From contig BSYQ01000006.1 in NCBI GenBank assembly GCA_030272585.1, forward strand, positions 3,869,001-3,933,000: a stretch of DNA of 64,000 bases, written 5' to 3'. The stretch is from Bryopsis sp. KO-2023 (taxonomy: Eukaryota; Chlorophyta; Ulvophyceae; Bryopsidales; Bryopsidaceae). Made by a program: the position numbers and the translations under genes. The notes under the pieces were generated by a model. It ran no database searches, was not told the DNA's origin, and worked only from the letters and a program-made list of their open reading frames with translations. Within the stretch, counting starts at the first letter, position 1. Each line of letters starts with the position of its first letter. Shown here piece by piece: positions 1-64,000 of this stretch.

Positions 1-32
1 AAAGGAGATACCCAAATGTGCTCGCCCTTTGT

Positions 33-253
33 TGTTGCCGCCTTGTTTTGGGAAGAAACCGAAACCGAAACCGACTCGAACTGCCTGAAAAATCGACCAG
101 CGCCTTTTGCACGCGAGAGATGCAATATGTATTTTTCATGGATCCCTTCGATCCCTTTGATGTTGCCGCCTTGTTGTGGGAAGAAACCGAAACCGACTGG
201 AACTGCCTGAAAAAGACTCGACCCAGCGCCTTTTGCACGCGAGAGATGCAATA
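33..253. repeat. Tandem duplication, two ~95-bp copies
   Basis: Positions 33-127 and 161-253 are two diverged copies of one unit, offset by 128 bp. Both run from TGTTGCCGCCTTGTT through an AAACCGAAACCGAC stretch to a shared end at GCGAGAGATGCAATA. Copy 1 has an extra GAAACC step, and a few substitutions separate the copies. No gene is recognised here. The short open frames that cross the repeat look incidental. Confidence 0.8.
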
Positions 254-1631
254 CAATTTTTTCACAGACCAAAACTCGATTCAAACCAATCGTATTTCAT
301 CCCAGTTCAGTAAAAATAAAAAATGGCGAAGGGTCGGAATGACTGTCGCACAAAGTTGAAGGCCTCATGGAGAAACTGTCCACCAGATACAGGTCTTTAC
401 ATAACCCCCTTTGTCTGCCAACCCCATTCCACCATCTCAATGGCCATTGGACACAACCTATGCCAATAATCCCCATCAGGAAAGCCAATGTTGCTGCATC
501 CTTGGGGTCCATACCCCCTCTGAAATTCCCTTGAATGCAGATATCTCCACCGATTCTTTCCACCACAAACCACTTGTCAGTAGACATGTGATCTGCCCAG
601 CCATCCATATCAGAGTCTACCAAAACTGGGGGGGTTGGATGCACACTCATATTATGAGTCAATCTCACTAGCACCAAGAAAGTGCTTCAGAAGGTGTCCT
701 AAGATATTTGATTTGCCATCTTTCAATGCCTCCAGAAAATCAAAGCATGGCACAAATCACCCCACTTTCCCCATCCCCCCCACAGACTAAGATTTCACAC
801 CTCTATCAAGTCTGACAGAATGACCTTTTTCAAGGTCGCCTCAAGAAGTTTCAGCACCACCCATTCAGTTTGGAAGACACTATACAGTATACATGTATGT
901 TACATGTAACATACAAAAGACTGCAGCAAGAGTGCTTTTTTGAAGGTCACCCTTTTCCCTGTTGTCCTCCACCAATGTCCCTTTCTGGATATCACTCTTC
1001 GTTGGCAAACACAGGCCTCCGCTCCAGTCCCCAGTTAGTCGAGGATGACTAGGGCATTCATTCAGCTGTGGTTTTCTTGCTTATATTTGAAAAAAAAAAA
1101 GTGGACAGGAGGAGGGGCAGGAAGACTCTCCCAGATTGCTGTGAATCTCGGCCACCAACACAGGCAGGACTCTCTGCATGAGATCACCCTGGATGGAGGA
1201 GCACCTGAAGGAATTCACGCCAAATATGTTTGATGTGCTACATACATCAGTTGATCATAAAAAGACTAGTAATGGCAGGGTTAGTTCAGGAAAATTCAAG
1301 AGAAAATTGAAAAGAGTGGATAAAACTCATCTCCTTTTTTCCACAAGCACATTCACAGTCAATCGTTAGACCAAAACGTCCTTCTCAAAATCATATCCAC
1401 CTTTTTTCGGTTTTAAAGATTAAGTTAAACATTTTTTGTCATTTTGAAACTGTACAAGCATTTTTCAATACATACAGCTTTCACATTCGATACTAAATAT
1501 TCAAAGTTTAAGATTGCTGTTCGAAAAACTCCAGACAAGAAAATCGATCAGCCCAACCGCCAGATTCTAGATACATCTGAGATCTCAACAGTGTCTTTTA
1601 TTTTTTGACTGAGAAGGTCAATGGGATCTGC
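254..1631. other. Stretch without a supported gene
   Basis: No complete gene model could be built. A minus-strand frame at 400-677 is open but has no clear splice partners. On the minus strand, short segments near 950-1050 and 1110-1210 read as plausible amphipathic helices, for example DLMQRVLPVLVAEI. They could be exons of the same unknown gene as the 1632-1822 exon, but this is unproven. Otherwise the stretch is AT-rich and low in complexity. Confidence 0.4.
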
Positions 1632-1822
1632 TCAGAATGGACGGGTATCATCTTGACCAAAAATTGGTTCGAAGACACTTTCCATGAGCTCATAGCAGCA
1701 GACCCTCCTCATAGGTGCCCCCTTCTGTAATAGATTATGTGCTTTCACTGTGGATGCAGATGTGGGGGCCTCGATGACCAACAGCCTACTCAACAGCCCC
1801 TGAATGCCGATCTGAGCGGCCT
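1632..1822 (-). CDS. Putative terminal exon, unrecognised protein
   Basis: A strong acceptor (CTTTTCCAG) at 1822 opens a 63-residue frame that ends in TGA at 1632. The peptide is mostly helical in character, starting AAQIGIQGLLSRLLVIEAP and ending FGQDDTRPF. That is compatible with an ARM/HEAT-like repeat end, but I cannot name a family. The frame upstream of the acceptor is closed by a stop, which supports a real exon boundary. No upstream exon with matching phase was secured, and the gene may extend toward 2 kb or beyond. Confidence 0.35.
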
Positions 1823-2912
1823 CTGGAAAAGCGCTGGATCACAACCGGGATGGAATTCTAATGTCTTCGACACCGGCCGTTCGCTCCGACCACAGGTTCT
1901 GGATTGCCTTGGGGGTTTGATTGCCAACCGATCGTCTGTGTCAATGATTCGGGGATTGTGGCGGCGGCTGAACACTGTTTCGGGAATCTGGCATGCAACA
2001 TTATTCACCCTACTACGGTACTAGGGTAGAGTAGTACTCGAGTGTCATTTTAAAAAAGGCGCCAATTGTCCAATGTCGAAGACATCAGTCTTTTCAAGAT
2101 GCAAAACGAGTGTGATTTTTTTCTCCTTCACAATGTGATTTGATGTTTGTTTGTTGGTTCATTTATTTGTTTTCAAAATGCCCACGAGAAATCTTTTTTT
2201 TTTAAATTCCAAATTTGGAATCCCTGAGAACTTTCTTCGATTTCTGTTCCTCGATTGTTTCGTCAGCATTGTCAGAAACTGGTAGCTACTTTTCTTAGAT
2301 GCTTATCTTTGGCTCGTCGTCGGATTCTCTTGACTTGATTTCTCAAACTACATTTTTTTGTGCTTTGTGCAATAGATGCTCGGCGGCATCTTCGCATGTA
2401 ATTATGTTTGTTTGTTTGTTTGGTGGTGTAGCAGTTCTTTCCAAAGTTGAGTACCATCATCACACCAGCGGCTGTCTTCTTTCAGAAAGAAATATATATA
2501 TATATATAATAGAGAGGGATCAGTAGCCTTTCAGCAGCAGAGCAGATGCATCGTCTCGCTTTTGTGACAACAAATACATTCTTCTGCGTTCCCTGAAATG
2601 GGGTGTTGGGGCTGATTGTGAATTTGAATCTCAGCCGTATATCCATCGGTAAATAACCCCCCTCCCCCAATTTTCCTTTAACTTTTGCTGGCTTTGTAGT
2701 CCATGCAAGTTTGGGCTGATGCTCCAGCAACACAGTCAGGTTGAGGCTCCAAATAAAGATGCACTGAAATGGCCCCTCACCTTTTGATAGCCAACGGGTA
2801 ATGCTTGTTTGTTTTGTTTCGTTACTTTAGCAATTCAAAGTGGTGCTGGTGTATGAAGCCCAAAAAAACAAATAAATTGACAAGAAGGATGACACCACAA
2901 ACTGAGAAAATA
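1823..2912. other. Spacer, nothing recognised
   Basis: AT-rich spacer with a TA microsatellite near 2492-2508 and several T and A runs. Open frames on both strands are short and look like chance. It lies downstream of the LamG membrane-protein gene, whose stop is at 2913, so part of it should be that gene's 3' end. Confidence 0.4.
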
Positions 2913-5900
2913 TCACTTCCAAACGCCGGGCGCCGCCCACGTCCTTTCTGTTCTTTCCCACAATGTCTTGGGTTTCGCTAGGTTTGCTTTTTTCTCTCGG
3001 GGGGACGGTTGTGGCGAGGCTGGTTCTGGCTCTGGAGGGGGCCGCTGCTTCTCTTGCTTGGCGCTTGGAAACGAAAGTGGGATTGGGTGAGGTGCGATCG
3101 ATTGTGCTTCCTGCTCCAGACGCTTCGCCTCATCATATTCCTTCACCACGACCTCCACCTTCCGGCGTATACGCACCGAGCCCAAGAGTTTGAGGAGGGT
3201 GAGAATCCAAACAGAGGTCAGCTGGATCAATACCGACCCCAGTTCCAGAAAGAACATCGCCTCCTGCAATGCACCAGCTGCATGTTATCGCCAATAAGGT
3301 GGTTTTGTGTTTGACACGAAGATAGAGAGGAAAGGAAGGTGCCCACCTTTATGCTTTCCCCAGAGGTCTCCTTGATCATAACGGCACAACCAAGCGCCGC
3401 CGTTTGCAGCCACACCGAGGCCGTATGTGCGAAGCCTTTGAACTTGTCGATATGAGGCCGAAACCAGGTCAACATAACAGCAAAGAGCAATTGCACCAAC
3501 AGGGAACACCAGAGGGAAATTCTCGCCCCGGTCGAAAACGGACGAACCCCTCGTCCTGGAGCGCAGACAAGAGAGAAAATCAATGACGCATGGCGTTACG
3601 CGACGAGCGTTTAATATCGTGGTTTGGAAGCGATCTTGAACCTCCTCCTGGCATACCTGCAACCACTCCAACGTTGATGGCCAAAAGAAATTTGAAAAGA
3701 AGGTCGACCAGAAAGAAACCCGACAGAACTTTTGTAGAGCCCTTGTACTCTTCGAACAGCAGTCCCAGACGCTCCTTCAGCTCAATTCTGAGCAGCGAGA
3801 TCTCGTCGTCTGCGCTGGATTGCTTCTCCTCAAGGCGAGGTGTTATAAGAGCTGCCTCTTCTTGGGGATGAACCTTGATTCGTACGGGCTCCTTTTTGGC
3901 GGCAATCTTGGTGCCTTTCTTGACATTCGACTCCAGTTTTCCCTCCACTCCTTGTAGTCGAAGTGCATCCTATATGCAGGAAACCCACCCATCCAAGCTT
4001 GTCTTTAGAAAGCACTGAAAGTCTGCAAATTTGCGCCAGTCAGAGAGTAACACCGCACAGAGCGAGATTTCCCATAGTGAAATATCTCAGAAAACGAATT
4101 GAGGCGAGTAAGAAAAGCTTCTGTGCACCTTGTTCGAAGGGAGTGGAGGAGCGCTAGTGGAGAAAGTCGGGTTGTTCGACACCGTTGATCTCTTATCGCC
4201 AATAATCACATTCACCCTGCGCATGAGTTTGAGTACCGACCACACGCTGATCCCTGTGTCAAACACGAAGCACAATGGCTCATACCCAACCCGCTCCAAG
4301 CATCTCCGTCATTATGAAATCCAGATTAATCTGGCAAAAAGAGGTGCAATGGAACACAACGAATTCGTCAAACCTGTGCGCAAGTAGTTTTGTGTCCTTT
4401 TTGGCTCTTCACTTTTGATTAGATCGTTTATGTCGTGTCCCCACTGCCCATCCATTCTTGACAACAGCCACCGACATCTGGTGGCAGCCTGTGTATCGCT
4501 ATCTGCACCGGGACGGACTCTCTCGTACAACGGGACGCCATGATCATGGCACCGCCACAGCGTCTGCCGAATCGCTAAATAAACGCCGCCTATGGACCAG
4601 AATTGGATGCTCATTGAGCGCACAGCAGCGCACAGGTCGCACTAGGGAAAAAACAATCCAACAAAATGGAAAACACAAGAAAGCTTGAAAGAGGATTTGT
4701 TGTTCGTGGATCTCACACGAATAGCCAATGGATAACCCACCATTCAAGATCCACAGACTTCCCTGACTGCCAGAGTGCGTGCCCACCAGTGAGAAGCCCC
4801 AGATACAGGAACGCAAGCAGTCCTGCATACACCGCCACCTGCTTCTGCGACGCCAACAGCAAACCGACGGACTCCGCAATGCTCAAGTACGTAGCAGAGC
4901 AAATGAGGAGCTCTATCCGAGGGAACACGAGCGAGGCTGGCAGGGGTCGCTTCTTCAAGGGGCGCAAACATCCCCAAAGCTTCAATATCGCCATGTGCAC
5001 GCATATGACGAGCACAAAGAGAACCCCAATTATCGCCAGTCTTGCAGCACCTCTGGCCCAAGCTTCCTGTGAAACATCGAGCCCGTTTTGGACGGACTCG
5101 CGCCAATCAAGGAGTCTGCGTCGACGCTGTTCTAAAGACGAAGCTTGCGATCCCAGCCCCACATCCATCTGTAATGACGAGCAGAACAAATTTGCTGTCT
5201 ATTGTGAAATGGAGAGCTCCATACAGCCAAAGAGTGTCAGAAATTCAGTGGCGATCATATTTGCAAAGAACGCGTCGTCTTCATACCTCGAAGTTGACCC
5301 ATTTTAGTGCATCCGCCATGTTTGTGTATTTTTCTGACAAATTGACGGACAGTTGAGACTGAAGGTTGAAGAACTGCAGCTGGGCAACGACAGACATGAC
5401 GCCAACGCCCGCCACACCCCCGGCGACGCTACCAAGCTGTGAGCCTCCAGAGCTCATAAGGGCGGTCCCTGTAGAAAGCCCACAGGGCGTGTTCAATATC
5501 AAGAAGGCATACCCAATTGCAGGTCTGTGAAATCCCGCGCTGCACCACAGGAGCAACGACGCATTGGTAAAGAGGTAGAGATCAAGTCGTGTGGATTTTG
5601 GGAGTACCCGCATTCGAAATTGCTGCGCTTGTCGCAGCCGAGGAAGCGACAGACGCCACAGACGTCACAGCGACGGACGTGGCGGCAACAGTCGTCGCCG
5701 TCGATGCTTCCTGCGCACGGTTGATTTGGGATTGAGTCTTGCCCGGTGGCGGAGGCGGCGGCGGTAGAAATGTGACTGTTGGTGTTGAGGAAGTGCTGTC
5801 GATCGCTTCGGGAATGCACTTGCTGCTCCACAAGCAATTGGAAGGCAGGGTCACGCCCGAACAATAATATATAGCCTCCGTGAGAGTGCCGTTGTGGATC

Positions 5901-8554
5901 TCTGCTGCCTGCAGAAAAAGGACAAAAGCTCTCTCCATTTCCCCTGAGAATTTCTCCTTATTGGCTGGCTGATAAACCACAGTTGTTTCGGTCAGTTTGC
6001 ACTCACTTCCTCAGTAGTGCCCCCCGTCATGGCAAAAGTCCCAAATCTGATCCATGCCAGGCTAAGCTCATCTGGACCTTGCGACATCCAAGACTCCACT
6101 GAACTCCACTTCCTGATCATCCCCAGCTTAACGAGCTCCTGGTAAACACCCCCTGGTTTCATGAGTTGCTCAAAGCATTCCACCCCAAAACGAACAATCA
6201 TGGCTCCTGTTGGCAAATTGTGGATTTTTGCCCAATGCGAAAGGAGTGATCGAGTGAACTACCTGGAAATCTGCCTCATGCAGTAAGCCCATCTCACAGT
6301 CTGTCATACTGTAGTCGAAAATCCTCAAGCCCCAAAAATCGAACCCCCCCTTTCTGATATACTTCTTGTAACCAGTGCCTGCATCCCACTCCACGATATC
6401 TCCTCCCAGCACCACCTCATTCATATCAAATTGCCCAAATCCAGGGGAATTTGCATCATGCTTGGTCCACAAGTGCTTTGAGCCATCCAACAGAAGCCCC
6501 CCATCGTCAAAAACCATGTGGTGCCAATTGCTGTCGGTGAGCTTGCTGTTTGCTTGGGTTGTGAATTTTGTGTCGGGTTCTCCGGAATATTGGTGGCTGA
6601 ACGCTATTGTCTTCTCGTCGATGGATCCCAGCCGTACAACGAGATCACCACCTTCCTCATCTGGGTTCAAGAAAATGGTTCTTTTAATGAAAGGAGTGGC
6701 ACTCAATGATGGCTTGGAGGATCCGTGTTCACCAATCATAGCCCCGAAAATGCGGTGCTGGAGTGGATTAGATTTTCTTAGTGCTCATCAATCGTAGGCC
6801 CGAAAATGTGGTGCTGGAGTGGATTGGGTTTTTTCCTACCTGTTCCATGCATGGCGAGCATTGTGGTGACCCCCCCGAAATCTGTCCATTTGAACCAGAT
6901 CGACAGCGTCGAGTTCTCCTTGAGTTTTCGATTTTCGTTGGATTCCATCAACTCCACAATGTAAGGATTGGCGACACAACCATCCCACTCTGTGCGGACT
7001 CGTGAAGTTACTTGGCCTGAAATAATTTAGCATTGGAAAAAAAAGTGATTTAAAAATCTACAAGGATTGATATTAAGGATTCGAAGGGGAATGGCAGCAC
7101 ACAGTTGGCTTTTTCAACATTTTTCAAAAAAGATAATTGCACCAAAAAAAAAAGAAGTTGATTTCACCAGATGAATGCTGGTTAAGTACTAAGGAAATGT
7201 GGTATGTGTGAGGAAAAAAAATCGTAGTAAGAAAATCCTCACCATGGAAAAAAATGAATCATATTCACAACTTGAGAAGAAAAAAAGAGAATTTTATTTA
7301 AAAAAAGAAAAACCATGACTAATACTCACAATCTCTGGGAATGCTGATGGCTTGCCAGGCATTCAATCCGATGCCCCTCACATAGTCAAAATTCCGAGAA
7401 GGGTCGTTGAGATCGTATCCAGCTTTCAAAGAGTACACCGGCTCGACGTTTTTTTCCTCGTCTTGATGCAAACCCTCTCCACAAATCTGGAAAAATAATG
7501 CTCCATAGAATGACTAATTCTCATTAAATTAACTGAAAAAGCAAATGCTGTATAAAATTAACTGAAGTTAAAAAATCGCGATTTCTTAAAATTTAATTTA
7601 TGGTATGCATGCGTGCCAAGATGAAGGAATCTTTAGACAGAATTGCCATGAATTGTGGAGTTGCTGAGAATGATGATATTTTTTTGATGTGAAATATTTG
7701 TGAACTGTGGAATACAGTAAACGGGATCAGAACTGAGTCGGTCATGGGGTTTAGTTGGGAAGACTCGGAGGAAAAGGAAGGGATTTAAGAAAGAAGGTGG
7801 TTGGGTGTATGGTCGTTTATTTTGCTTACATTCTGTAAAGCGTTCTTTGGCGGCCGTTTCACCACTCGGTATCGCTGTTGCGAACGAGTGTATTCAACAG
7901 AACCCATAATCAGTCTTGAACGAACAATGGGGCATTTCAACAAAATTGATTAAGAAAAATCCCAGATTTTTTTTGCTATTTTCAAAAGTTAATTTCCTCG
8001 GTATGATATATGCTTCGATTGTTTTGACCCGCTCAGCCTGCCATGGATATTTTTTAACCTTTATCAAGGTTGTGCATGGTTTCCAGACATAAATGGAGAT
8101 ATGTGAAAAAAAACAAAACATTTCCAATCCTACAGCATATTCTCATATTTGCCGAAATATAAAAATTCACCTTTTCGATCGACTCAATCGACCCATCGAA
8201 GAACTGGTACGATGAAACTAAACCTGGAAAAGACGAAAAATATGTTTTGCCTTATTTGATCCGAGACCCCCACTGGCTTTCTTTTTTTCTTTCAGTATAA
8301 TGTCTTTTGGGAGAATGCCCAATCAGCAACAAGATGCGAGAAGGGAATGATGAATGCAGCCAAACTGCTCAAATCAATATTTTTTGCCTCCATCGTGCAG
8401 ACTCGAAGGGTGTTCTGAAAAAAATTGATTTACCTGATTCCTCTTTCACTTCGATCCGGTCGCATTCTTTTTCCAAAATTCCACGATCAATCGCTCCAGT
8501 TTCAGTCAATGTCCAAATCAAGAGAATCCCCCCCAAACACCTGTACCATCCCAT
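2913..8554 (-). CDS. LamG-domain multi-pass membrane protein
   Basis: A multi-exon gene whose product begins with a signal peptide (MGWYRCLGGILLIWTLTETGA, ATG at 8554) followed by a LamG/concanavalin-like fold. Exons with consistent phases are 8554-8434, 8223-8171, 7486-7330 and 7016-6840. The next LamG exon ends at 6263. LamG landmarks are NSTLSIWFKWTDFGG, the SNWHHMVF strand and GFDFWGLRIFDYSM. Then come a Cys-containing segment, a proline run, a Thr/Ala/Val/Ser-rich stretch (near 5650), and later exons (about 5520-5280, 5215-4690, 4300-4110, 3990-3580, 3560-2913). These later exons carry many hydrophobic helices, such as GVLFVLVICVHMAILKLW and YAGLLAFLYLGLLTGGHALW. This architecture of ectodomain plus polytopic C-terminal half resembles TRP-like or sensor-type surface proteins of algae and oomycetes; the function is inferred only. 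The 6840/6740 junction does not keep frame (see findings), and several 3' exon edges are uncertain. Confidence 0.7.
6725..6825. repeat. 45-bp imperfect tandem duplication in LamG exon
   Basis: Positions 6725-6769 and 6781-6825 are 45-bp direct copies with five mismatches, offset by 56 bp. They lie at an exon boundary of the LamG gene. On the minus strand each copy contains the same potential acceptor (CACTCCAG). In the LamG reading frame each encodes a similar peptide, LQHHIFGPTIDEH then a stop versus LQHRIFGAMIGEH. The offset is not a multiple of three. Confidence 0.85.
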
Positions 8555-9459
8555 TCTGGAGACTATTCCTGACAATGTTGGCTTTCAGGAGTTGTTGTCA
8601 GACCCAAGGGCTCATGCTTTTGTGGATGCCTGAACCAGAAATGGATTGGATGTTGAAAAACTGCCATTCATAATTACTCATGCACTTTCAGAACGAGTGA
8701 TATCATATGGCCACAAGATTTGTAACTCAATAAAGAAGCAACTCTATGGGTCGATGCAAGTCGACGGGAACAGTCGTACGGAGTCTGATATTGACGACTA
8801 AGCTGGTGTTGCTGACGTCTTTCGATAATGACTTGTGGGGAGGGGCGGAGCGCGGAGAACCTAAATCAGTGATGCTGCAAGTTTCATACGCTCAGCCAAT
8901 TGAGATTGATTGATTGGTTTATCATGAGTAAGCCATGTTATAACTGGTGGATCTTCGTTTCTTTTCCATTCCGCAAGAGAATGCAATCTATGATTGGAAA
9001 ATGCTGAGTTCCCAGCTTTGTTGGACCGAAGGAAAAGGATGCGCTCAACGTCCTAGTGTGATGGAGGTTTTTTACAAGCTCGAAAGTAGAGTTGATCGCT
9101 GGGTGATTTTTCGACAAAATGGTGAAAGGGAACTGTGAAAGAATTTGGCATGAAGTGGGCAAGTGGCTGGGGAGCGAGCGTTATAATGATCGCACAAATT
9201 GATGCTTGCGGTTGCAAGTTGGTCAGTGATACGCGCGAGGCAGCCGCATATTTGGTGGTAGGGGTTTTCACTGAAAGGTTTTTCTGGGTTTCCTGGTTAT
9301 TGTGTTTGTCCGTTTCTGTTTCACAGTTGCAAATAGAACTGGCCAGTATGCCCATGGGAACACAACATACTCTGTTATTATTCAAGAGAAAGGGAACTCG
9401 ATACGAGCCGACTATGGGAGCGAAAGGAGACGATGTGGAAAGAGTTTGTGTGGTTTTAA

Positions 9460-9485
9460 GTCAAAACCGGTCAGACCGGTTTGAC
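9460..9485. repeat. Short inverted repeat rich in CCGG
   Basis: The arms are GTCAAAACCGGTC and GACCGGTTTGAC around a single base, with one bulged A. A further TTGACCGGACCGGAC follows directly. It could form a cruciform or be a palindromic protein-binding site. No gene start lies close by. Confidence 0.6.
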
Positions 9486-9648
9486 CGGACCGGACAGGTT
9501 CCCCAATCTGAACGGCAGTTGAACGCAATGTCAAATTCAACGTTCAACAAAGTGGAGACGTTTCTGGTTTTGGGTGGATATCAGACCTTATGGGGATATC
9601 AAGGCTTCAAGATTTTTTATTGGGAAAAAAAAACGTTTATCTCTTTCT

Positions 9649-9908
9649 TATACAACTTCGTATTAACAACCGATCATCCATAATGAAAACATGTTTATAC
9701 CGGCAGACATACCAAAAGGGGTACCTTTGAAAAATAAATCCACCCAGTCAGCCCCTTCTTCGAGAAAATAAATCGAATCAGCCGAGGGAAATGAACGCCC
9801 AAGCAAAGCAAATGTTTTTTTGGATCTATTGAGGATTAGAAATGGTTGGGAAAAAATGCTCAAGATTCTGAGGCCAAGATTCATTCTACATCATCTTTCT
9901 ACACGCTA
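9649..9908. repeat. 260-bp dispersed repeat, copy 1
   Basis: This 260-bp block recurs at 15266-15525 in the same orientation with about five substitutions and no indels. It starts TATACAACTTCGTATTAACA and ends TCTTTCTACACGCTA. No terminal inverted repeat or target-site duplication is visible. On the minus strand both copies keep a 73-codon open frame (9884-9663 here), but all four amino-acid differences are replacements, which argues against a conserved protein. A short non-autonomous element or a segmental copy are both possible. Confidence 0.85.
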
Positions 9909-12127
9909 GCTTTTTTCTTCACTGGACTCTTAAAAAAAGGCACTCCTGGTGTCTTTTCCACAAGAAACAAGAAAAAACACATTTTTTTTCTTTTTACAGT
10001 TGGTTATTCCAAGCTGTCAGATCCAATCCACATTGTTTCATTCTCAAAAGATAGTGTCAACACTACCCTGTTTTGACTCATCCTTTCCACTGTCAGTTCA
10101 CAGTTCCATTCCCGCAAACTCCTGGACCAGGCTGCAGCTCCTAGCCTCCATCTCCTGGCTCACTCCTACACTCATTACAAATTTACTGGCCACTCATCCG
10201 ATAAAGACACTCTTTTCCTTCACTTAAAAACTTTACACTCCAGTCCTCTCAGGGAGGGTATAGGGTTGGGAAAAACAAAAGGAAAACGAGAATTAGCGTT
10301 CTTGTTTTCTTGCTACTTAAATCGTTACTTTGCATAGCAATTAGTAACCGCAGCGTTTCTTAGATCTTGTTCACTTTTCATGAACCCCTATAACAGGCTT
10401 TACATGATTCTCATGTAAAGCTTTCATTTTTTCAGCCAGCAGACAATCGTTAGTGACAAAGATGCTCAAGCGTGTCAGAAAGATCCCCTGCGTCTTCTTA
10501 AAAATCTCACTTTATCACTCTTTTTCTGGACCACCATTAGAACAACAACTTCAAGAATCAGAAATGATGTTTTTTTTTTCTCATTTGTGATTTCCAGATG
10601 GTAAATAGACAACTTTTGAAATTGACCAGGACTTTCAGTTATTGTTGAAACGAATGTGCTGATGTCTGCCTACAAGTCATGTGGTATCAAGAGTAAACCA
10701 GCTCCAGGTGAGAAAGAAAAATGCCACCCTTCTCTTGTGTTTCTTAAACATGCATACAAATATTTGTGGAATATCTGTTGCGAAAACAAAAAAAAACAAA
10801 AATAATGTTCGTAGCTTGCCCCCTTGAATGGTGCAGCGTGCCTTCTGAGTTCGACCTCAGTTCCTGAAAATGCTGTCATGACAGATTTACAGAATCTGCT
10901 TTTTGGATGACTCCTTGTTGAAACATAACTGACACAAAGGTCGCGAAAGAACATTGGATTTGACTCCGAATATATATATATATATATGTATATATAAGCA
11001 CATGCATGATGATGTCGCAGACTACTGCCGATCATGCATCAAAAGCAACCAGACAAAAACGGAGACGTTGAAACCCTTCAATACGCCAAATATCCTTGGC
11101 TTTTCAATCGCAAAATGACTCACTTGATAAAAAAATAACCAACCCGCACGGCGTGCAAGTCCAGGGAAAAGCATACATTGCAATTGCATATGAACTTCGT
11201 TCCGGCGACAACCTTTGTAAATCTTGAGTGCTCTACAGGGGCATGTATGTCCCCACCTCGGCTTGTTTTCATTCCTTTGAGGGTTATGGACGTTTTGGTA
11301 TAGAAATTAACTTCTTAAAAACTCCTTCGCAATGACTCATTGTTTGGGGAATTTTTTCCTCTAAAAAAGCTGATTGGAGGCCCACAAGTAATTGCTTGAT
11401 TAGAATCAATATCCTTTGGACGATTTCATGTGTAGATCTCCTTTCTGTTCAGAATTTTCTCCTGATCCAACCAACTTGAACCAACTTCATTCCACTTCCA
11501 ACAGCACCACTGTCTTCAGCACCGCTGTCTTCAGCACCGCCACCATCTGCACTTCCACTTGAGTTCGATTCTTGGGCACAATTCATACTCTTGAAAGGGA
11601 TAAGTGGTTTTGTGCTTGATATAACTTCTCATTGTGTGAGAATAATCAAAATCATCAGTATCCTGAGATCAGGATTTTACAATCAGTTGGGGTAATTAAA
11701 CATCTGAACAGAATCTATGGGAGCATCTCAATTTCATGCTCAGAAAATAAACCCAGCGCCAAAACCTTGGGTGAGTTGGAAGTTAGCACAACCACTGTGA
11801 AATCCACATGAAACAAATGAACCAACGCAAGCAAACAAACAAATACTGATCTGATCCATTAAAGGAGTAAAGTACTATAGTATGATAGCTATCATTTGCG
11901 GACCTGCCATTAAACTGCAAGAACAAAAGCAATCTTTAGGGGTCATTGAAAAAGGGACTTATGCAACAACGATGTGGTGGGTGGGAAAAGTACGCAGCAG
12001 GGATTTAATCAATGAAGCTGTGAAGATGCCCTGATGTTTTATTGATCAACCATTAAACGCTTCACCTTCGGTGGCTTAGATTGAGCAAGCAACAATATTA
12101 CCATTCATTCATGAGACATGTCGTAAA

Positions 12128-12724
12128 CTACTTGGTTTTGAGCAGCCGATTGCCCAATCCAGTTCGCACAACACCAGAGCGAGTGGCAAGCTGAGATGCA
12201 GAGGATGCCCCGGATGACAGCTTGTCAGTTGAACTGCAGGTCATGCAACTGCAGCTCAACTTTGGACCTGGCTGCACAATTGAGGACTTGGAGAGGTAAA
12301 ACCGCCAAAAGAAAGCAACACTTGTACAAATATGCATTGATGAGGAGGTTGGGGTGACAACCCACACAAAAGTATCTTTCTGAATGTAGTTTGAGGCCAT
12401 CCAAAATTGAAACAAAGCCAGCACAACCAACCTCCAACAAGCAAGAAGACAAAAACTGATATGGAGAGGAACAACCTTTGTGTAATTGTTTTCGACAGAG
12501 AGCTTGCAAGCGAACCACGAGGCGATGTTTTGCGGAACACGGCGAAAACTGGGAGACACTGATTTGTTGGAAGGTAACCCTTCTCGTGGTCCGGTGCGTG
12601 AAAACCCCACTTTTTTTTGGAACGAAATTATGGATGCGATACGATTGCATATGGAATCGCCGTCCATGAAATCTTCAACAATGCTTTGAGGTGGAAACCA
12701 CCTGCGGTGAGTGCTGTCAACCAC
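12128..12724 (-). CDS. Doubtful hypothetical frame downstream of ATG2
   Basis: A 198-codon open frame lies just downstream of the ATG2 stop (12923), on the same strand. It contains one hydrophobic stretch (LACWRLVVLALFQFW) and a Ser/Thr-rich end. Two overlapping frames in the same strand are also long, which suggests low stop density rather than coding constraint. No domain is recognised. It may be ATG2 3' flanking sequence. Confidence 0.15.
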   Translation of the reverse strand: MVDSTHRRWFPPQSIVEDFMDGDSICNRIASIISFQKKVGFSRTGPREGLPSNKSVSPSFRRVPQNIASWFACKLSVENNYTKVVPLHISFCLLACWRLVVLALFQFWMASNYIQKDTFVWVVTPTSSSMHICTSVAFFWRFYLSKSSIVQPGPKLSCSCMTCSSTDKLSSGASSASQLATRSGVVRTGLGNRLLKTK

Positions 12725-12922
12725 AGACGATTGACACAGGGGGTCAAAAAGAAATGGACATTTGACTCTTCAGCAGCAATTACATCCCCAGCAAAACAAA
12801 AACAAAACAAAACATACATCCTTCAATCCCTCCCGTACACCCTGCCGGAACGACGCACGAAAACGCTCATATAAAGTTACAGATATAGTACATCATCTTG
12901 TTGAAACCACAAAAAAAAGTGC

Positions 12923-15900
12923 TTATTCGTCTAAGCTTCTGTCCGAATCCAATGTATTGCGGCACGCCACGAGCGTGCATCTTGCCGCTGCGGCGGTCAT
13001 GGTCGCTGGTGCGACCAACGCCGCCGGCGCCGCACGTACGACTCTGGGTATGACCGTCCCCAGGTCGTCCCCGTTCCTCCAGCTCTGCACCGGCTCTGTC
13101 ACGATCCTCTTGATTGCCCTGTCCAGGGATGCGCGCACCTCCCGCACACCAGAATTGACGCCACGACCTGAGGACCCTCCCCCACTTCTCCCTGCCGGAG
13201 AGGAGGGGATTTCCATCGATCCTTGGAGGACCATTTGTGCGCCAGATGAAACGGACACCCCCGCATTGAGCACCTCCAGGGCGAGAACTCTGAGGAGAGT
13301 CACGGCGGACCGCCGTAATTGTCTGGTGGGTGGGGATTTCGGGTGGGGACACCCGGCTCGCGCAGGCGGCGCAACGGCGTTAACGAATGCGCTCAAGACG
13401 TCGCGACCCGCGGATCCGATTCTCTTGAAGGATTGCATGGGTGGAATGGCAGTCAAGAACTTGTGTACCTGTCATAATATCCCCAACATAGAATGAAATC
13501 AGCTAAAATGAAAGGAAAAAATTGTGCATTTCCCACAACCAACACCACAGTAGTACCTTCATGTACCCCTCCCCAAAGAAAAGAACCAAAAAAAGGAGAA
13601 AAAATAAATGGAAAAAAATAAAAAACAAACAAGAATAAAAAAATGGACATGTTCAGTTAGCCCTTCAGGCCTATTGCACTGCACTTGAGCATTTCCAAAA
13701 ACCATATTTCAACATATTTTCCAAGATCGCACCTGATTTCCGACGATATCCGCTTGCCATTCTCTGCCCAGTACTTCGAAAAAACTGTCCCATCCGAGGA
13801 TTCCAGCCATCGTCATTTTTTTCAAATTTAACTTCACCCCACCCCATCTCACAAAATTCAAAACTTCGACTGCGCTCCCGTTGCGAAAACCTTCCCAGTC
13901 CAATTTTCTGGGGCGATAATCCACCACCACGTACAGGGCTGCGATTTCACAATGCTGGAAAAAAGGCACTGAAAAAACACAAGGAAAAAAAAAAAAGATT
14001 TCAAGTCAAGTTTCAAGTAGCATCGAAACACACTCAAGCTTTTGATCGACCCCCCCCCCCCAAAAGAAAAAAAAAAAAATGAAAAAAATTCACCACTCCC
14101 TGAAAGAAGCGCTCTTTTCTTTTGGCGAGTGCATGTGTTGAGCAAACTGACACCCATTCAATAACAAACATCGTTGTATCAATTGTCTTCTCAAATTTTT
14201 TTTCAAGAAGATAATTTTTAAACTAATTCGATAGCTGATTTTTCAATGCACAAAAAAGCCGCCGAAAGAGCCGCCCACACACCTTCCTCCTGCTCGGCTT
14301 CGGTTGGAGGTGGAGGGGCCGGAGGCAGAGTCCTCGCATACCCCAGCAGAAAATTAATCACAGCTTGGTCCAGTCTCAATCTGAGCGGCACCAGCTCGAT
14401 GCTCATTCGAAACTCCTCTCGGCCTTCCTCAGCTCTAGGCTGCACTGCCTCCAGAACGAACTCTATCATGGGAGCGGTCGGGCCAGGCATTCGCTGCTCG
14501 TTGGGTTTCCTGGACCGCTGCCTGTGCCTGGAGAGGATGTATTGCCAGCTGCTGCTTTCGCTCGTGCAACACCTGCAGTCTCGAAGCTGGAGGGACTGGA
14601 CCTGTCGAAAAGAACACACTTCTCTCTCAATCCTCACTACCCCACCCTCTTTCTCTACCGCATGCATGCATGCGGTTTTTTCGCTGAACGAATCGAACAA
14701 ACTACAGGGTTCTTGGATTGCCTACCTGGACTGCAGTTCTCCACACGTAGTGCTTGTTTTCTGGGAAGGAATCCACCCTGACATTCAGACCAGAGACCTC
14801 AAGCTTCAAAACGCCCTCCTTTTTGGCAGCTGCGGTGGAGTCGTCATGCAAAACCCACACCGCAGACATGTTCTTCAGCCCCAGCGTGAAAACGGGCTCC
14901 GGATGGATCTTAGACAAGCGGAGGCAGCTGCTCCATTCCATGCTGGACCCCAAATTTCGATCTGAGGGGGAGGGCACTTGGACGTAATCGTCCAAGAGCT
15001 CGGGGGGACCGCCCTCCAGCCAGACTCCTTGGCGAGAGTCGGAGCCCTGGTGCACCCCTGTGGAGTAGTCTTCGGAGGGGCAGAAGGCGGAGCTGGGGAC
15101 GTCGGCAATCCATTCATCCATTATGTCAGTCATGCCATCCACCTCCTCACACCATGTTCCTTAGAAACATCCACAATATCCAGAAAACACAAGTCAGACA
15201 AGAATGCAACTCGTAACTGTAAGGAATCTGAGCACACAGGCATATCAACACAGAAGCCAGAAACATATACAACTTCGTATTAACAACCGATCATCCATAA
15301 TGAAAACATGTTTATACCGGCAGACATACCAAAAGGGGTACCTTTGCAAAATAAATCCACCCAGCCAGCCCCTTCTTCGAGAAAATAAATCGAATCAGCC
15401 GAGGGAAATGAACGCCCAAGCAAAGCAAATGTTTTTTTGGATCTATTGAGGATTAGAAATGGTAAGAAAAAAATGCTCAAGATTCTGAGGCCAAGATTCA
15501 TTCTACATCATCTTTCTACACGCTAACAGATGAGTGTGGGACCACAAGGTAGCTCTTTCCTCTAACCTTTTGCACACTCAGATGCCATCATGGAATTCAC
15601 CACAGGGACTTGCCGGAAGGTGTTCTCCTCCAGCGCCTCCATCAATCCTCTTTCCAACAACCCTCCCCCTTGCTCCGCCTCCCCTTGGACATCCTCCAAG
15701 GGCACCACCGGCACCTCCCCTTGGATTTGCCTCACGAACAACACCATCAACCCGAGCGATTCGTGGGTAAAGTTACCTCGAAGCTGTTGATTGCCCACCT
15801 CCACCTCCACTCTAGAAGGGCCTTCTCCACCAGGGTCTGCCTTTGAGATATCCACCCCAAGATATAGGATCCCCTCCTGAGCCACACAGCAATACCCATC

Positions 15901-18900
15901 GTGCTGCAACTGTATGGATTGCACATCCACGGGGGCGCCGATGTCCCATCGACCAGCTTTTCTCTTTTCGACGTTGGCTAAATGCAGACTCAGCGAGTGA
16001 AACACTGCCCTGTTGGATTCCGACCCAGAATTCCCCACCAAATGAACTCCCTCGATGTAAGCCACCCCTCCCACCTCAGGACACCCATCCACTGGAGTGT
16101 AACCCCTTGCTGGCTCCACCCTCAATCCGATATTCTCAGCATTTATGGCAAACGAAAGGTCTTTCGACTTGGGGGAATCTCGACGCTTTGCTCCGGAGGG
16201 GGGTGCATAGCTGGCCAAACTTCTCAGCAAACTTAAGTTTAAATCGTCGACCTCGGTTGCTACGGTGATGCCTTTCACTCGCAGGGAAACCCTGTCCTGG
16301 CCCTTTTCAGACGATCGATTCCGTGTGTCCAGCTGGGCGAACTCGATACCCATTGGATTCGGCAATTGAGAGTCTGACGGGCCTGGTGCGTACAAGCAAC
16401 AGGTTTCCTGGACACCCCCTGTTAACTTGATGCCTCTGCACCATGCCCAGAGAAGGGAGGATTGCTTGCCAGACAGCCCCGTGGATTTCAGAATTCCGAG
16501 ATCGTCGATCAGCAAATGGAACGGATTGGAAGGTGACGATGTGGAGGTTTCGGCCGACTGAGGTGCAGGCCGGAGAGAAGCTTCCACCGACCCGGTCAAC
16601 AAAATAGCAACCTGACAGAATCAAAGCGCAAAAGGGGATTGAGCTCTTGCAGGTCAATACTGAACGATGGAAATTGAAAGAGGGGGGGGGGGGGCAATTC
16701 TCTACCGACATGATCTTGAAGTGTGTTCATCTTTCCATTAGGATCGCTGTGTAATTTTGTTGCTGCACAAAGAATGGTGGGCATTTCCGAGTCAGACCTG
16801 GTCACACTTTTCTTCCTCTGTGTTCTCCTCCTCAGCAGCCCCCTCACTCTTTCCATCGCTTGAACCCATACTAGAAACAAGCCTCATCACGTCGGCAATA
16901 TCATCTTCCGTGGCATCGATTTTCAAGCTGGGGAAGTGCGTTCTCACCGACACCTTGGCAGAATTGACACATTTATCCTGGAACTCGACTTCCCTGTAGC
17001 TTCCCTCTTCGTGCCAGCAACCGTCCCCCTCCGCCCACCTATCTCCGGAATGCCAATCGACAAAGGACTCCGCGACATTCACTAGGTTGTCGTTCGGGCA
17101 GTACTTGTCTTTGATTTGGACGTCCAGTCGAATGGCACAGCCATCTTCCATGAGGTCGAGATCCAGCATGAGGTTTGTGGACTCCGTTGTTCGAGTGGGG
17201 TTTCTGGCCTCCGCTCGCACAATGCGAGTGCATCGCCCTTTTTAGTAACACACATGCATGGGGTTAATATAATCTAATACAATACAATGCAAAAAATATA
17301 TAATATGATACAATAAGGTATAAAAAAAAGTATATTCTAATATGATGCTTTCATTGGCATTGAGGCCGACCGACCATAGTACATTTAATCATATCAAATT
17401 TGGCACAAACGGAAGCAGTTCCCTCCTCTCTCCATCAAAACATAACTGAAACAGGGAAGAAAGAAAATCCCTACATATGCATCCACAATTGTGGACAAAT
17501 GAATCTTTTTTTGAAGGGGGGGAGGGCAAATCAGGCCAAAAAAAAGTACTACCCGCTTGAATCTGGCCACCGGAACAGTTGGCATGTGCTTTCAAACACA
17601 CTGCTTTTGGCACAAGGTGCAGTGATATTCTTCATTTTCACTTATTCACTTATTTCTCTATTGTTTTTTTTTTTTTTAAAAGGAAAGTGAGGGGGATGGA
17701 AAATACCTTTTCCAGCCTTAGTCATCCATGAGATGTTGTGGACCCCGGCCTCTCTTGCTCGAATCTGCAACGATTGCATGCTTTGCCTGGAGTGAACAGA
17801 CGCCCCTCTGGCGCTGGCCAAACCCTCCACTTTCATCACACTCAAAAACGGATATAAATCGGCCTCGAAACTCAGACGCTCCTGGGATTGAACGCTCAAA
17901 AACAGCAACCCCCCCTCGTCCGAGTTTCCGCAATCCGCCTTTTCCAGCACTCCGAAAATCCCCGGAAGAAACCAACTGTATTCGACATTGCATCCGGCAG
18001 GATTCGAACTCCTGCCTATGTCATCGATCACGCTTTGCACCTGTCTGTTGATCGATTGGGAGGAGCTGCTGCCTCTAGCCCCAGCCGGTTTCTTCTCCAA
18101 ACACTTGATGGCACGATCGACCGTCCCTAGAATATTCTTCAGAGATGCACACGTCGCCCAAACAAAAATGGGCAGCGAGCGAACCTCCACTTTCACCGTT
18201 TTTCGACCTCGGTCGATTTCCCGGTCCACCTCCCCCACTCGAATCCTCAAGCATGGATCAGCCCCTTCTGCTCCACCATCGCCTCTGTTTGACAACCCGA
18301 ATTGAAACAAGGGGTACACACAGCAATCCCCTTCCTCACTCACAGTAACCTGCCCTCCATGCTTCACCAAATCATGGAGTTCACCAGGGACAGATTCGAT
18401 TTGCCCGATCAACTGTTGCGCTCTTCCCGGAGACAACCTCGATTCCCCTTTCGGCATGCATTCATAACACACGATCGAATCCACCGACGCATTCCACAAA
18501 GGCCCCCCCCCTTTCTGCAACACCCCCGAGATCTCCACCTTCTGCAAAAACATATCCAACCCTCCGACCGTTTCTCTACCTCCGCAGCCGCCAGCCCCTG
18601 ACGACGACCAGTACTCAACACTCAATGATATGACGGGCAGAGTGCAGCAAACTTCGACAGCTGGGTTTCCGGATCGATTCCTGTAGCCCAAGCCATCGAG
18701 CAGGTCCAGCTCTTCCCGTCCGGAAATGCTGCTCGCAGCAGATTCGAAACGACTGTTGGAATCGAAGAATTCAACATCATCCTCATCCCCATCGACAGAA
18801 CCCCACCCATAGCCTGTTCTGCCATCATCCACATCCTCCCCCCCAGTCTGGCTGGAGCTCCACCGTCGTACCACTCTCTGCAACGTGTCGATTCCTTCAT

Positions 18901-20173
18901 TCAGGCAGCTCAAGTTCCCCGGATCGACGGACACTGCCAACTTCCCTAACGTAAGGCCGATGTACTGATTCACCCCCGCAGCTAAGTCAGCAGGGGTGAC
19001 TTTGACTTGGCCTCCTTCCAGAAACACCAGGGGTATCCTGTGGGCATCTGATGACTCATCATGTTTATCGGATGACTCATCATCTTTCTCGATGTCCACT
19101 GACAGCCCCTCGGCGCTCAATACAAACGAAGGCTTCCCCCCCTCATCCACCCCGTTTTCCTCCCTGCCGTAAACCAGCCTATCCCCATGCACCGTAACCA
19201 CCGCTGATGGAGGCTCCGTTTCCAGCTCCCCATTTTCCAATCGGATTTTCAAACCCACCACCACCACCGACAGATTTTTGAAAAATGCATTCAGGAATTC
19301 GGAGAGGATGTTTTGTTCGAAGGCTGGGTCCCCAGCAGCAGCGAAAGAATCGTCTGAATCTCGGTGAGATGTTGGAGGAGGTGGGGAGGAGGGGCCGTCG
19401 CTGCGGGGTTGCACGGTGAGTAAGACTTCTTCGAGGGCTACCCTGGTGGTGAGGGTGGCCAAATTGAACTGAACTTCGATTCGAGATATGAACCCTGCTG
19501 TCACCTCGAGTCCAGAAAAGGCCTGTGGCAAAGAAACCAGAATAAACACTGAGGGGGAGTGAATCTGAGCGAAACTGGCATCTCTTCTCGAGGTAAGAGG
19601 TGGGGGGGGGGGGGGAGGGGAGTTTTCTTTGTTCTCTTTGGCCTGGTCGGAAAAACTGTGAAGGGGTGTGCAGTCGTGCGACAAGCATTTCTAAACCATG
19701 CTCTAGGGTTCTTCGATCCCCTGTTTTCGAGGCGAAGGAAGCTGGGGGAAACGAGGTTGGTTTTGACCAACGTGGCATTGGGGCCTGAGAAAGAACGAAA
19801 TGGCAAAAACGAAACAGCGTCGCAGATAAGAAAATCGAAGAGGACACTTCGACCACTCCGAAAAATCTCTTGAAGAGAAAAAAACCACTCGCGCGTTGCT
19901 TACGAGAAGAAAAACAGCGAATTGAACAAACGACCGACCACTGAGGAAGAAAACGAAAACGAGAATGAAGAAAACAAACAAACACACACACACAAGGCAA
20001 CGCACCAATAGTTTATTCAAGTATTCGCAATCGAGGAGGGCCTCGCGAAGCTCAAGAATTCCCTCACGTAGGCGAGCGTCCACCTGGTCCAAGTCAGGCT
20101 CGTTTTTCAAGAGCTGGCTCAGCCATTTTTTCAGGACAAACAGAAGGGCACGACGCGAGATTCCGTCCAGCAT
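12923..20173 (-). CDS. ATG2: Autophagy-related lipid-transfer protein ATG2
   Basis: Bridge-like protein that moves phospholipid from the ER to the growing phagophore in autophagy. Exons 20173-20006, 19522-17707, 17237-16798, 16611-15567, 15159-14726, 14601-14224, 13954-13733 and 13468-12923 join with matching phases into about 1,682 residues, the usual ATG2 size. The chorein-type N-terminus is present (MLDGISRRALLFVLKKWLSQ, then LEVTAGFISRIEVQF after the first intron). The ATG2 central/CAD signature is FRMSIELVPLRLRLDQAV. The C-terminal region has MAGILGWDSFFEVLGREW, VHKFLTAIPPMQSFKRIG and GTVIPRVVRAAPAALVAPAT, typical of ATG2_C. A 407-nt intron (15566-15160) contains the 260-bp repeat. The donor at 14223 (GTTTAA) is weak but keeps phase. 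VPS13 was considered; the C-terminal blocks favour ATG2. Confidence 0.92.
15266..15525. repeat. 260-bp dispersed repeat, copy 2 (in ATG2 intron)
   Basis: Near-identical to 9649-9908 and in the same orientation. It makes up most of the ATG2 intron 15566-15160. The unique remainder of the intron is about 147 nt, a normal length for this gene. The minus-strand 73-codon frame (15501-15280) is open but differs from copy 1 only by replacements. Confidence 0.9.
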
Positions 20174-21339
20174 CTCAGTTCAAAAAAACCATAAAGAAAA
20201 AAAAGGCACTCTCTATTTTTTGGCTTCTCTATTTCCCTTCGTCGTGGTCCTTTCACTGCTTTTCTTTGCGCAGGCTTTTTTTTTTCGCTTTGTACTTTAG
20301 CCCCGCGTGTGTGTGTTTTTTTTACGACCTTCTCCTGAGTTGCAGTGGGTTTTTTTCCCCCTTGGCTGTAACGAGTCGATTTTTTTTTTTTTCACGTGTG
20401 TGATACGACTGGAGATTCGACGAGTGTCATGTCTTGCCAGGTTCGCCCCAAGTCCGCAACCCAGTTCTGTTGAATCGTGGCGAATGTTCGAGAAGGAAAT
20501 GTTTTGAAGTTTTCAGCACTTTGGGACGGCACCTCTATCCATCCTTGCTTTAGGAAAAAAAAAATGAAAATGTGTTTTTCATTTCCATCATCTGATTATT
20601 TGGTTTCCATATGAGCTGAAGCCAAGCCTAAAAATTGAACCAAAAAAGAGTGGTTTTTTGAATCCCCACAGTGCCTCCCATTTTTTTTCAAAGAAAGATT
20701 CAGGACAGCAAGCAGCAGGCAAACATTACATTATTTACCATGGCTTCTCCGGAATGACAAAATTTTGACCAGGCTCCAGTCTTTTCTTGTTTTTTTTTCT
20801 CTTAAAGAGAAAAGGTAGCAGTGATCAATCATGTGGGACTATCCCCGATTTTTTTTACTCAAATACTAATTTCCAGACTTTTTTTATACTTTTTTTGAGG
20901 ATCCCGGTGGTGTGTTGGAAGGTCCTTCCCCGAAATTCGAACGACGAAAAAATTGACAAGATTTTTGAGAACAAATACCGCTGATTAAAAATCCCACCAC
21001 CTCCTCCAAAACAAAACTTGCCTGCTCCAGTTTCCCCTTACTGAAATCCCAAATCATTAACGAACAAAAAAAAAGGCAAACAAAGAATTTCCCCCAAAAC
21101 CTCGAATTTCAACGGACCAAAAAAAAAGCACACATAACATCTTACAAAAAAACACTCTCATTTTCTCCCTCTTTTTTTCTTTTTTTCCTCCCTCAAGAAT
21201 CAGACCAGGATCGAAAAAGGAAGGACACAAAAAACCTTTAGGGGAAGCTTCTTAGACATTTTTGTTGTGTTTTTTCTCTCAAAAAAGAATTTTTTTGCTG
21301 CGTGCTGCTTTTTTTTTTCTTTTCTTTGAGTGTCTATTT
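20174..21339. other. ATG2 upstream region / bL17 3' flank
   Basis: Spacer between the ATG2 start (minus) and the bL17 stop (minus). It is dominated by T and A tracts, including CTTTTTTTCTTTTTTTCC-type blocks. The ATG2 promoter should lie in the first few hundred bases, but I see no clear TATA box. No open frame looks coding. Confidence 0.5.
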
Positions 21340-23130
21340 TTAGACGAGCTCGATGGTCGCCATTTCAGCATTGTCTCCTCTTCGACGCTTGATTTCGGGA
21401 ATCACTCGACAGTACCCCCCTTCACGCTCACCGTACCTTTAAATAGAAATAAAAATATACATATATTTCTCAATATATGGATATATGGATATCTCTTTTC
21501 TATAAAATACTTGCTTACCATCAATCATGACCAGTCTTTCCTCTCTAATGCTACATCAAGCCCCGAAAAAGTTCCCAAAATTTTTCAAAACAGCCCCCAA
21601 AAAACGGAATCTCGAAATTTGACTGATATTGATACAGGGTTCAGAACCTGATTTCACATGGTCCAAATTATTTTTTGTTTTTTAAAGCTTTCTAACAATA
21701 TTAATGTGTTTTTTTGGCTGAAACAAACGGTTGCTCTGCTAGATTGTGGCTTTACATCAGGGCATGAGCAAAACCCCACATATTGGAGTTAAAATGTCCA
21801 CGACTCTTGATTGGGGGGGGGGGGGGGGGGGGGGGGGAGGGGAAGGAAAAAGGTAATTATTAAAATTTGTTAAAGAAAAAATTAAAAGCATACCTGCCGG
21901 GCACCTCCTGGAAAACATTTTTGACCAGTTCTTTGTCGTAGACATAGGCCATTGCTTGTCGCCTGGTGTGCAGGGTGTTTTTCTTTGCCAAGGTGATAAC
22001 TCTGTCGACGTACTTCCTCATGGCCTTGGCGCGGACCTGCATGCAAGAATTACACACACACACGTCTTTTTCTTTCTTTTTTTTCTCTTTCCCCCCTATC
22101 CTTTCTTGAAATTAAATTCACCAGTCAGCAGACGAAGCTGGTTATCTATGGTGCGCATACGTCCAGGAGCAAAGAAATTTGAATTTCAAATTGTTTTGCC
22201 AAGGCTCCGTCAATCTTTCTACACACGCAAGGAAAAACCAGGAGAAAGAAAAGCCACCCTAACCAACCACCACAGAATTTAAAGGGTTTTTTCCCCCCAT
22301 ACCTCGAGTTCGCATTTTGCTCAAAAATTAGACAGAAAAAGAAAAAGGAAAAAGAAAAACGAGTGGGTGAGGTACAAAGAAAAACAAACCTTGGTGGTTT
22401 TGATTTTTCCATGCCTGAGGAGTTCGGTGACTAATCCTCTGAGGAGAGCCTTTCGCTGATCGGCAGGCCTTCCGAGTTTTTTGACCTTACGGCCGTGCCT
22501 CATCGCGAAAACTTTCGCTCCGTTTTGGATCGTCAAGGGACAGGTTGAAACTATTTTAAAAAAAATTGCCAACAAAAAGAACAAATTAAACAATAAAAAA
22601 GAAAAAAAATATAGATCAGATTCATGAAGAGCCCGAAGAGCTAGCCATATTCACGGGTTTGATTATGGGGTGGCTCCATGTAAGGCAAAATCTGACAATC
22701 AGTACATCCTTACAGTCCCTAGAATTGTCAGACTTTGCCCAAAGGCCTCAAATTATGGAAAGCAAACCCTGTTAAACCACCCCATAATGCGAAGAAGTAC
22801 CTTGCTTTCTAGAGAGATGCGTCAAATTCTGCTGTAGGAACGAATTCTCAGCAACACCTCCGGTTCGTTCTGGTGTCCGTTTCACTGCCGCCCTCCAAAC
22901 AAGGCAAAATGTGCTTCCCACATCAAACAAGTGCTCGACACTCCACGAGCTTTCGCCCTTGAAAAGAACACACCTGTTACGGGGCTGACGACCAAGCTGT
23001 GCGAGCACATTCCTGAGTACTCGCTCATCCTCAAAGCCCTCTGCGGCCGGACTGAAGCGCACATGGGGCGCGCTCGCCGAGGGGCGCTCGGGAGCGCCGC
23101 CCTGAGCGAAGACACACCGAAAACGGACAT
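21340..23130 (-). CDS. Plastid-type 50S ribosomal protein bL17
   Basis: Large-subunit protein bL17 of an organellar 70S ribosome. Exons 23130-22974, 22550-22390, 22036-21894 and 21436-21340 join with matching phases to 185 residues. The mature part starts near residue 69 ([20 protein letters not shown]). It shows [20 protein letters not shown], then [13 protein letters not shown] and the end [15 protein letters not shown], which is the cyanobacterial/plastid form and argues against a mitochondrial copy. The presequence [19 protein letters not shown] is basic with a Phe at position 4, like transit peptides of primary plastids. An alternative start at 22593 in the continuous upstream frame gives a hydrophobic, signal-peptide-like N-terminus ([16 protein letters not shown]). 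The two models imply different plastid types. The first donor of the mature part is the unusual GTTTG. Confidence 0.88.
21813..21837 (+). repeat. Uninterrupted run of 25 G
   Basis: A 25-base G homopolymer lies in the last intron of bL17 (C run in the transcript), close to the exon ending at 21894. Shorter G runs of 9 to 14 bases recur in introns and spacers across the window, for example at 24957, 25741, 26813 and 27073. Confidence 0.9.
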
Positions 23131-23647
23131 CGCTGGTTGCTTCCTCGACGCACGTCCGATCTCTTTCTTGAAAACGAGCGGTGGCGGGTGTTTTCGACGG
23201 TGAGGGCGTGCGGAGTGGTCCAGCAGAAAGGGAAGGAGAAAATTTGGGTGGCAGTTGGGTGACGGACTGGGGCGGGGTAGGGTGTCGTACAACGTCTGAC
23301 TGGTGACACATTTATAAGAGGTTTGGTGTGTCGATCAGAGAACGTTTGCAAACTGGAGTGACGTCTATAGGGAAAGAGCGGAAAAGTAAAAAAAAGGCAA
23401 AAAAACCGGGCCAGTCTACAGCGAGGCGTACTCTTTGAGCTGTTCTGCAGGGATCCTGAGGGAAAATGTTGTGGTGGGTCGCTTGGTCGTGCTTTGTTTT
23501 TTGTTTCAGTTTTGCGTCGTCAAGAAGAGAGAGCTGCGTTTTTCTTTAGAAGCCCCGTCCAATCCTAGTTTGGCTTTTTGATTTGGTTACTCGAAGCGTG
23601 GTTGGTGTCGGTGCAGTTTGGAGGATGCGGACTTTGACTTGCTGCTG
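23131..23647. promoter_or_regulatory. Divergent promoter region bL17 / NCBP3-like
   Basis: About 0.5 kb separates the putative bL17 start (minus) from the NCBP3-like start (plus). It should hold both promoters and leaders. It is GC-richer near 23150-23280 and has no TATA box that I can call. An upstream non-coding or coding first exon of the NCBP3-like gene may also lie here, because its frame is open back to about 23618. Confidence 0.4.
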
Positions 23648-26600
23648 ATGGAGCAGCCGAAGCAAGACAAGGCGGAGTCCACCCCGCTAGTGAGCGTAGA
23701 CCCCAAAGGCGAGAAAGAGACGTCGGGCGCCCCCCCTGCCAAATGTTTCGGCAAGCAGCACCCCGAACCCATCGTTTTCCAGGCCAAGGCCGAATCGAAA
23801 GATGAATGTTCCGGCAAGCAGCACCCCGAACCCATCGTTTTCCAGGCCAAGGCCGAATCGAAAGATGAATGTTTCGGCAAGCAGCACCCCGAACCCGTCG
23901 TTTTCCAAGCCAAGGCCGAATCGAAAGATGAACCTGCTAGCGAAGACGTGGAGATGAAGGAAGCTCGAGTGGAACCTAGGAAGGTGAGCTCGATCTATGC
24001 GTTCGGACCGATTCTTTTAAAGCAAAAAATATATATAAAAAAACGTCGATAGTGGACGTTTGCTTCTAATCTTTTGTACGCGTTGAGTGAGAAAGTTGAA
24101 TTTTGTTTTTTGTTTTTCTTCTTTTTTTTTCTTATATTGGAAATGTCTAGAAGAGAATCGACGTAAGAAGACCCCGTGTTTGCTTTGCTTCGTGGTGACG
24201 TGTCTGGGGAAAACTTTTGCTTTACGTCATCAAGTAGGTGGATTTTTTCCTTCTCTATCCCTCTTGTAACCTTTATTTGTATTATTTATTCACTTATTTA
24301 TTTATATTATTTCCCCCATAAATGAGGTTACACAGACTTGCGCATCCATCCATAAAATTGCTGAACTTTTTTTACTGTACCTTGACAAAAAGAAACAGGA
24401 CCAGAATTAGCGGCATTGGGGGATGGGGGGTCGAGTATCTCATAAAAGAATTGAATAATAATATTAGTCATTCCCAGTTTTCGTAAGAAATTGAGCATCC
24501 AATGCAAAACACCCACCCGGTGGCTTCGTTTTTTTTGCAGAGAACCAGGCCAAAAAGGAAGAACAAGTCCAAGCAAAAGAAACCCCCGCAGAAAATGATT
24601 TACACGGATTACGATCGATGCCATGGCAGCTTTCCTCCGCCCAAAATCATCGAATCCGAAATTCATCTGGAGCATCGAATGGACACCACTATGGAGATTC
24701 CCAGGCGCCATGATACGCTGCACGTTTTTGGGGTGGACATCATGGGCACCAGCGATATTTTTGGATATTTCAGACCATTTAAACCTCTCAGCGTCGAGTG
24801 GTTGAACGACTCATCTTGTAAGTTGGGGAAGGAAAAAGTATTTCCGTGCATTTTTCTTAATTTTTTTTCTCTTGATTTTTTTTCTTTGCTTATTTTTGCA
24901 TGGCACTGTGTGTGGTGTTTTTTGTGTTTTTCTGCTCTTTTTTTTTTTTTTTTTTTGGGGGGGGGTCTTTTTCCTAATTTTGGAAAAAGGCAATGTGTAT
25001 TGAGGTTTATTCTTTTTTGATGTGTTTTTTCTGTTTATTTTTCTGGGCTGCAAAGTTTCATTCAAGATGCTCCGGATTATTTTATGTTTCTTTAATCACG
25101 TCCACACAGCTATTTTTTTTATTTTTTTGTTGGTGCATGCTTTCAAAAAAGAGGCAGCAGAATTTGATTCATGAAAGAAGACAGGGGGAAGGGAAAAAAA
25201 ACGCACACACACCTTTAAATTATGGTCATTTTTGTTTTGGTCTTCTGTTTCGCAGTTTGATCGACTGCAAAGAGAACATTTACCCAAAGGCTTGGGCAAA
25301 AAAAGTTGCATCAAAAAGTTCTTATTTCGTTATGGACTGTCCCCGCTTCAGGTAATGTTGTCTTATCGAGCGAGGACCATATTGCTGATGCTTTGGGTTT
25401 CCTGGGGCGACCTGTTCCGGCTGCTGATATGCCCAGCGGTAAACGCATTTTACTGCATTATTAATTTTTTAAAAAAATACCTTTTACCTTTTACTTCGAG
25501 ATAGATATAAATATATATTTTTGTATGTTTTTTCTTCTTTTTGTTTTTTTTGGGGGGGAGGGGATTTTTATTTTTATTTTTTTTTGGGGGGGTCTGTACG
25601 ATGTTTGTTTGGCCCCCTTTTTTTGCCATAAGAAAGTGCATTGGAGTTTTCACCCAGATTGAGGGTTCACTGTGAGAATTTATTTAGGCATATATCCTTA
25701 ATGCGATGCAGAGATGCCAAAAAAAATGTGGTGTTTGATTTGGGGGGGGGGGGGAGTCTGTTAAATTTTATTACTTTTTTTTTTAATTTCCCATAAATAA
25801 GAATACGTTCACCACAATTTTCCTGTGGAAAGAAAAAGAAATAATTAGTTACTTGTTTTTTTCCGTTTTCCTTTTTCCCAGATGCCATTAAGGATAAGGG
25901 CTTCTGCATGACATACCTATGGTACCGAGCCCGGCCTTTTTTGAAGGGTGCTGCAATAGGCCACGGCCGCGATAAAATCGACCAAGTGCACTTGATGCTG
26001 AGAATGGCGACTGTGGAGGATACCCGGCCATCCGTACAGCCAAAAGTTACGAGAAAGCTGTGGATGCAGGATAGAAAACAGGTTTGTGGCCAAATTTCCT
26101 TCAACTGTAAAATTTGATATTTGTAAAATTTGGTTTTATATTTTATTTAAATTTGATATTTAATATTTGAATTTTAAGTTTTTTTTATTTTAAATTTTTC
26201 AACTTTTACTCCCCTGAGAACCCTTATTGTTTATTTTGATTTGATTTGCCCTGAACCCTTTGCAATGGATTGGCTTTTCCAGATGCAGCAAGTTTTGTAC
26301 CAAGATAATTTGTTGGACCATGAATTGGCTGAACGCAACAATCGCAAGAGAAAGACAGGGAGGAACGACGGAGCTGAAAAGAAGAAGTCCCAGAGGAAAA
26401 ATCAGCAGAAAAAGCAAGCGGAGAAGAAGAAGGTTGTTGAAGAGGAGGATTCAGCTATGGTGAGTTTGACCTGTGTTCAAGATCTCGTTTTTCAGCACTG
26501 TTGAAACCACAGTATAAAAAACCACAGTTTTTACAGAGAGTCAAAGTTGTTCCCCACTCACTTCCTAAATACACAAACTCAAAACTCGACTAACATCCCT

Positions 26601-27011
26601 CAGCCAGGCGGCGCTTTGACTTGCGCGATCCACATGTCTCACTAAACAGCCCATTCGATCCCAATGGGTTTTACAGCACCAGAATTTGTTTCCGTTTTTC
26701 CTCCAGAATTCAAAGCGATCCGTGTATCTATCCTGAACAATTGAAACCTCAGGCCCCATCCTCGACACATCTGAGCCAGTCTGACGGGAGGGAGCAATTT
26801 CCAGGACTGACTGGGGGGGGGGGGGATTCGTGGTTTTCACATTGCCTTGTGGTTTTTGTGTGTGTAGATGCTTTCAGAAGAAAAGACTGCTGCCAGCCAC
26901 CCCGCTGTTGCAGCCAATTTGATGCCCTCTGATCTCAGAGACTTCATCACTAAGCTTCGTGCGGTTCATGTTACGCCGGCTGAGGCAAGCCAAACCAACC
27001 TGCCTGGCTAG
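23648..27011 (+). CDS. NCBP3-like nuclear cap-binding protein
   Basis: Homologue of nuclear cap-binding protein subunit 3 (C17orf85/ELG), an RRM-like protein that binds the mRNA cap with NCBP1. Exons 23648-23983, 24541-24817, 25352-25438, 25882-26081, 26283-26459 and 26868-27011 keep phase and give about 406 residues. The family core is split over exons 2 and 3: TLHVFGVDIMGTSDIFGYF, then LSVEWLNDSSCNVVLSSED. The human form has the equivalent WLDDTSCNVVW block. Exon 4 carries HLMLRMATVEDTRP, matching the FMRFAT segment of the family. The N-terminus holds three 21-residue repeats, and exon 5 is very Lys/Arg-rich (nuclear signal). It is shorter than human NCBP3 (about 620). The start is uncertain: the frame is open to 23618 without an ATG, so an upstream exon is possible. 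Confidence 0.85.
23744..23932 (+). repeat. Coding minisatellite, 3 x 63 bp
   Basis: Three consecutive 63-bp units, nearly identical in DNA, encode the 21-residue unit that begins C(F/S)GKQHPEP(I/V)VFQA and ends KAESKDE. They sit in exon 1 of the NCBP3-like gene, before its RRM-like core. Confidence 0.95.
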
Positions 27012-28111
27012 AAGTCAGGATGAATGCTCTGACTTATTTTTCAACACAAAAATAATCGTTGGTTGGGGAGAGGGGGGGGGGGGGGAGCTTACCTTTCTGA
27101 TCATGTAGGTATTTGTGGGGAGGGGGAGAAGAAAGGGAGGTTGGGATGCTTGTAAAGAGCTTGGCAGGGGGTGATGTTTGTATTGCTGAAGGGAGAGGTG
27201 TTGGTCGGCAGGGTGTCTGCCATACAGTGATGATGACATATTTACACACAAAAATGTATCCATATAGTTGAATGAAAGAATGTGGGTTTAGAATTTGAAA
27301 CTGATTGGGTGCCAAATGTTGTGTCGGCTTTAACAGAGATTTGATGTGTGTTTTTTGTTTTCTTTTTTGCATTTTTGAGGTTCTTGGGACTGCAGCATCA
27401 AGAATGCAACAGATGTTTCTTGAGGAAATTTGTTTGGTTTTGTAATATTTGTTGAATCATTCTCTGGCATTGGGGTCAGTGATATATGATCCCACTATTG
27501 GGATCCTAGATCTATTAATAGATCCTAGACAGGCCCCAGATTCCCAGCATCACAATCTAGTATCAAGTCACCATCATCCAAATTCACCCCCCCTCAGTGG
27601 CTTAGAGACCAATTATTGGAACAGGCTATTTGCTGCTTCCCTTCCCAAAGGATTGGGTTTTTCCCACCACCGCCCTTCAGCAACTTGTATGGACCAGAAA
27701 TGGGTTTGGGGGATTATTTCAAATTCTTGTACAGTTCTTTCCTTACAAGGCAAGTACTTCCAAAAAAAAAAGAAAACAGTTCAACACTAAAGCATTTATT
27801 CCTGCGTATTCATCGCTTTTTTTGTTAACTACACAAGGGCATGAAGAGACCCCACCCTAATAATCCAAGTCTCGATTTTTTCTATCTCATCACGTTCAGA
27901 TTGAGTAAGCCCCCCCCAAAAAAAAGAATCAAAGAAAAGCGTCCTTAATTCCAAAACAAAACACCCCCCCTGGCGAAAGCATCCAGAAATCGTTTTTTCA
28001 ACCCAATCGCATAAAATCTCAACCAACATGGGCTCCTCAGGCAACATGTAATCATTGATTGATTGATTGATTGAAAATCTCAACCAAGTTTTCAATCAAC
28101 AGTTCAAGCAA
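27012..28111. other. Convergent intergenic region
   Basis: 3' ends of the NCBP3-like gene (plus) and the GT2 gene (minus) face each other here. It holds a G run at about 27072-27085, a perfect 16-bp palindrome GATCTATTAATAGATC at 27509-27524, and a TTGA tetranucleotide repeat near 28050-28072. No coding frame is convincing. Confidence 0.5.
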
Positions 28112-31100
28112 TCAAAACTTGACTCGCATCAGGACTGGGTTGAGAACTATGGGTGCAAAAAAGTGCCCCAGAATCACGATACCCAAGGGGACAATCGAGT
28201 AGCTCGTCCTGATTCTCCAAGGTGGCGGCGCAAAGTAGAACCCAACGACCGTTCCAGACAGCAGGGTCATCAACGTGTAGCACCAGCGATACACGCTGAC
28301 GGTATACGCTAGCTCCTGGAAGAAGTTCTTCTTTGTCACCTCCTTCGAGGTGGTGCCGAATTGCATGTCAAACTGGAAGATGTGGGAGAGGATGGAAACG
28401 AACAAATGGAACGAAAGTCCGTTGAAGAAAATTATGAAGGTGGGGACATGCTTGAATTCAACGAAGATTGCATGCAGGAGGGAGTCCATTCCTAGTCGAT
28501 ACCTGTAAGCATATCCAACAGAACCAGCTCCAGGTACACAGGCTAGCTACAAAACTCCTCCACACCTTGGGTGTGTGGAAAAACTGCGGGAAGTTTGAAG
28601 GAAAACAATGGTGGTGTAAGAGGTTTCGGATTTCGGCTGGACTCCTCACCTCAGCAGAGCTGCACTGAATGGGGCCGCGATGCTGAACACCAGGAACACA
28701 GTCGCGCTGATATCCACCGCCGTCACCACTTCATTTCTCCAGTATTCAGACCAGCTGAACATGAAGTAGTGTAGAATCGCCAGCCACCACGCCGAAGATA
28801 TGGCAAAATAACTTCCCATATACGAAGTGATAGTGATTTTGGACCACCAGGGAGCGTCGGAAAACAGGAAACTCCAATACAGCGAGGAAATCGGTCCTTC
28901 ATACCACTTGTGTAGGGGGTTGAACAGCAGCTCGGCGGAACCGAAACTGTATTTTCTTAAGCGAGTGATCTCATCGTGGACAGTCAAGGAAACGCCTTCC
29001 TGAAATCCTTTCCCAGTGTATGTGATATAGCGCCCATGGTAACCTTTAACCTGAACAACCCGAGAGTCAGTCCAGCTTATTGGACTGAGAACTTCATATT
29101 GTGATTTGGCTTTGGTGGTGGTAGTTGCTAGGAGCAATCCGAAAAAAAGCGACAGAACACTATTTTGAATGCAACCTGTATTCAACGTTTTCAATATAAT
29201 GGGGGCAATGCAGGGAGACAGTCGACCTTGAATAGAATTATGCCATTGTCCAATGCACCTGGAGCCGAAGCGAAAAATCAAAGTCCTCCGAAACGTGGTT
29301 CTCCGACCACATCTTGACAGCTTTGTCGTAAGGATCCAGGAAAGCGCACTCTTTCATTGCGCTCCACCTGAGGAAAGCGTTATGACCCACCAAAGGTGCA
29401 ACATCCCCCCCACTGCAAGCGAGACGAATTGCGATATTGTACACAGCCACTGTGAAGTGTGAGATGGCATTCTCCCAATAGTCATTCACCACCTGGGAAA
29501 CGAAACAAGATTTGTCTAGTGCAAGGAAAGCTCGACAAAAAACAAGTACTTGATATGAGATGTATGTGACACGGAATGCTCCCGATCGAGAAATAGGTTT
29601 TCAGGGAGATTTGCACCAGTGCGGGGAAGTTAGGAGCTTGCCTGCATTGGTGTTGTTGAGTGCTGAGTGAAGGCCACTTGTTCTTCCTTCATGAGCTCAG
29701 TCACTGTTGGGGCTATGCAGTCCTCTGGGACTCGCGTATCCGAATCGACCAGGAGGATGAATTCCCCGATACGCACATCGCCCCCAGCTAAAAACTCATG
29801 ACCTCTTTCTTGAAGCACAATGTCCAGGGCGGTGTGATGGTCGATGTTTGAGCTTTCCTGGCATCTTTCCACACTCTGACTAACTTCCAAGCAGAAGTTC
29901 ATATTGCTAGCTTTCTTGAACCGCCCCCTTCGACTGTACACATTCGGTTGATGGGGTGGCCGCGCGCAATATGCGATCTCGTGGGAATCATAGAAAGCAA
30001 TTCTGTTCTCACGGTCCTCAGCAGAAATCAGCATCAGCCCATCATCATTGACGTAGATTGTACAGTCGCCGCCTTGCAACCTGTGAAAACTCGGCTGTGG
30101 TGAAGGGTGCTTGGGTTCCAGAGACATATTTTCAACTGGGGGGGGGGCTGTTGAGGCCATGATCGTGTGGGCAGTTTCTTCACCTATATTTATTTGATGC
30201 TTGAATCAGAGACACCAGTGATGGCTTGATGACAAGTTCGAAACTTTCTTTGAAGACAGGCATCTGGATTGTAACTTTTGGCAACCGTTCAGCGAGCCTG
30301 CTGGGGGCTACACTGCTGTGATATTTTGAATTGCCTTCCTGAAAGCCAGCACCAAGATGGCTCATTCGGGATATCTTGAACAGCAACACACTTGATGGCG
30401 CCATTGGAGAGGGAAGTGGCATGGTGGTGCCTTACCAGATGTGCAATTGTGCCCAGTCCTGAGACGATGCTGTTGATCAGCGTGTAGCAAGAAAATATCA
30501 TAAAAAATATGACGATGGGAAGGAACGCAAGATGTATCGCCCTGAGCCAGTTTCCGTCCTCCATACTTCGAGACATGTTGCTTTTGGCCCAGAGAGCGCA
30601 CACACCCAGCACAAGCAATACGCTTATCGTAGTGGTAAAAGGCACATGCCATCTCCACGCCTCTATTTGAGTTCCTTCCAAAGATGAAGCTTCAGTTGTG
30701 CTGCTTGAGCTTTCGAATCTTGTGCCCACTTGGGTTTGTTGTTCCGCTTCCAGCACGGCGATAATCTAAATCACATGCGATCACATGGTGAGAACACTAG
30801 CCCCTATCCAATAGAAGGATACATATACCATCCTATGCAGACCCGCAGCAATAAAGTTGCATTCTCAACAACTGATTTTTTCTCGTTGATAGGATCGTGA
30901 TAAGTACTTTGGCCATACCGTTCGAAGGAGGAATACCTCCTTGGCGTCATCTACATTGTGCAGGTTGGTGCAATCTGCTTTCAAAGCTTCTTTCTCTTCC
31001 ATGATCTCCACGCCAATCCCATTGTTTCTGCCAGCTCCAGCATCCAGTGACACGAGAAAGCTCTTCACCACATGGTGAATTGTTTCAACATCAACTCCGT

Positions 31101-32505
31101 GCCTTTGCATTGTGAACACCTGACCCCGTATGCTAGCAGATGCTGATCGATCGCTTTCCGAAGGCTGAAACGAGGCTCTTGAAATTTGATCTCCAAACAC
31201 CCTCACGTCCTCGTGTACATCGCTGGGAATCTGATGAGTGCACATATTCCATTAATCGATGTATTTCACCACTGGTTCCATAGTGCTGTTGCCCACAAAC
31301 ACAGTACCTTGATGTGGCCGCACAGTTTCGCAAGACTGGAGGCGAGCTGGCGAGATGCATGGTGAAATTGGGTAGATACCATTTCGCAAGCCAATAGGGA
31401 TCGCAAAGCCCCAAAATCCCTACAGCGAGCCATTGTGCGCAGAATTTGTTCGCAACCTTCACCTATGGAGCCTGAAGTTTAACGTTCCACACATATCTTC
31501 ATGTAACTGAGTAGCCAGGAAATCTCCACACGTGAATGAAATCTCTCTGTAGCGGTCTTAGACTGTTCTCTTTGAACGTTGGGTTTATATGGAATTCACT
31601 TGAGCTTACCTAGAGAATTTTCTGTGGGGGACAAGGGCAATGCCCCACAGACCTCGGGCTCCCTGCTTTCGTTGGCGACACACAATGGTCTCCGCACATC
31701 CGTCCATTGCCTTGATGAACACCAATGTACTGTGTTCGACTGCTTGCATTCTGTGAGCTGTCTCTCCACTTCAACCAGTATTGTAGAAAGTTTCCTCACG
31801 AATCTCGCAGCCAACCGACAATCCTCCAGATTCGCAGTGGCTGATCTTGAGATTGTCAGTATTTCCTCGCAGCAGCCCCTGATGTGCCTCGTGATATCAA
31901 GGAGATGGGTGGGACGAAGGAAGGGGCTTTCTGAACAAGTGGTTCACAGCGATTGTCAAACAAAGCACGTCCAATCTGTTGAACTACTGAACAATAAAGC
32001 TTTCAGCACTCTAACACAAACACCTGCAAGCGTGATGAACAGTTTGAGAAAATCAACTATTTGGTGAATATTTGCGCCCACCTCGCAGAGGCGATTTGCA
32101 AGAGTCGGCCGAAGTTGCTATCCGATTTGTGATATCTGTGAATGCCCTGTGCATTCTTGGTTCAGATGAGGTCGCCACAGCCCCGTGCTCATCACCACCG
32201 TGGCCTCGAGGAGATACACCCTCGGGAGTAGTTTCGGGGCTCAACTCGAGCGTGCGCTCATTTCGAGTATGGACAGCCATGTCCACTTGAATCTCCATGT
32301 AATCATCACCAGAAGATTGACTGGCAGAGCTTGAGCATCCACCTTGGAGTTCGGCTGTGGATCTTCCGCTATCCGCTGGAGACTGGGTGGTAGCGGTTGG
32401 CGGTGGCACGTCCTTGTGAGTGGGCCTTGAACTTCTTCCATTGATTGAGTTGTCGCTCACTTCCAGCACAGATTTTGAACGACGGCGCTCACGAAATCTA
32501 GACAT
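28112..32505 (-). CDS. GT2 glycosyltransferase fused to an N-terminal helical bundle
   Basis: Membrane glycosyltransferase of the fungal-type family 2 (large GT2, related to chitin synthase and mannan-type enzymes). Ten exons (32505-32082, 31930-31610, 31462-31308, 31230-30937, 30765-30436, 30374-30184, 30080-29642, 29492-29259, 29050-28650, 28502-28112) join in phase to about 1,059 residues. Residues 1-141 are Ser/Thr-rich and probably disordered. Residues ~142-400 form a predicted helical bundle (PFLRPTHLLDITRHIRGCCE, NLEDCRLAARFVRKL, GALRSLLACEMVSTQFHHAS). Two membrane helices follow near 425-485. The catalytic part has ILLVDSDTRVPEDC (DxD), GDVAPLVGHNAFLRW, SEDFDFSLRLQ and EGVSLTVHDEITRLRKYSFG, then about five C-terminal helices. 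The intron after 29642 uses a GC donor. Substrate is unknown. It is followed upstream on the same strand by a KRE6/SKN1-like GH16 gene. An ATG at 32505 was chosen because the frame upstream lacks one. Confidence 0.88.
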
Positions 32506-32735
32506 CAGGCGAAGAAACAACTTAGTGCTGTCGCCACTGAACAGGGGTATCGACGAGAAACAGGTGTGTGATTTGTTTTTCTTTGCACCTATCTTCTGTT
32601 GGTTAAGTACTCAGTGAAAGGAAAACTCCTGGACCTTTTAATATGCCAGAAGGAGCGAAATTGTTTCTTGTACCTCACAAGCACTTTTCTTCATTATTAT
32701 GTTTCGCACAATTATTGGAGCATCTTACAAATCCA

Positions 32736-32793
32736 GTGAAAAATATGGATCCAGAGAAAGTAGTTCTACTCTCTCTGGATCCATATTTTTCAC
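32736..32793. repeat. 58-bp near-perfect inverted repeat (hairpin)
   Basis: Two 28-nt arms (32736-32763 and 32766-32793) match at 27 of 28 positions around a 2-nt loop. The arms contain GTGAAAAATATGGATCCAGA. It lies about 230 bp upstream of the GT2 start. It could be a transcribed small-RNA precursor, a cruciform, or a foldback element remnant. Confidence 0.9.
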
Positions 32794-33060
32794 GCCTACA
32801 TATTTTTGGGAGGATGATAAGCTACTCGGCACAGTCCCCGCCTCCCCCAAAAGGTGGAAACAATGCAGAACTGGTTGGTACTGGCCGTGAAAACTGTGAA
32901 CTGTCCAAAAAGCAAACGATATGCGGAAAACGCGCGCAAACTGTTCTCAGGACACGTGGGATTGCGTCCATCGAATTCTGCGACATCTCGCTCGTCATCG
33001 AAGCTTCTTCGACTTATTTGATCAAGAAAACTATCCAACCAGCTTATCTTACCTAGTTCT

Positions 33061-33759
33061 GTGTTGCACAACAATATTTTCGCTGCTCTGAGTTCGCCTA
33101 GTGTTCCGTTCTCCGATGCCCTGAGGACGCTGGCTGACGTTATTAAGACGCCTCCTTACTTTCTGGCTCTTCCACAGTTGCTCGCGGAGCATTTTCGCTG
33201 CGACGGAGTCGACACACGAACAAAGAGAGCGGAAACGCCATTCTCCCTTGCTTAAAGAAAGAATAGTTCAGGACGTTGTGCGCACTCCTGTTCATACTTC
33301 AGGTCTATAGTCGGTTCACCCTGAACTTGCATCGGCCGAAGTGGCGGCACCAGTTTGATTCGTGTATTCTTTCCACAGGCAAGTGCAGATGCGCCCTCTA
33401 TTATCGGTAACAACGATCCGTGTTGGGAGGAAGTCGTGGAAGCTTTGTACTTTTTGTCAGATATCCGGCGTCGATTCTTTCATTGGAAATAATTGAAGGG
33501 TTAGCTGAATTCCTTCTACTTGCCGACGAGTACCACCAAAAAAGCTGCGTTCTTCGCTGTGGTGGGGAGCATTTTGCAAGAACACCTGCACGGCGGAGTA
33601 TCCACAGGGTCCACATAACTCGATTGAAGTGCTTTGCGTCGATCGATATGGGGCAGAAAGAGATCGCGCACTCATTCAAACAAGAGCTTGAGAAAACAAG
33701 TGGGACAGATCCAAGCCTCCGGGCCAGCATATTAAAGTGGACGTGCTCACATACATAAT
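33061..33759 (+). pseudogene. Possible BTB/POZ-like gene, frame disturbed
   Basis: Two plus-strand segments look coding. One (about 33064-33255) has FSDALRTLADVIKTPPYF. A second begins after an acceptor at about 33379. In one frame it reads DPCWEEVVEALYFLSDI and stops soon after. In the next frame it reads ASILSLEIIEGLAEFLLLAD, then EYHQKSCVLRC and a long tail to a stop near 33759. The LLLADEY-x-C pattern is that of the C-terminal half of a BTB/POZ domain. A one-base shift near 33462 would join the two frames, so the locus is frameshifted, mis-sequenced, or has an intron I cannot see. The N-terminal BTB half is not clear. Confidence 0.3.
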
Positions 33760-33817
33760 ACAAAACGGAGAGTGAATGTTTTCCAAAAAGCCCTGCTGTC
33801 ATCAGGTTCCCAATGGG

Positions 33818-36767
33818 TCACAAGAGTACAAAGCACAGCAGAACAACAGTCCCAGCGGCGGCACTCAGCAGCACGGTGAAGTCAGTGTTAGGTCTGTGGC
33901 TTCCACTGTCCTCACTGTATCCCAATAAATCGCGAAACACGTCTGGAACCACCTCAGGCTGGCGGCATTTGTCGCCGATCAGAAGATGGTCCTTGTCGCC
34001 CAGGATATAATGTTGTGGATGGCAGGCAATCCACTGGCTCGTTGGATATTCAGGAGGTGAACATCCCAGGTTGTACCTGGAAACCACGCAGACAAACATG
34101 TCGTTGAAGATGCCGCAAATTCAAACAGCAAGCTCGTGTCCCACTCTTTTTTTCCGCCCTACTTTCCAGGCTCCTGGTACAACCGAACGTAGTCGATCTC
34201 CATCGTCGCGGGGAATGTGAGGTTGGGGTCGATGGAGCTCCAACTGTGACTTATTGCAAGCTGCATAATGATATACAGTGGCTCCTTCGGGATCAACCTC
34301 TCCCCAACCTCCTGTGTGCCTTTGCTCCTTGCTTGAAGGGCCTCTTTATTGATTTCGTACAAGAGCTCTCCATTCAGATACCACCGAATATATTCCTCAG
34401 GATCCCAATCCAGCCCAAACGTCTGGAAATCCTTGAAATCATCCTCAGTCAGACTTGTGGCTGCTGACATGGTGTCCTAAAGAGAATCGACACAACAGCA
34501 GACTAACACCACCACCAATGGAAATCTTTTGAATGCTTCAGTAGCATGTGAGTCCAAGGATATGCTCCTTAAACTTACACTGTATCTGGTACCTGGACGA
34601 GGGCTGGATGCTCCGCTGAGCTCACCATACCATTGGGATGCCCCTGTGTTTTCACCTGGGAACTGAATGCCAGGTGCCCCATTGTCCAGCCAATTCAGCC
34701 CTGGTGGGAGAAGCGGAGCCATTTGTAGAGATTGGACGAGGTTATGCCACCCAGGGCCGCTTTGAATTTCCAGCAGATCAAGTTCAGGTGAACCTCGGCC
34801 TATAAACGCACACAGCTAACACGTGGAAAAAAAATTCTGGGAGGTGAAAGGAGCAATTATGACAGACACTCTTCCCACCTATTCCACGCTCAATCTGGTA
34901 GTCTGTTCGGTTGGTTTCTGACACATCTCCACAGGCAGACAAGGTTTGCCCTGGCTGCTCCGACCAATCCTGGCCATGACTTCCTTCACATTGGTTGTAG
35001 GAGTATGGCCAAAAACCTGCACACCACACATACCTCCTCTCAGCATGCCCACATGCAGAAATGAAGCTTCTACCAAAACATATTTATGTTTTTCCACCAT
35101 CCATGATGTGTTAAATGCTCATACCAGATGTAGAGTTGACATAACCGGCCTTGGCTAAATTCCCAAGCAGCCAGACGGCAGGCCACAATCCGTAAGAGTC
35201 ATCTTCCCCAGGGAGCTTGACTGACAACTCAAGGTAGCCACCAGTGTAGCAAAACTTATTCCAGCTCGACAGCTGGCCACTTTTATGTGTGGTGTTGTAT
35301 ACTTCCTTTTGAGATGTCATAAGGTTGAATCCCACCGCAGAGGTTTGCTCCTCAGAAATTTTAATCTTCAACTTTCCACCTTGAAGCATCAAAAACAAAA
35401 ATATTGAAGGATGCTCAATATTTCTATTGCTATATTGCTATTTATATATATATAGCAGGTCGGGGGCTCCCCAAGAACGCGCACGTCCAAATCAACCAAA
35501 CACAAGACCTCAGCAAGAAGAGTGCATGGAAATGTGTTGGTTTCTGAGACTGACGACTACCCACCAGATGTTGAAACAGCGTCAGGTTTGTATGATTGAA
35601 TGTCGTTGGTGACAGTGTACTGAAGATCTGAGGCGCTCCATTTGCCGTCGTCGTCGTCGTTGCCGAATGCACGGGCCGGTGTTTCGAATTCGTCGGAAAA
35701 CACCAACACCTTAACCACAAAGCAGCTTTCAGCACCGGCCGGCGCAAAGAAAAGAACGAAGGAAAAGCGTGATGCGCTAACAAAACATCCAATTGAATGT
35801 CATATCCGCAGGAAGCAAAGTCGTCATATCTCGATTTTCCGTGTAAGCTTGCTGATCAGGCCGTACCGAAACAGACCAAGGCAACACCGAAAACACAAAA
35901 ACGAGCCAGTTTCCAAGACTATGTTCGCACCGTTTCCAGTCGAATTAACCTCCAGGCCTACCATCTCCGAGTGAGGGGTTCCCTTGGAAGTGCATGTGGA
36001 AAAGTCGTCTCGGCACTTCCTGACTACACACGCATCTTCCGAATCCGGGTCCACCCATGCGACGGGCACTCCTTCGTTTCGCAGCTTGTCGCGACAAGAC
36101 GCAGCGCCTTACCGATAACAAGCAAGACCTCGCGTCAGACATTGCTCTGAAACGATCACCTCCTGAGATCCCCACGTTGCAGGAGTTTCCGACGTACAAC
36201 GGAAAAACATGTATAACCAACGGTCGGGAGGTCTTCCATCTCACGGATCCGATCCGCCGTTGCACCCACGAGAAGCTGAGACAAACGCGACGTGCGCGGC
36301 GATTTTTTTGACCCCAACTTGACTTCACAACGCGGATGGGATGGCAGATCGGAACGCTGCTTACCCGTTTCCCGCACCAACACAGCAACTGCGAACAATA
36401 CACGAACAGCATCTGCTTTGCGCAGGGTGTCCATAACGGATCGCAGGAGGGCGACGTCGCAGGGACGTCACGAGACCAAGGTTTCAACAAAGTCGGGCGG
36501 CGGTGGTCGACGTTTTCGTGGATATTGGGTATCTCCAGCAAAGTGTCGCATCAGGACTGTCCGCAGGAAAGCCCCCAGAGTTCCCCCGACCTCTCGCATT
36601 CGAATAACGAAAGTGCATCCTGAAGTGCATCCTCGTTGTTGGGTAGGCCAGGGGAAGCTCGTCAAATCGAGGTTGTTTGCATCCTGGACGGAGCAGATCA
36701 ACAGAAGGTGCACGGGCACGACTATTTTCAAGTTCCGCTGAATTGTGCTTGCGTCTAGCGTATGCAT
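33818..36767 (-). CDS. KRE6/SKN1-like GH16 glucan-associated membrane protein
   Basis: Member of the SKN1/KRE6 family (GH16 fold), required for beta-1,6-glucan assembly in yeast and found in several glucan-making protists. Exons 35776-35565, 35379-35125, 35016-34879, 34799-34579, 34476-34163 and 34076-33818 keep phase. Landmarks in order: LVFSDEFETP, KPDAVSTSGGKLKIKI, SWNKFCYTGGYLELSVKLPG, YGLWPAVWLLGNLAKAGY, FWPYSYNQC, the catalytic GH16 motif SPELDLLEIQ (E-x-D-x-x-E), FGLDWDPEEYIRWYLNGELL, MEIDYVRLYQEPG, YNLGCSPPEYPTSQWI. The last exon ends in a single membrane helix (DFTVLLSAAAGTVVLLCFVLL without the first residue) at the extreme C-terminus. Upstream exons to about 36767 are less sure; the first may start with a signal peptide (IVVPVHLLLICSVQDA). 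Yeast KRE6 is a type II protein, so this C-terminal anchor is a different topology. Confidence 0.85.
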
Positions 36768-37051
36768 GGTTCGTGAGAGGATTGTCGCATCAGTCAGACA
36801 AGGACATCCAGCGATGTTGGTCAGAATGAACCGGACTGACTTAAAAAAATCTATCTTTCTCCACACCCCTCCCCCCAAGGAAAGAAAAAAGAACAACAGG
36901 GCGATCCCACCGACACACCCTCTATTGGATTCGAAAGAACATTACCTACCACCACCGACTACCACCACCGACTCGCACCCAAATCAGGAATCAGGAATCA
37001 GTTTACACCCAAATCAAATCAACCGTCTCTCCAGTGCCACCCCTCCTCTTC
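36768..37051. other. Short intergenic region
   Basis: Spacer between the putative GH16 start and the stop of the EEP-family gene, both on the minus strand. It contains a C-rich tract and ACCACCACCGACT repeats at about 36951-36975. No other feature is seen. Confidence 0.4.
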
Positions 37052-38110
37052 TCAACACGTCGGCACCCCTTCAAAAGTCGCCCTGAGCATGGTGTGATCC
37101 GACGGCTCATTCTCATTAGGATATGGACCATCAATGGTCGCTTCTTTGGGAAGCTCCCCCACATCCTCCACCTTCCAATTTTCAGAAGTAAATATGTAGT
37201 CGAGCGTCCCTACAAACGGAGGATCGTCCCTGATCTGCGCATTGTTGGTGAATTCAGGCTCCGACCCGAGACACTCTTTGTACGCACTCTTGAGTCGATT
37301 TTTCAGCTCCGGCTTCCACGTTTCATGTGGAGGCAAATCAGCGTCCATCCCCGCATCCAGCGTCGTCAAAAGATTGTAAGGTGGCTCACCGGGTTTGAAA
37401 TTCCAATCCCCCACCAGCAAATAAGGGTCCCCATTCGATCTGCTCTCCATGAACTGTGCCGCCAGGGCAGCATGAGTCAGCATCACCTTGGGCCGTCTGA
37501 ATTCGCAAGGCATGTGATACGTCCCGACCAAAAACGTCCGTTTCGTTTCCTTGCAATCCAGTTTCAACATGACGATTCGATTGGATCGATACTTGGCTTT
37601 CTGCAGCCAATCCTCCGGCGTTTTCCCTAGGAACGAGAGTGGGTTGGACACCCTCAAAGAAATGCCGACCTTGTTCAGCAGAGCGCCCGGAATCCCAGTC
37701 AGCCATCCGATCGGGTTCGATTTCCTCGGCTCCCTCCTCCATTTCACCAAATCCGTCAGCCGGAGCATTTCGCAGTCCTTCATGGAGTATCTATTCAGGG
37801 GGAAAGCCACCCCAACCCCCATGAAATCGCTCCAGTGGCCCCCATACTGAGTTTGCAAGAAGAAGTACCCATGCTTGTGAAAGAAACTCGAAAATCTGCC
37901 CGCCCATTGCAGGGACACCTCCTGCAGGCAGATGATCGATTTGGCCTCCACTTCCGGTTTCAGTTTCTGAATAACTCTCTTCAATCGGGTTTCCGCTTTC
38001 AGATCCTCCGGTTTACAATGCGTAAAGTAGTCGGGGGGTGCCAGTGAGCTGGATAAAACATTGTACGTAAGAACCCGCACTTGCGAATTCGAATTCGACC
38101 CGGGCTCCAT
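37052..38110 (-). CDS. Endonuclease/exonuclease/phosphatase-family enzyme
   Basis: A single long exon encodes about 352 residues of the EEP superfamily (Mg-dependent phosphoesterases such as CCR4-type deadenylases, Angel and PDE12). Family motifs are in order: VRVLTYNVLSSSLAP at the N-terminus, IICLQEVSLQWAG (metal-binding Glu), GTYHMPCEF, LLVGDWNFKPGE (Asp/Asn pair), and EPSDHTMLRATF near the C-terminus (catalytic SDH). No targeting signal is clear. The ATG at 38110 is the first Met close to the domain. The frame stays open to 38251, where TTCTGG is followed by GTAAGC, so an upstream exon joined by an intron is possible. The exact substrate (poly(A), 2'-5' linkages, or lipid/phosphate) cannot be told from sequence. 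Confidence 0.85.
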   Translation of the reverse strand: MEPGSNSNSQVRVLTYNVLSSSLAPPDYFTHCKPEDLKAETRLKRVIQKLKPEVEAKSIICLQEVSLQWAGRFSSFFHKHGYFFLQTQYGGHWSDFMGVGVAFPLNRYSMKDCEMLRLTDLVKWRREPRKSNPIGWLTGIPGALLNKVGISLRVSNPLSFLGKTPEDWLQKAKYRSNRIVMLKLDCKETKRTFLVGTYHMPCEFRRPKVMLTHAALAAQFMESRSNGDPYLLVGDWNFKPGEPPYNLLTTLDAGMDADLPPHETWKPELKNRLKSAYKECLGSEPEFTNNAQIRDDPPFVGTLDYIFTSENWKVEDVGELPKEATIDGPYPNENEPSDHTMLRATFEGVPTC

Positions 38111-38251
38111 CCCAATTCCACCGTCAGCAGCGCTGGAGCTATGTCTTCCTTCCCCCCAGGATTTTCCGCTGTTCCAACTGTCGACACCGCCGCTGAACTC
38201 GTGCAGGGAAAGCAAATTGCTTACCCAGAATGGACCGATCACTTGGGACAC

Positions 38252-39357
38252 CTACTGTCCAGACAAGCCGCCGATCTCAGCTTCCGTTTTCGCTGTTTCT
38301 TTCAAGGATTCCCAAGTTGGCTAGGCGTGATCTCGACGGGATCAAAAACCAAATTCTTCCAAGAGCGACTGATTGTTTCAGTGTGAGTTTCGTGCAAACG
38401 AAAGCAAAGACTAGCAGAGTGTTTCTCGGTTTCTGCCTAAAAGCGTACCTGATGGAGGTGGTTGGATGTTGCAAAGCGCGCGCTGCTTCTTGCAAGCATC
38501 TGGCCAACAGGACGCCAATTTCTTTGGTTCGCAGCCTTCACTTGCCAGATACGTCCATGACGGACAAAGGAAGAGATATGACTCATGCGTGGTGTAAGCG
38601 ACCATGACGCCACACCCGATCACAACACACCAATTCGCCATCAGAAAATTGACGACTGTCAGGCACAAGGATTGTTTTATGCCAAGTGTGTTGGAACATT
38701 CTGTTGGAACATTCTGCTGTGGTGGTGGTGGGCAGTGTATTTTCTTTTCAATTTCGCCAGCCCTAAAATTCCCTAAATTTGGCTGTTTCATCTTCTTGTG
38801 GCCCTGCCCCAATTCGTTCGAAAAAATGAGAATGTGGCCCCAACTAATTACAATATTTCGAACACAAGATTGATGCCTTTCTGCGAGTTCTGTGGAATCG
38901 CCGATTGTTTTCATGGATGTGGACCCAGCCCTACCAACCTTCAGGTGGATGTGGCCCTTTCGTGGCCCAAAATTGTCTAATAAAGAAACGTCTTGGCGTT
39001 TTCGTGGCCCCAAAACCAGCTTGGCAGATTTTTTGGGGGGCCACAATGGGCCAAAAAATATATATATATACTGGTGGTGGGTGCAGCACCCACCACCAGA
39101 ATGTAATTTTCGCGGATCATTGATCCACTTTCTCCCTATTGGGCTTGAATTTGCTCTTTGATGAATGAGAAACAAAAGCGGTTCCATCATCCGATTTTCT
39201 TCAATTCATTCAAAAAATTTAACAAGACGACCTTTTTTCGCCTGCACCCTGAACACGTCTCTAACCTTATTAATCACCAGGCATTTTTTATATGCAAAAA
39301 TATGTCTGTCTATGTCTATGGTCTCCCGTTTTCCTGGGATGGGTTGGCCTTGAGGCC
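38252..39357. other. Spacer with GTGGCCC-type repeats
   Basis: No convincing gene. Degenerate copies of CGTGGCCCCAAA-like words recur between about 38800 and 39050. A 259-codon minus-strand frame at 38411-39190 has no domain and reads through low-complexity sequence. The 3' end of the TMEM135-like gene is at 39358. Confidence 0.45.
39071..39099. repeat. Perfect 14-bp inverted repeat
   Basis: CTGGTGGTGGGTGC and its exact reverse complement flank a single A. A (TA)n run lies immediately to the left. This could be a foldback-element end, a cruciform, or a transcription terminator-like structure. It is about 290 bp beyond the TMEM135-like stop. Confidence 0.9.
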
Positions 39358-42315
39358 TCAGCCACCCAAAAACGGCATGAACTGGCTCACCCAACCATTC
39401 CTTTGGTGAAGAGTTTGCAGGAGGTCTTGATTTGATGGAATGTGTTTGATTCGACCCACATTCAGCCCTGAGTTTCCGTAAACGAAATCTAATACATTCA
39501 AGTACTTGCTCCTGAAAAAACAAAGAAAGAAAAAAGGCTCCAGTCAGACATACCGCTTGCACTAATTTAAAAAAGGCTCCCCCCCTCCGTAGGTTTCTGT
39601 AGTATCCTTTGCGCTATGTTTTGAGACTTTTTTTTTTTTTCTGACCACCAAAAAAAGATGGCGGAATTTGCTGTTTGTGAATATATTTCGAACAAGTGGG
39701 AAAAGAAGTGGAAAAACAACACCACAAATTCCTGCTGATCCGAGAATCATGCTGTGTGGGAATTATCCATTGCCAAGGTTTTTTTCAATTTCCCCCCCCC
39801 CCCCCTTATTTTTTTAAACCCTTCCTAACAAGAAAAAGAAAGACATATCTTGCAAAAAAAAATGTGCATTCAATGGGCGTATTACCTGAAAGTGTCTCTA
39901 TGTCGACCCTCATCCCCTGAGTAGCAGTGCATGATGGCTCCACAAGCGATGCTGAACAAAACAACATCCATTCGAAACCTGAAAGGTTTGGCATAACCCC
40001 ACTCCACCATGCATTCGAAAAGCGCTTGAATGGCTCGGCTGGCACAATAGAGCGCCAGTTCCATCCTCCTGGATTTCTTTTCCACCAGGGTGGCCAACCC
40101 CGCCACACTCGTCAAAAACCCGCAAAAAACGCCACTGGTGGTGCCGAAAATGCTGTGGCCACTGCAAGCACCTTGTCAGGAGAAAAAACCCAAAAAAAAC
40201 TTAAAAAAAAAACTTGTCGAAGATGGCCTAACAAAATGTTTTGCAAACATCTAGTCCACAAAGAGGAACGAAAAGAGCATTCCACACATCAAATCACGAA
40301 ATGAAAATCGCATGGTTGTGTCTGGATCATTAATCTCCTTCCGAAAAAACAAAATTTAATCAACAGGTCCCCCCCCACCCCCACCCCGCGCTGCTTCGAT
40401 ATCTCACCAGCCAATGCACAGCCAATGTACAGTGCCAGAAACCCACTCGACCTCAGAGTTCCCAACAAAACACGAGGGAGAATCGCCAGCGGTTCAGTCC
40501 ACAGCCTTTTCCGGTGAACGAGCAGGGCTGGGATCAGATACACTGGCAAGTACACCGGCAAAGCTCTGATGTAAGCCGCCGGCAAGAATCGGCCTATGTG
40601 GCCGGCGCATGACTGACTGGGGTGAAGCAAGCTGCAGGGAACCCTCGTGCAAATGGGGATGTGGCCGGTTCCTTTGAGGGCTTGGAGTTCTGTTGCAGGG
40701 AGAGAACTGGTGGCGTTGTGTGCCAGCAATTCCTAACAAAAAAAAGTGTTTTTTTTGTTGAAAGGAAGATAATTTTTTTTTTCTTCTTAAAACAAGAAAA
40801 TAGTGTTTTTGGGTGGGAGCTATACCAACACTTCGCTTTCAGCATATTTATGAGTAAGCCTTGTTGTAGCATCTTCTTGCATCCGATCGAAATCGTCAAG
40901 GAAGCAGGGTTTTCCTGGTTTTTCTTGTTCTTACGAATAAAAGAAAGTCAAATTTTCTTGACGGTAGGGTGTAAAACAACAAGCTCCTAGAGTGGAGAAT
41001 TCCACCGGAGCTCTGTTTTTTTTTCTCTCTCTCCATAATTCTTGAACGTGTGCGTGGGCAAGCATCCTTATCACTTCACAACCGTCTCAATCCTTGCCAA
41101 CAAACACGTAATAAATACTGGTTCGCACCAAGTTTGTATTGCGTCCTGATAATGCCTAACCAGAATTCATTATTTTGGGAATGGAGATTTTGGACGGCTG
41201 TCAAGCTTATATATATATATAATATATATAATACCTATCGGCTATTTCACAACAAAACGTGGTGTCAATAATGACTCACCCTGATGGCCTCCCAGACGTA
41301 GGGCGCTTTCAGAGCGTGTCGCTGAAGGAAATGAACGTAAGATTTAGGCATGGTGTGCGGCATCACGATGAAAGAGTAAAGAATCTGGTAGGATGCCAAA
41401 CACATCATCAAGGTGTCCCCATGCTCGAATCGGGTGGGGGCCAACAAGGCTCGAAGCCAAGCCCTGGAGGACGGCTTGTTACCACATCGAATGAGGAGAG
41501 TCAAACCTCGCAGGAAAATGTACAAGGAAAGACTGTTGTGTCGAACATCGGACCTGCGAGTGGAAGCATCCCCCACAAAAAAAGTAAAAAGTAAATTGAA
41601 TGCGAAAGAATGTCCCGGTTTTTTTGGGGGGGGTGTTTGTTTTTTCAGGGTCAGCATTGGTCGAACAATTCCTATCAGAAAGAGCATGAGGTCTGGTGGA
41701 GTATTGACGACTTTGGACGTCATATTCATAAAACACAGAAACTGAAAAGACGTCAGGGGTGAGGGGAAGGACGTCAGCGCACCCTGTCAAGAGAATCGAG
41801 GGACCCGCGCACAAGCCCGCCACGAGCGCTCGCCATTTCGCCGTCCTGCACAGCGCACGTTCCATCCCTCAACAGCTGTTCTTTCAACAAACCGGTACCA
41901 TCAGGGAGCGACGCAACACAAAAGCTCGCGCGACGCACTTTTTCTTGCCCAGCCACAGGGCGAGCCCTTCGTCGACGGCGACGTAAACTCCTCCTAAAGC
42001 TCCCAAGAAGGCGGTGTAACGAGCGGTTTCCTCCAGAGGATGTCGACCGCTCAGAACGGTTTTCTTCGAGCGACGTGCCGAGACCAGCGACAGAGCTTTC
42101 GACAACAGATGCAAGCCTCCACGGAGCGCGAAACCGGCGGCGGCCCCCCGGACGAGAGCGGTTAGGGCCCTTTCTCGAATACGTGCCAGATCGGCTTCGA
42201 CGCTTGCCCATGTCGATTCGGACGTCGAGCAAGATTGCTCCCCGCGAGCGGCGGGGTCAGGCGGTAGAGAGCTGGGTTCCGATAGGTCAGCGGGGAAAAT
42301 TTCCGTCGACGCCAT
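39358..42315 (-). CDS. TMEM135-like multi-pass membrane protein
   Basis: Homologue of TMEM135, a polytopic protein of peroxisomal/mitochondrial membranes linked to organelle dynamics and lipid handling in animals. Exons 42315-41939, 41845-41783, 41553-41280, 40732-40408, 40171-39886 and 39511-39358 keep phase and give 492 residues (human about 458). Landmarks: KWRALVAGLCAGPSILLTG joined to RHNSLSLYIFLRGLTLLI; SFIVMPHTMPKSYVHFLQRH; PAAYIRALPVYLPVYLIPAL; then the second repeat-like half FGTTSGVFCGFLTSVAGLAT, RRMELALYCASRAIQALFEC, and FSIACGAIMHCYS, ending in SKYLNVLDFVYGNSG. The paired Leu/Tyr/Arg 'SLALY..RA' motifs are typical. The head (residues 1-100) has a Ser/Pro-rich lead and one hydrophobic segment (TAFLGALGGVYVAV). 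It is transcribed divergently from the RecQ gene. Confidence 0.82.
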
Positions 42316-42935
42316 CGACTCAAGAAATCTGTTTCCAAGAGGTGGCGAATCGCAGAAAACGAAGCCAAGCGTTCAACGAAATGTCGGACTCACAGCAACT
42401 CTTCCCACAGGTCGATTTCGGCGGATCGGAAATCTGCGTTGGGTTTTTGATGGATGGTTGGGGGCGTGGGGAGCGCCGCTGAACACTTTGGATGGAGAGC
42501 GTTCCACTCCTCGCTGCAGTCTTTCTATTCGCCGTTTCTGAATCCCCAGCGGGCCAGCCAATCGCAACCCATTCTCTGTGTGTTCTGTTGACGTGAAGCT
42601 TCCGTTTTTTGCGTCAGTTACTTTTTTCGCGTAACTCCATCGCCGATTCTCTGAACTTTCTGGAACCCCCAACTTCCTAAAAAAACACAGAAAGAGTGCC
42701 AGATGTGGAACTTGTGGTCGGCAGAATGCGAGAAACTACAAGGTAACCGTTGAAATGAGTGGAATGCCCGATCAAAACCGTGGAGTGCATCCCGACAACT
42801 CCCCAAATTCTCCCAAAGCGCCTGTGCGAAATACCTGATTTAACGAACTGGACTCCCATCCATCCATCTGTTGTGGAAAGCTTTGCTTCCGATTTCAAAA
42901 CACCGCCGCCGTCGTAAACCTGAGTCGAATTCTAT
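42316..42935. promoter_or_regulatory. Divergent promoter region TMEM135-like / RecQ5-like
   Basis: 620 bp between the two divergent start codons. It is moderately GC-rich and contains short open frames on both strands that look like chance. It should hold both promoters. No consensus element can be called with confidence. Confidence 0.4.
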
Positions 42936-48430
<5,495 letters not shown>

Positions 48431-49364
48431 TTCCGGAATATTCTTTGGGTTGACTCAAAACTTTTCGAATTTCGAATAGGCTGCATGGGTGTCATTGTTA
48501 TGCTTGCTGTTTTGTTTGCAAGGAGGAGTTGGGGGAGGGGGGGGGGGTGGCAGATATGTATTTGCAGTGGATGTATGATTGGTTGGGGGGGGTTGATTCG
48601 CTATCAAGAAAGTGTTTTTTTTTTGTGGGGGAGGCCGCCCACAACAAGGATCGAGTGAAATGCTCCGATATATGAACATATATTCTTGGGATTAATTGCT
48701 TGATGGTCGTCCAGTCGAGTCGCTGTCAAGAAACACCAACACGATATATATCCTGTGGAAACTTCTTTCTTCATGTGGAAAGAAGTCTGCTGGAATTGAC
48801 TGCTTGTTGAATTGGTTTCTCAAGGCAAGCAAGGCTGGGAGGGATTTCCAAAGGGGAACACCACAAGAATGCTAAAAGCAGAAAAGGGGAGGGGGGGCAA
48901 ATTATTTGACGCCAATGGTCGATGGATAGTTCCAGAACATGCCCTCCATTGAATGAATTTCTTCAGCATGTCAATAAGATGGTACGTCGATTCAAAAAGA
49001 AGAAGAAAAAAGCCTCTGGAATGTTTGCAATGCTCCACCACCATACGTCTGTTTACTTTTTTTTTCAGCGTTCCGGAATTGAAAAGAAATGTCTGCCTCT
49101 TTTCTGGTAAAAACCTTGTCCATTCCAGCTTCCAAAGAAAAATTGAAAAAAAAATCGGAAAAGAAAAAAATGCATGCTACAGGGGCGCCAAGACTGACGC
49201 TGGTTCCATGTCGGACTGCAATATCGATCCAAATGAATCCTGGGCCAGCAAGAACATCATCTCACCATTTATCGATTTAGGCAGGGTGTTCGTCCATTAT
49301 CTCGATTCCCGAAAAACAAAAAGAATAAAAACCCGCCAGAAAAACGCCGGCTTTATTCTTCCCG
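48431..49364. other. Spacer, RecQ 3' end to PTGES2-like start
   Basis: Holds the RecQ 3' flank and the promoter of the next gene. It has G runs at about 48535-48547 and 48585-48591. An open frame at 48922-49390 overlaps the start region of the next gene in another frame and looks incidental. Confidence 0.45.
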
Positions 49365-50819
49365 ATGGCTGCACGTCGAGGCATCGCTAGAGCAGCGGAA
49401 TCAGCATCTTGGATATCGCAACTAGCTTTTCGACAATCGCCGCTGAACGCGACAGTGCAAAGGTATTACGAATCCTTGAACAAGCAAAACCGTTCCACAA
49501 AAGAACCCCGCCTGGTTTCCCTGTCAGGTGAAAAATATTAAAATAAAATAAAATATTGAAATAAATCGAGTAAAATGCACTGAAGTGGTGGAAAGAATCC
49601 TACTGAAGTGGGTTGGCTTTCGGATCAAATTCTGGCTGGTGATTTGGAGTGAAATTTTCTCATTAAATTTTCAAATTGAATTTTCACCTCTGGTGGAAAT
49701 GATGCTGTAATATTGGACATCACGCCGTTTTTCCATCCCAAATTCAAAAGCAAGGAGAAAAGAAACAGGGAGGTGACAGAATCTGTGTTGCAGCCAGTTC
49801 TGGAACAGCCGCCCTCTAGGTCTCCTTGGCTTGGGTTTGGCAGCAGCCATCGGAACGGCCAGCTCCTTTGCTCGAACCAATCAACAGGCGCCTTCTGGAG
49901 CGGGAGGGATTTTCTCGTACAGCCATTCAGCAGTAAGGGTCCACATGCACAGTGTTTAATCATTTCCAGGAAAACGGAAAACAAAAGGGGTTCGCTTGAC
50001 TCGATCGAGTGAATGTTTTCTTTTTGCTTTGTCCTAGCTTTTTTTTTTTGCCTGACAAAAGAATTCCATCGATTGACAAGTGATCATCTTGCTGCTGTGC
50101 CAGGCAGATGCACGGTTCAATCGGCATGTGCCGACGGGATCTCTGCCTGAGGTCACACTTTTCCAATACGAAGTGTGTCCTTTCTGCTGTAAAGTGAGGG
50201 CATTCTTGGATTATCACAAGGTGAGGAGAATTGCCCACTTAACATCATAGAGTTCAAAAACCCCACCATTAGAATCACCTACAATTTTTTTTCTCTGAAA
50301 AAAAGGCCAAATACATATACCCAAAACTAGTCGATCAGAGAAGTCCTTGATCGAGCAGAATCTTAACACGTGCGTTTAATCGAGGAGGGTGCGGAGCTCC
50401 TCCGAGGCGCAACCTGTTCGAAACATGTTCAAGTAAACATATTCGACCCACCCACCCACCCATCTTTTCTTCTTTTTTTTTTTAATAAAGGCAAGTCAGT
50501 GGGGATGCACCATGGATGATGATCAAAAAAAAAAAAAAAACTGAAACTGGGATGGGGTTGGTTATTTGAACAGGTGCCTTACGATGTCGTTGAAGTGAAT
50601 CCTTTGAGTAAGACGGAACTGGCGTGGTCTTCCTACAAAAAAGTGCCCGTCATGCAATTGGGTGGAGAGACAGTCACCGACAGCAATCGCATCATTTCGC
50701 GGCTAGTGGATGACATCGAAAAATTCAGCAAGGAGCAAAAATCTGGATGGTGAGTGCACCGGGGGAAAGAAAAGGAGAAGGAGAAAGGAAACATCTGATG
50801 CATGCGTATTTGGGATGGG

Positions 50820-50879
<60 letters not shown>

Positions 50880-51911
50880 TTTATTTTTTTATTTTTTTTA
50901 TTAGGGTGGTATTTTTGGTACAGAATTGATCTTCCATGCATGGAGGGATGTGTGTCCTCGTTGGCAATTTTTTCGATGAGCTGTCCCTGCGATTGTTGAA
51001 GGCAATGCCACCCTTCACACATTGAAAAAAAAAAAAGAGGAGAAACAGGGGAAACCTGGAATTTGTAGTGTGTTGCGTCTGGGTGCGTGAAGTTTTTACG
51101 AGGTTTATCGTGAGGGATAGGTCGAGTTGTGTGAAACTGGCTGGCTGGTGTTTTTTGTAGGTTCAAAGGAGCCAGCCTCAGCTCTTCGGACCACAGCGAA
51201 GAGGAAAACAAATGGCGCAAATGGGTGGACGAACGATTCGTGCGGATAATCACGGCCAACATATACAGAACATGGGGGTAAGAAGTCACATAATTTGCGA
51301 AGCAAATTCTGGTGTTTGTTTTCACCCGGGGACAACCCCCCCCCTCGTCCCCCACGTTTTGTTTTGTTTTGTTTTGTCGAGCAATTGCAACACAGCAGTG
51401 GGGTTGCAGGAGGTTCTTTCTAGCCTGAACTTAGTGGGAAAAAAAAAAGCAAAAACAGAAAAAAAAACGCTCGATACTCGTTAAGAATTTGGGAACCTTC
51501 TGAGCTGTACGATGTTATGCTGACAGGGAATCGTGGCAAACCTTCGATTACATCACGGAGCATGGAAATTTCGGGAGCGTTTCGAGACATGCTGCCAGGG
51601 CTTTCGGTTCAGCAACAATGTGGGCCATCGGAAAACGAATGCCAAAGAAATACTCGATAGAAGGCGATCTTCGGGAAGCCTTGTATTCAGATGCAAACGA
51701 ATGGATAGAGGCCATCGGCAAGCGGAAATTCATGGGGGGAAATCAACCGAATCTGGCTGACCTTGCGGTGTTTGGTGTTTTGCGGGCAATCATCGGAACG
51801 GATGCGTTTGCAGATGTTATGGAGCATTCAGAATTATTGCCTTGGTTTACCCGGATGGCTGACGTGGTCGGGGACACTTCCAGATCTAATCCACCCAAGA
51901 AAAAAGAGTGA
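49365..51911 (+). CDS. Prostaglandin E synthase 2-like (GST/thioredoxin fold)
   Basis: Homologue of membrane-associated PGES-2, a glutathione-transferase-like protein with an N-terminal glutaredoxin-type domain. Exons 50104-50220, 50574-50749, 51161-51277 and 51527-51911 keep phase. Two upstream exons, 49365-49514 and 49780-49932, give the lead, for about 365 residues (human 377). The active site is YEVCPFCCKVRAFLDYHK (CxxC). It is followed by VPVMQLGGETVTDSNRII, DERFVRIITANIYRTWG and FMGGNQPNLADLAVFGVLRA, all typical of PGES-2. The N-terminus MAARRGIARAAESASWISQ is basic and amphipathic, like a mitochondrial presequence. It precedes one hydrophobic stretch (PLGLLGLGLAAAIGTA) that should anchor the protein. 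The exon 1 donor is GTTTCC, chosen only because it keeps frame. In non-animals the natural substrate is unknown. Confidence 0.88.
50824..50876. repeat. (TA)n microsatellite
   Basis: About 26 uninterrupted TA units in an intron of the PTGES2-like gene, just after the donor at 50749. Confidence 0.95.
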
Positions 51912-52662
51912 TGCATTACACTTGGGATGTGACTGGGTTGGGTTGGGGTGTGGCTATTTGCTTGGGGGGGGGGAGGGGAGGGGAGGATCAGAAGAAATGA
52001 AATGTTAGGATTTGGCAGGAGGGGATTATATTCAAAAAATGGGGGTGATGAATGGCGGCTGCAAGAAGCGATTTCTGGCCATGGTTTGCTGCTCTCGTAT
52101 CATTTGTTGGGAAGGGGCGAAGAAAAAAAATGTTCCAGAATTATGAATGTCTTGTTTCACAATGTTTATTACTAATTGCAATTGACCACTGTATGGGGCT
52201 TCACTTCAATGCTGTTGATCGAGTTTACTTGGAGAATTCACTGCCATAAATTCGCCATGGTGGAGGGATAAGATTTGTAAGCAGGGGCAAAAAAAAAGAC
52301 ACTGGGATGGACATGTACATGATGATGCAAGATGTTACAGGAAAAAATAAACCTCCCATTTTCCCCTGCCTTGCTTTCCCCATCCAACACTGCTACTCAA
52401 AACGAGTTTCAATTTCGAGGATTTTTCCCAACTCCGAGTAACATCAGCAATCCCCAGCTATTCAATAAATAAATACAAAAAAAAATAAATATAGAAAAGA
52501 ATGATAAAAAAAAATATCATGTGTGTAGAAAAACAAGTATTGCGGAGCGAAAAAAAAAATGATGTGCCCACTCAGACGAAATCGAAACAAAAAAAGTCCG
52601 TTTACCAGATGAACTGATAAACGCGCATACCCCCCCTTCCTTTCATTCTAGCCCTCCACTCT
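51912..52662. other. Convergent 3' region
   Basis: 3' ends of the PTGES2-like gene (plus) and the Reeler gene (minus) converge here. It is purine-rich with a G run at about 51963-51978. No coding frame is convincing. Confidence 0.5.
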
Positions 52663-53995
52663 TCACTTACATCTTCTGAGCTTGGTGCATTTTTTCTGTT
52701 GAGTGATGGTGGCAGTGTTTGTTACATATCCACCGTTGGCTCCGATCGCACCCGTGACCTTGAAGGTGATTTCATCTGGAAAAAACACGACGATTTCACT
52801 CATTCAAAACGCAAGGATTTATTTTCTGTGGAAAGTGTGACCGAACAAGAAAAACGCCAGGCGGAAACTACAACCGATAAAAATGGTGATTGTCGATTTG
52901 AGAATTTCTCTCGTTGAACACACAACACATCATCTTTGGTTGCAAAACCCAAACATTATACTTGTAACGCAGCCTTTCCATTTCTTTTTTCTGCGGACCC
53001 TGATTATGAGAAGAAGAAAAAAACCCATGTGCGGAAACTCAGTCGGTGGTTGTGCCACCACCTCTATGGAAAAACAATCACACTGCTTGTTCTCCTCACC
53101 GATCTTATCATCGCAAGGGGCCGTCCATTCAACTTTATATTTTTCGGTGTTTCTGAAGCCGTTATCAGGGTCACCAGAAAGATTTTTCCTCGTAGGGCTG
53201 GTGAAAACACAGGCAATCGTCAGCCCATTCGAACTATCATGGCCAAGATTCCACTCAGTGATTGCACCACACATTCGATGATTTGCTCAGTTCTCAGGGT
53301 GTCTATGTTCCATTTGATATGCTTGGTGCAATCAAGGAGAATCGATGTCTTACCAGTCTGGAATGGTGTCGACTGCTTCGTTCTGTTTGAACATCCCAGC
53401 GGAGGATGTCAGCAGAGCCCTGCTGGGTTCCGAGAATTCCACCTGGTTGATGCGTTCACATGCGTCAGTTCTGAAATCTCACGTGGGGCCAAATGTGAGC
53501 GAAGTTCTGTGTCATTCTATGGAGGAAGTGTTAGTGGTGGTGACACACTGCCGCTGCGCTCACCGTGAGGCTGTATTTTCGGCCGGGGCAAAACTCAGTC
53601 TTGGCTTGCTTTCCCTTCTTGAGTGTAAACTCGATGTCCCTACAACACCGCAGCAGTTGTCAGCTTCGTTGGTGGTTCCGCACGAACAAGTTTCACACTC
53701 CAGAGTGAGGATCCAGTCCCTGTAGCCGACGACCGCCAGCGTGATTGTGGCGTCAGGTAACGCCTCCGCAGAAAAAGACGCCGACATAGCGGCAGGCAGC
53801 GTGTCAGGTGTATTTTCTACGCTCGTGCAAGGATACTCACTCGTCAACCACTGGCGCAGCGTGGCCCTTTTGCGTATCTTCTGGGTGGTTGTCGCATATG
53901 GCGTCTGGGTCGATCCTACCAGGCCAAAAGTTGGGAAAGGCGAGTGCGCTGGCGAGGCATGCAGCCAGGAGGACGGAGCAGAGGGCGGACTTCAT
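52663..53995 (-). CDS. Secreted Reeler-domain protein
   Basis: Small secreted protein that is essentially one Reeler domain. Exons 53995-53841, 53639-53564, 53442-53354, 53233-53100 and 52775-52663 keep phase and give 188 residues. It starts with a clear signal peptide (MKSALCSVLLAACLASALAF). The domain then follows the usual order: an early Cys region, FTLKKGKQAKTEFCPGRKYS, VEFSEPSRALLTSSAGMF, a Cys-containing middle, YKVEWTAPCDDKIDEITFKV, and the last strand GANGGYVTNTATITQQK. Reeler domains occur in extracellular proteins and in electron-transport membrane proteins; here no other domain is attached. It is presumably extracellular or vesicular. A long alternative frame across the first intron (RDWILTLECETC) is rejected because it breaks the domain. 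Confidence 0.82.
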
Positions 53996-55358
53996 GTCGA
54001 CTGCGCGCGATGAAAAACAGACAAACAGATGGCGGTTTCGCTCGTTTGAGTTTCACCGGATGAGGTGAGTATTAGTACCGGCTGCTTGAGGACACTAATT
54101 CTTTCAAAGTGAAGTGTGAATTTCCCAGGTGGCCCCAGACTTTTAACTGAGTGGTTGCTAGCGCATCATCAAACTTTGCATATCACCTGGATGTTGATGA
54201 AGGGATGGCAGTTGTCGGTACAGCATCCGGCCAGCAGTTGGTGGATATCTGCGCCTGGCAACGCCCAGGTCGGATAGCTGATCGTGGTTGAGACAGGGGG
54301 GTCCTGACGGGAGATGTATATCGTTGATCACGCTACGCCGTTCTTGATTCGACGAAACGCAACCTTGTTTGATGCATCGAATCTTCCCATGGAAAGTTTG
54401 CGGAAGGCAAAAGTTCTGGAACATGCTGGGATTTTCTTTGTCCAGGGAGCTTTCTTTTGGGTGGGTTTTGTTTTTTGTTGTTCTTATCTTGTATTACTCT
54501 GGCATTATGGGGGGTGATGGCCTCTTTTGATTGATTGGAACATGCTTGGTTTTTTTCTGGGCACTGGGAGGCTGCTTCAAGATCTTATTTCCTCTCTTCT
54601 TTTTGATCATTGGGTGATTCTTGATTTTCGAGGTTGCTGTCGTGTTTGCGAGCAGCGAATATTATCAATGGCATTGTTGATATTAATATGGATGACTGCG
54701 ATGTCAGTAGAAACAATAAACGCCAGAGAGGCACTCCACACTGGATGGAGACGAGGTTCAGACAGAATTCCCTAGCTCCCATCCTTCGGAATATTGCATG
54801 CCCTCTTATCTCGTAAGTTCACAGCACTAATCAACCCCCAAGGTCTCTTATCTCCCAAGCTCTCCCTAGCGACCGTTTCGCACCATGTCGCCTATCTTTC
54901 GCCGCTGCTTGATCGTCTTACGACATCGACGCGCTCGCGCAGCATGCACATACATGATGCCCAGGTCGTCATTCTGCTAGTTATCTCCCAGAAGAGGAAT
55001 TTGATATTTGAGAAAACATAAACCAATGACCGATAATTACACAAAGGCGTAGAAGAGGTTATCCCCCCCAAAAAAAAACCAAAAAAATAAAACAAAAAAA
55101 CAGGGCAAAAACAACAAATAAGCTCTCCTCACTTCTGCATGGCTCGGGGTGCCACAGCAACTCCCGACGAAACAGATATGTTCCGGTATCCACAACCCCC
55201 AACCACACACAGGCTTAAGCAACCTTGCATCGAGAGGTTTTCATCTTCTTGCAAAACTACGAACAGACCCAACAAGTTTGAACGGAAGAACCAGCCGCAA
55301 CAAACCAAATTTGATTCCGTGTGCACTCCTGAGTTCACAAGGGTACATGGGTCGCTTT
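53996..55358. other. Gene-free stretch
   Basis: Holds the promoter of the Reeler gene and the 3' flank of the type I membrane protein gene. Open frames are short on both strands and unlike any family I know. An A-rich block lies at about 55066-55110. Confidence 0.45.
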
Positions 55359-57510
55359 TTATTGCGACGGTTTCCAGTCAGATAGGATATGAACATTGCG
55401 TGGTCTCCCTTTCGGATCCTTTCTCACAAGTCTAGAAACCTCTTCTGGATCTGTGGCCAGCACTATCTCCTGCGGAAAGGGGTTCAGCGAGCCATGTCCT
55501 CCATTACTCCTGCCCGCATTTGCTTCGGAGTCACTGCAGTCTGTGCTCACTGGCAGCGTGTGTGATATCTCTCCAGCCTCCCTCGTTCTGAGCAGCTTTG
55601 ATCGGATACCATAACAGGGTACAATACCTGGCCATTGTCGGGCAACTACAAAGAGTGCCATGACGACAAGCCAGGCAAAGAGAAGTGCCCATCCCGCAAT
55701 TTTGATGCCAGAGTATCTCCCTCCTAATAGCTTAAATGCTGCACCCCTGGTTGGTTCAGGTTCAGGAGCAGGGTCAAGCTGGGTGTAGGAATCGTTGATG
55801 ATACCTGACCCAGAGAGGGGAAGACCCTTTGGAAAGTCAGAGGAGGTAGCATCGAATTTCTGAACAAGGGGTGCTGGAGCAGCTTGTGGTTCAGCGGCTG
55901 GCCCATCTTCTGGCCCCGGTGCTATTCCCCTGTCATCTTCCAGAGCAGAGTCAACATCCATAGGGGAGCCGCCAAGGTCCTCTTGGGTATCTGGGGATGC
56001 CGCCTGGTCGGGAGCATCACTTCCCCCATCACTGAATTCGTTATCTGGACCTGGTGCTTGTGCATCTATCTGGCTGTCTGAGTTTGGGGACAGATCCATA
56101 GATTCTTCAGGAGATGAGGAAGGAAGTTCGGAGTTTGATACCAACTCTGTGGATTCTTCCTGAAAGGAAGGGGCAGGCGCATTTTCCTCCGGACCTGGAT
56201 TGGGAGGAGGCGCGGGGTTCTCTGCCTCGCTGTTAGTAGATTCGTCCACATCTGCTGGAGGTTTCTCCAGCCCAGCAGGGTTGTCCTGAGAAAGATACAG
56301 AATTTTTGTTTTTTCAGAAGCCAGGTAAAAGCAGCACTCCATCCTCCTCCTATTGTACTACTCTGTGTAATTATTCATTTGTTCATTAATTGAACGTTGC
56401 GTAATGCAACAAAAATGCATTACAAGCTGATCGAGAAATACATTTCACATACTTGTATGTCAGTCCAGCCATTGCTTTTGCGAAAGAATCGTACCTGAAT
56501 GTACTCTGAGCATGTTTGACAAGAGAGTCTGAAGATTGCGCTGGTTCCTTCCGATGACGATCCTATGGAGTAGTCTTTTTGGAACACATCCTGCATCACA
56601 CTTTGTAATTAATCACCCACCATAAACAAACTGTTCCATTCGTCCATGGAGACTCTCGTTCTTTGTGAAAGCCCGCCAGACAATGCAATGTAGGATTTTG
56701 AGAAAGAACCAGAAAACAAACACCCAGCACTGTCCGATCCTGTGTGTTAGAACCCAAATCCAACTGCAGCACCTCTTCGACTTGTTTGCACAATTCCCAC
56801 ATTCAAAGCTGACGAGCATTTTGCTTCCAAGTCTTGATTCCATTTTTATCACCTTGAAGTCATCGATGTCGATATTGGTGTTTCCCAATAGATCATCCCC
56901 TACTTCAGCATCAGGCAGTCCCCGAGTGAAGTAAGAGCACCCTCTAAACCCATCGCATTCCCATAGCTGGCACTGTAGTTCGGAGCCCATCTGTACAGTC
57001 CAGGTGCCCATCGGAATAGTGATGTTGTTCAGCCATATTCCAGGTATCCTGAACTCTGGAAGTGTGTTGTACATATATTGCGAGGGCTCAAGCCGCGACC
57101 GACAGAGGAACGCAAATTCTGGGAGACCAGCCCCAAGTATTCCTGAGGAAACATCAGAATCTTTCAGCAACTTGGTAAACAATACGTTCAATACGTTAGC
57201 CACACCCATCGTTTACTCGAACGAATCAAACCCAGCTTTCGCGTTTCGTCGACGCTGCGACCCACGAGTTTGATATAAGACCTCTACCTGTGGCATCCCC
57301 CAATCCACTGTTCTCCGAAGGATCGATGTGAGCCCATCCCATAGTCAAGCCTGCCACGATCGACACCTCCCCAACAGGATCGCCTTCCTGCTTGGGGGGC
57401 GTCGACGAAAAAAATCTATCGAATGATTGAGACGCCACCAAGTCGCCACTACCCGTCAGAGCCAAAATTGCCACTGCCCATGGGAAAGTAGAAAACCGCC
57501 GCCACTGCAT
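55359..57510 (-). CDS. Type I membrane protein, unrecognised family
   Basis: Not recognised as a known family. Exons 57510-57288, 57142 to about 56724, 56590-56495 and 56285-55359 give roughly 550 residues. The start MQWRRFSTFPWAVAILAL is a signal peptide. The predicted luminal part (about 230 residues) contains several Cys, for example LQCQLWECDGFRGCSYF, VSFECGNCANK and FRLSCQTCSEYIQ. A long acidic Pro/Glu/Ser/Asp-rich linker follows (many PAPPPNPGPEE-like stretches). One membrane helix then appears (IAGWALLFAWLVVMALFVVA) and a cytosolic tail of about 100 residues. The 3' edge of the second exon is uncertain: the strongest donor (56772) breaks frame, while one at 56724 keeps it. It is transcribed divergently from the secreted protein gene at 58297. 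A surface or cargo receptor is possible. Confidence 0.6.
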
Positions 57511-58296
57511 CTCTGTCAATATGTTGCGACCGCGTCAAAACGAGAAGGGAACAGAGTGCACTCGAAAGTAAACAGGAGCGGATGCTCGTTGGGCCGTCCG
57601 AAAGTTATTTCGCCGTGTCTCTCGTGCGTTGATAAGAAGACCATTGGGATGTGTAAATGGGAGTTGTGGAGAAAAATTCTAATCCCTCGCCTACTCAGGA
57701 ATCAATCAGTGGGCCTGTTCTTGGGTAAGGTGACAGAAAAGTTTTGTAAGAACCGAAGCAGAAGGCGAGAACGAGAATATTCGACCCGCCGGGAAAAAGC
57801 GCGTCGTTGGAATCATGGATGGATAATGACACTGGTTGAATGGTGCCCAGCACGTGTCCTCTGGCGACAGGGTCACGATTTCTGGACTGAGTTCCAAGGG
57901 AGGCGGTTGCTCCCGCCCACTCGGAGAAAAGGTGACACCTTCCTGCAGTGAAGCATCTCTGCTTCTCCGTACTTCAGCCATCACCCACACGACGGACAAG
58001 CCGTCTCAATGCAACAGAGGTCTGCCACCGAACCTAATTCCTGCATGACGGGGTGGAATTCAAAAGAGGTTTCCGGCGTCCACATTGAAGTTGGAGATGA
58101 AGAGGACGCCAGGAATCTCATCAGAGTGACGAGTGAGCGACCCGCGACTGTCACACGAACTACAAAACAGTCGCCAAAAACTGCAGGGCACAAATTTCTG
58201 CAGCAACGAATTAGAAAAAAGAAAAACACCTGACACGAACATCGAACAAGTATCGAGGGTATCGTGTCCACACACAGCATTTTTGGAGTGCCAGCA
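57511..58296. promoter_or_regulatory. Divergent promoter region, two secretory genes
   Basis: About 0.8 kb between the start of the type I membrane protein (minus) and the Ala/Glu-rich secreted protein (plus). Several short open frames on both strands look incidental. Shared control of the pair is a guess from position only. Confidence 0.35.
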
Positions 58297-60604
58297 ATGA
58301 CGACTGTTCAGCTTTTCGCAACCGTGACCACTTTGGTGTTATTGCTGGTATGTCTCTCGCCGTTAAAGTTGCTCCTCCGTCTCCAGCACTTCCGAAAGCA
58401 CAGCAAGCTTAAATTCTATGGTTCATGTTGCAGGGAGTTGCAGCAGCAGAGACCACTTATCTAGGTGAGCGAAGGTACAACGACCACGAGGTTATTCCCC
58501 TCGGGACGCCGTTTCGTTGCATCAACGTCTGCTGTGTTTCCCTGCAGATCAACCTGGTAGAGCACTTCTGAAGAACGTTGTGAGAGCGAGTTCGTCAACC
58601 AAGTCGAATGACGGTGTTTCGACAGCCGAGTCCTTTGCTTCCACAAAGGTAACACACGCTTTCGCGATCCGTGCTAAACCAGCTTCGCGACGACTCTGTC
58701 GTCCGCATTTTCCATGCTGGAGTGTAACCGCTCGTGTGTGTTAACTATCATAGGTCATAGCAGAAGCACAAGACGCGCTTGCCACTTCCATCGCGACGGC
58801 GATTGCCAACGTTGAAGGTGGAGCCGAAATCGGGGCTGAAGCAGACGCCAGTGCGGAAGCTGTGGCCACCGCCCATATTAAGATTGTCTCCAACGGAAGA
58901 GTAATCTCGACAGTGGAAGGTGCGAGATTTTCGACATTTAAGTGATGGGTGGCTTCTACCCAGCCCCTGATATAGAGTGATGTGTCAAGATTCACAATAC
59001 CCAACAGTCAGCAATAGCACAGAAGGAACTGAAAAGCAGCCATCCAGCAGGCTATGGATACACGATTGCCACAAAAGCTCCATGCAACCATGAGGGACCA
59101 GTTTCTCATTCTCAGTCCCAGAACACACAAGAGTAGCTGATCGTTTGATATATTATGTTTTATATTATATATTATATTATGCTATGTTTTCCCGAACGAG
59201 CTGGGATCGAGAGCGTGGAGACCCCGTCTTGACCACCTTGTGAATCATACATCAAATTGCGGCCATTTGGATTGTCTGGTCTGAGTTGATGGGCATGCAT
59301 GCAGGGGATGGAGAGGCTTGTGGAAGCTTCTTTGCAGCGGCAGAGAGTGTGGTCACTGTTGTCGCAGAAGCCGTTGCTGAAGGATTCGCAAAGTCTGAAA
59401 ACGAGTTTGCCATCGTAAGCACCTGACTAAGCGCTTCTTTCAGTCTGAACACCTCTCTTTGTCTCATGTGGAGCCAGTGCAGCAATTGAAACTGCTCTGC
59501 TTCTTTCCCTGACAAGAAAAATTAAACAGCGGAATTGATTTTTGATTTGTTGTATTATTGACAGGGTGAGGCTGAGGCGGTCTCTGAGGCAGTCAAGGAA
59601 GCTACATTGAAAGTGGAGGCAGAAATCCGTGGAAGCGCCTGCTCCAGAGGGGGTGTGGCGGAGGCTGTTCAAGAACTGGTCGCAGAGCAAGAGCTCAAAG
59701 TAATCGCTGCAGCTTTCGTAAAAGCTTTCAGCGAAGTCAGTGGAGGTGAGTGGAGTGGAGGGTATGATTTGCTCGACAGCAAAGCCTGCTGACCAGAATC
59801 AGGGACCTACCTTTCAATTTTCGCATTTTCGAGTTCGGATGCAAGGCATTCGGACAGAGCCTCGTTACAGCATTAAACACTCCCCCCCTTTAGTGATATC
59901 TCTGTGGATGCTTGATGGAAAAGCATCCAGAATTTTGTGAACCGAACTGTGTTTTCTTTTTTGGTACGGTTTTCAGTTCTTTTTCAAAGTCGATCGGCTG
60001 TTGTGGACAGAAAACGCCAAGGCGAAAACAGAGGTAGGCGCATCAGCAACGAAGGAAAACAGTGGCCAATTGACATCCAGTGAAAGATCCACTGTTGTGG
60101 GAGAAGGTGAAGCAGGCACAGAGGCCAGTGCCAGTGTCACGATTTGCGACAACAATGCAAAGAGGTGCTGCAACAAGAGGCAGAGATCCAACGGTTTCTG
60201 CCAATGCGGATCCGGGTGAGTGCTTTGCCACACTTTTGTTGCATTCCTCCTCCAGGAAATTTTATGCACACTTTTTGTTCGTAATTCCTTCCTAAATCAA
60301 AGCTTGCGATTGGGATTTCAACATGGTCAGTGATTTCTGAAAGTGTGCACATGCAGAATTATAGCTCCCCATCCAGATTTGAAGGATCTGTTTCTGTTTC
60401 GCCACAAAATCGTTCTCAGATCAGGGCACGCGTTTTTTTGAGTATCTCCCTGCCGAAGCATTGAGTTTTTGTGTCAAAACCCTGACAGATGTTTTCTTTC
60501 TTTCTGTTCGATTGTTTTCCAGATGCTTTGGGAGGTATAACAAAGCAGATGATGTTATCGTGATAAGGGACAATGGCTCAAAATCGAACTGCAAGTGTGA
60601 GTAA
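58297..60604 (+). CDS. Secreted Ala/Glu-rich protein with Cys-rich tail
   Basis: No known family. Eight exons (58297-58347, 58434-58464, 58548-58648, 58754-58919, 59305-59414, 59565-59745, 59990-60215, 60523-60604) keep phase and give 315 residues. The start is a signal peptide (MTTVQLFATVTTLVLLLGVA). The middle is built of Ala/Glu/Val-rich stretches with alternating small residues, such as GGAEIGAEADASAEAVATAH and GEAEAVSEAVKEA. Each of exons 5 and 6 has one Cys and one such block, which looks like an internal repeat. The last 55 residues hold about ten Cys (CDNNAKRCCNKRQRS, FCQCGSGCFGRY, SNCKCE), probably disulfide-bonded. The design suggests an extracellular matrix or surface protein. It could be a small secreted effector-like protein instead; there is no direct evidence for either. 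Confidence 0.7.
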
Positions 60605-63207
60605 AGAAGATGCACCAAGGGATCACCATTGGGAACGATGTTTCTCTGTGCACTGTCCCAAAAAAGGGCATCTTTTTTTTTTTGCACAGAGGCATTTCAT
60701 GGCTCCGGGGCTATCTCGGGCTAACCCCCCCAAAAAAAATCCAAGCCTTTTTTTTAAGTGGATGCTTGGGAGTTTTTTAACTTAGGATTTAGTTTTGTAC
60801 CACCAATTGGGAGGTTTTATGGTTTATTGTGGAATATGTCGTTGCGAGATGGGCTCGGATATAGATCCATCCAGTGGATTGCTTGATTACTCATAAATCG
60901 AAAAGCTAAAATATTTTTAATACAAACTTTCATGTGGCGTTTGCATTGTATTCTCGCTGTTTCTTCCCCCCCCCCCCCAAAAAAAAAAAAAGAAAAAAGA
61001 CAGAAAAAAAAGAAAAAGAAAATATGCTCATCTTCTTTTATGCCCATCCTCCATGATCCATCAATTGGAAAGAAAACGTGAAGGAAATCTTAGCAACTCC
61101 ACAAAATCTAACCAGAAGTTTGAGAAAAGAAACACAGTAAGAAAAATCGATTTTTCCCCCGAGAATATTCTGTTAGAACCATCACTGTGATCTTACATTC
61201 CATGCAACAGGATGTGTGGGTCAGACATACCCACCAATGATGAGTCAACCCCCAATTCCCCCCGACTCCCCTTAAAAAAGTTGCAAATTCTTCCATCCAG
61301 CACTTTTTCTTCCCCAATTAAAAAAAATCATCTGAAAGTTCCACCACCACAAATTTCTTTTTCTTCCTTTTTTTCCTCCATTCTTTTCAAAAAACAAGCA
61401 AAAAAAAAATGCAAAAAAAAAAATGGACCCCTCAGTATCTGTGAAAAAAAAAATTATATATGTCGCAGGAGCCTAGCACGATTTTTTTTTTTTTTTTTCA
61501 AAAAAAGAAAAAAGGACGGTATTTTCATTCTTTGATAAGATGCTGGATAGAATTTGACAAGCAAACATAGATGTAGTTTTCCCTTTTAGGCATCGTCCAT
61601 TATCAGCTTCGTTGAAATTCAAAAAAAAAAAAAATCCAAAACACTACGAAGCCTCGTTCTCATCCGTTTGCAAAATCGCCTTTTTTTTTTCCTTTCAGTT
61701 TCCAACACACGATTTCTCTCACAAAGTGAACCCCCTGATTAAAAAAAAAAAAAAAAAAGAAAAAAAAAAGGATCTAAAGCTGACTACACACGCCGAAATC
61801 CGACCCCACGAATAGGTGGGTGTAAAACACAAATAAACTCTTTCTTTTTTTTTCCACCCCCTCCATTTCGTCGATGTACTACTTTTTTTTTCAGGATATT
61901 TTTCTTTTGTTTTCCGTTCTTTCTTTTGTTTGATTTCTTAGTTGTTGATTTTTCTCTCTCCATTTGTTAAAAAAAACAAACAAATTCCTCTTCTGGACCG
62001 TGCCCCCCTCCCCCTTCCCCCCATTAAAGCCAATCCAAACAGCTCGCCACAATTACTCTATTTTCACAGGCAATATTGACCATCACACTGATTCTCCAAC
62101 AGTAAAAGACTTTTTTTTTCTCTCCAAACGGTGTGTGCACATTTTTTTTCTTTTTTTTTTTTCCTTTTTTTATGTTTTTATTGTTGCCATTAAGGTTTTA
62201 AAAAACCAAACATAAGAGAGACAGAAAACCCCTCCCCCCCCTGTCCTTCTGAAAAATTAAAACAAAGACACACACCAAAGAACCCAATCGTTCGCTGAGA
62301 ATATCAAACCTCATGCGTTTTTTTTTTTGTTTTTTTTTTCGAAACATCCCCATTATGTCTCTCTCTCTTTCACTCTCTCTCTGAATTTCTTTTTTTCTTT
62401 TTTTTTTTCCTTTTTTTTTAATGTCCCTTCTGTTTTTTTCTGTCTCTTGGCTAGGACTTTTTTCCAGTACAACAACAGACAATTCCCAAAGCAAAATGCT
62501 CTACGTAACCAAATGCTCAACTCCAATTCAAATCTAATGAACCACTTTTTCCCACCACCGAGGAGGAGCTGTACATATGCAGCCGAAAAAAAAAAGACTG
62601 CATATCTTGGCAAGAAAAATAAGTCGCACGCTCATGATCCCACGTATATATGTATGTATATATAGATAGGTGTTGTTTTTTTCCCCTAAGCCTTTGTTTC
62701 AATCTGTAGCATATTTCCCACTCCCATAGATTTTTTTTATGTTTTTTTATATTTTTTTCCCCCTTCCTTGCTCTTTGAATTAAGAAAGAAAAAGCAATCG
62801 AAAGGGCAATGAAAAAAAACAAAAAAAAAACACGGAAAGTAGAGAAAAATTTCCACAAATTCAAGAAACATTGGCTTTGATTTCGTCCATCTGCGTGAAT
62901 CCGATGCAGACGAAATCGACAATCCCCAAAAATTGAAAGAAAAAAAGAAAAAGAAGCTGAAAAAAAAAAAAAAAGCATCGTCTTTTTGATCAAAAAAAAA
63001 AAAAAAAGAAAAGCGTTGGACCTTTTTTTAAAAAGTAGCAACTCATTCACATTTCCCAAGGGTGTATGTTATCGACCCAGTCCGATATTGATTTTCTCCT
63101 CCTCAATTTTTTTTTTCTTTTTTTTCTTGCCATATCAAACCTCCGGAGTCCGATCGATTTGTTTTTTTTAACGTAACCAATTTTTTTTTTTTTTTTCCAC
63201 ACCTCGA
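60605..63207. other. Low-complexity gene-free stretch
   Basis: 2.6 kb dominated by A, T and C homopolymers and purine/pyrimidine tracts. No open frame is convincing. Its right part should be the 3' end of the HECT gene. The promoter-distal flank of the secreted protein gene is at the left. Confidence 0.55.
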
Positions 63208-64000
63208 TCAGCTGAGATCGAAGCCGGCACCGGAGTTGATCGCATATCTAAGTTTTTCCAGCATGACCTCTTTGCTGTTGTACGGGGGCAGCTTGAGCAG
63301 ATTCATGCAAGTGGCTGCCGTGGGCAATCGGCCCATGGACTCTCCGTCCAGTACGCTGCCTGCCATCTGGATGCACATTTTCGGCTGCAAATATCTGAAG
63401 CCGAGCAAAGGTGCTCTCGAACAAGCGGTGACAAATCTGCAACAGAAAAGTGTAAAAAGTGTGAAAAAAAATGAAAAATGAAAAGAAAAAAGATAAAAGA
63501 TAAAAGAAAAAGAACAAGAAAAAGAAAAAGAGAAAGAAAAAAAAAGTAAAAAGTGTTTTGTTTCTTTTCAAGTTTTCAAAATACGGACACTCTTTTTCCC
63601 GGAACAGACCTGTTGGGAGCTGTGACAGGGAAAATATAATAGGGAATATTATAGGGAAAACAGATTTTCCCAGTCTTAGAAAGTCATATTTTTTCACAGT
63701 TCTTTTCAGAAAACTGCTCCGAATCGAGCCGCTTCCAGATGGGCTCCATGCACCTCGTACAGCAAAAACGATTTCACCCGCTGATTTTCAAATTGTATAT
63801 GAGGAAAAGTAGGAAATTGACCGACCTCAGGAAGCTCCGCTGCTCCCCTGGTGAAAATGCTGCCATGGATTCCCAGAAGGTTTTGATGACAGGGTGCTCC
63901 TCGTGATAGCCGCTGGCATACTCGACGTTTGCTTGCATGTCAGCCAGATTGAGTCCCTCTTCGGAGCCCGAAATCAAGCTTTGCAGTTCGGCAGCGCTGA
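63208..64000 (-). CDS. HECT-type E3 ubiquitin ligase, C-terminal end
   Basis: Only the last two exons are in the window (64000-63826, continuing beyond the edge, and 63436-63208). They encode the C-lobe end of a HECT domain: [20 protein letters not shown], then [20 protein letters not shown], then after the intron [19 protein letters not shown] and [17 protein letters not shown] with the catalytic Cys, ending [10 protein letters not shown]. The layout with GFRYLQP and LPTAATC fits UBE3C/UFD4-type ligases best, but a full N-terminus is needed. The HECT Cys accepts ubiquitin from an E2 and passes it to the target. Phase across the intron agrees. Confidence 0.9.

Follow-up and report, generated by a model that had tools for sequence, protein, structure and literature searches.

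A probable MLKL/U-box-adaptor-class helical bundle ahead of a predicted glucan-synthase-like GT2 enzyme in the green alga Bryopsis

At one locus of Bryopsis sp. KO-2023, a long helical region appears to lead directly into a membrane glycosyltransferase of family GT2, which raises the question of whether the two really form one protein and, if they do, what kind of domain stands in front of the enzyme. We analyzed the locus within a window of 64,000 nucleotides, to which all positions refer. A sequence-only reading had joined ten exons in phase, and the gene that we rebuilt from the DNA bore this out: ten exons on the minus strand, from 32505 to 28112, encode 1050 amino acids with no internal stop, and all three landmarks picked out by that reading are found in the product. 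The nine introns span 77-208 bases and have GT-AG boundaries in eight cases and GC-AG in one (after 29642); an alternative donor for exon 4, 18 bases further on (exon end 30919), also keeps the phase.

From N to C terminus, the protein consists of a disordered lead, a helical region (residues 142-401) and the membrane GT2 enzyme. Exon 1 (32505-32082) supplies the start codon and the lead (residues 1-141), exons 2 and 3 (31930-31610 and 31471-31308) a bundle that is probably of the MLKL_N/PUB10_N class (residues 142-303), as profile matches and a paralogue suggest, and exon 4 (31230-30937) further helical stretches (residues 304-401) that the paralogue has kept. Exon 5 (30765-30436) encodes a pre-membrane helix followed by the membrane helices TM1 (30645-30589) and TM2 (30531-30475), and exons 6-10 (30338-30184, 30080-29642, 29492-29259, 29050-28650 and 28502-28112) encode the catalytic domain and the C-terminal membrane helices (residues 512-1050). 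Residue propensity alone puts the longer stretches of helix at about 154-205, 257-299, 332-342, 357-368, 379-392 and 395-414, and the same rough measure finds residues 142-153, 206-254 and most of 300-331 not helical.

Pfam places the enzyme in family GT2, with Glyco_trans_2_3 (PF13632) matching residues 670-885 at E 3.4e-44 and 151.5 bits against a cut-off of 27. Processive GT2 synthases of the cellulose, chitin and hyaluronan type carry D, DxD, TED and QxxRW motifs. Present here, all on the minus strand, are VNDDG (30038-30052), which we take to be the first catalytic Asp motif, DSDTR (29732-29746), presumably the DxD motif, and the TED-like SEDFD (29277-29291). The catalytic Asp motifs are intact in sequence, and RLRKY (28949-28963) replaces QxxRW, at a place that aligned with QVLRW of cellulose synthase in a chance-level match. 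The enzyme weakly resembles the bacterial OpgH/MdoH osmoregulated glucan glucosyltransferases, GT2 enzymes that likewise have an N-terminal cytosolic region, membrane helices, a GT2 domain and more membrane helices: MdoH models of NCBIfam match it at like positions (E 1.3e-7 to 5.8e-6), one of them matching both copies of the enzyme in the genome (E 7.7e-7 and 1.3e-7). This likeness is drawn outside the N-terminal region of OpgH, and the differences are plain, in that the window copy falls far outside OpgH/MdoH itself (27.7 bits against a curated cut-off of 419 for PRK05454), has RLRKY where QxxRW is expected, is eukaryotic and adjoins a KRE6/SKN1-type gene. The sequence-only reading had called the enzyme fungal-like; the comparisons made here, with curated models, bacterial, archaeal and viral sequences and the PDB, point to OpgH/MdoH-like glucan synthases. 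On balance, we lean slightly toward a beta-glucan-type synthase as the predicted function. Scans of bacterial and archaeal genomes and viral contigs, run each time with a pair of short patterns based on just two sequences, returned no relatives of the enzyme, nor did phmmer against the PDB, and a two-sequence profile gave chance-level PDB matches only, including cellulose synthase at E 0.13. Elsewhere in the genome, other Glyco_trans_2_3 places on contigs C5 and C4 gave short matches to the window protein (E 0.05 to 0.8), and the two on C1 gave none at E up to 1.

The second of the two copies detected in the genome lies on contig C2, and a helical region precedes the enzyme in both. The copies are 54% identical in the enzyme versus about 20% in the bundle. 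The two genes share intron phases of 1, 1, 0, 0, with corresponding places for all but the first intron, which matches by order only; the junction intron between helical region and enzyme (30766-30936, minus strand, phase 0) has its counterpart in the paralogue. Compared as one stretch, exons 2-4 of the two genes gave a score of 70 (aligned part residues 232-366 of the window copy); the highest score was 64 among 1000 shuffles and 61 among 1000 seven-residue-block shuffles, which rejects chance helical composition as the source of this similarity. Taken alone, exon 2 scored 47 over a gapless alignment (residues 162-197), reached by none of 1000 shuffles and 3 of 1000 block shuffles, and exon 4 scored 48, reached by 1 and 0 of 1000, respectively. 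Exons 2-3 as one stretch gave a weaker result (7/1000 shuffles, 33/1000 block shuffles). For exon 3 alone the similarity was not significant (53/1000 and 202/1000) and lies within what chance composition gives; the disordered lead, used as a control, was likewise not significant (94/1000 shuffles).

An error of gene joining is very unlikely in view of the paralogue, in which the same kind of helical region precedes the enzyme and the introns, with the one at the junction, have identical phases; the fusion predicted from genomic sequence is very probably real, as the sequence-only reading had held in placing both parts in one frame. A standalone GT2 gene was rejected, there being no start before TM1 and the layout of the paralogue being identical.

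To what class does the bundle belong? The best single match was PUB10_N (PF25368), the N-terminal domain of plant U-box proteins, which matched the C2 bundle at E 4.4e-5 (24.5 bits) and the window bundle at E 1.8e-4 without the exon-2 loop and 1.1e-3 with it (16.2-22.5 bits), all short of the curated cut-off of 32.6. Both bundles stayed below every Pfam cut-off, and the reversed sequences did not match PUB10_N. No direct match to MLKL_N appeared in the Pfam search, and MIT, RPW8, HeLo, MCAfunc and Cbl-N were not listed at E up to 10; these Pfam nulls are to be read with HMMER filters in mind, which discard most weak matches. The PUB10_N model also matched weakly in 2 of 14 bacterial and archaeal control genomes and MLKL_N in one, in no case above cut-off. 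The bundle profile of the pair had no matches in the PDB, and phmmer with the window bundle gave only a chance match (E 1.3).

The same genome holds bundles of this class before U-boxes. We found eight such relatives, and all eight are followed on their own strand by a U-box 0.7-2.0 kb away, where the chance expectation is about 5e-4 per place. A profile of seven of these U-box-side bundles matches the solved MLKL four-helix bundles at E 2.5e-9. Aligned with hhalign to the seven, the pair of GT2 bundles covered 99-101 columns with scores of 31.9-34.1 (probability 62-73), compared with 13.1 for the reversed pair and with the highest values from two sets of 200 shuffles, 19.1 by column and 24.8 by block. 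These three controls reject chance helical composition for the pair, and the colinear match beyond shuffles places it in the wider MLKL_N/PUB10_N class. Single copies scored 19.1 (window) and 22.0 (C2) by hhalign, within the range of shuffled pairs. Against an HMM of the U-box-side bundles, the C2 bundle alone exceeded all 200 shuffles; the window bundle scored 7.4 bits and its reverse 8.9, so that chance composition could account for the score of the window bundle taken singly. Searched exon by exon across the genome, PUB10_N gave one match (E 0.049, at C4:3957631). A possible third copy of the bundle, at C6:6222240 (E 0.44), was set aside: it is one short exon and, since the U-box match 1.2 kb off is on the opposite strand, not a bundle/U-box pair.

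Homology of the GT2 bundle to the U-box-associated bundles of the same genome is thus well supported by sequence. Because PUB10_N matches both copies and the pair aligns with U-box-side bundles whose profile matches MLKL, we assign the bundle with good confidence to the MLKL/PUB/RPW8/MCA class, as a matter of homology rather than of fold. The suggestion of an MCA/RPW8/HeLo-type bundle therefore survives at the level of the class, reached through PUB10_N and the U-box-side link to MLKL, and not through the RPW8, HeLo or MCAfunc models themselves. The protein differs from UND-U-box E3 ligases in having no U-box detectable by Pfam and in that an integral membrane glycosyltransferase follows the bundle, and from MLKL, to which its bundle is connected via the U-box-side bundles, in lacking both a kinase-like domain and a direct MLKL_N match.

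Two membrane helices, TM1 and TM2, lie between the bundle and the catalytic domain, so that bundle and catalytic domain alike would face the cytosol. We give about even chances to a membrane glucan-synthase-like GT2 enzyme whose cytosolic N-terminal part holds a four-helix adaptor of the MLKL_N/PUB10_N class. The enzyme would lengthen a polymer, a beta-linked glucan or one related to it, and pass it through the membrane; the bundle would serve the enzyme as a cytosolic docking or regulatory adaptor. Docking itself is a role we hold to be evenly balanced, and the regulation or oligomerization suggested by the sequence-only reading is a reasonable conjecture. In one report, the UND of PUB18 determines action on Exo70B1 (PMC8875423).

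Alternatively, the bundle might bind membrane lipid instead of protein, confining the synthase to certain patches of membrane or aiding its travel. The four-helix bundle of MLKL does bind membrane lipid, and the relatives of our bundle are of that class; there is also a parallel with the MIT domain of an oomycete chitin synthase. However, the bundle has no basic excess (net charge +3 in the window copy and -2 in C2 over exons 2-3), and we consider this unlikely. We judge it similarly improbable that the bundle and the exon 4 helices serve as an intramolecular brake or oligomerization handle with no outside partner: bundles of the MLKL class are known to oligomerize and both copies retain exons 2-4 before TM1, but divergence between the copies is much greater in the bundle than in the enzyme, a pattern at least equally compatible with outside partners that change. 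Finally, two adjacent genes misread as one, an option left by a fusion predicted from genomic DNA and by an exon 4 that could continue to a stop after ...KISC, are made very improbable by the identical order and intron phases at the C2 paralogue and by the window copy itself, whose exon 5 has no in-frame ATG ahead of TM1.

The neighboring gene was absent from the sequence-only reading. Directly upstream of the GT2 gene, on the same minus strand, lies a KRE6/SKN1-type gene (PF03935; 33818-35706, matched exons 34162-34482, 35120-35326 and 35554-35706), the only one detected in the genome; none was detected beside the C2 copy. We read the frame ending at 33818 as its last exon, in which case its stop lies 1312 bases from the start codon of the GT2 gene. 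Three bacterial control genomes also give matches above the cut-off of the SKN1/KRE6 model, so the name denotes a GH16 protein of that subgroup and not proven KRE6 function. The GT2 enzyme might act in one pathway with this protein.

Regulatory domains before GT2 polymer synthases are already known, as with MIT and myosin domains on chitin synthases and the FtsZ-binding region of OpgH. To our knowledge, a bundle of the MLKL/U-box-adaptor class in that position is not, and a full-text literature search for the combination found no paper. The N-terminal MIT domain of an oomycete chitin synthase and the myosin-like domain of fungal ones, described in PMC8851075, give a precedent for a helical or motor domain N-terminal to a GT2 polymer synthase, although MIT was not detected in our protein (Pfam, E up to 10) and the GT2 subgroup looks different.

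The arrangement puts a bundle known from cell-death and ubiquitin-ligase proteins in front of an enzyme of wall- or storage-sugar type, and a two-copy GT2 family with one member adjoining the only detected KRE6/SKN1-type gene of the genome is a concrete candidate. As a long shot, the GT2 protein could be the polymer-forming partner of its neighbor: in this lineage, if nowhere else, it would be the multi-pass synthase that descriptions of beta-1,6-glucan (or beta-1,3/1,6-glucan) formation lack, and an MLKL/UND-class adaptor would have moved onto it, coupling wall or storage polymer synthesis to signaling in a giant single-celled alga. More generally, the synthesis of a sugar polymer may here be steered by a signaling-type adaptor.

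The ten exons that the sequence-only reading had joined on the reverse strand (32505 to 28112) were all present in the DNA, and their in-phase joins yielded a 1050-residue protein. Eight of the introns had GT-AG splice sites, and the one after 29642 (29641–29493) had GC-AG. The protein comprised a disordered lead (residues 1–141), a helical region (142–401), a short pre-membrane stretch and then membrane helices (from 442), and a GT2 domain (670–885), which matched PF13632 in Pfam with an E value of 3.4e-44. Residue propensities, a rough measure, placed helical stretches at about residues 154–205, 257–299, 332–342, 357–368, 379–392 and 395–414.

The fusion of this helical bundle to the GT2 enzyme is nearly certainly real. 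Searching the genome (91.1 Mb in 28 contigs, in which gene counts are lower bounds) with the GT2 part found at least two genes for this GT2, that of the window and a paralogue on contig C2, which we modeled by hand as 12 exons encoding 1091 residues. The GT2 parts were 54% identical across 607 aligned residues and had a single intron place in common, after SEDF..RLQ / RFQ. Before its first membrane helix (TM1) the C2 gene had three exons, counterparts of window exons 2, 3 and 4, and four introns were of equal phase in the two genes (1, 1, 0 and 0), of which the last three lay at corresponding places, the final one being the junction intron between exons 4 and 5, while the first corresponded by order only. 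Compared as one stretch, exons 2–4 of the two copies scored 70 (aligned part, residues 232–366), higher than every one of 1000 shuffles (at most 64) and of 1000 seven-residue-block shuffles (at most 61). Exon 2 alone aligned without a gap over residues 162–197, its score of 47 being reached by no shuffle and by 3 block shuffles out of 1000 each; exon 4 alone was also significant (1 and 0 of 1000, respectively). Counting against the similarity, neither exon 3 alone (53 and 202 of 1000) nor the lead, included as a control (94 of 1000 shuffles), was significant, and the score of exons 2–3 taken together was reached by 7 and 33 of 1000. The N-terminal parts matched each other by BLASTP with an E value of 8e-4, and the copies had diverged much more in the bundle (~20% identity) than in the enzyme (54%).

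In Pfam, the C2 bundle matched PUB10_N, the plant U-box N-terminal domain, at E 4.4e-5 (profile positions 3–120 of 124), and the window bundle did so at 1.8e-4 without an unmatched exon-2 loop and 1.1e-3 with it, all of these matches being under the curated cut-off. Reversed bundle sequences gave no PUB10_N match, and the Pfam scan gave no direct match of either GT2 bundle to MLKL_N, the N-terminal bundle family of MLKL. The same genome contained a bundle exon 5′ of a U-box exon. As a query, this U-box-side bundle found seven places, itself counted, down to an E value of 3, and MLKL_N found six, five of them in common; all eight distinct places had a U-box match downstream on the same strand, 709–1952 bases away among the 45 U-box matches listed, with ~5e-4 expected per place. 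Judged by sequence, the eight are a family of predicted U-box proteins with MLKL-like N-terminal bundles. These MLKL_N-class exons lay on contigs C4 and C5, six of the eight on C4.

A profile of seven of these bundles (A2; the eighth, found later, was left out) gave nearly end-to-end matches to seven different PDB sequences of MLKL (E 2.5e-9 to 1.7e-7). Scanned singly with E values up to 1, its members matched DUF7792 (6 of 7), MLKL_N (5 of 7, with one match shown over the cut-off), RPW8 (2 of 7), PUB10_N (1 of 7) and MCAfunc (1 of 7). In profile–profile comparison with A2, the pair of GT2 bundles aligned over 99–101 columns with a score of 34.1 (prob 73), or 31.9 (prob 62) on rerun, compared with 13.1 when reversed; across 200 column shuffles the highest score was 19.1, and across 200 block shuffles it was 24.8. 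Counting against the relationship, the bundles taken singly scored 19.1 (window) and 22.0 (C2), and the window bundle reached 7.4 bits against an HMM of the seven sequences, compared with 8.9 for its own reverse; the C2 bundle reached 13.9 bits, with none of 200 shuffles above 8.6. A profile of the two GT2 bundles had no match in the PDB. Given the profile matches in favor and the results against, we regard the GT2 bundle, on sequence grounds, as a probable member of the broader MLKL_N/PUB10_N class but do not assign it to either Pfam family.

Both GT2 copies contained the catalytic Asp motifs, and at the QxxRW place they had RLRKY or RFRKY, which a chance-level match (E 0.13) lined up with QVLRW of a cellulose synthase of known structure. 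One NCBIfam model of MdoH/OpgH, the bacterial glucan glucosyltransferase, matched both copies (E 7.7e-7, window; 1.3e-7, C2) and a second matched the window copy (E 5.8e-6), all far under curated cut-offs. In the best-matching stretches, protein residues 15–114, counted from just before TM1, aligned with 25–125 of the first model and 234–387 with 233–384 of the second, which are like positions. Residue propensities placed two membrane helices between bundle and catalytic domain, which would therefore lie on one side of the membrane, by analogy the cytosol. OpgH interacts with FtsZ through its cytosolic N-terminal domain (PMC3723540) and thus provides a precedent for a control domain in this position, a kind of arrangement already known among GT2 polymer synthases.

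Directly upstream of the GT2 gene, on the same strand, lay a KRE6/SKN1/Sbg1-type GH16 gene (33818–35706, reverse strand), one exon of which matched PF03935 at E 7.6e-24. It was the only such gene found in the genome, all three PF03935 matches being its exons; this model also exceeded its cut-off in 3 of 14 bacterial and archaeal control genomes, and the family assignment is thus insufficient by itself to establish KRE6 function. We estimate the chance of this adjacency at ~2e-4, given the two-copy GT2 family and an assumed twenty thousand genes. No KRE6 was detected beside the C2 copy, and a GT48 beta-1,3-glucan synthase lay elsewhere, on contig C11. Also in the window were a perfect inverted repeat (32736–32793; 22-base arms 14 bases apart), which lies ~230–290 bases before the start codon of the GT2 gene and may be a small mobile element or regulatory hairpin; a 399-residue open frame (37055–38251, reverse strand) in which an endonuclease/exonuclease/phosphatase domain was recognized (PF03372, E 1.7e-16); and a tandem array of three nearly identical 63-base units (23742–23932), each a multiple of three in length and perhaps coding.

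Bryopsis sp. KO-2023 is a giant-celled ulvophyte; contig C28 of this assembly (91,672 bases) begins, by our reading of its translation, in a green-type rbcL and is therefore a plastid genome. In Bryopsis plumosa, the gametophyte has wall microfibrils made of cellulose and 1,3-beta-xylan, and the sporophyte has microfibrils made of mannan (PMC6419167). The GT2 enzyme might conceivably be a 1,3-beta-xylan synthase. The bundle could alternatively bind lipid in the way that oomycete chitin synthase does through its MIT domain (PMC8851075), a role that the bundle's charge balance does not favor. We know of no other GT2 synthase paired with an MLKL_N/PUB10_N-class bundle, and a full-text literature search found no paper treating the two together. 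Most likely, the bundle would serve as a cytosolic docking module tying the synthase to a partner, and the enzyme would act with the KRE6/SKN1-type protein to make a beta-linked glucan.
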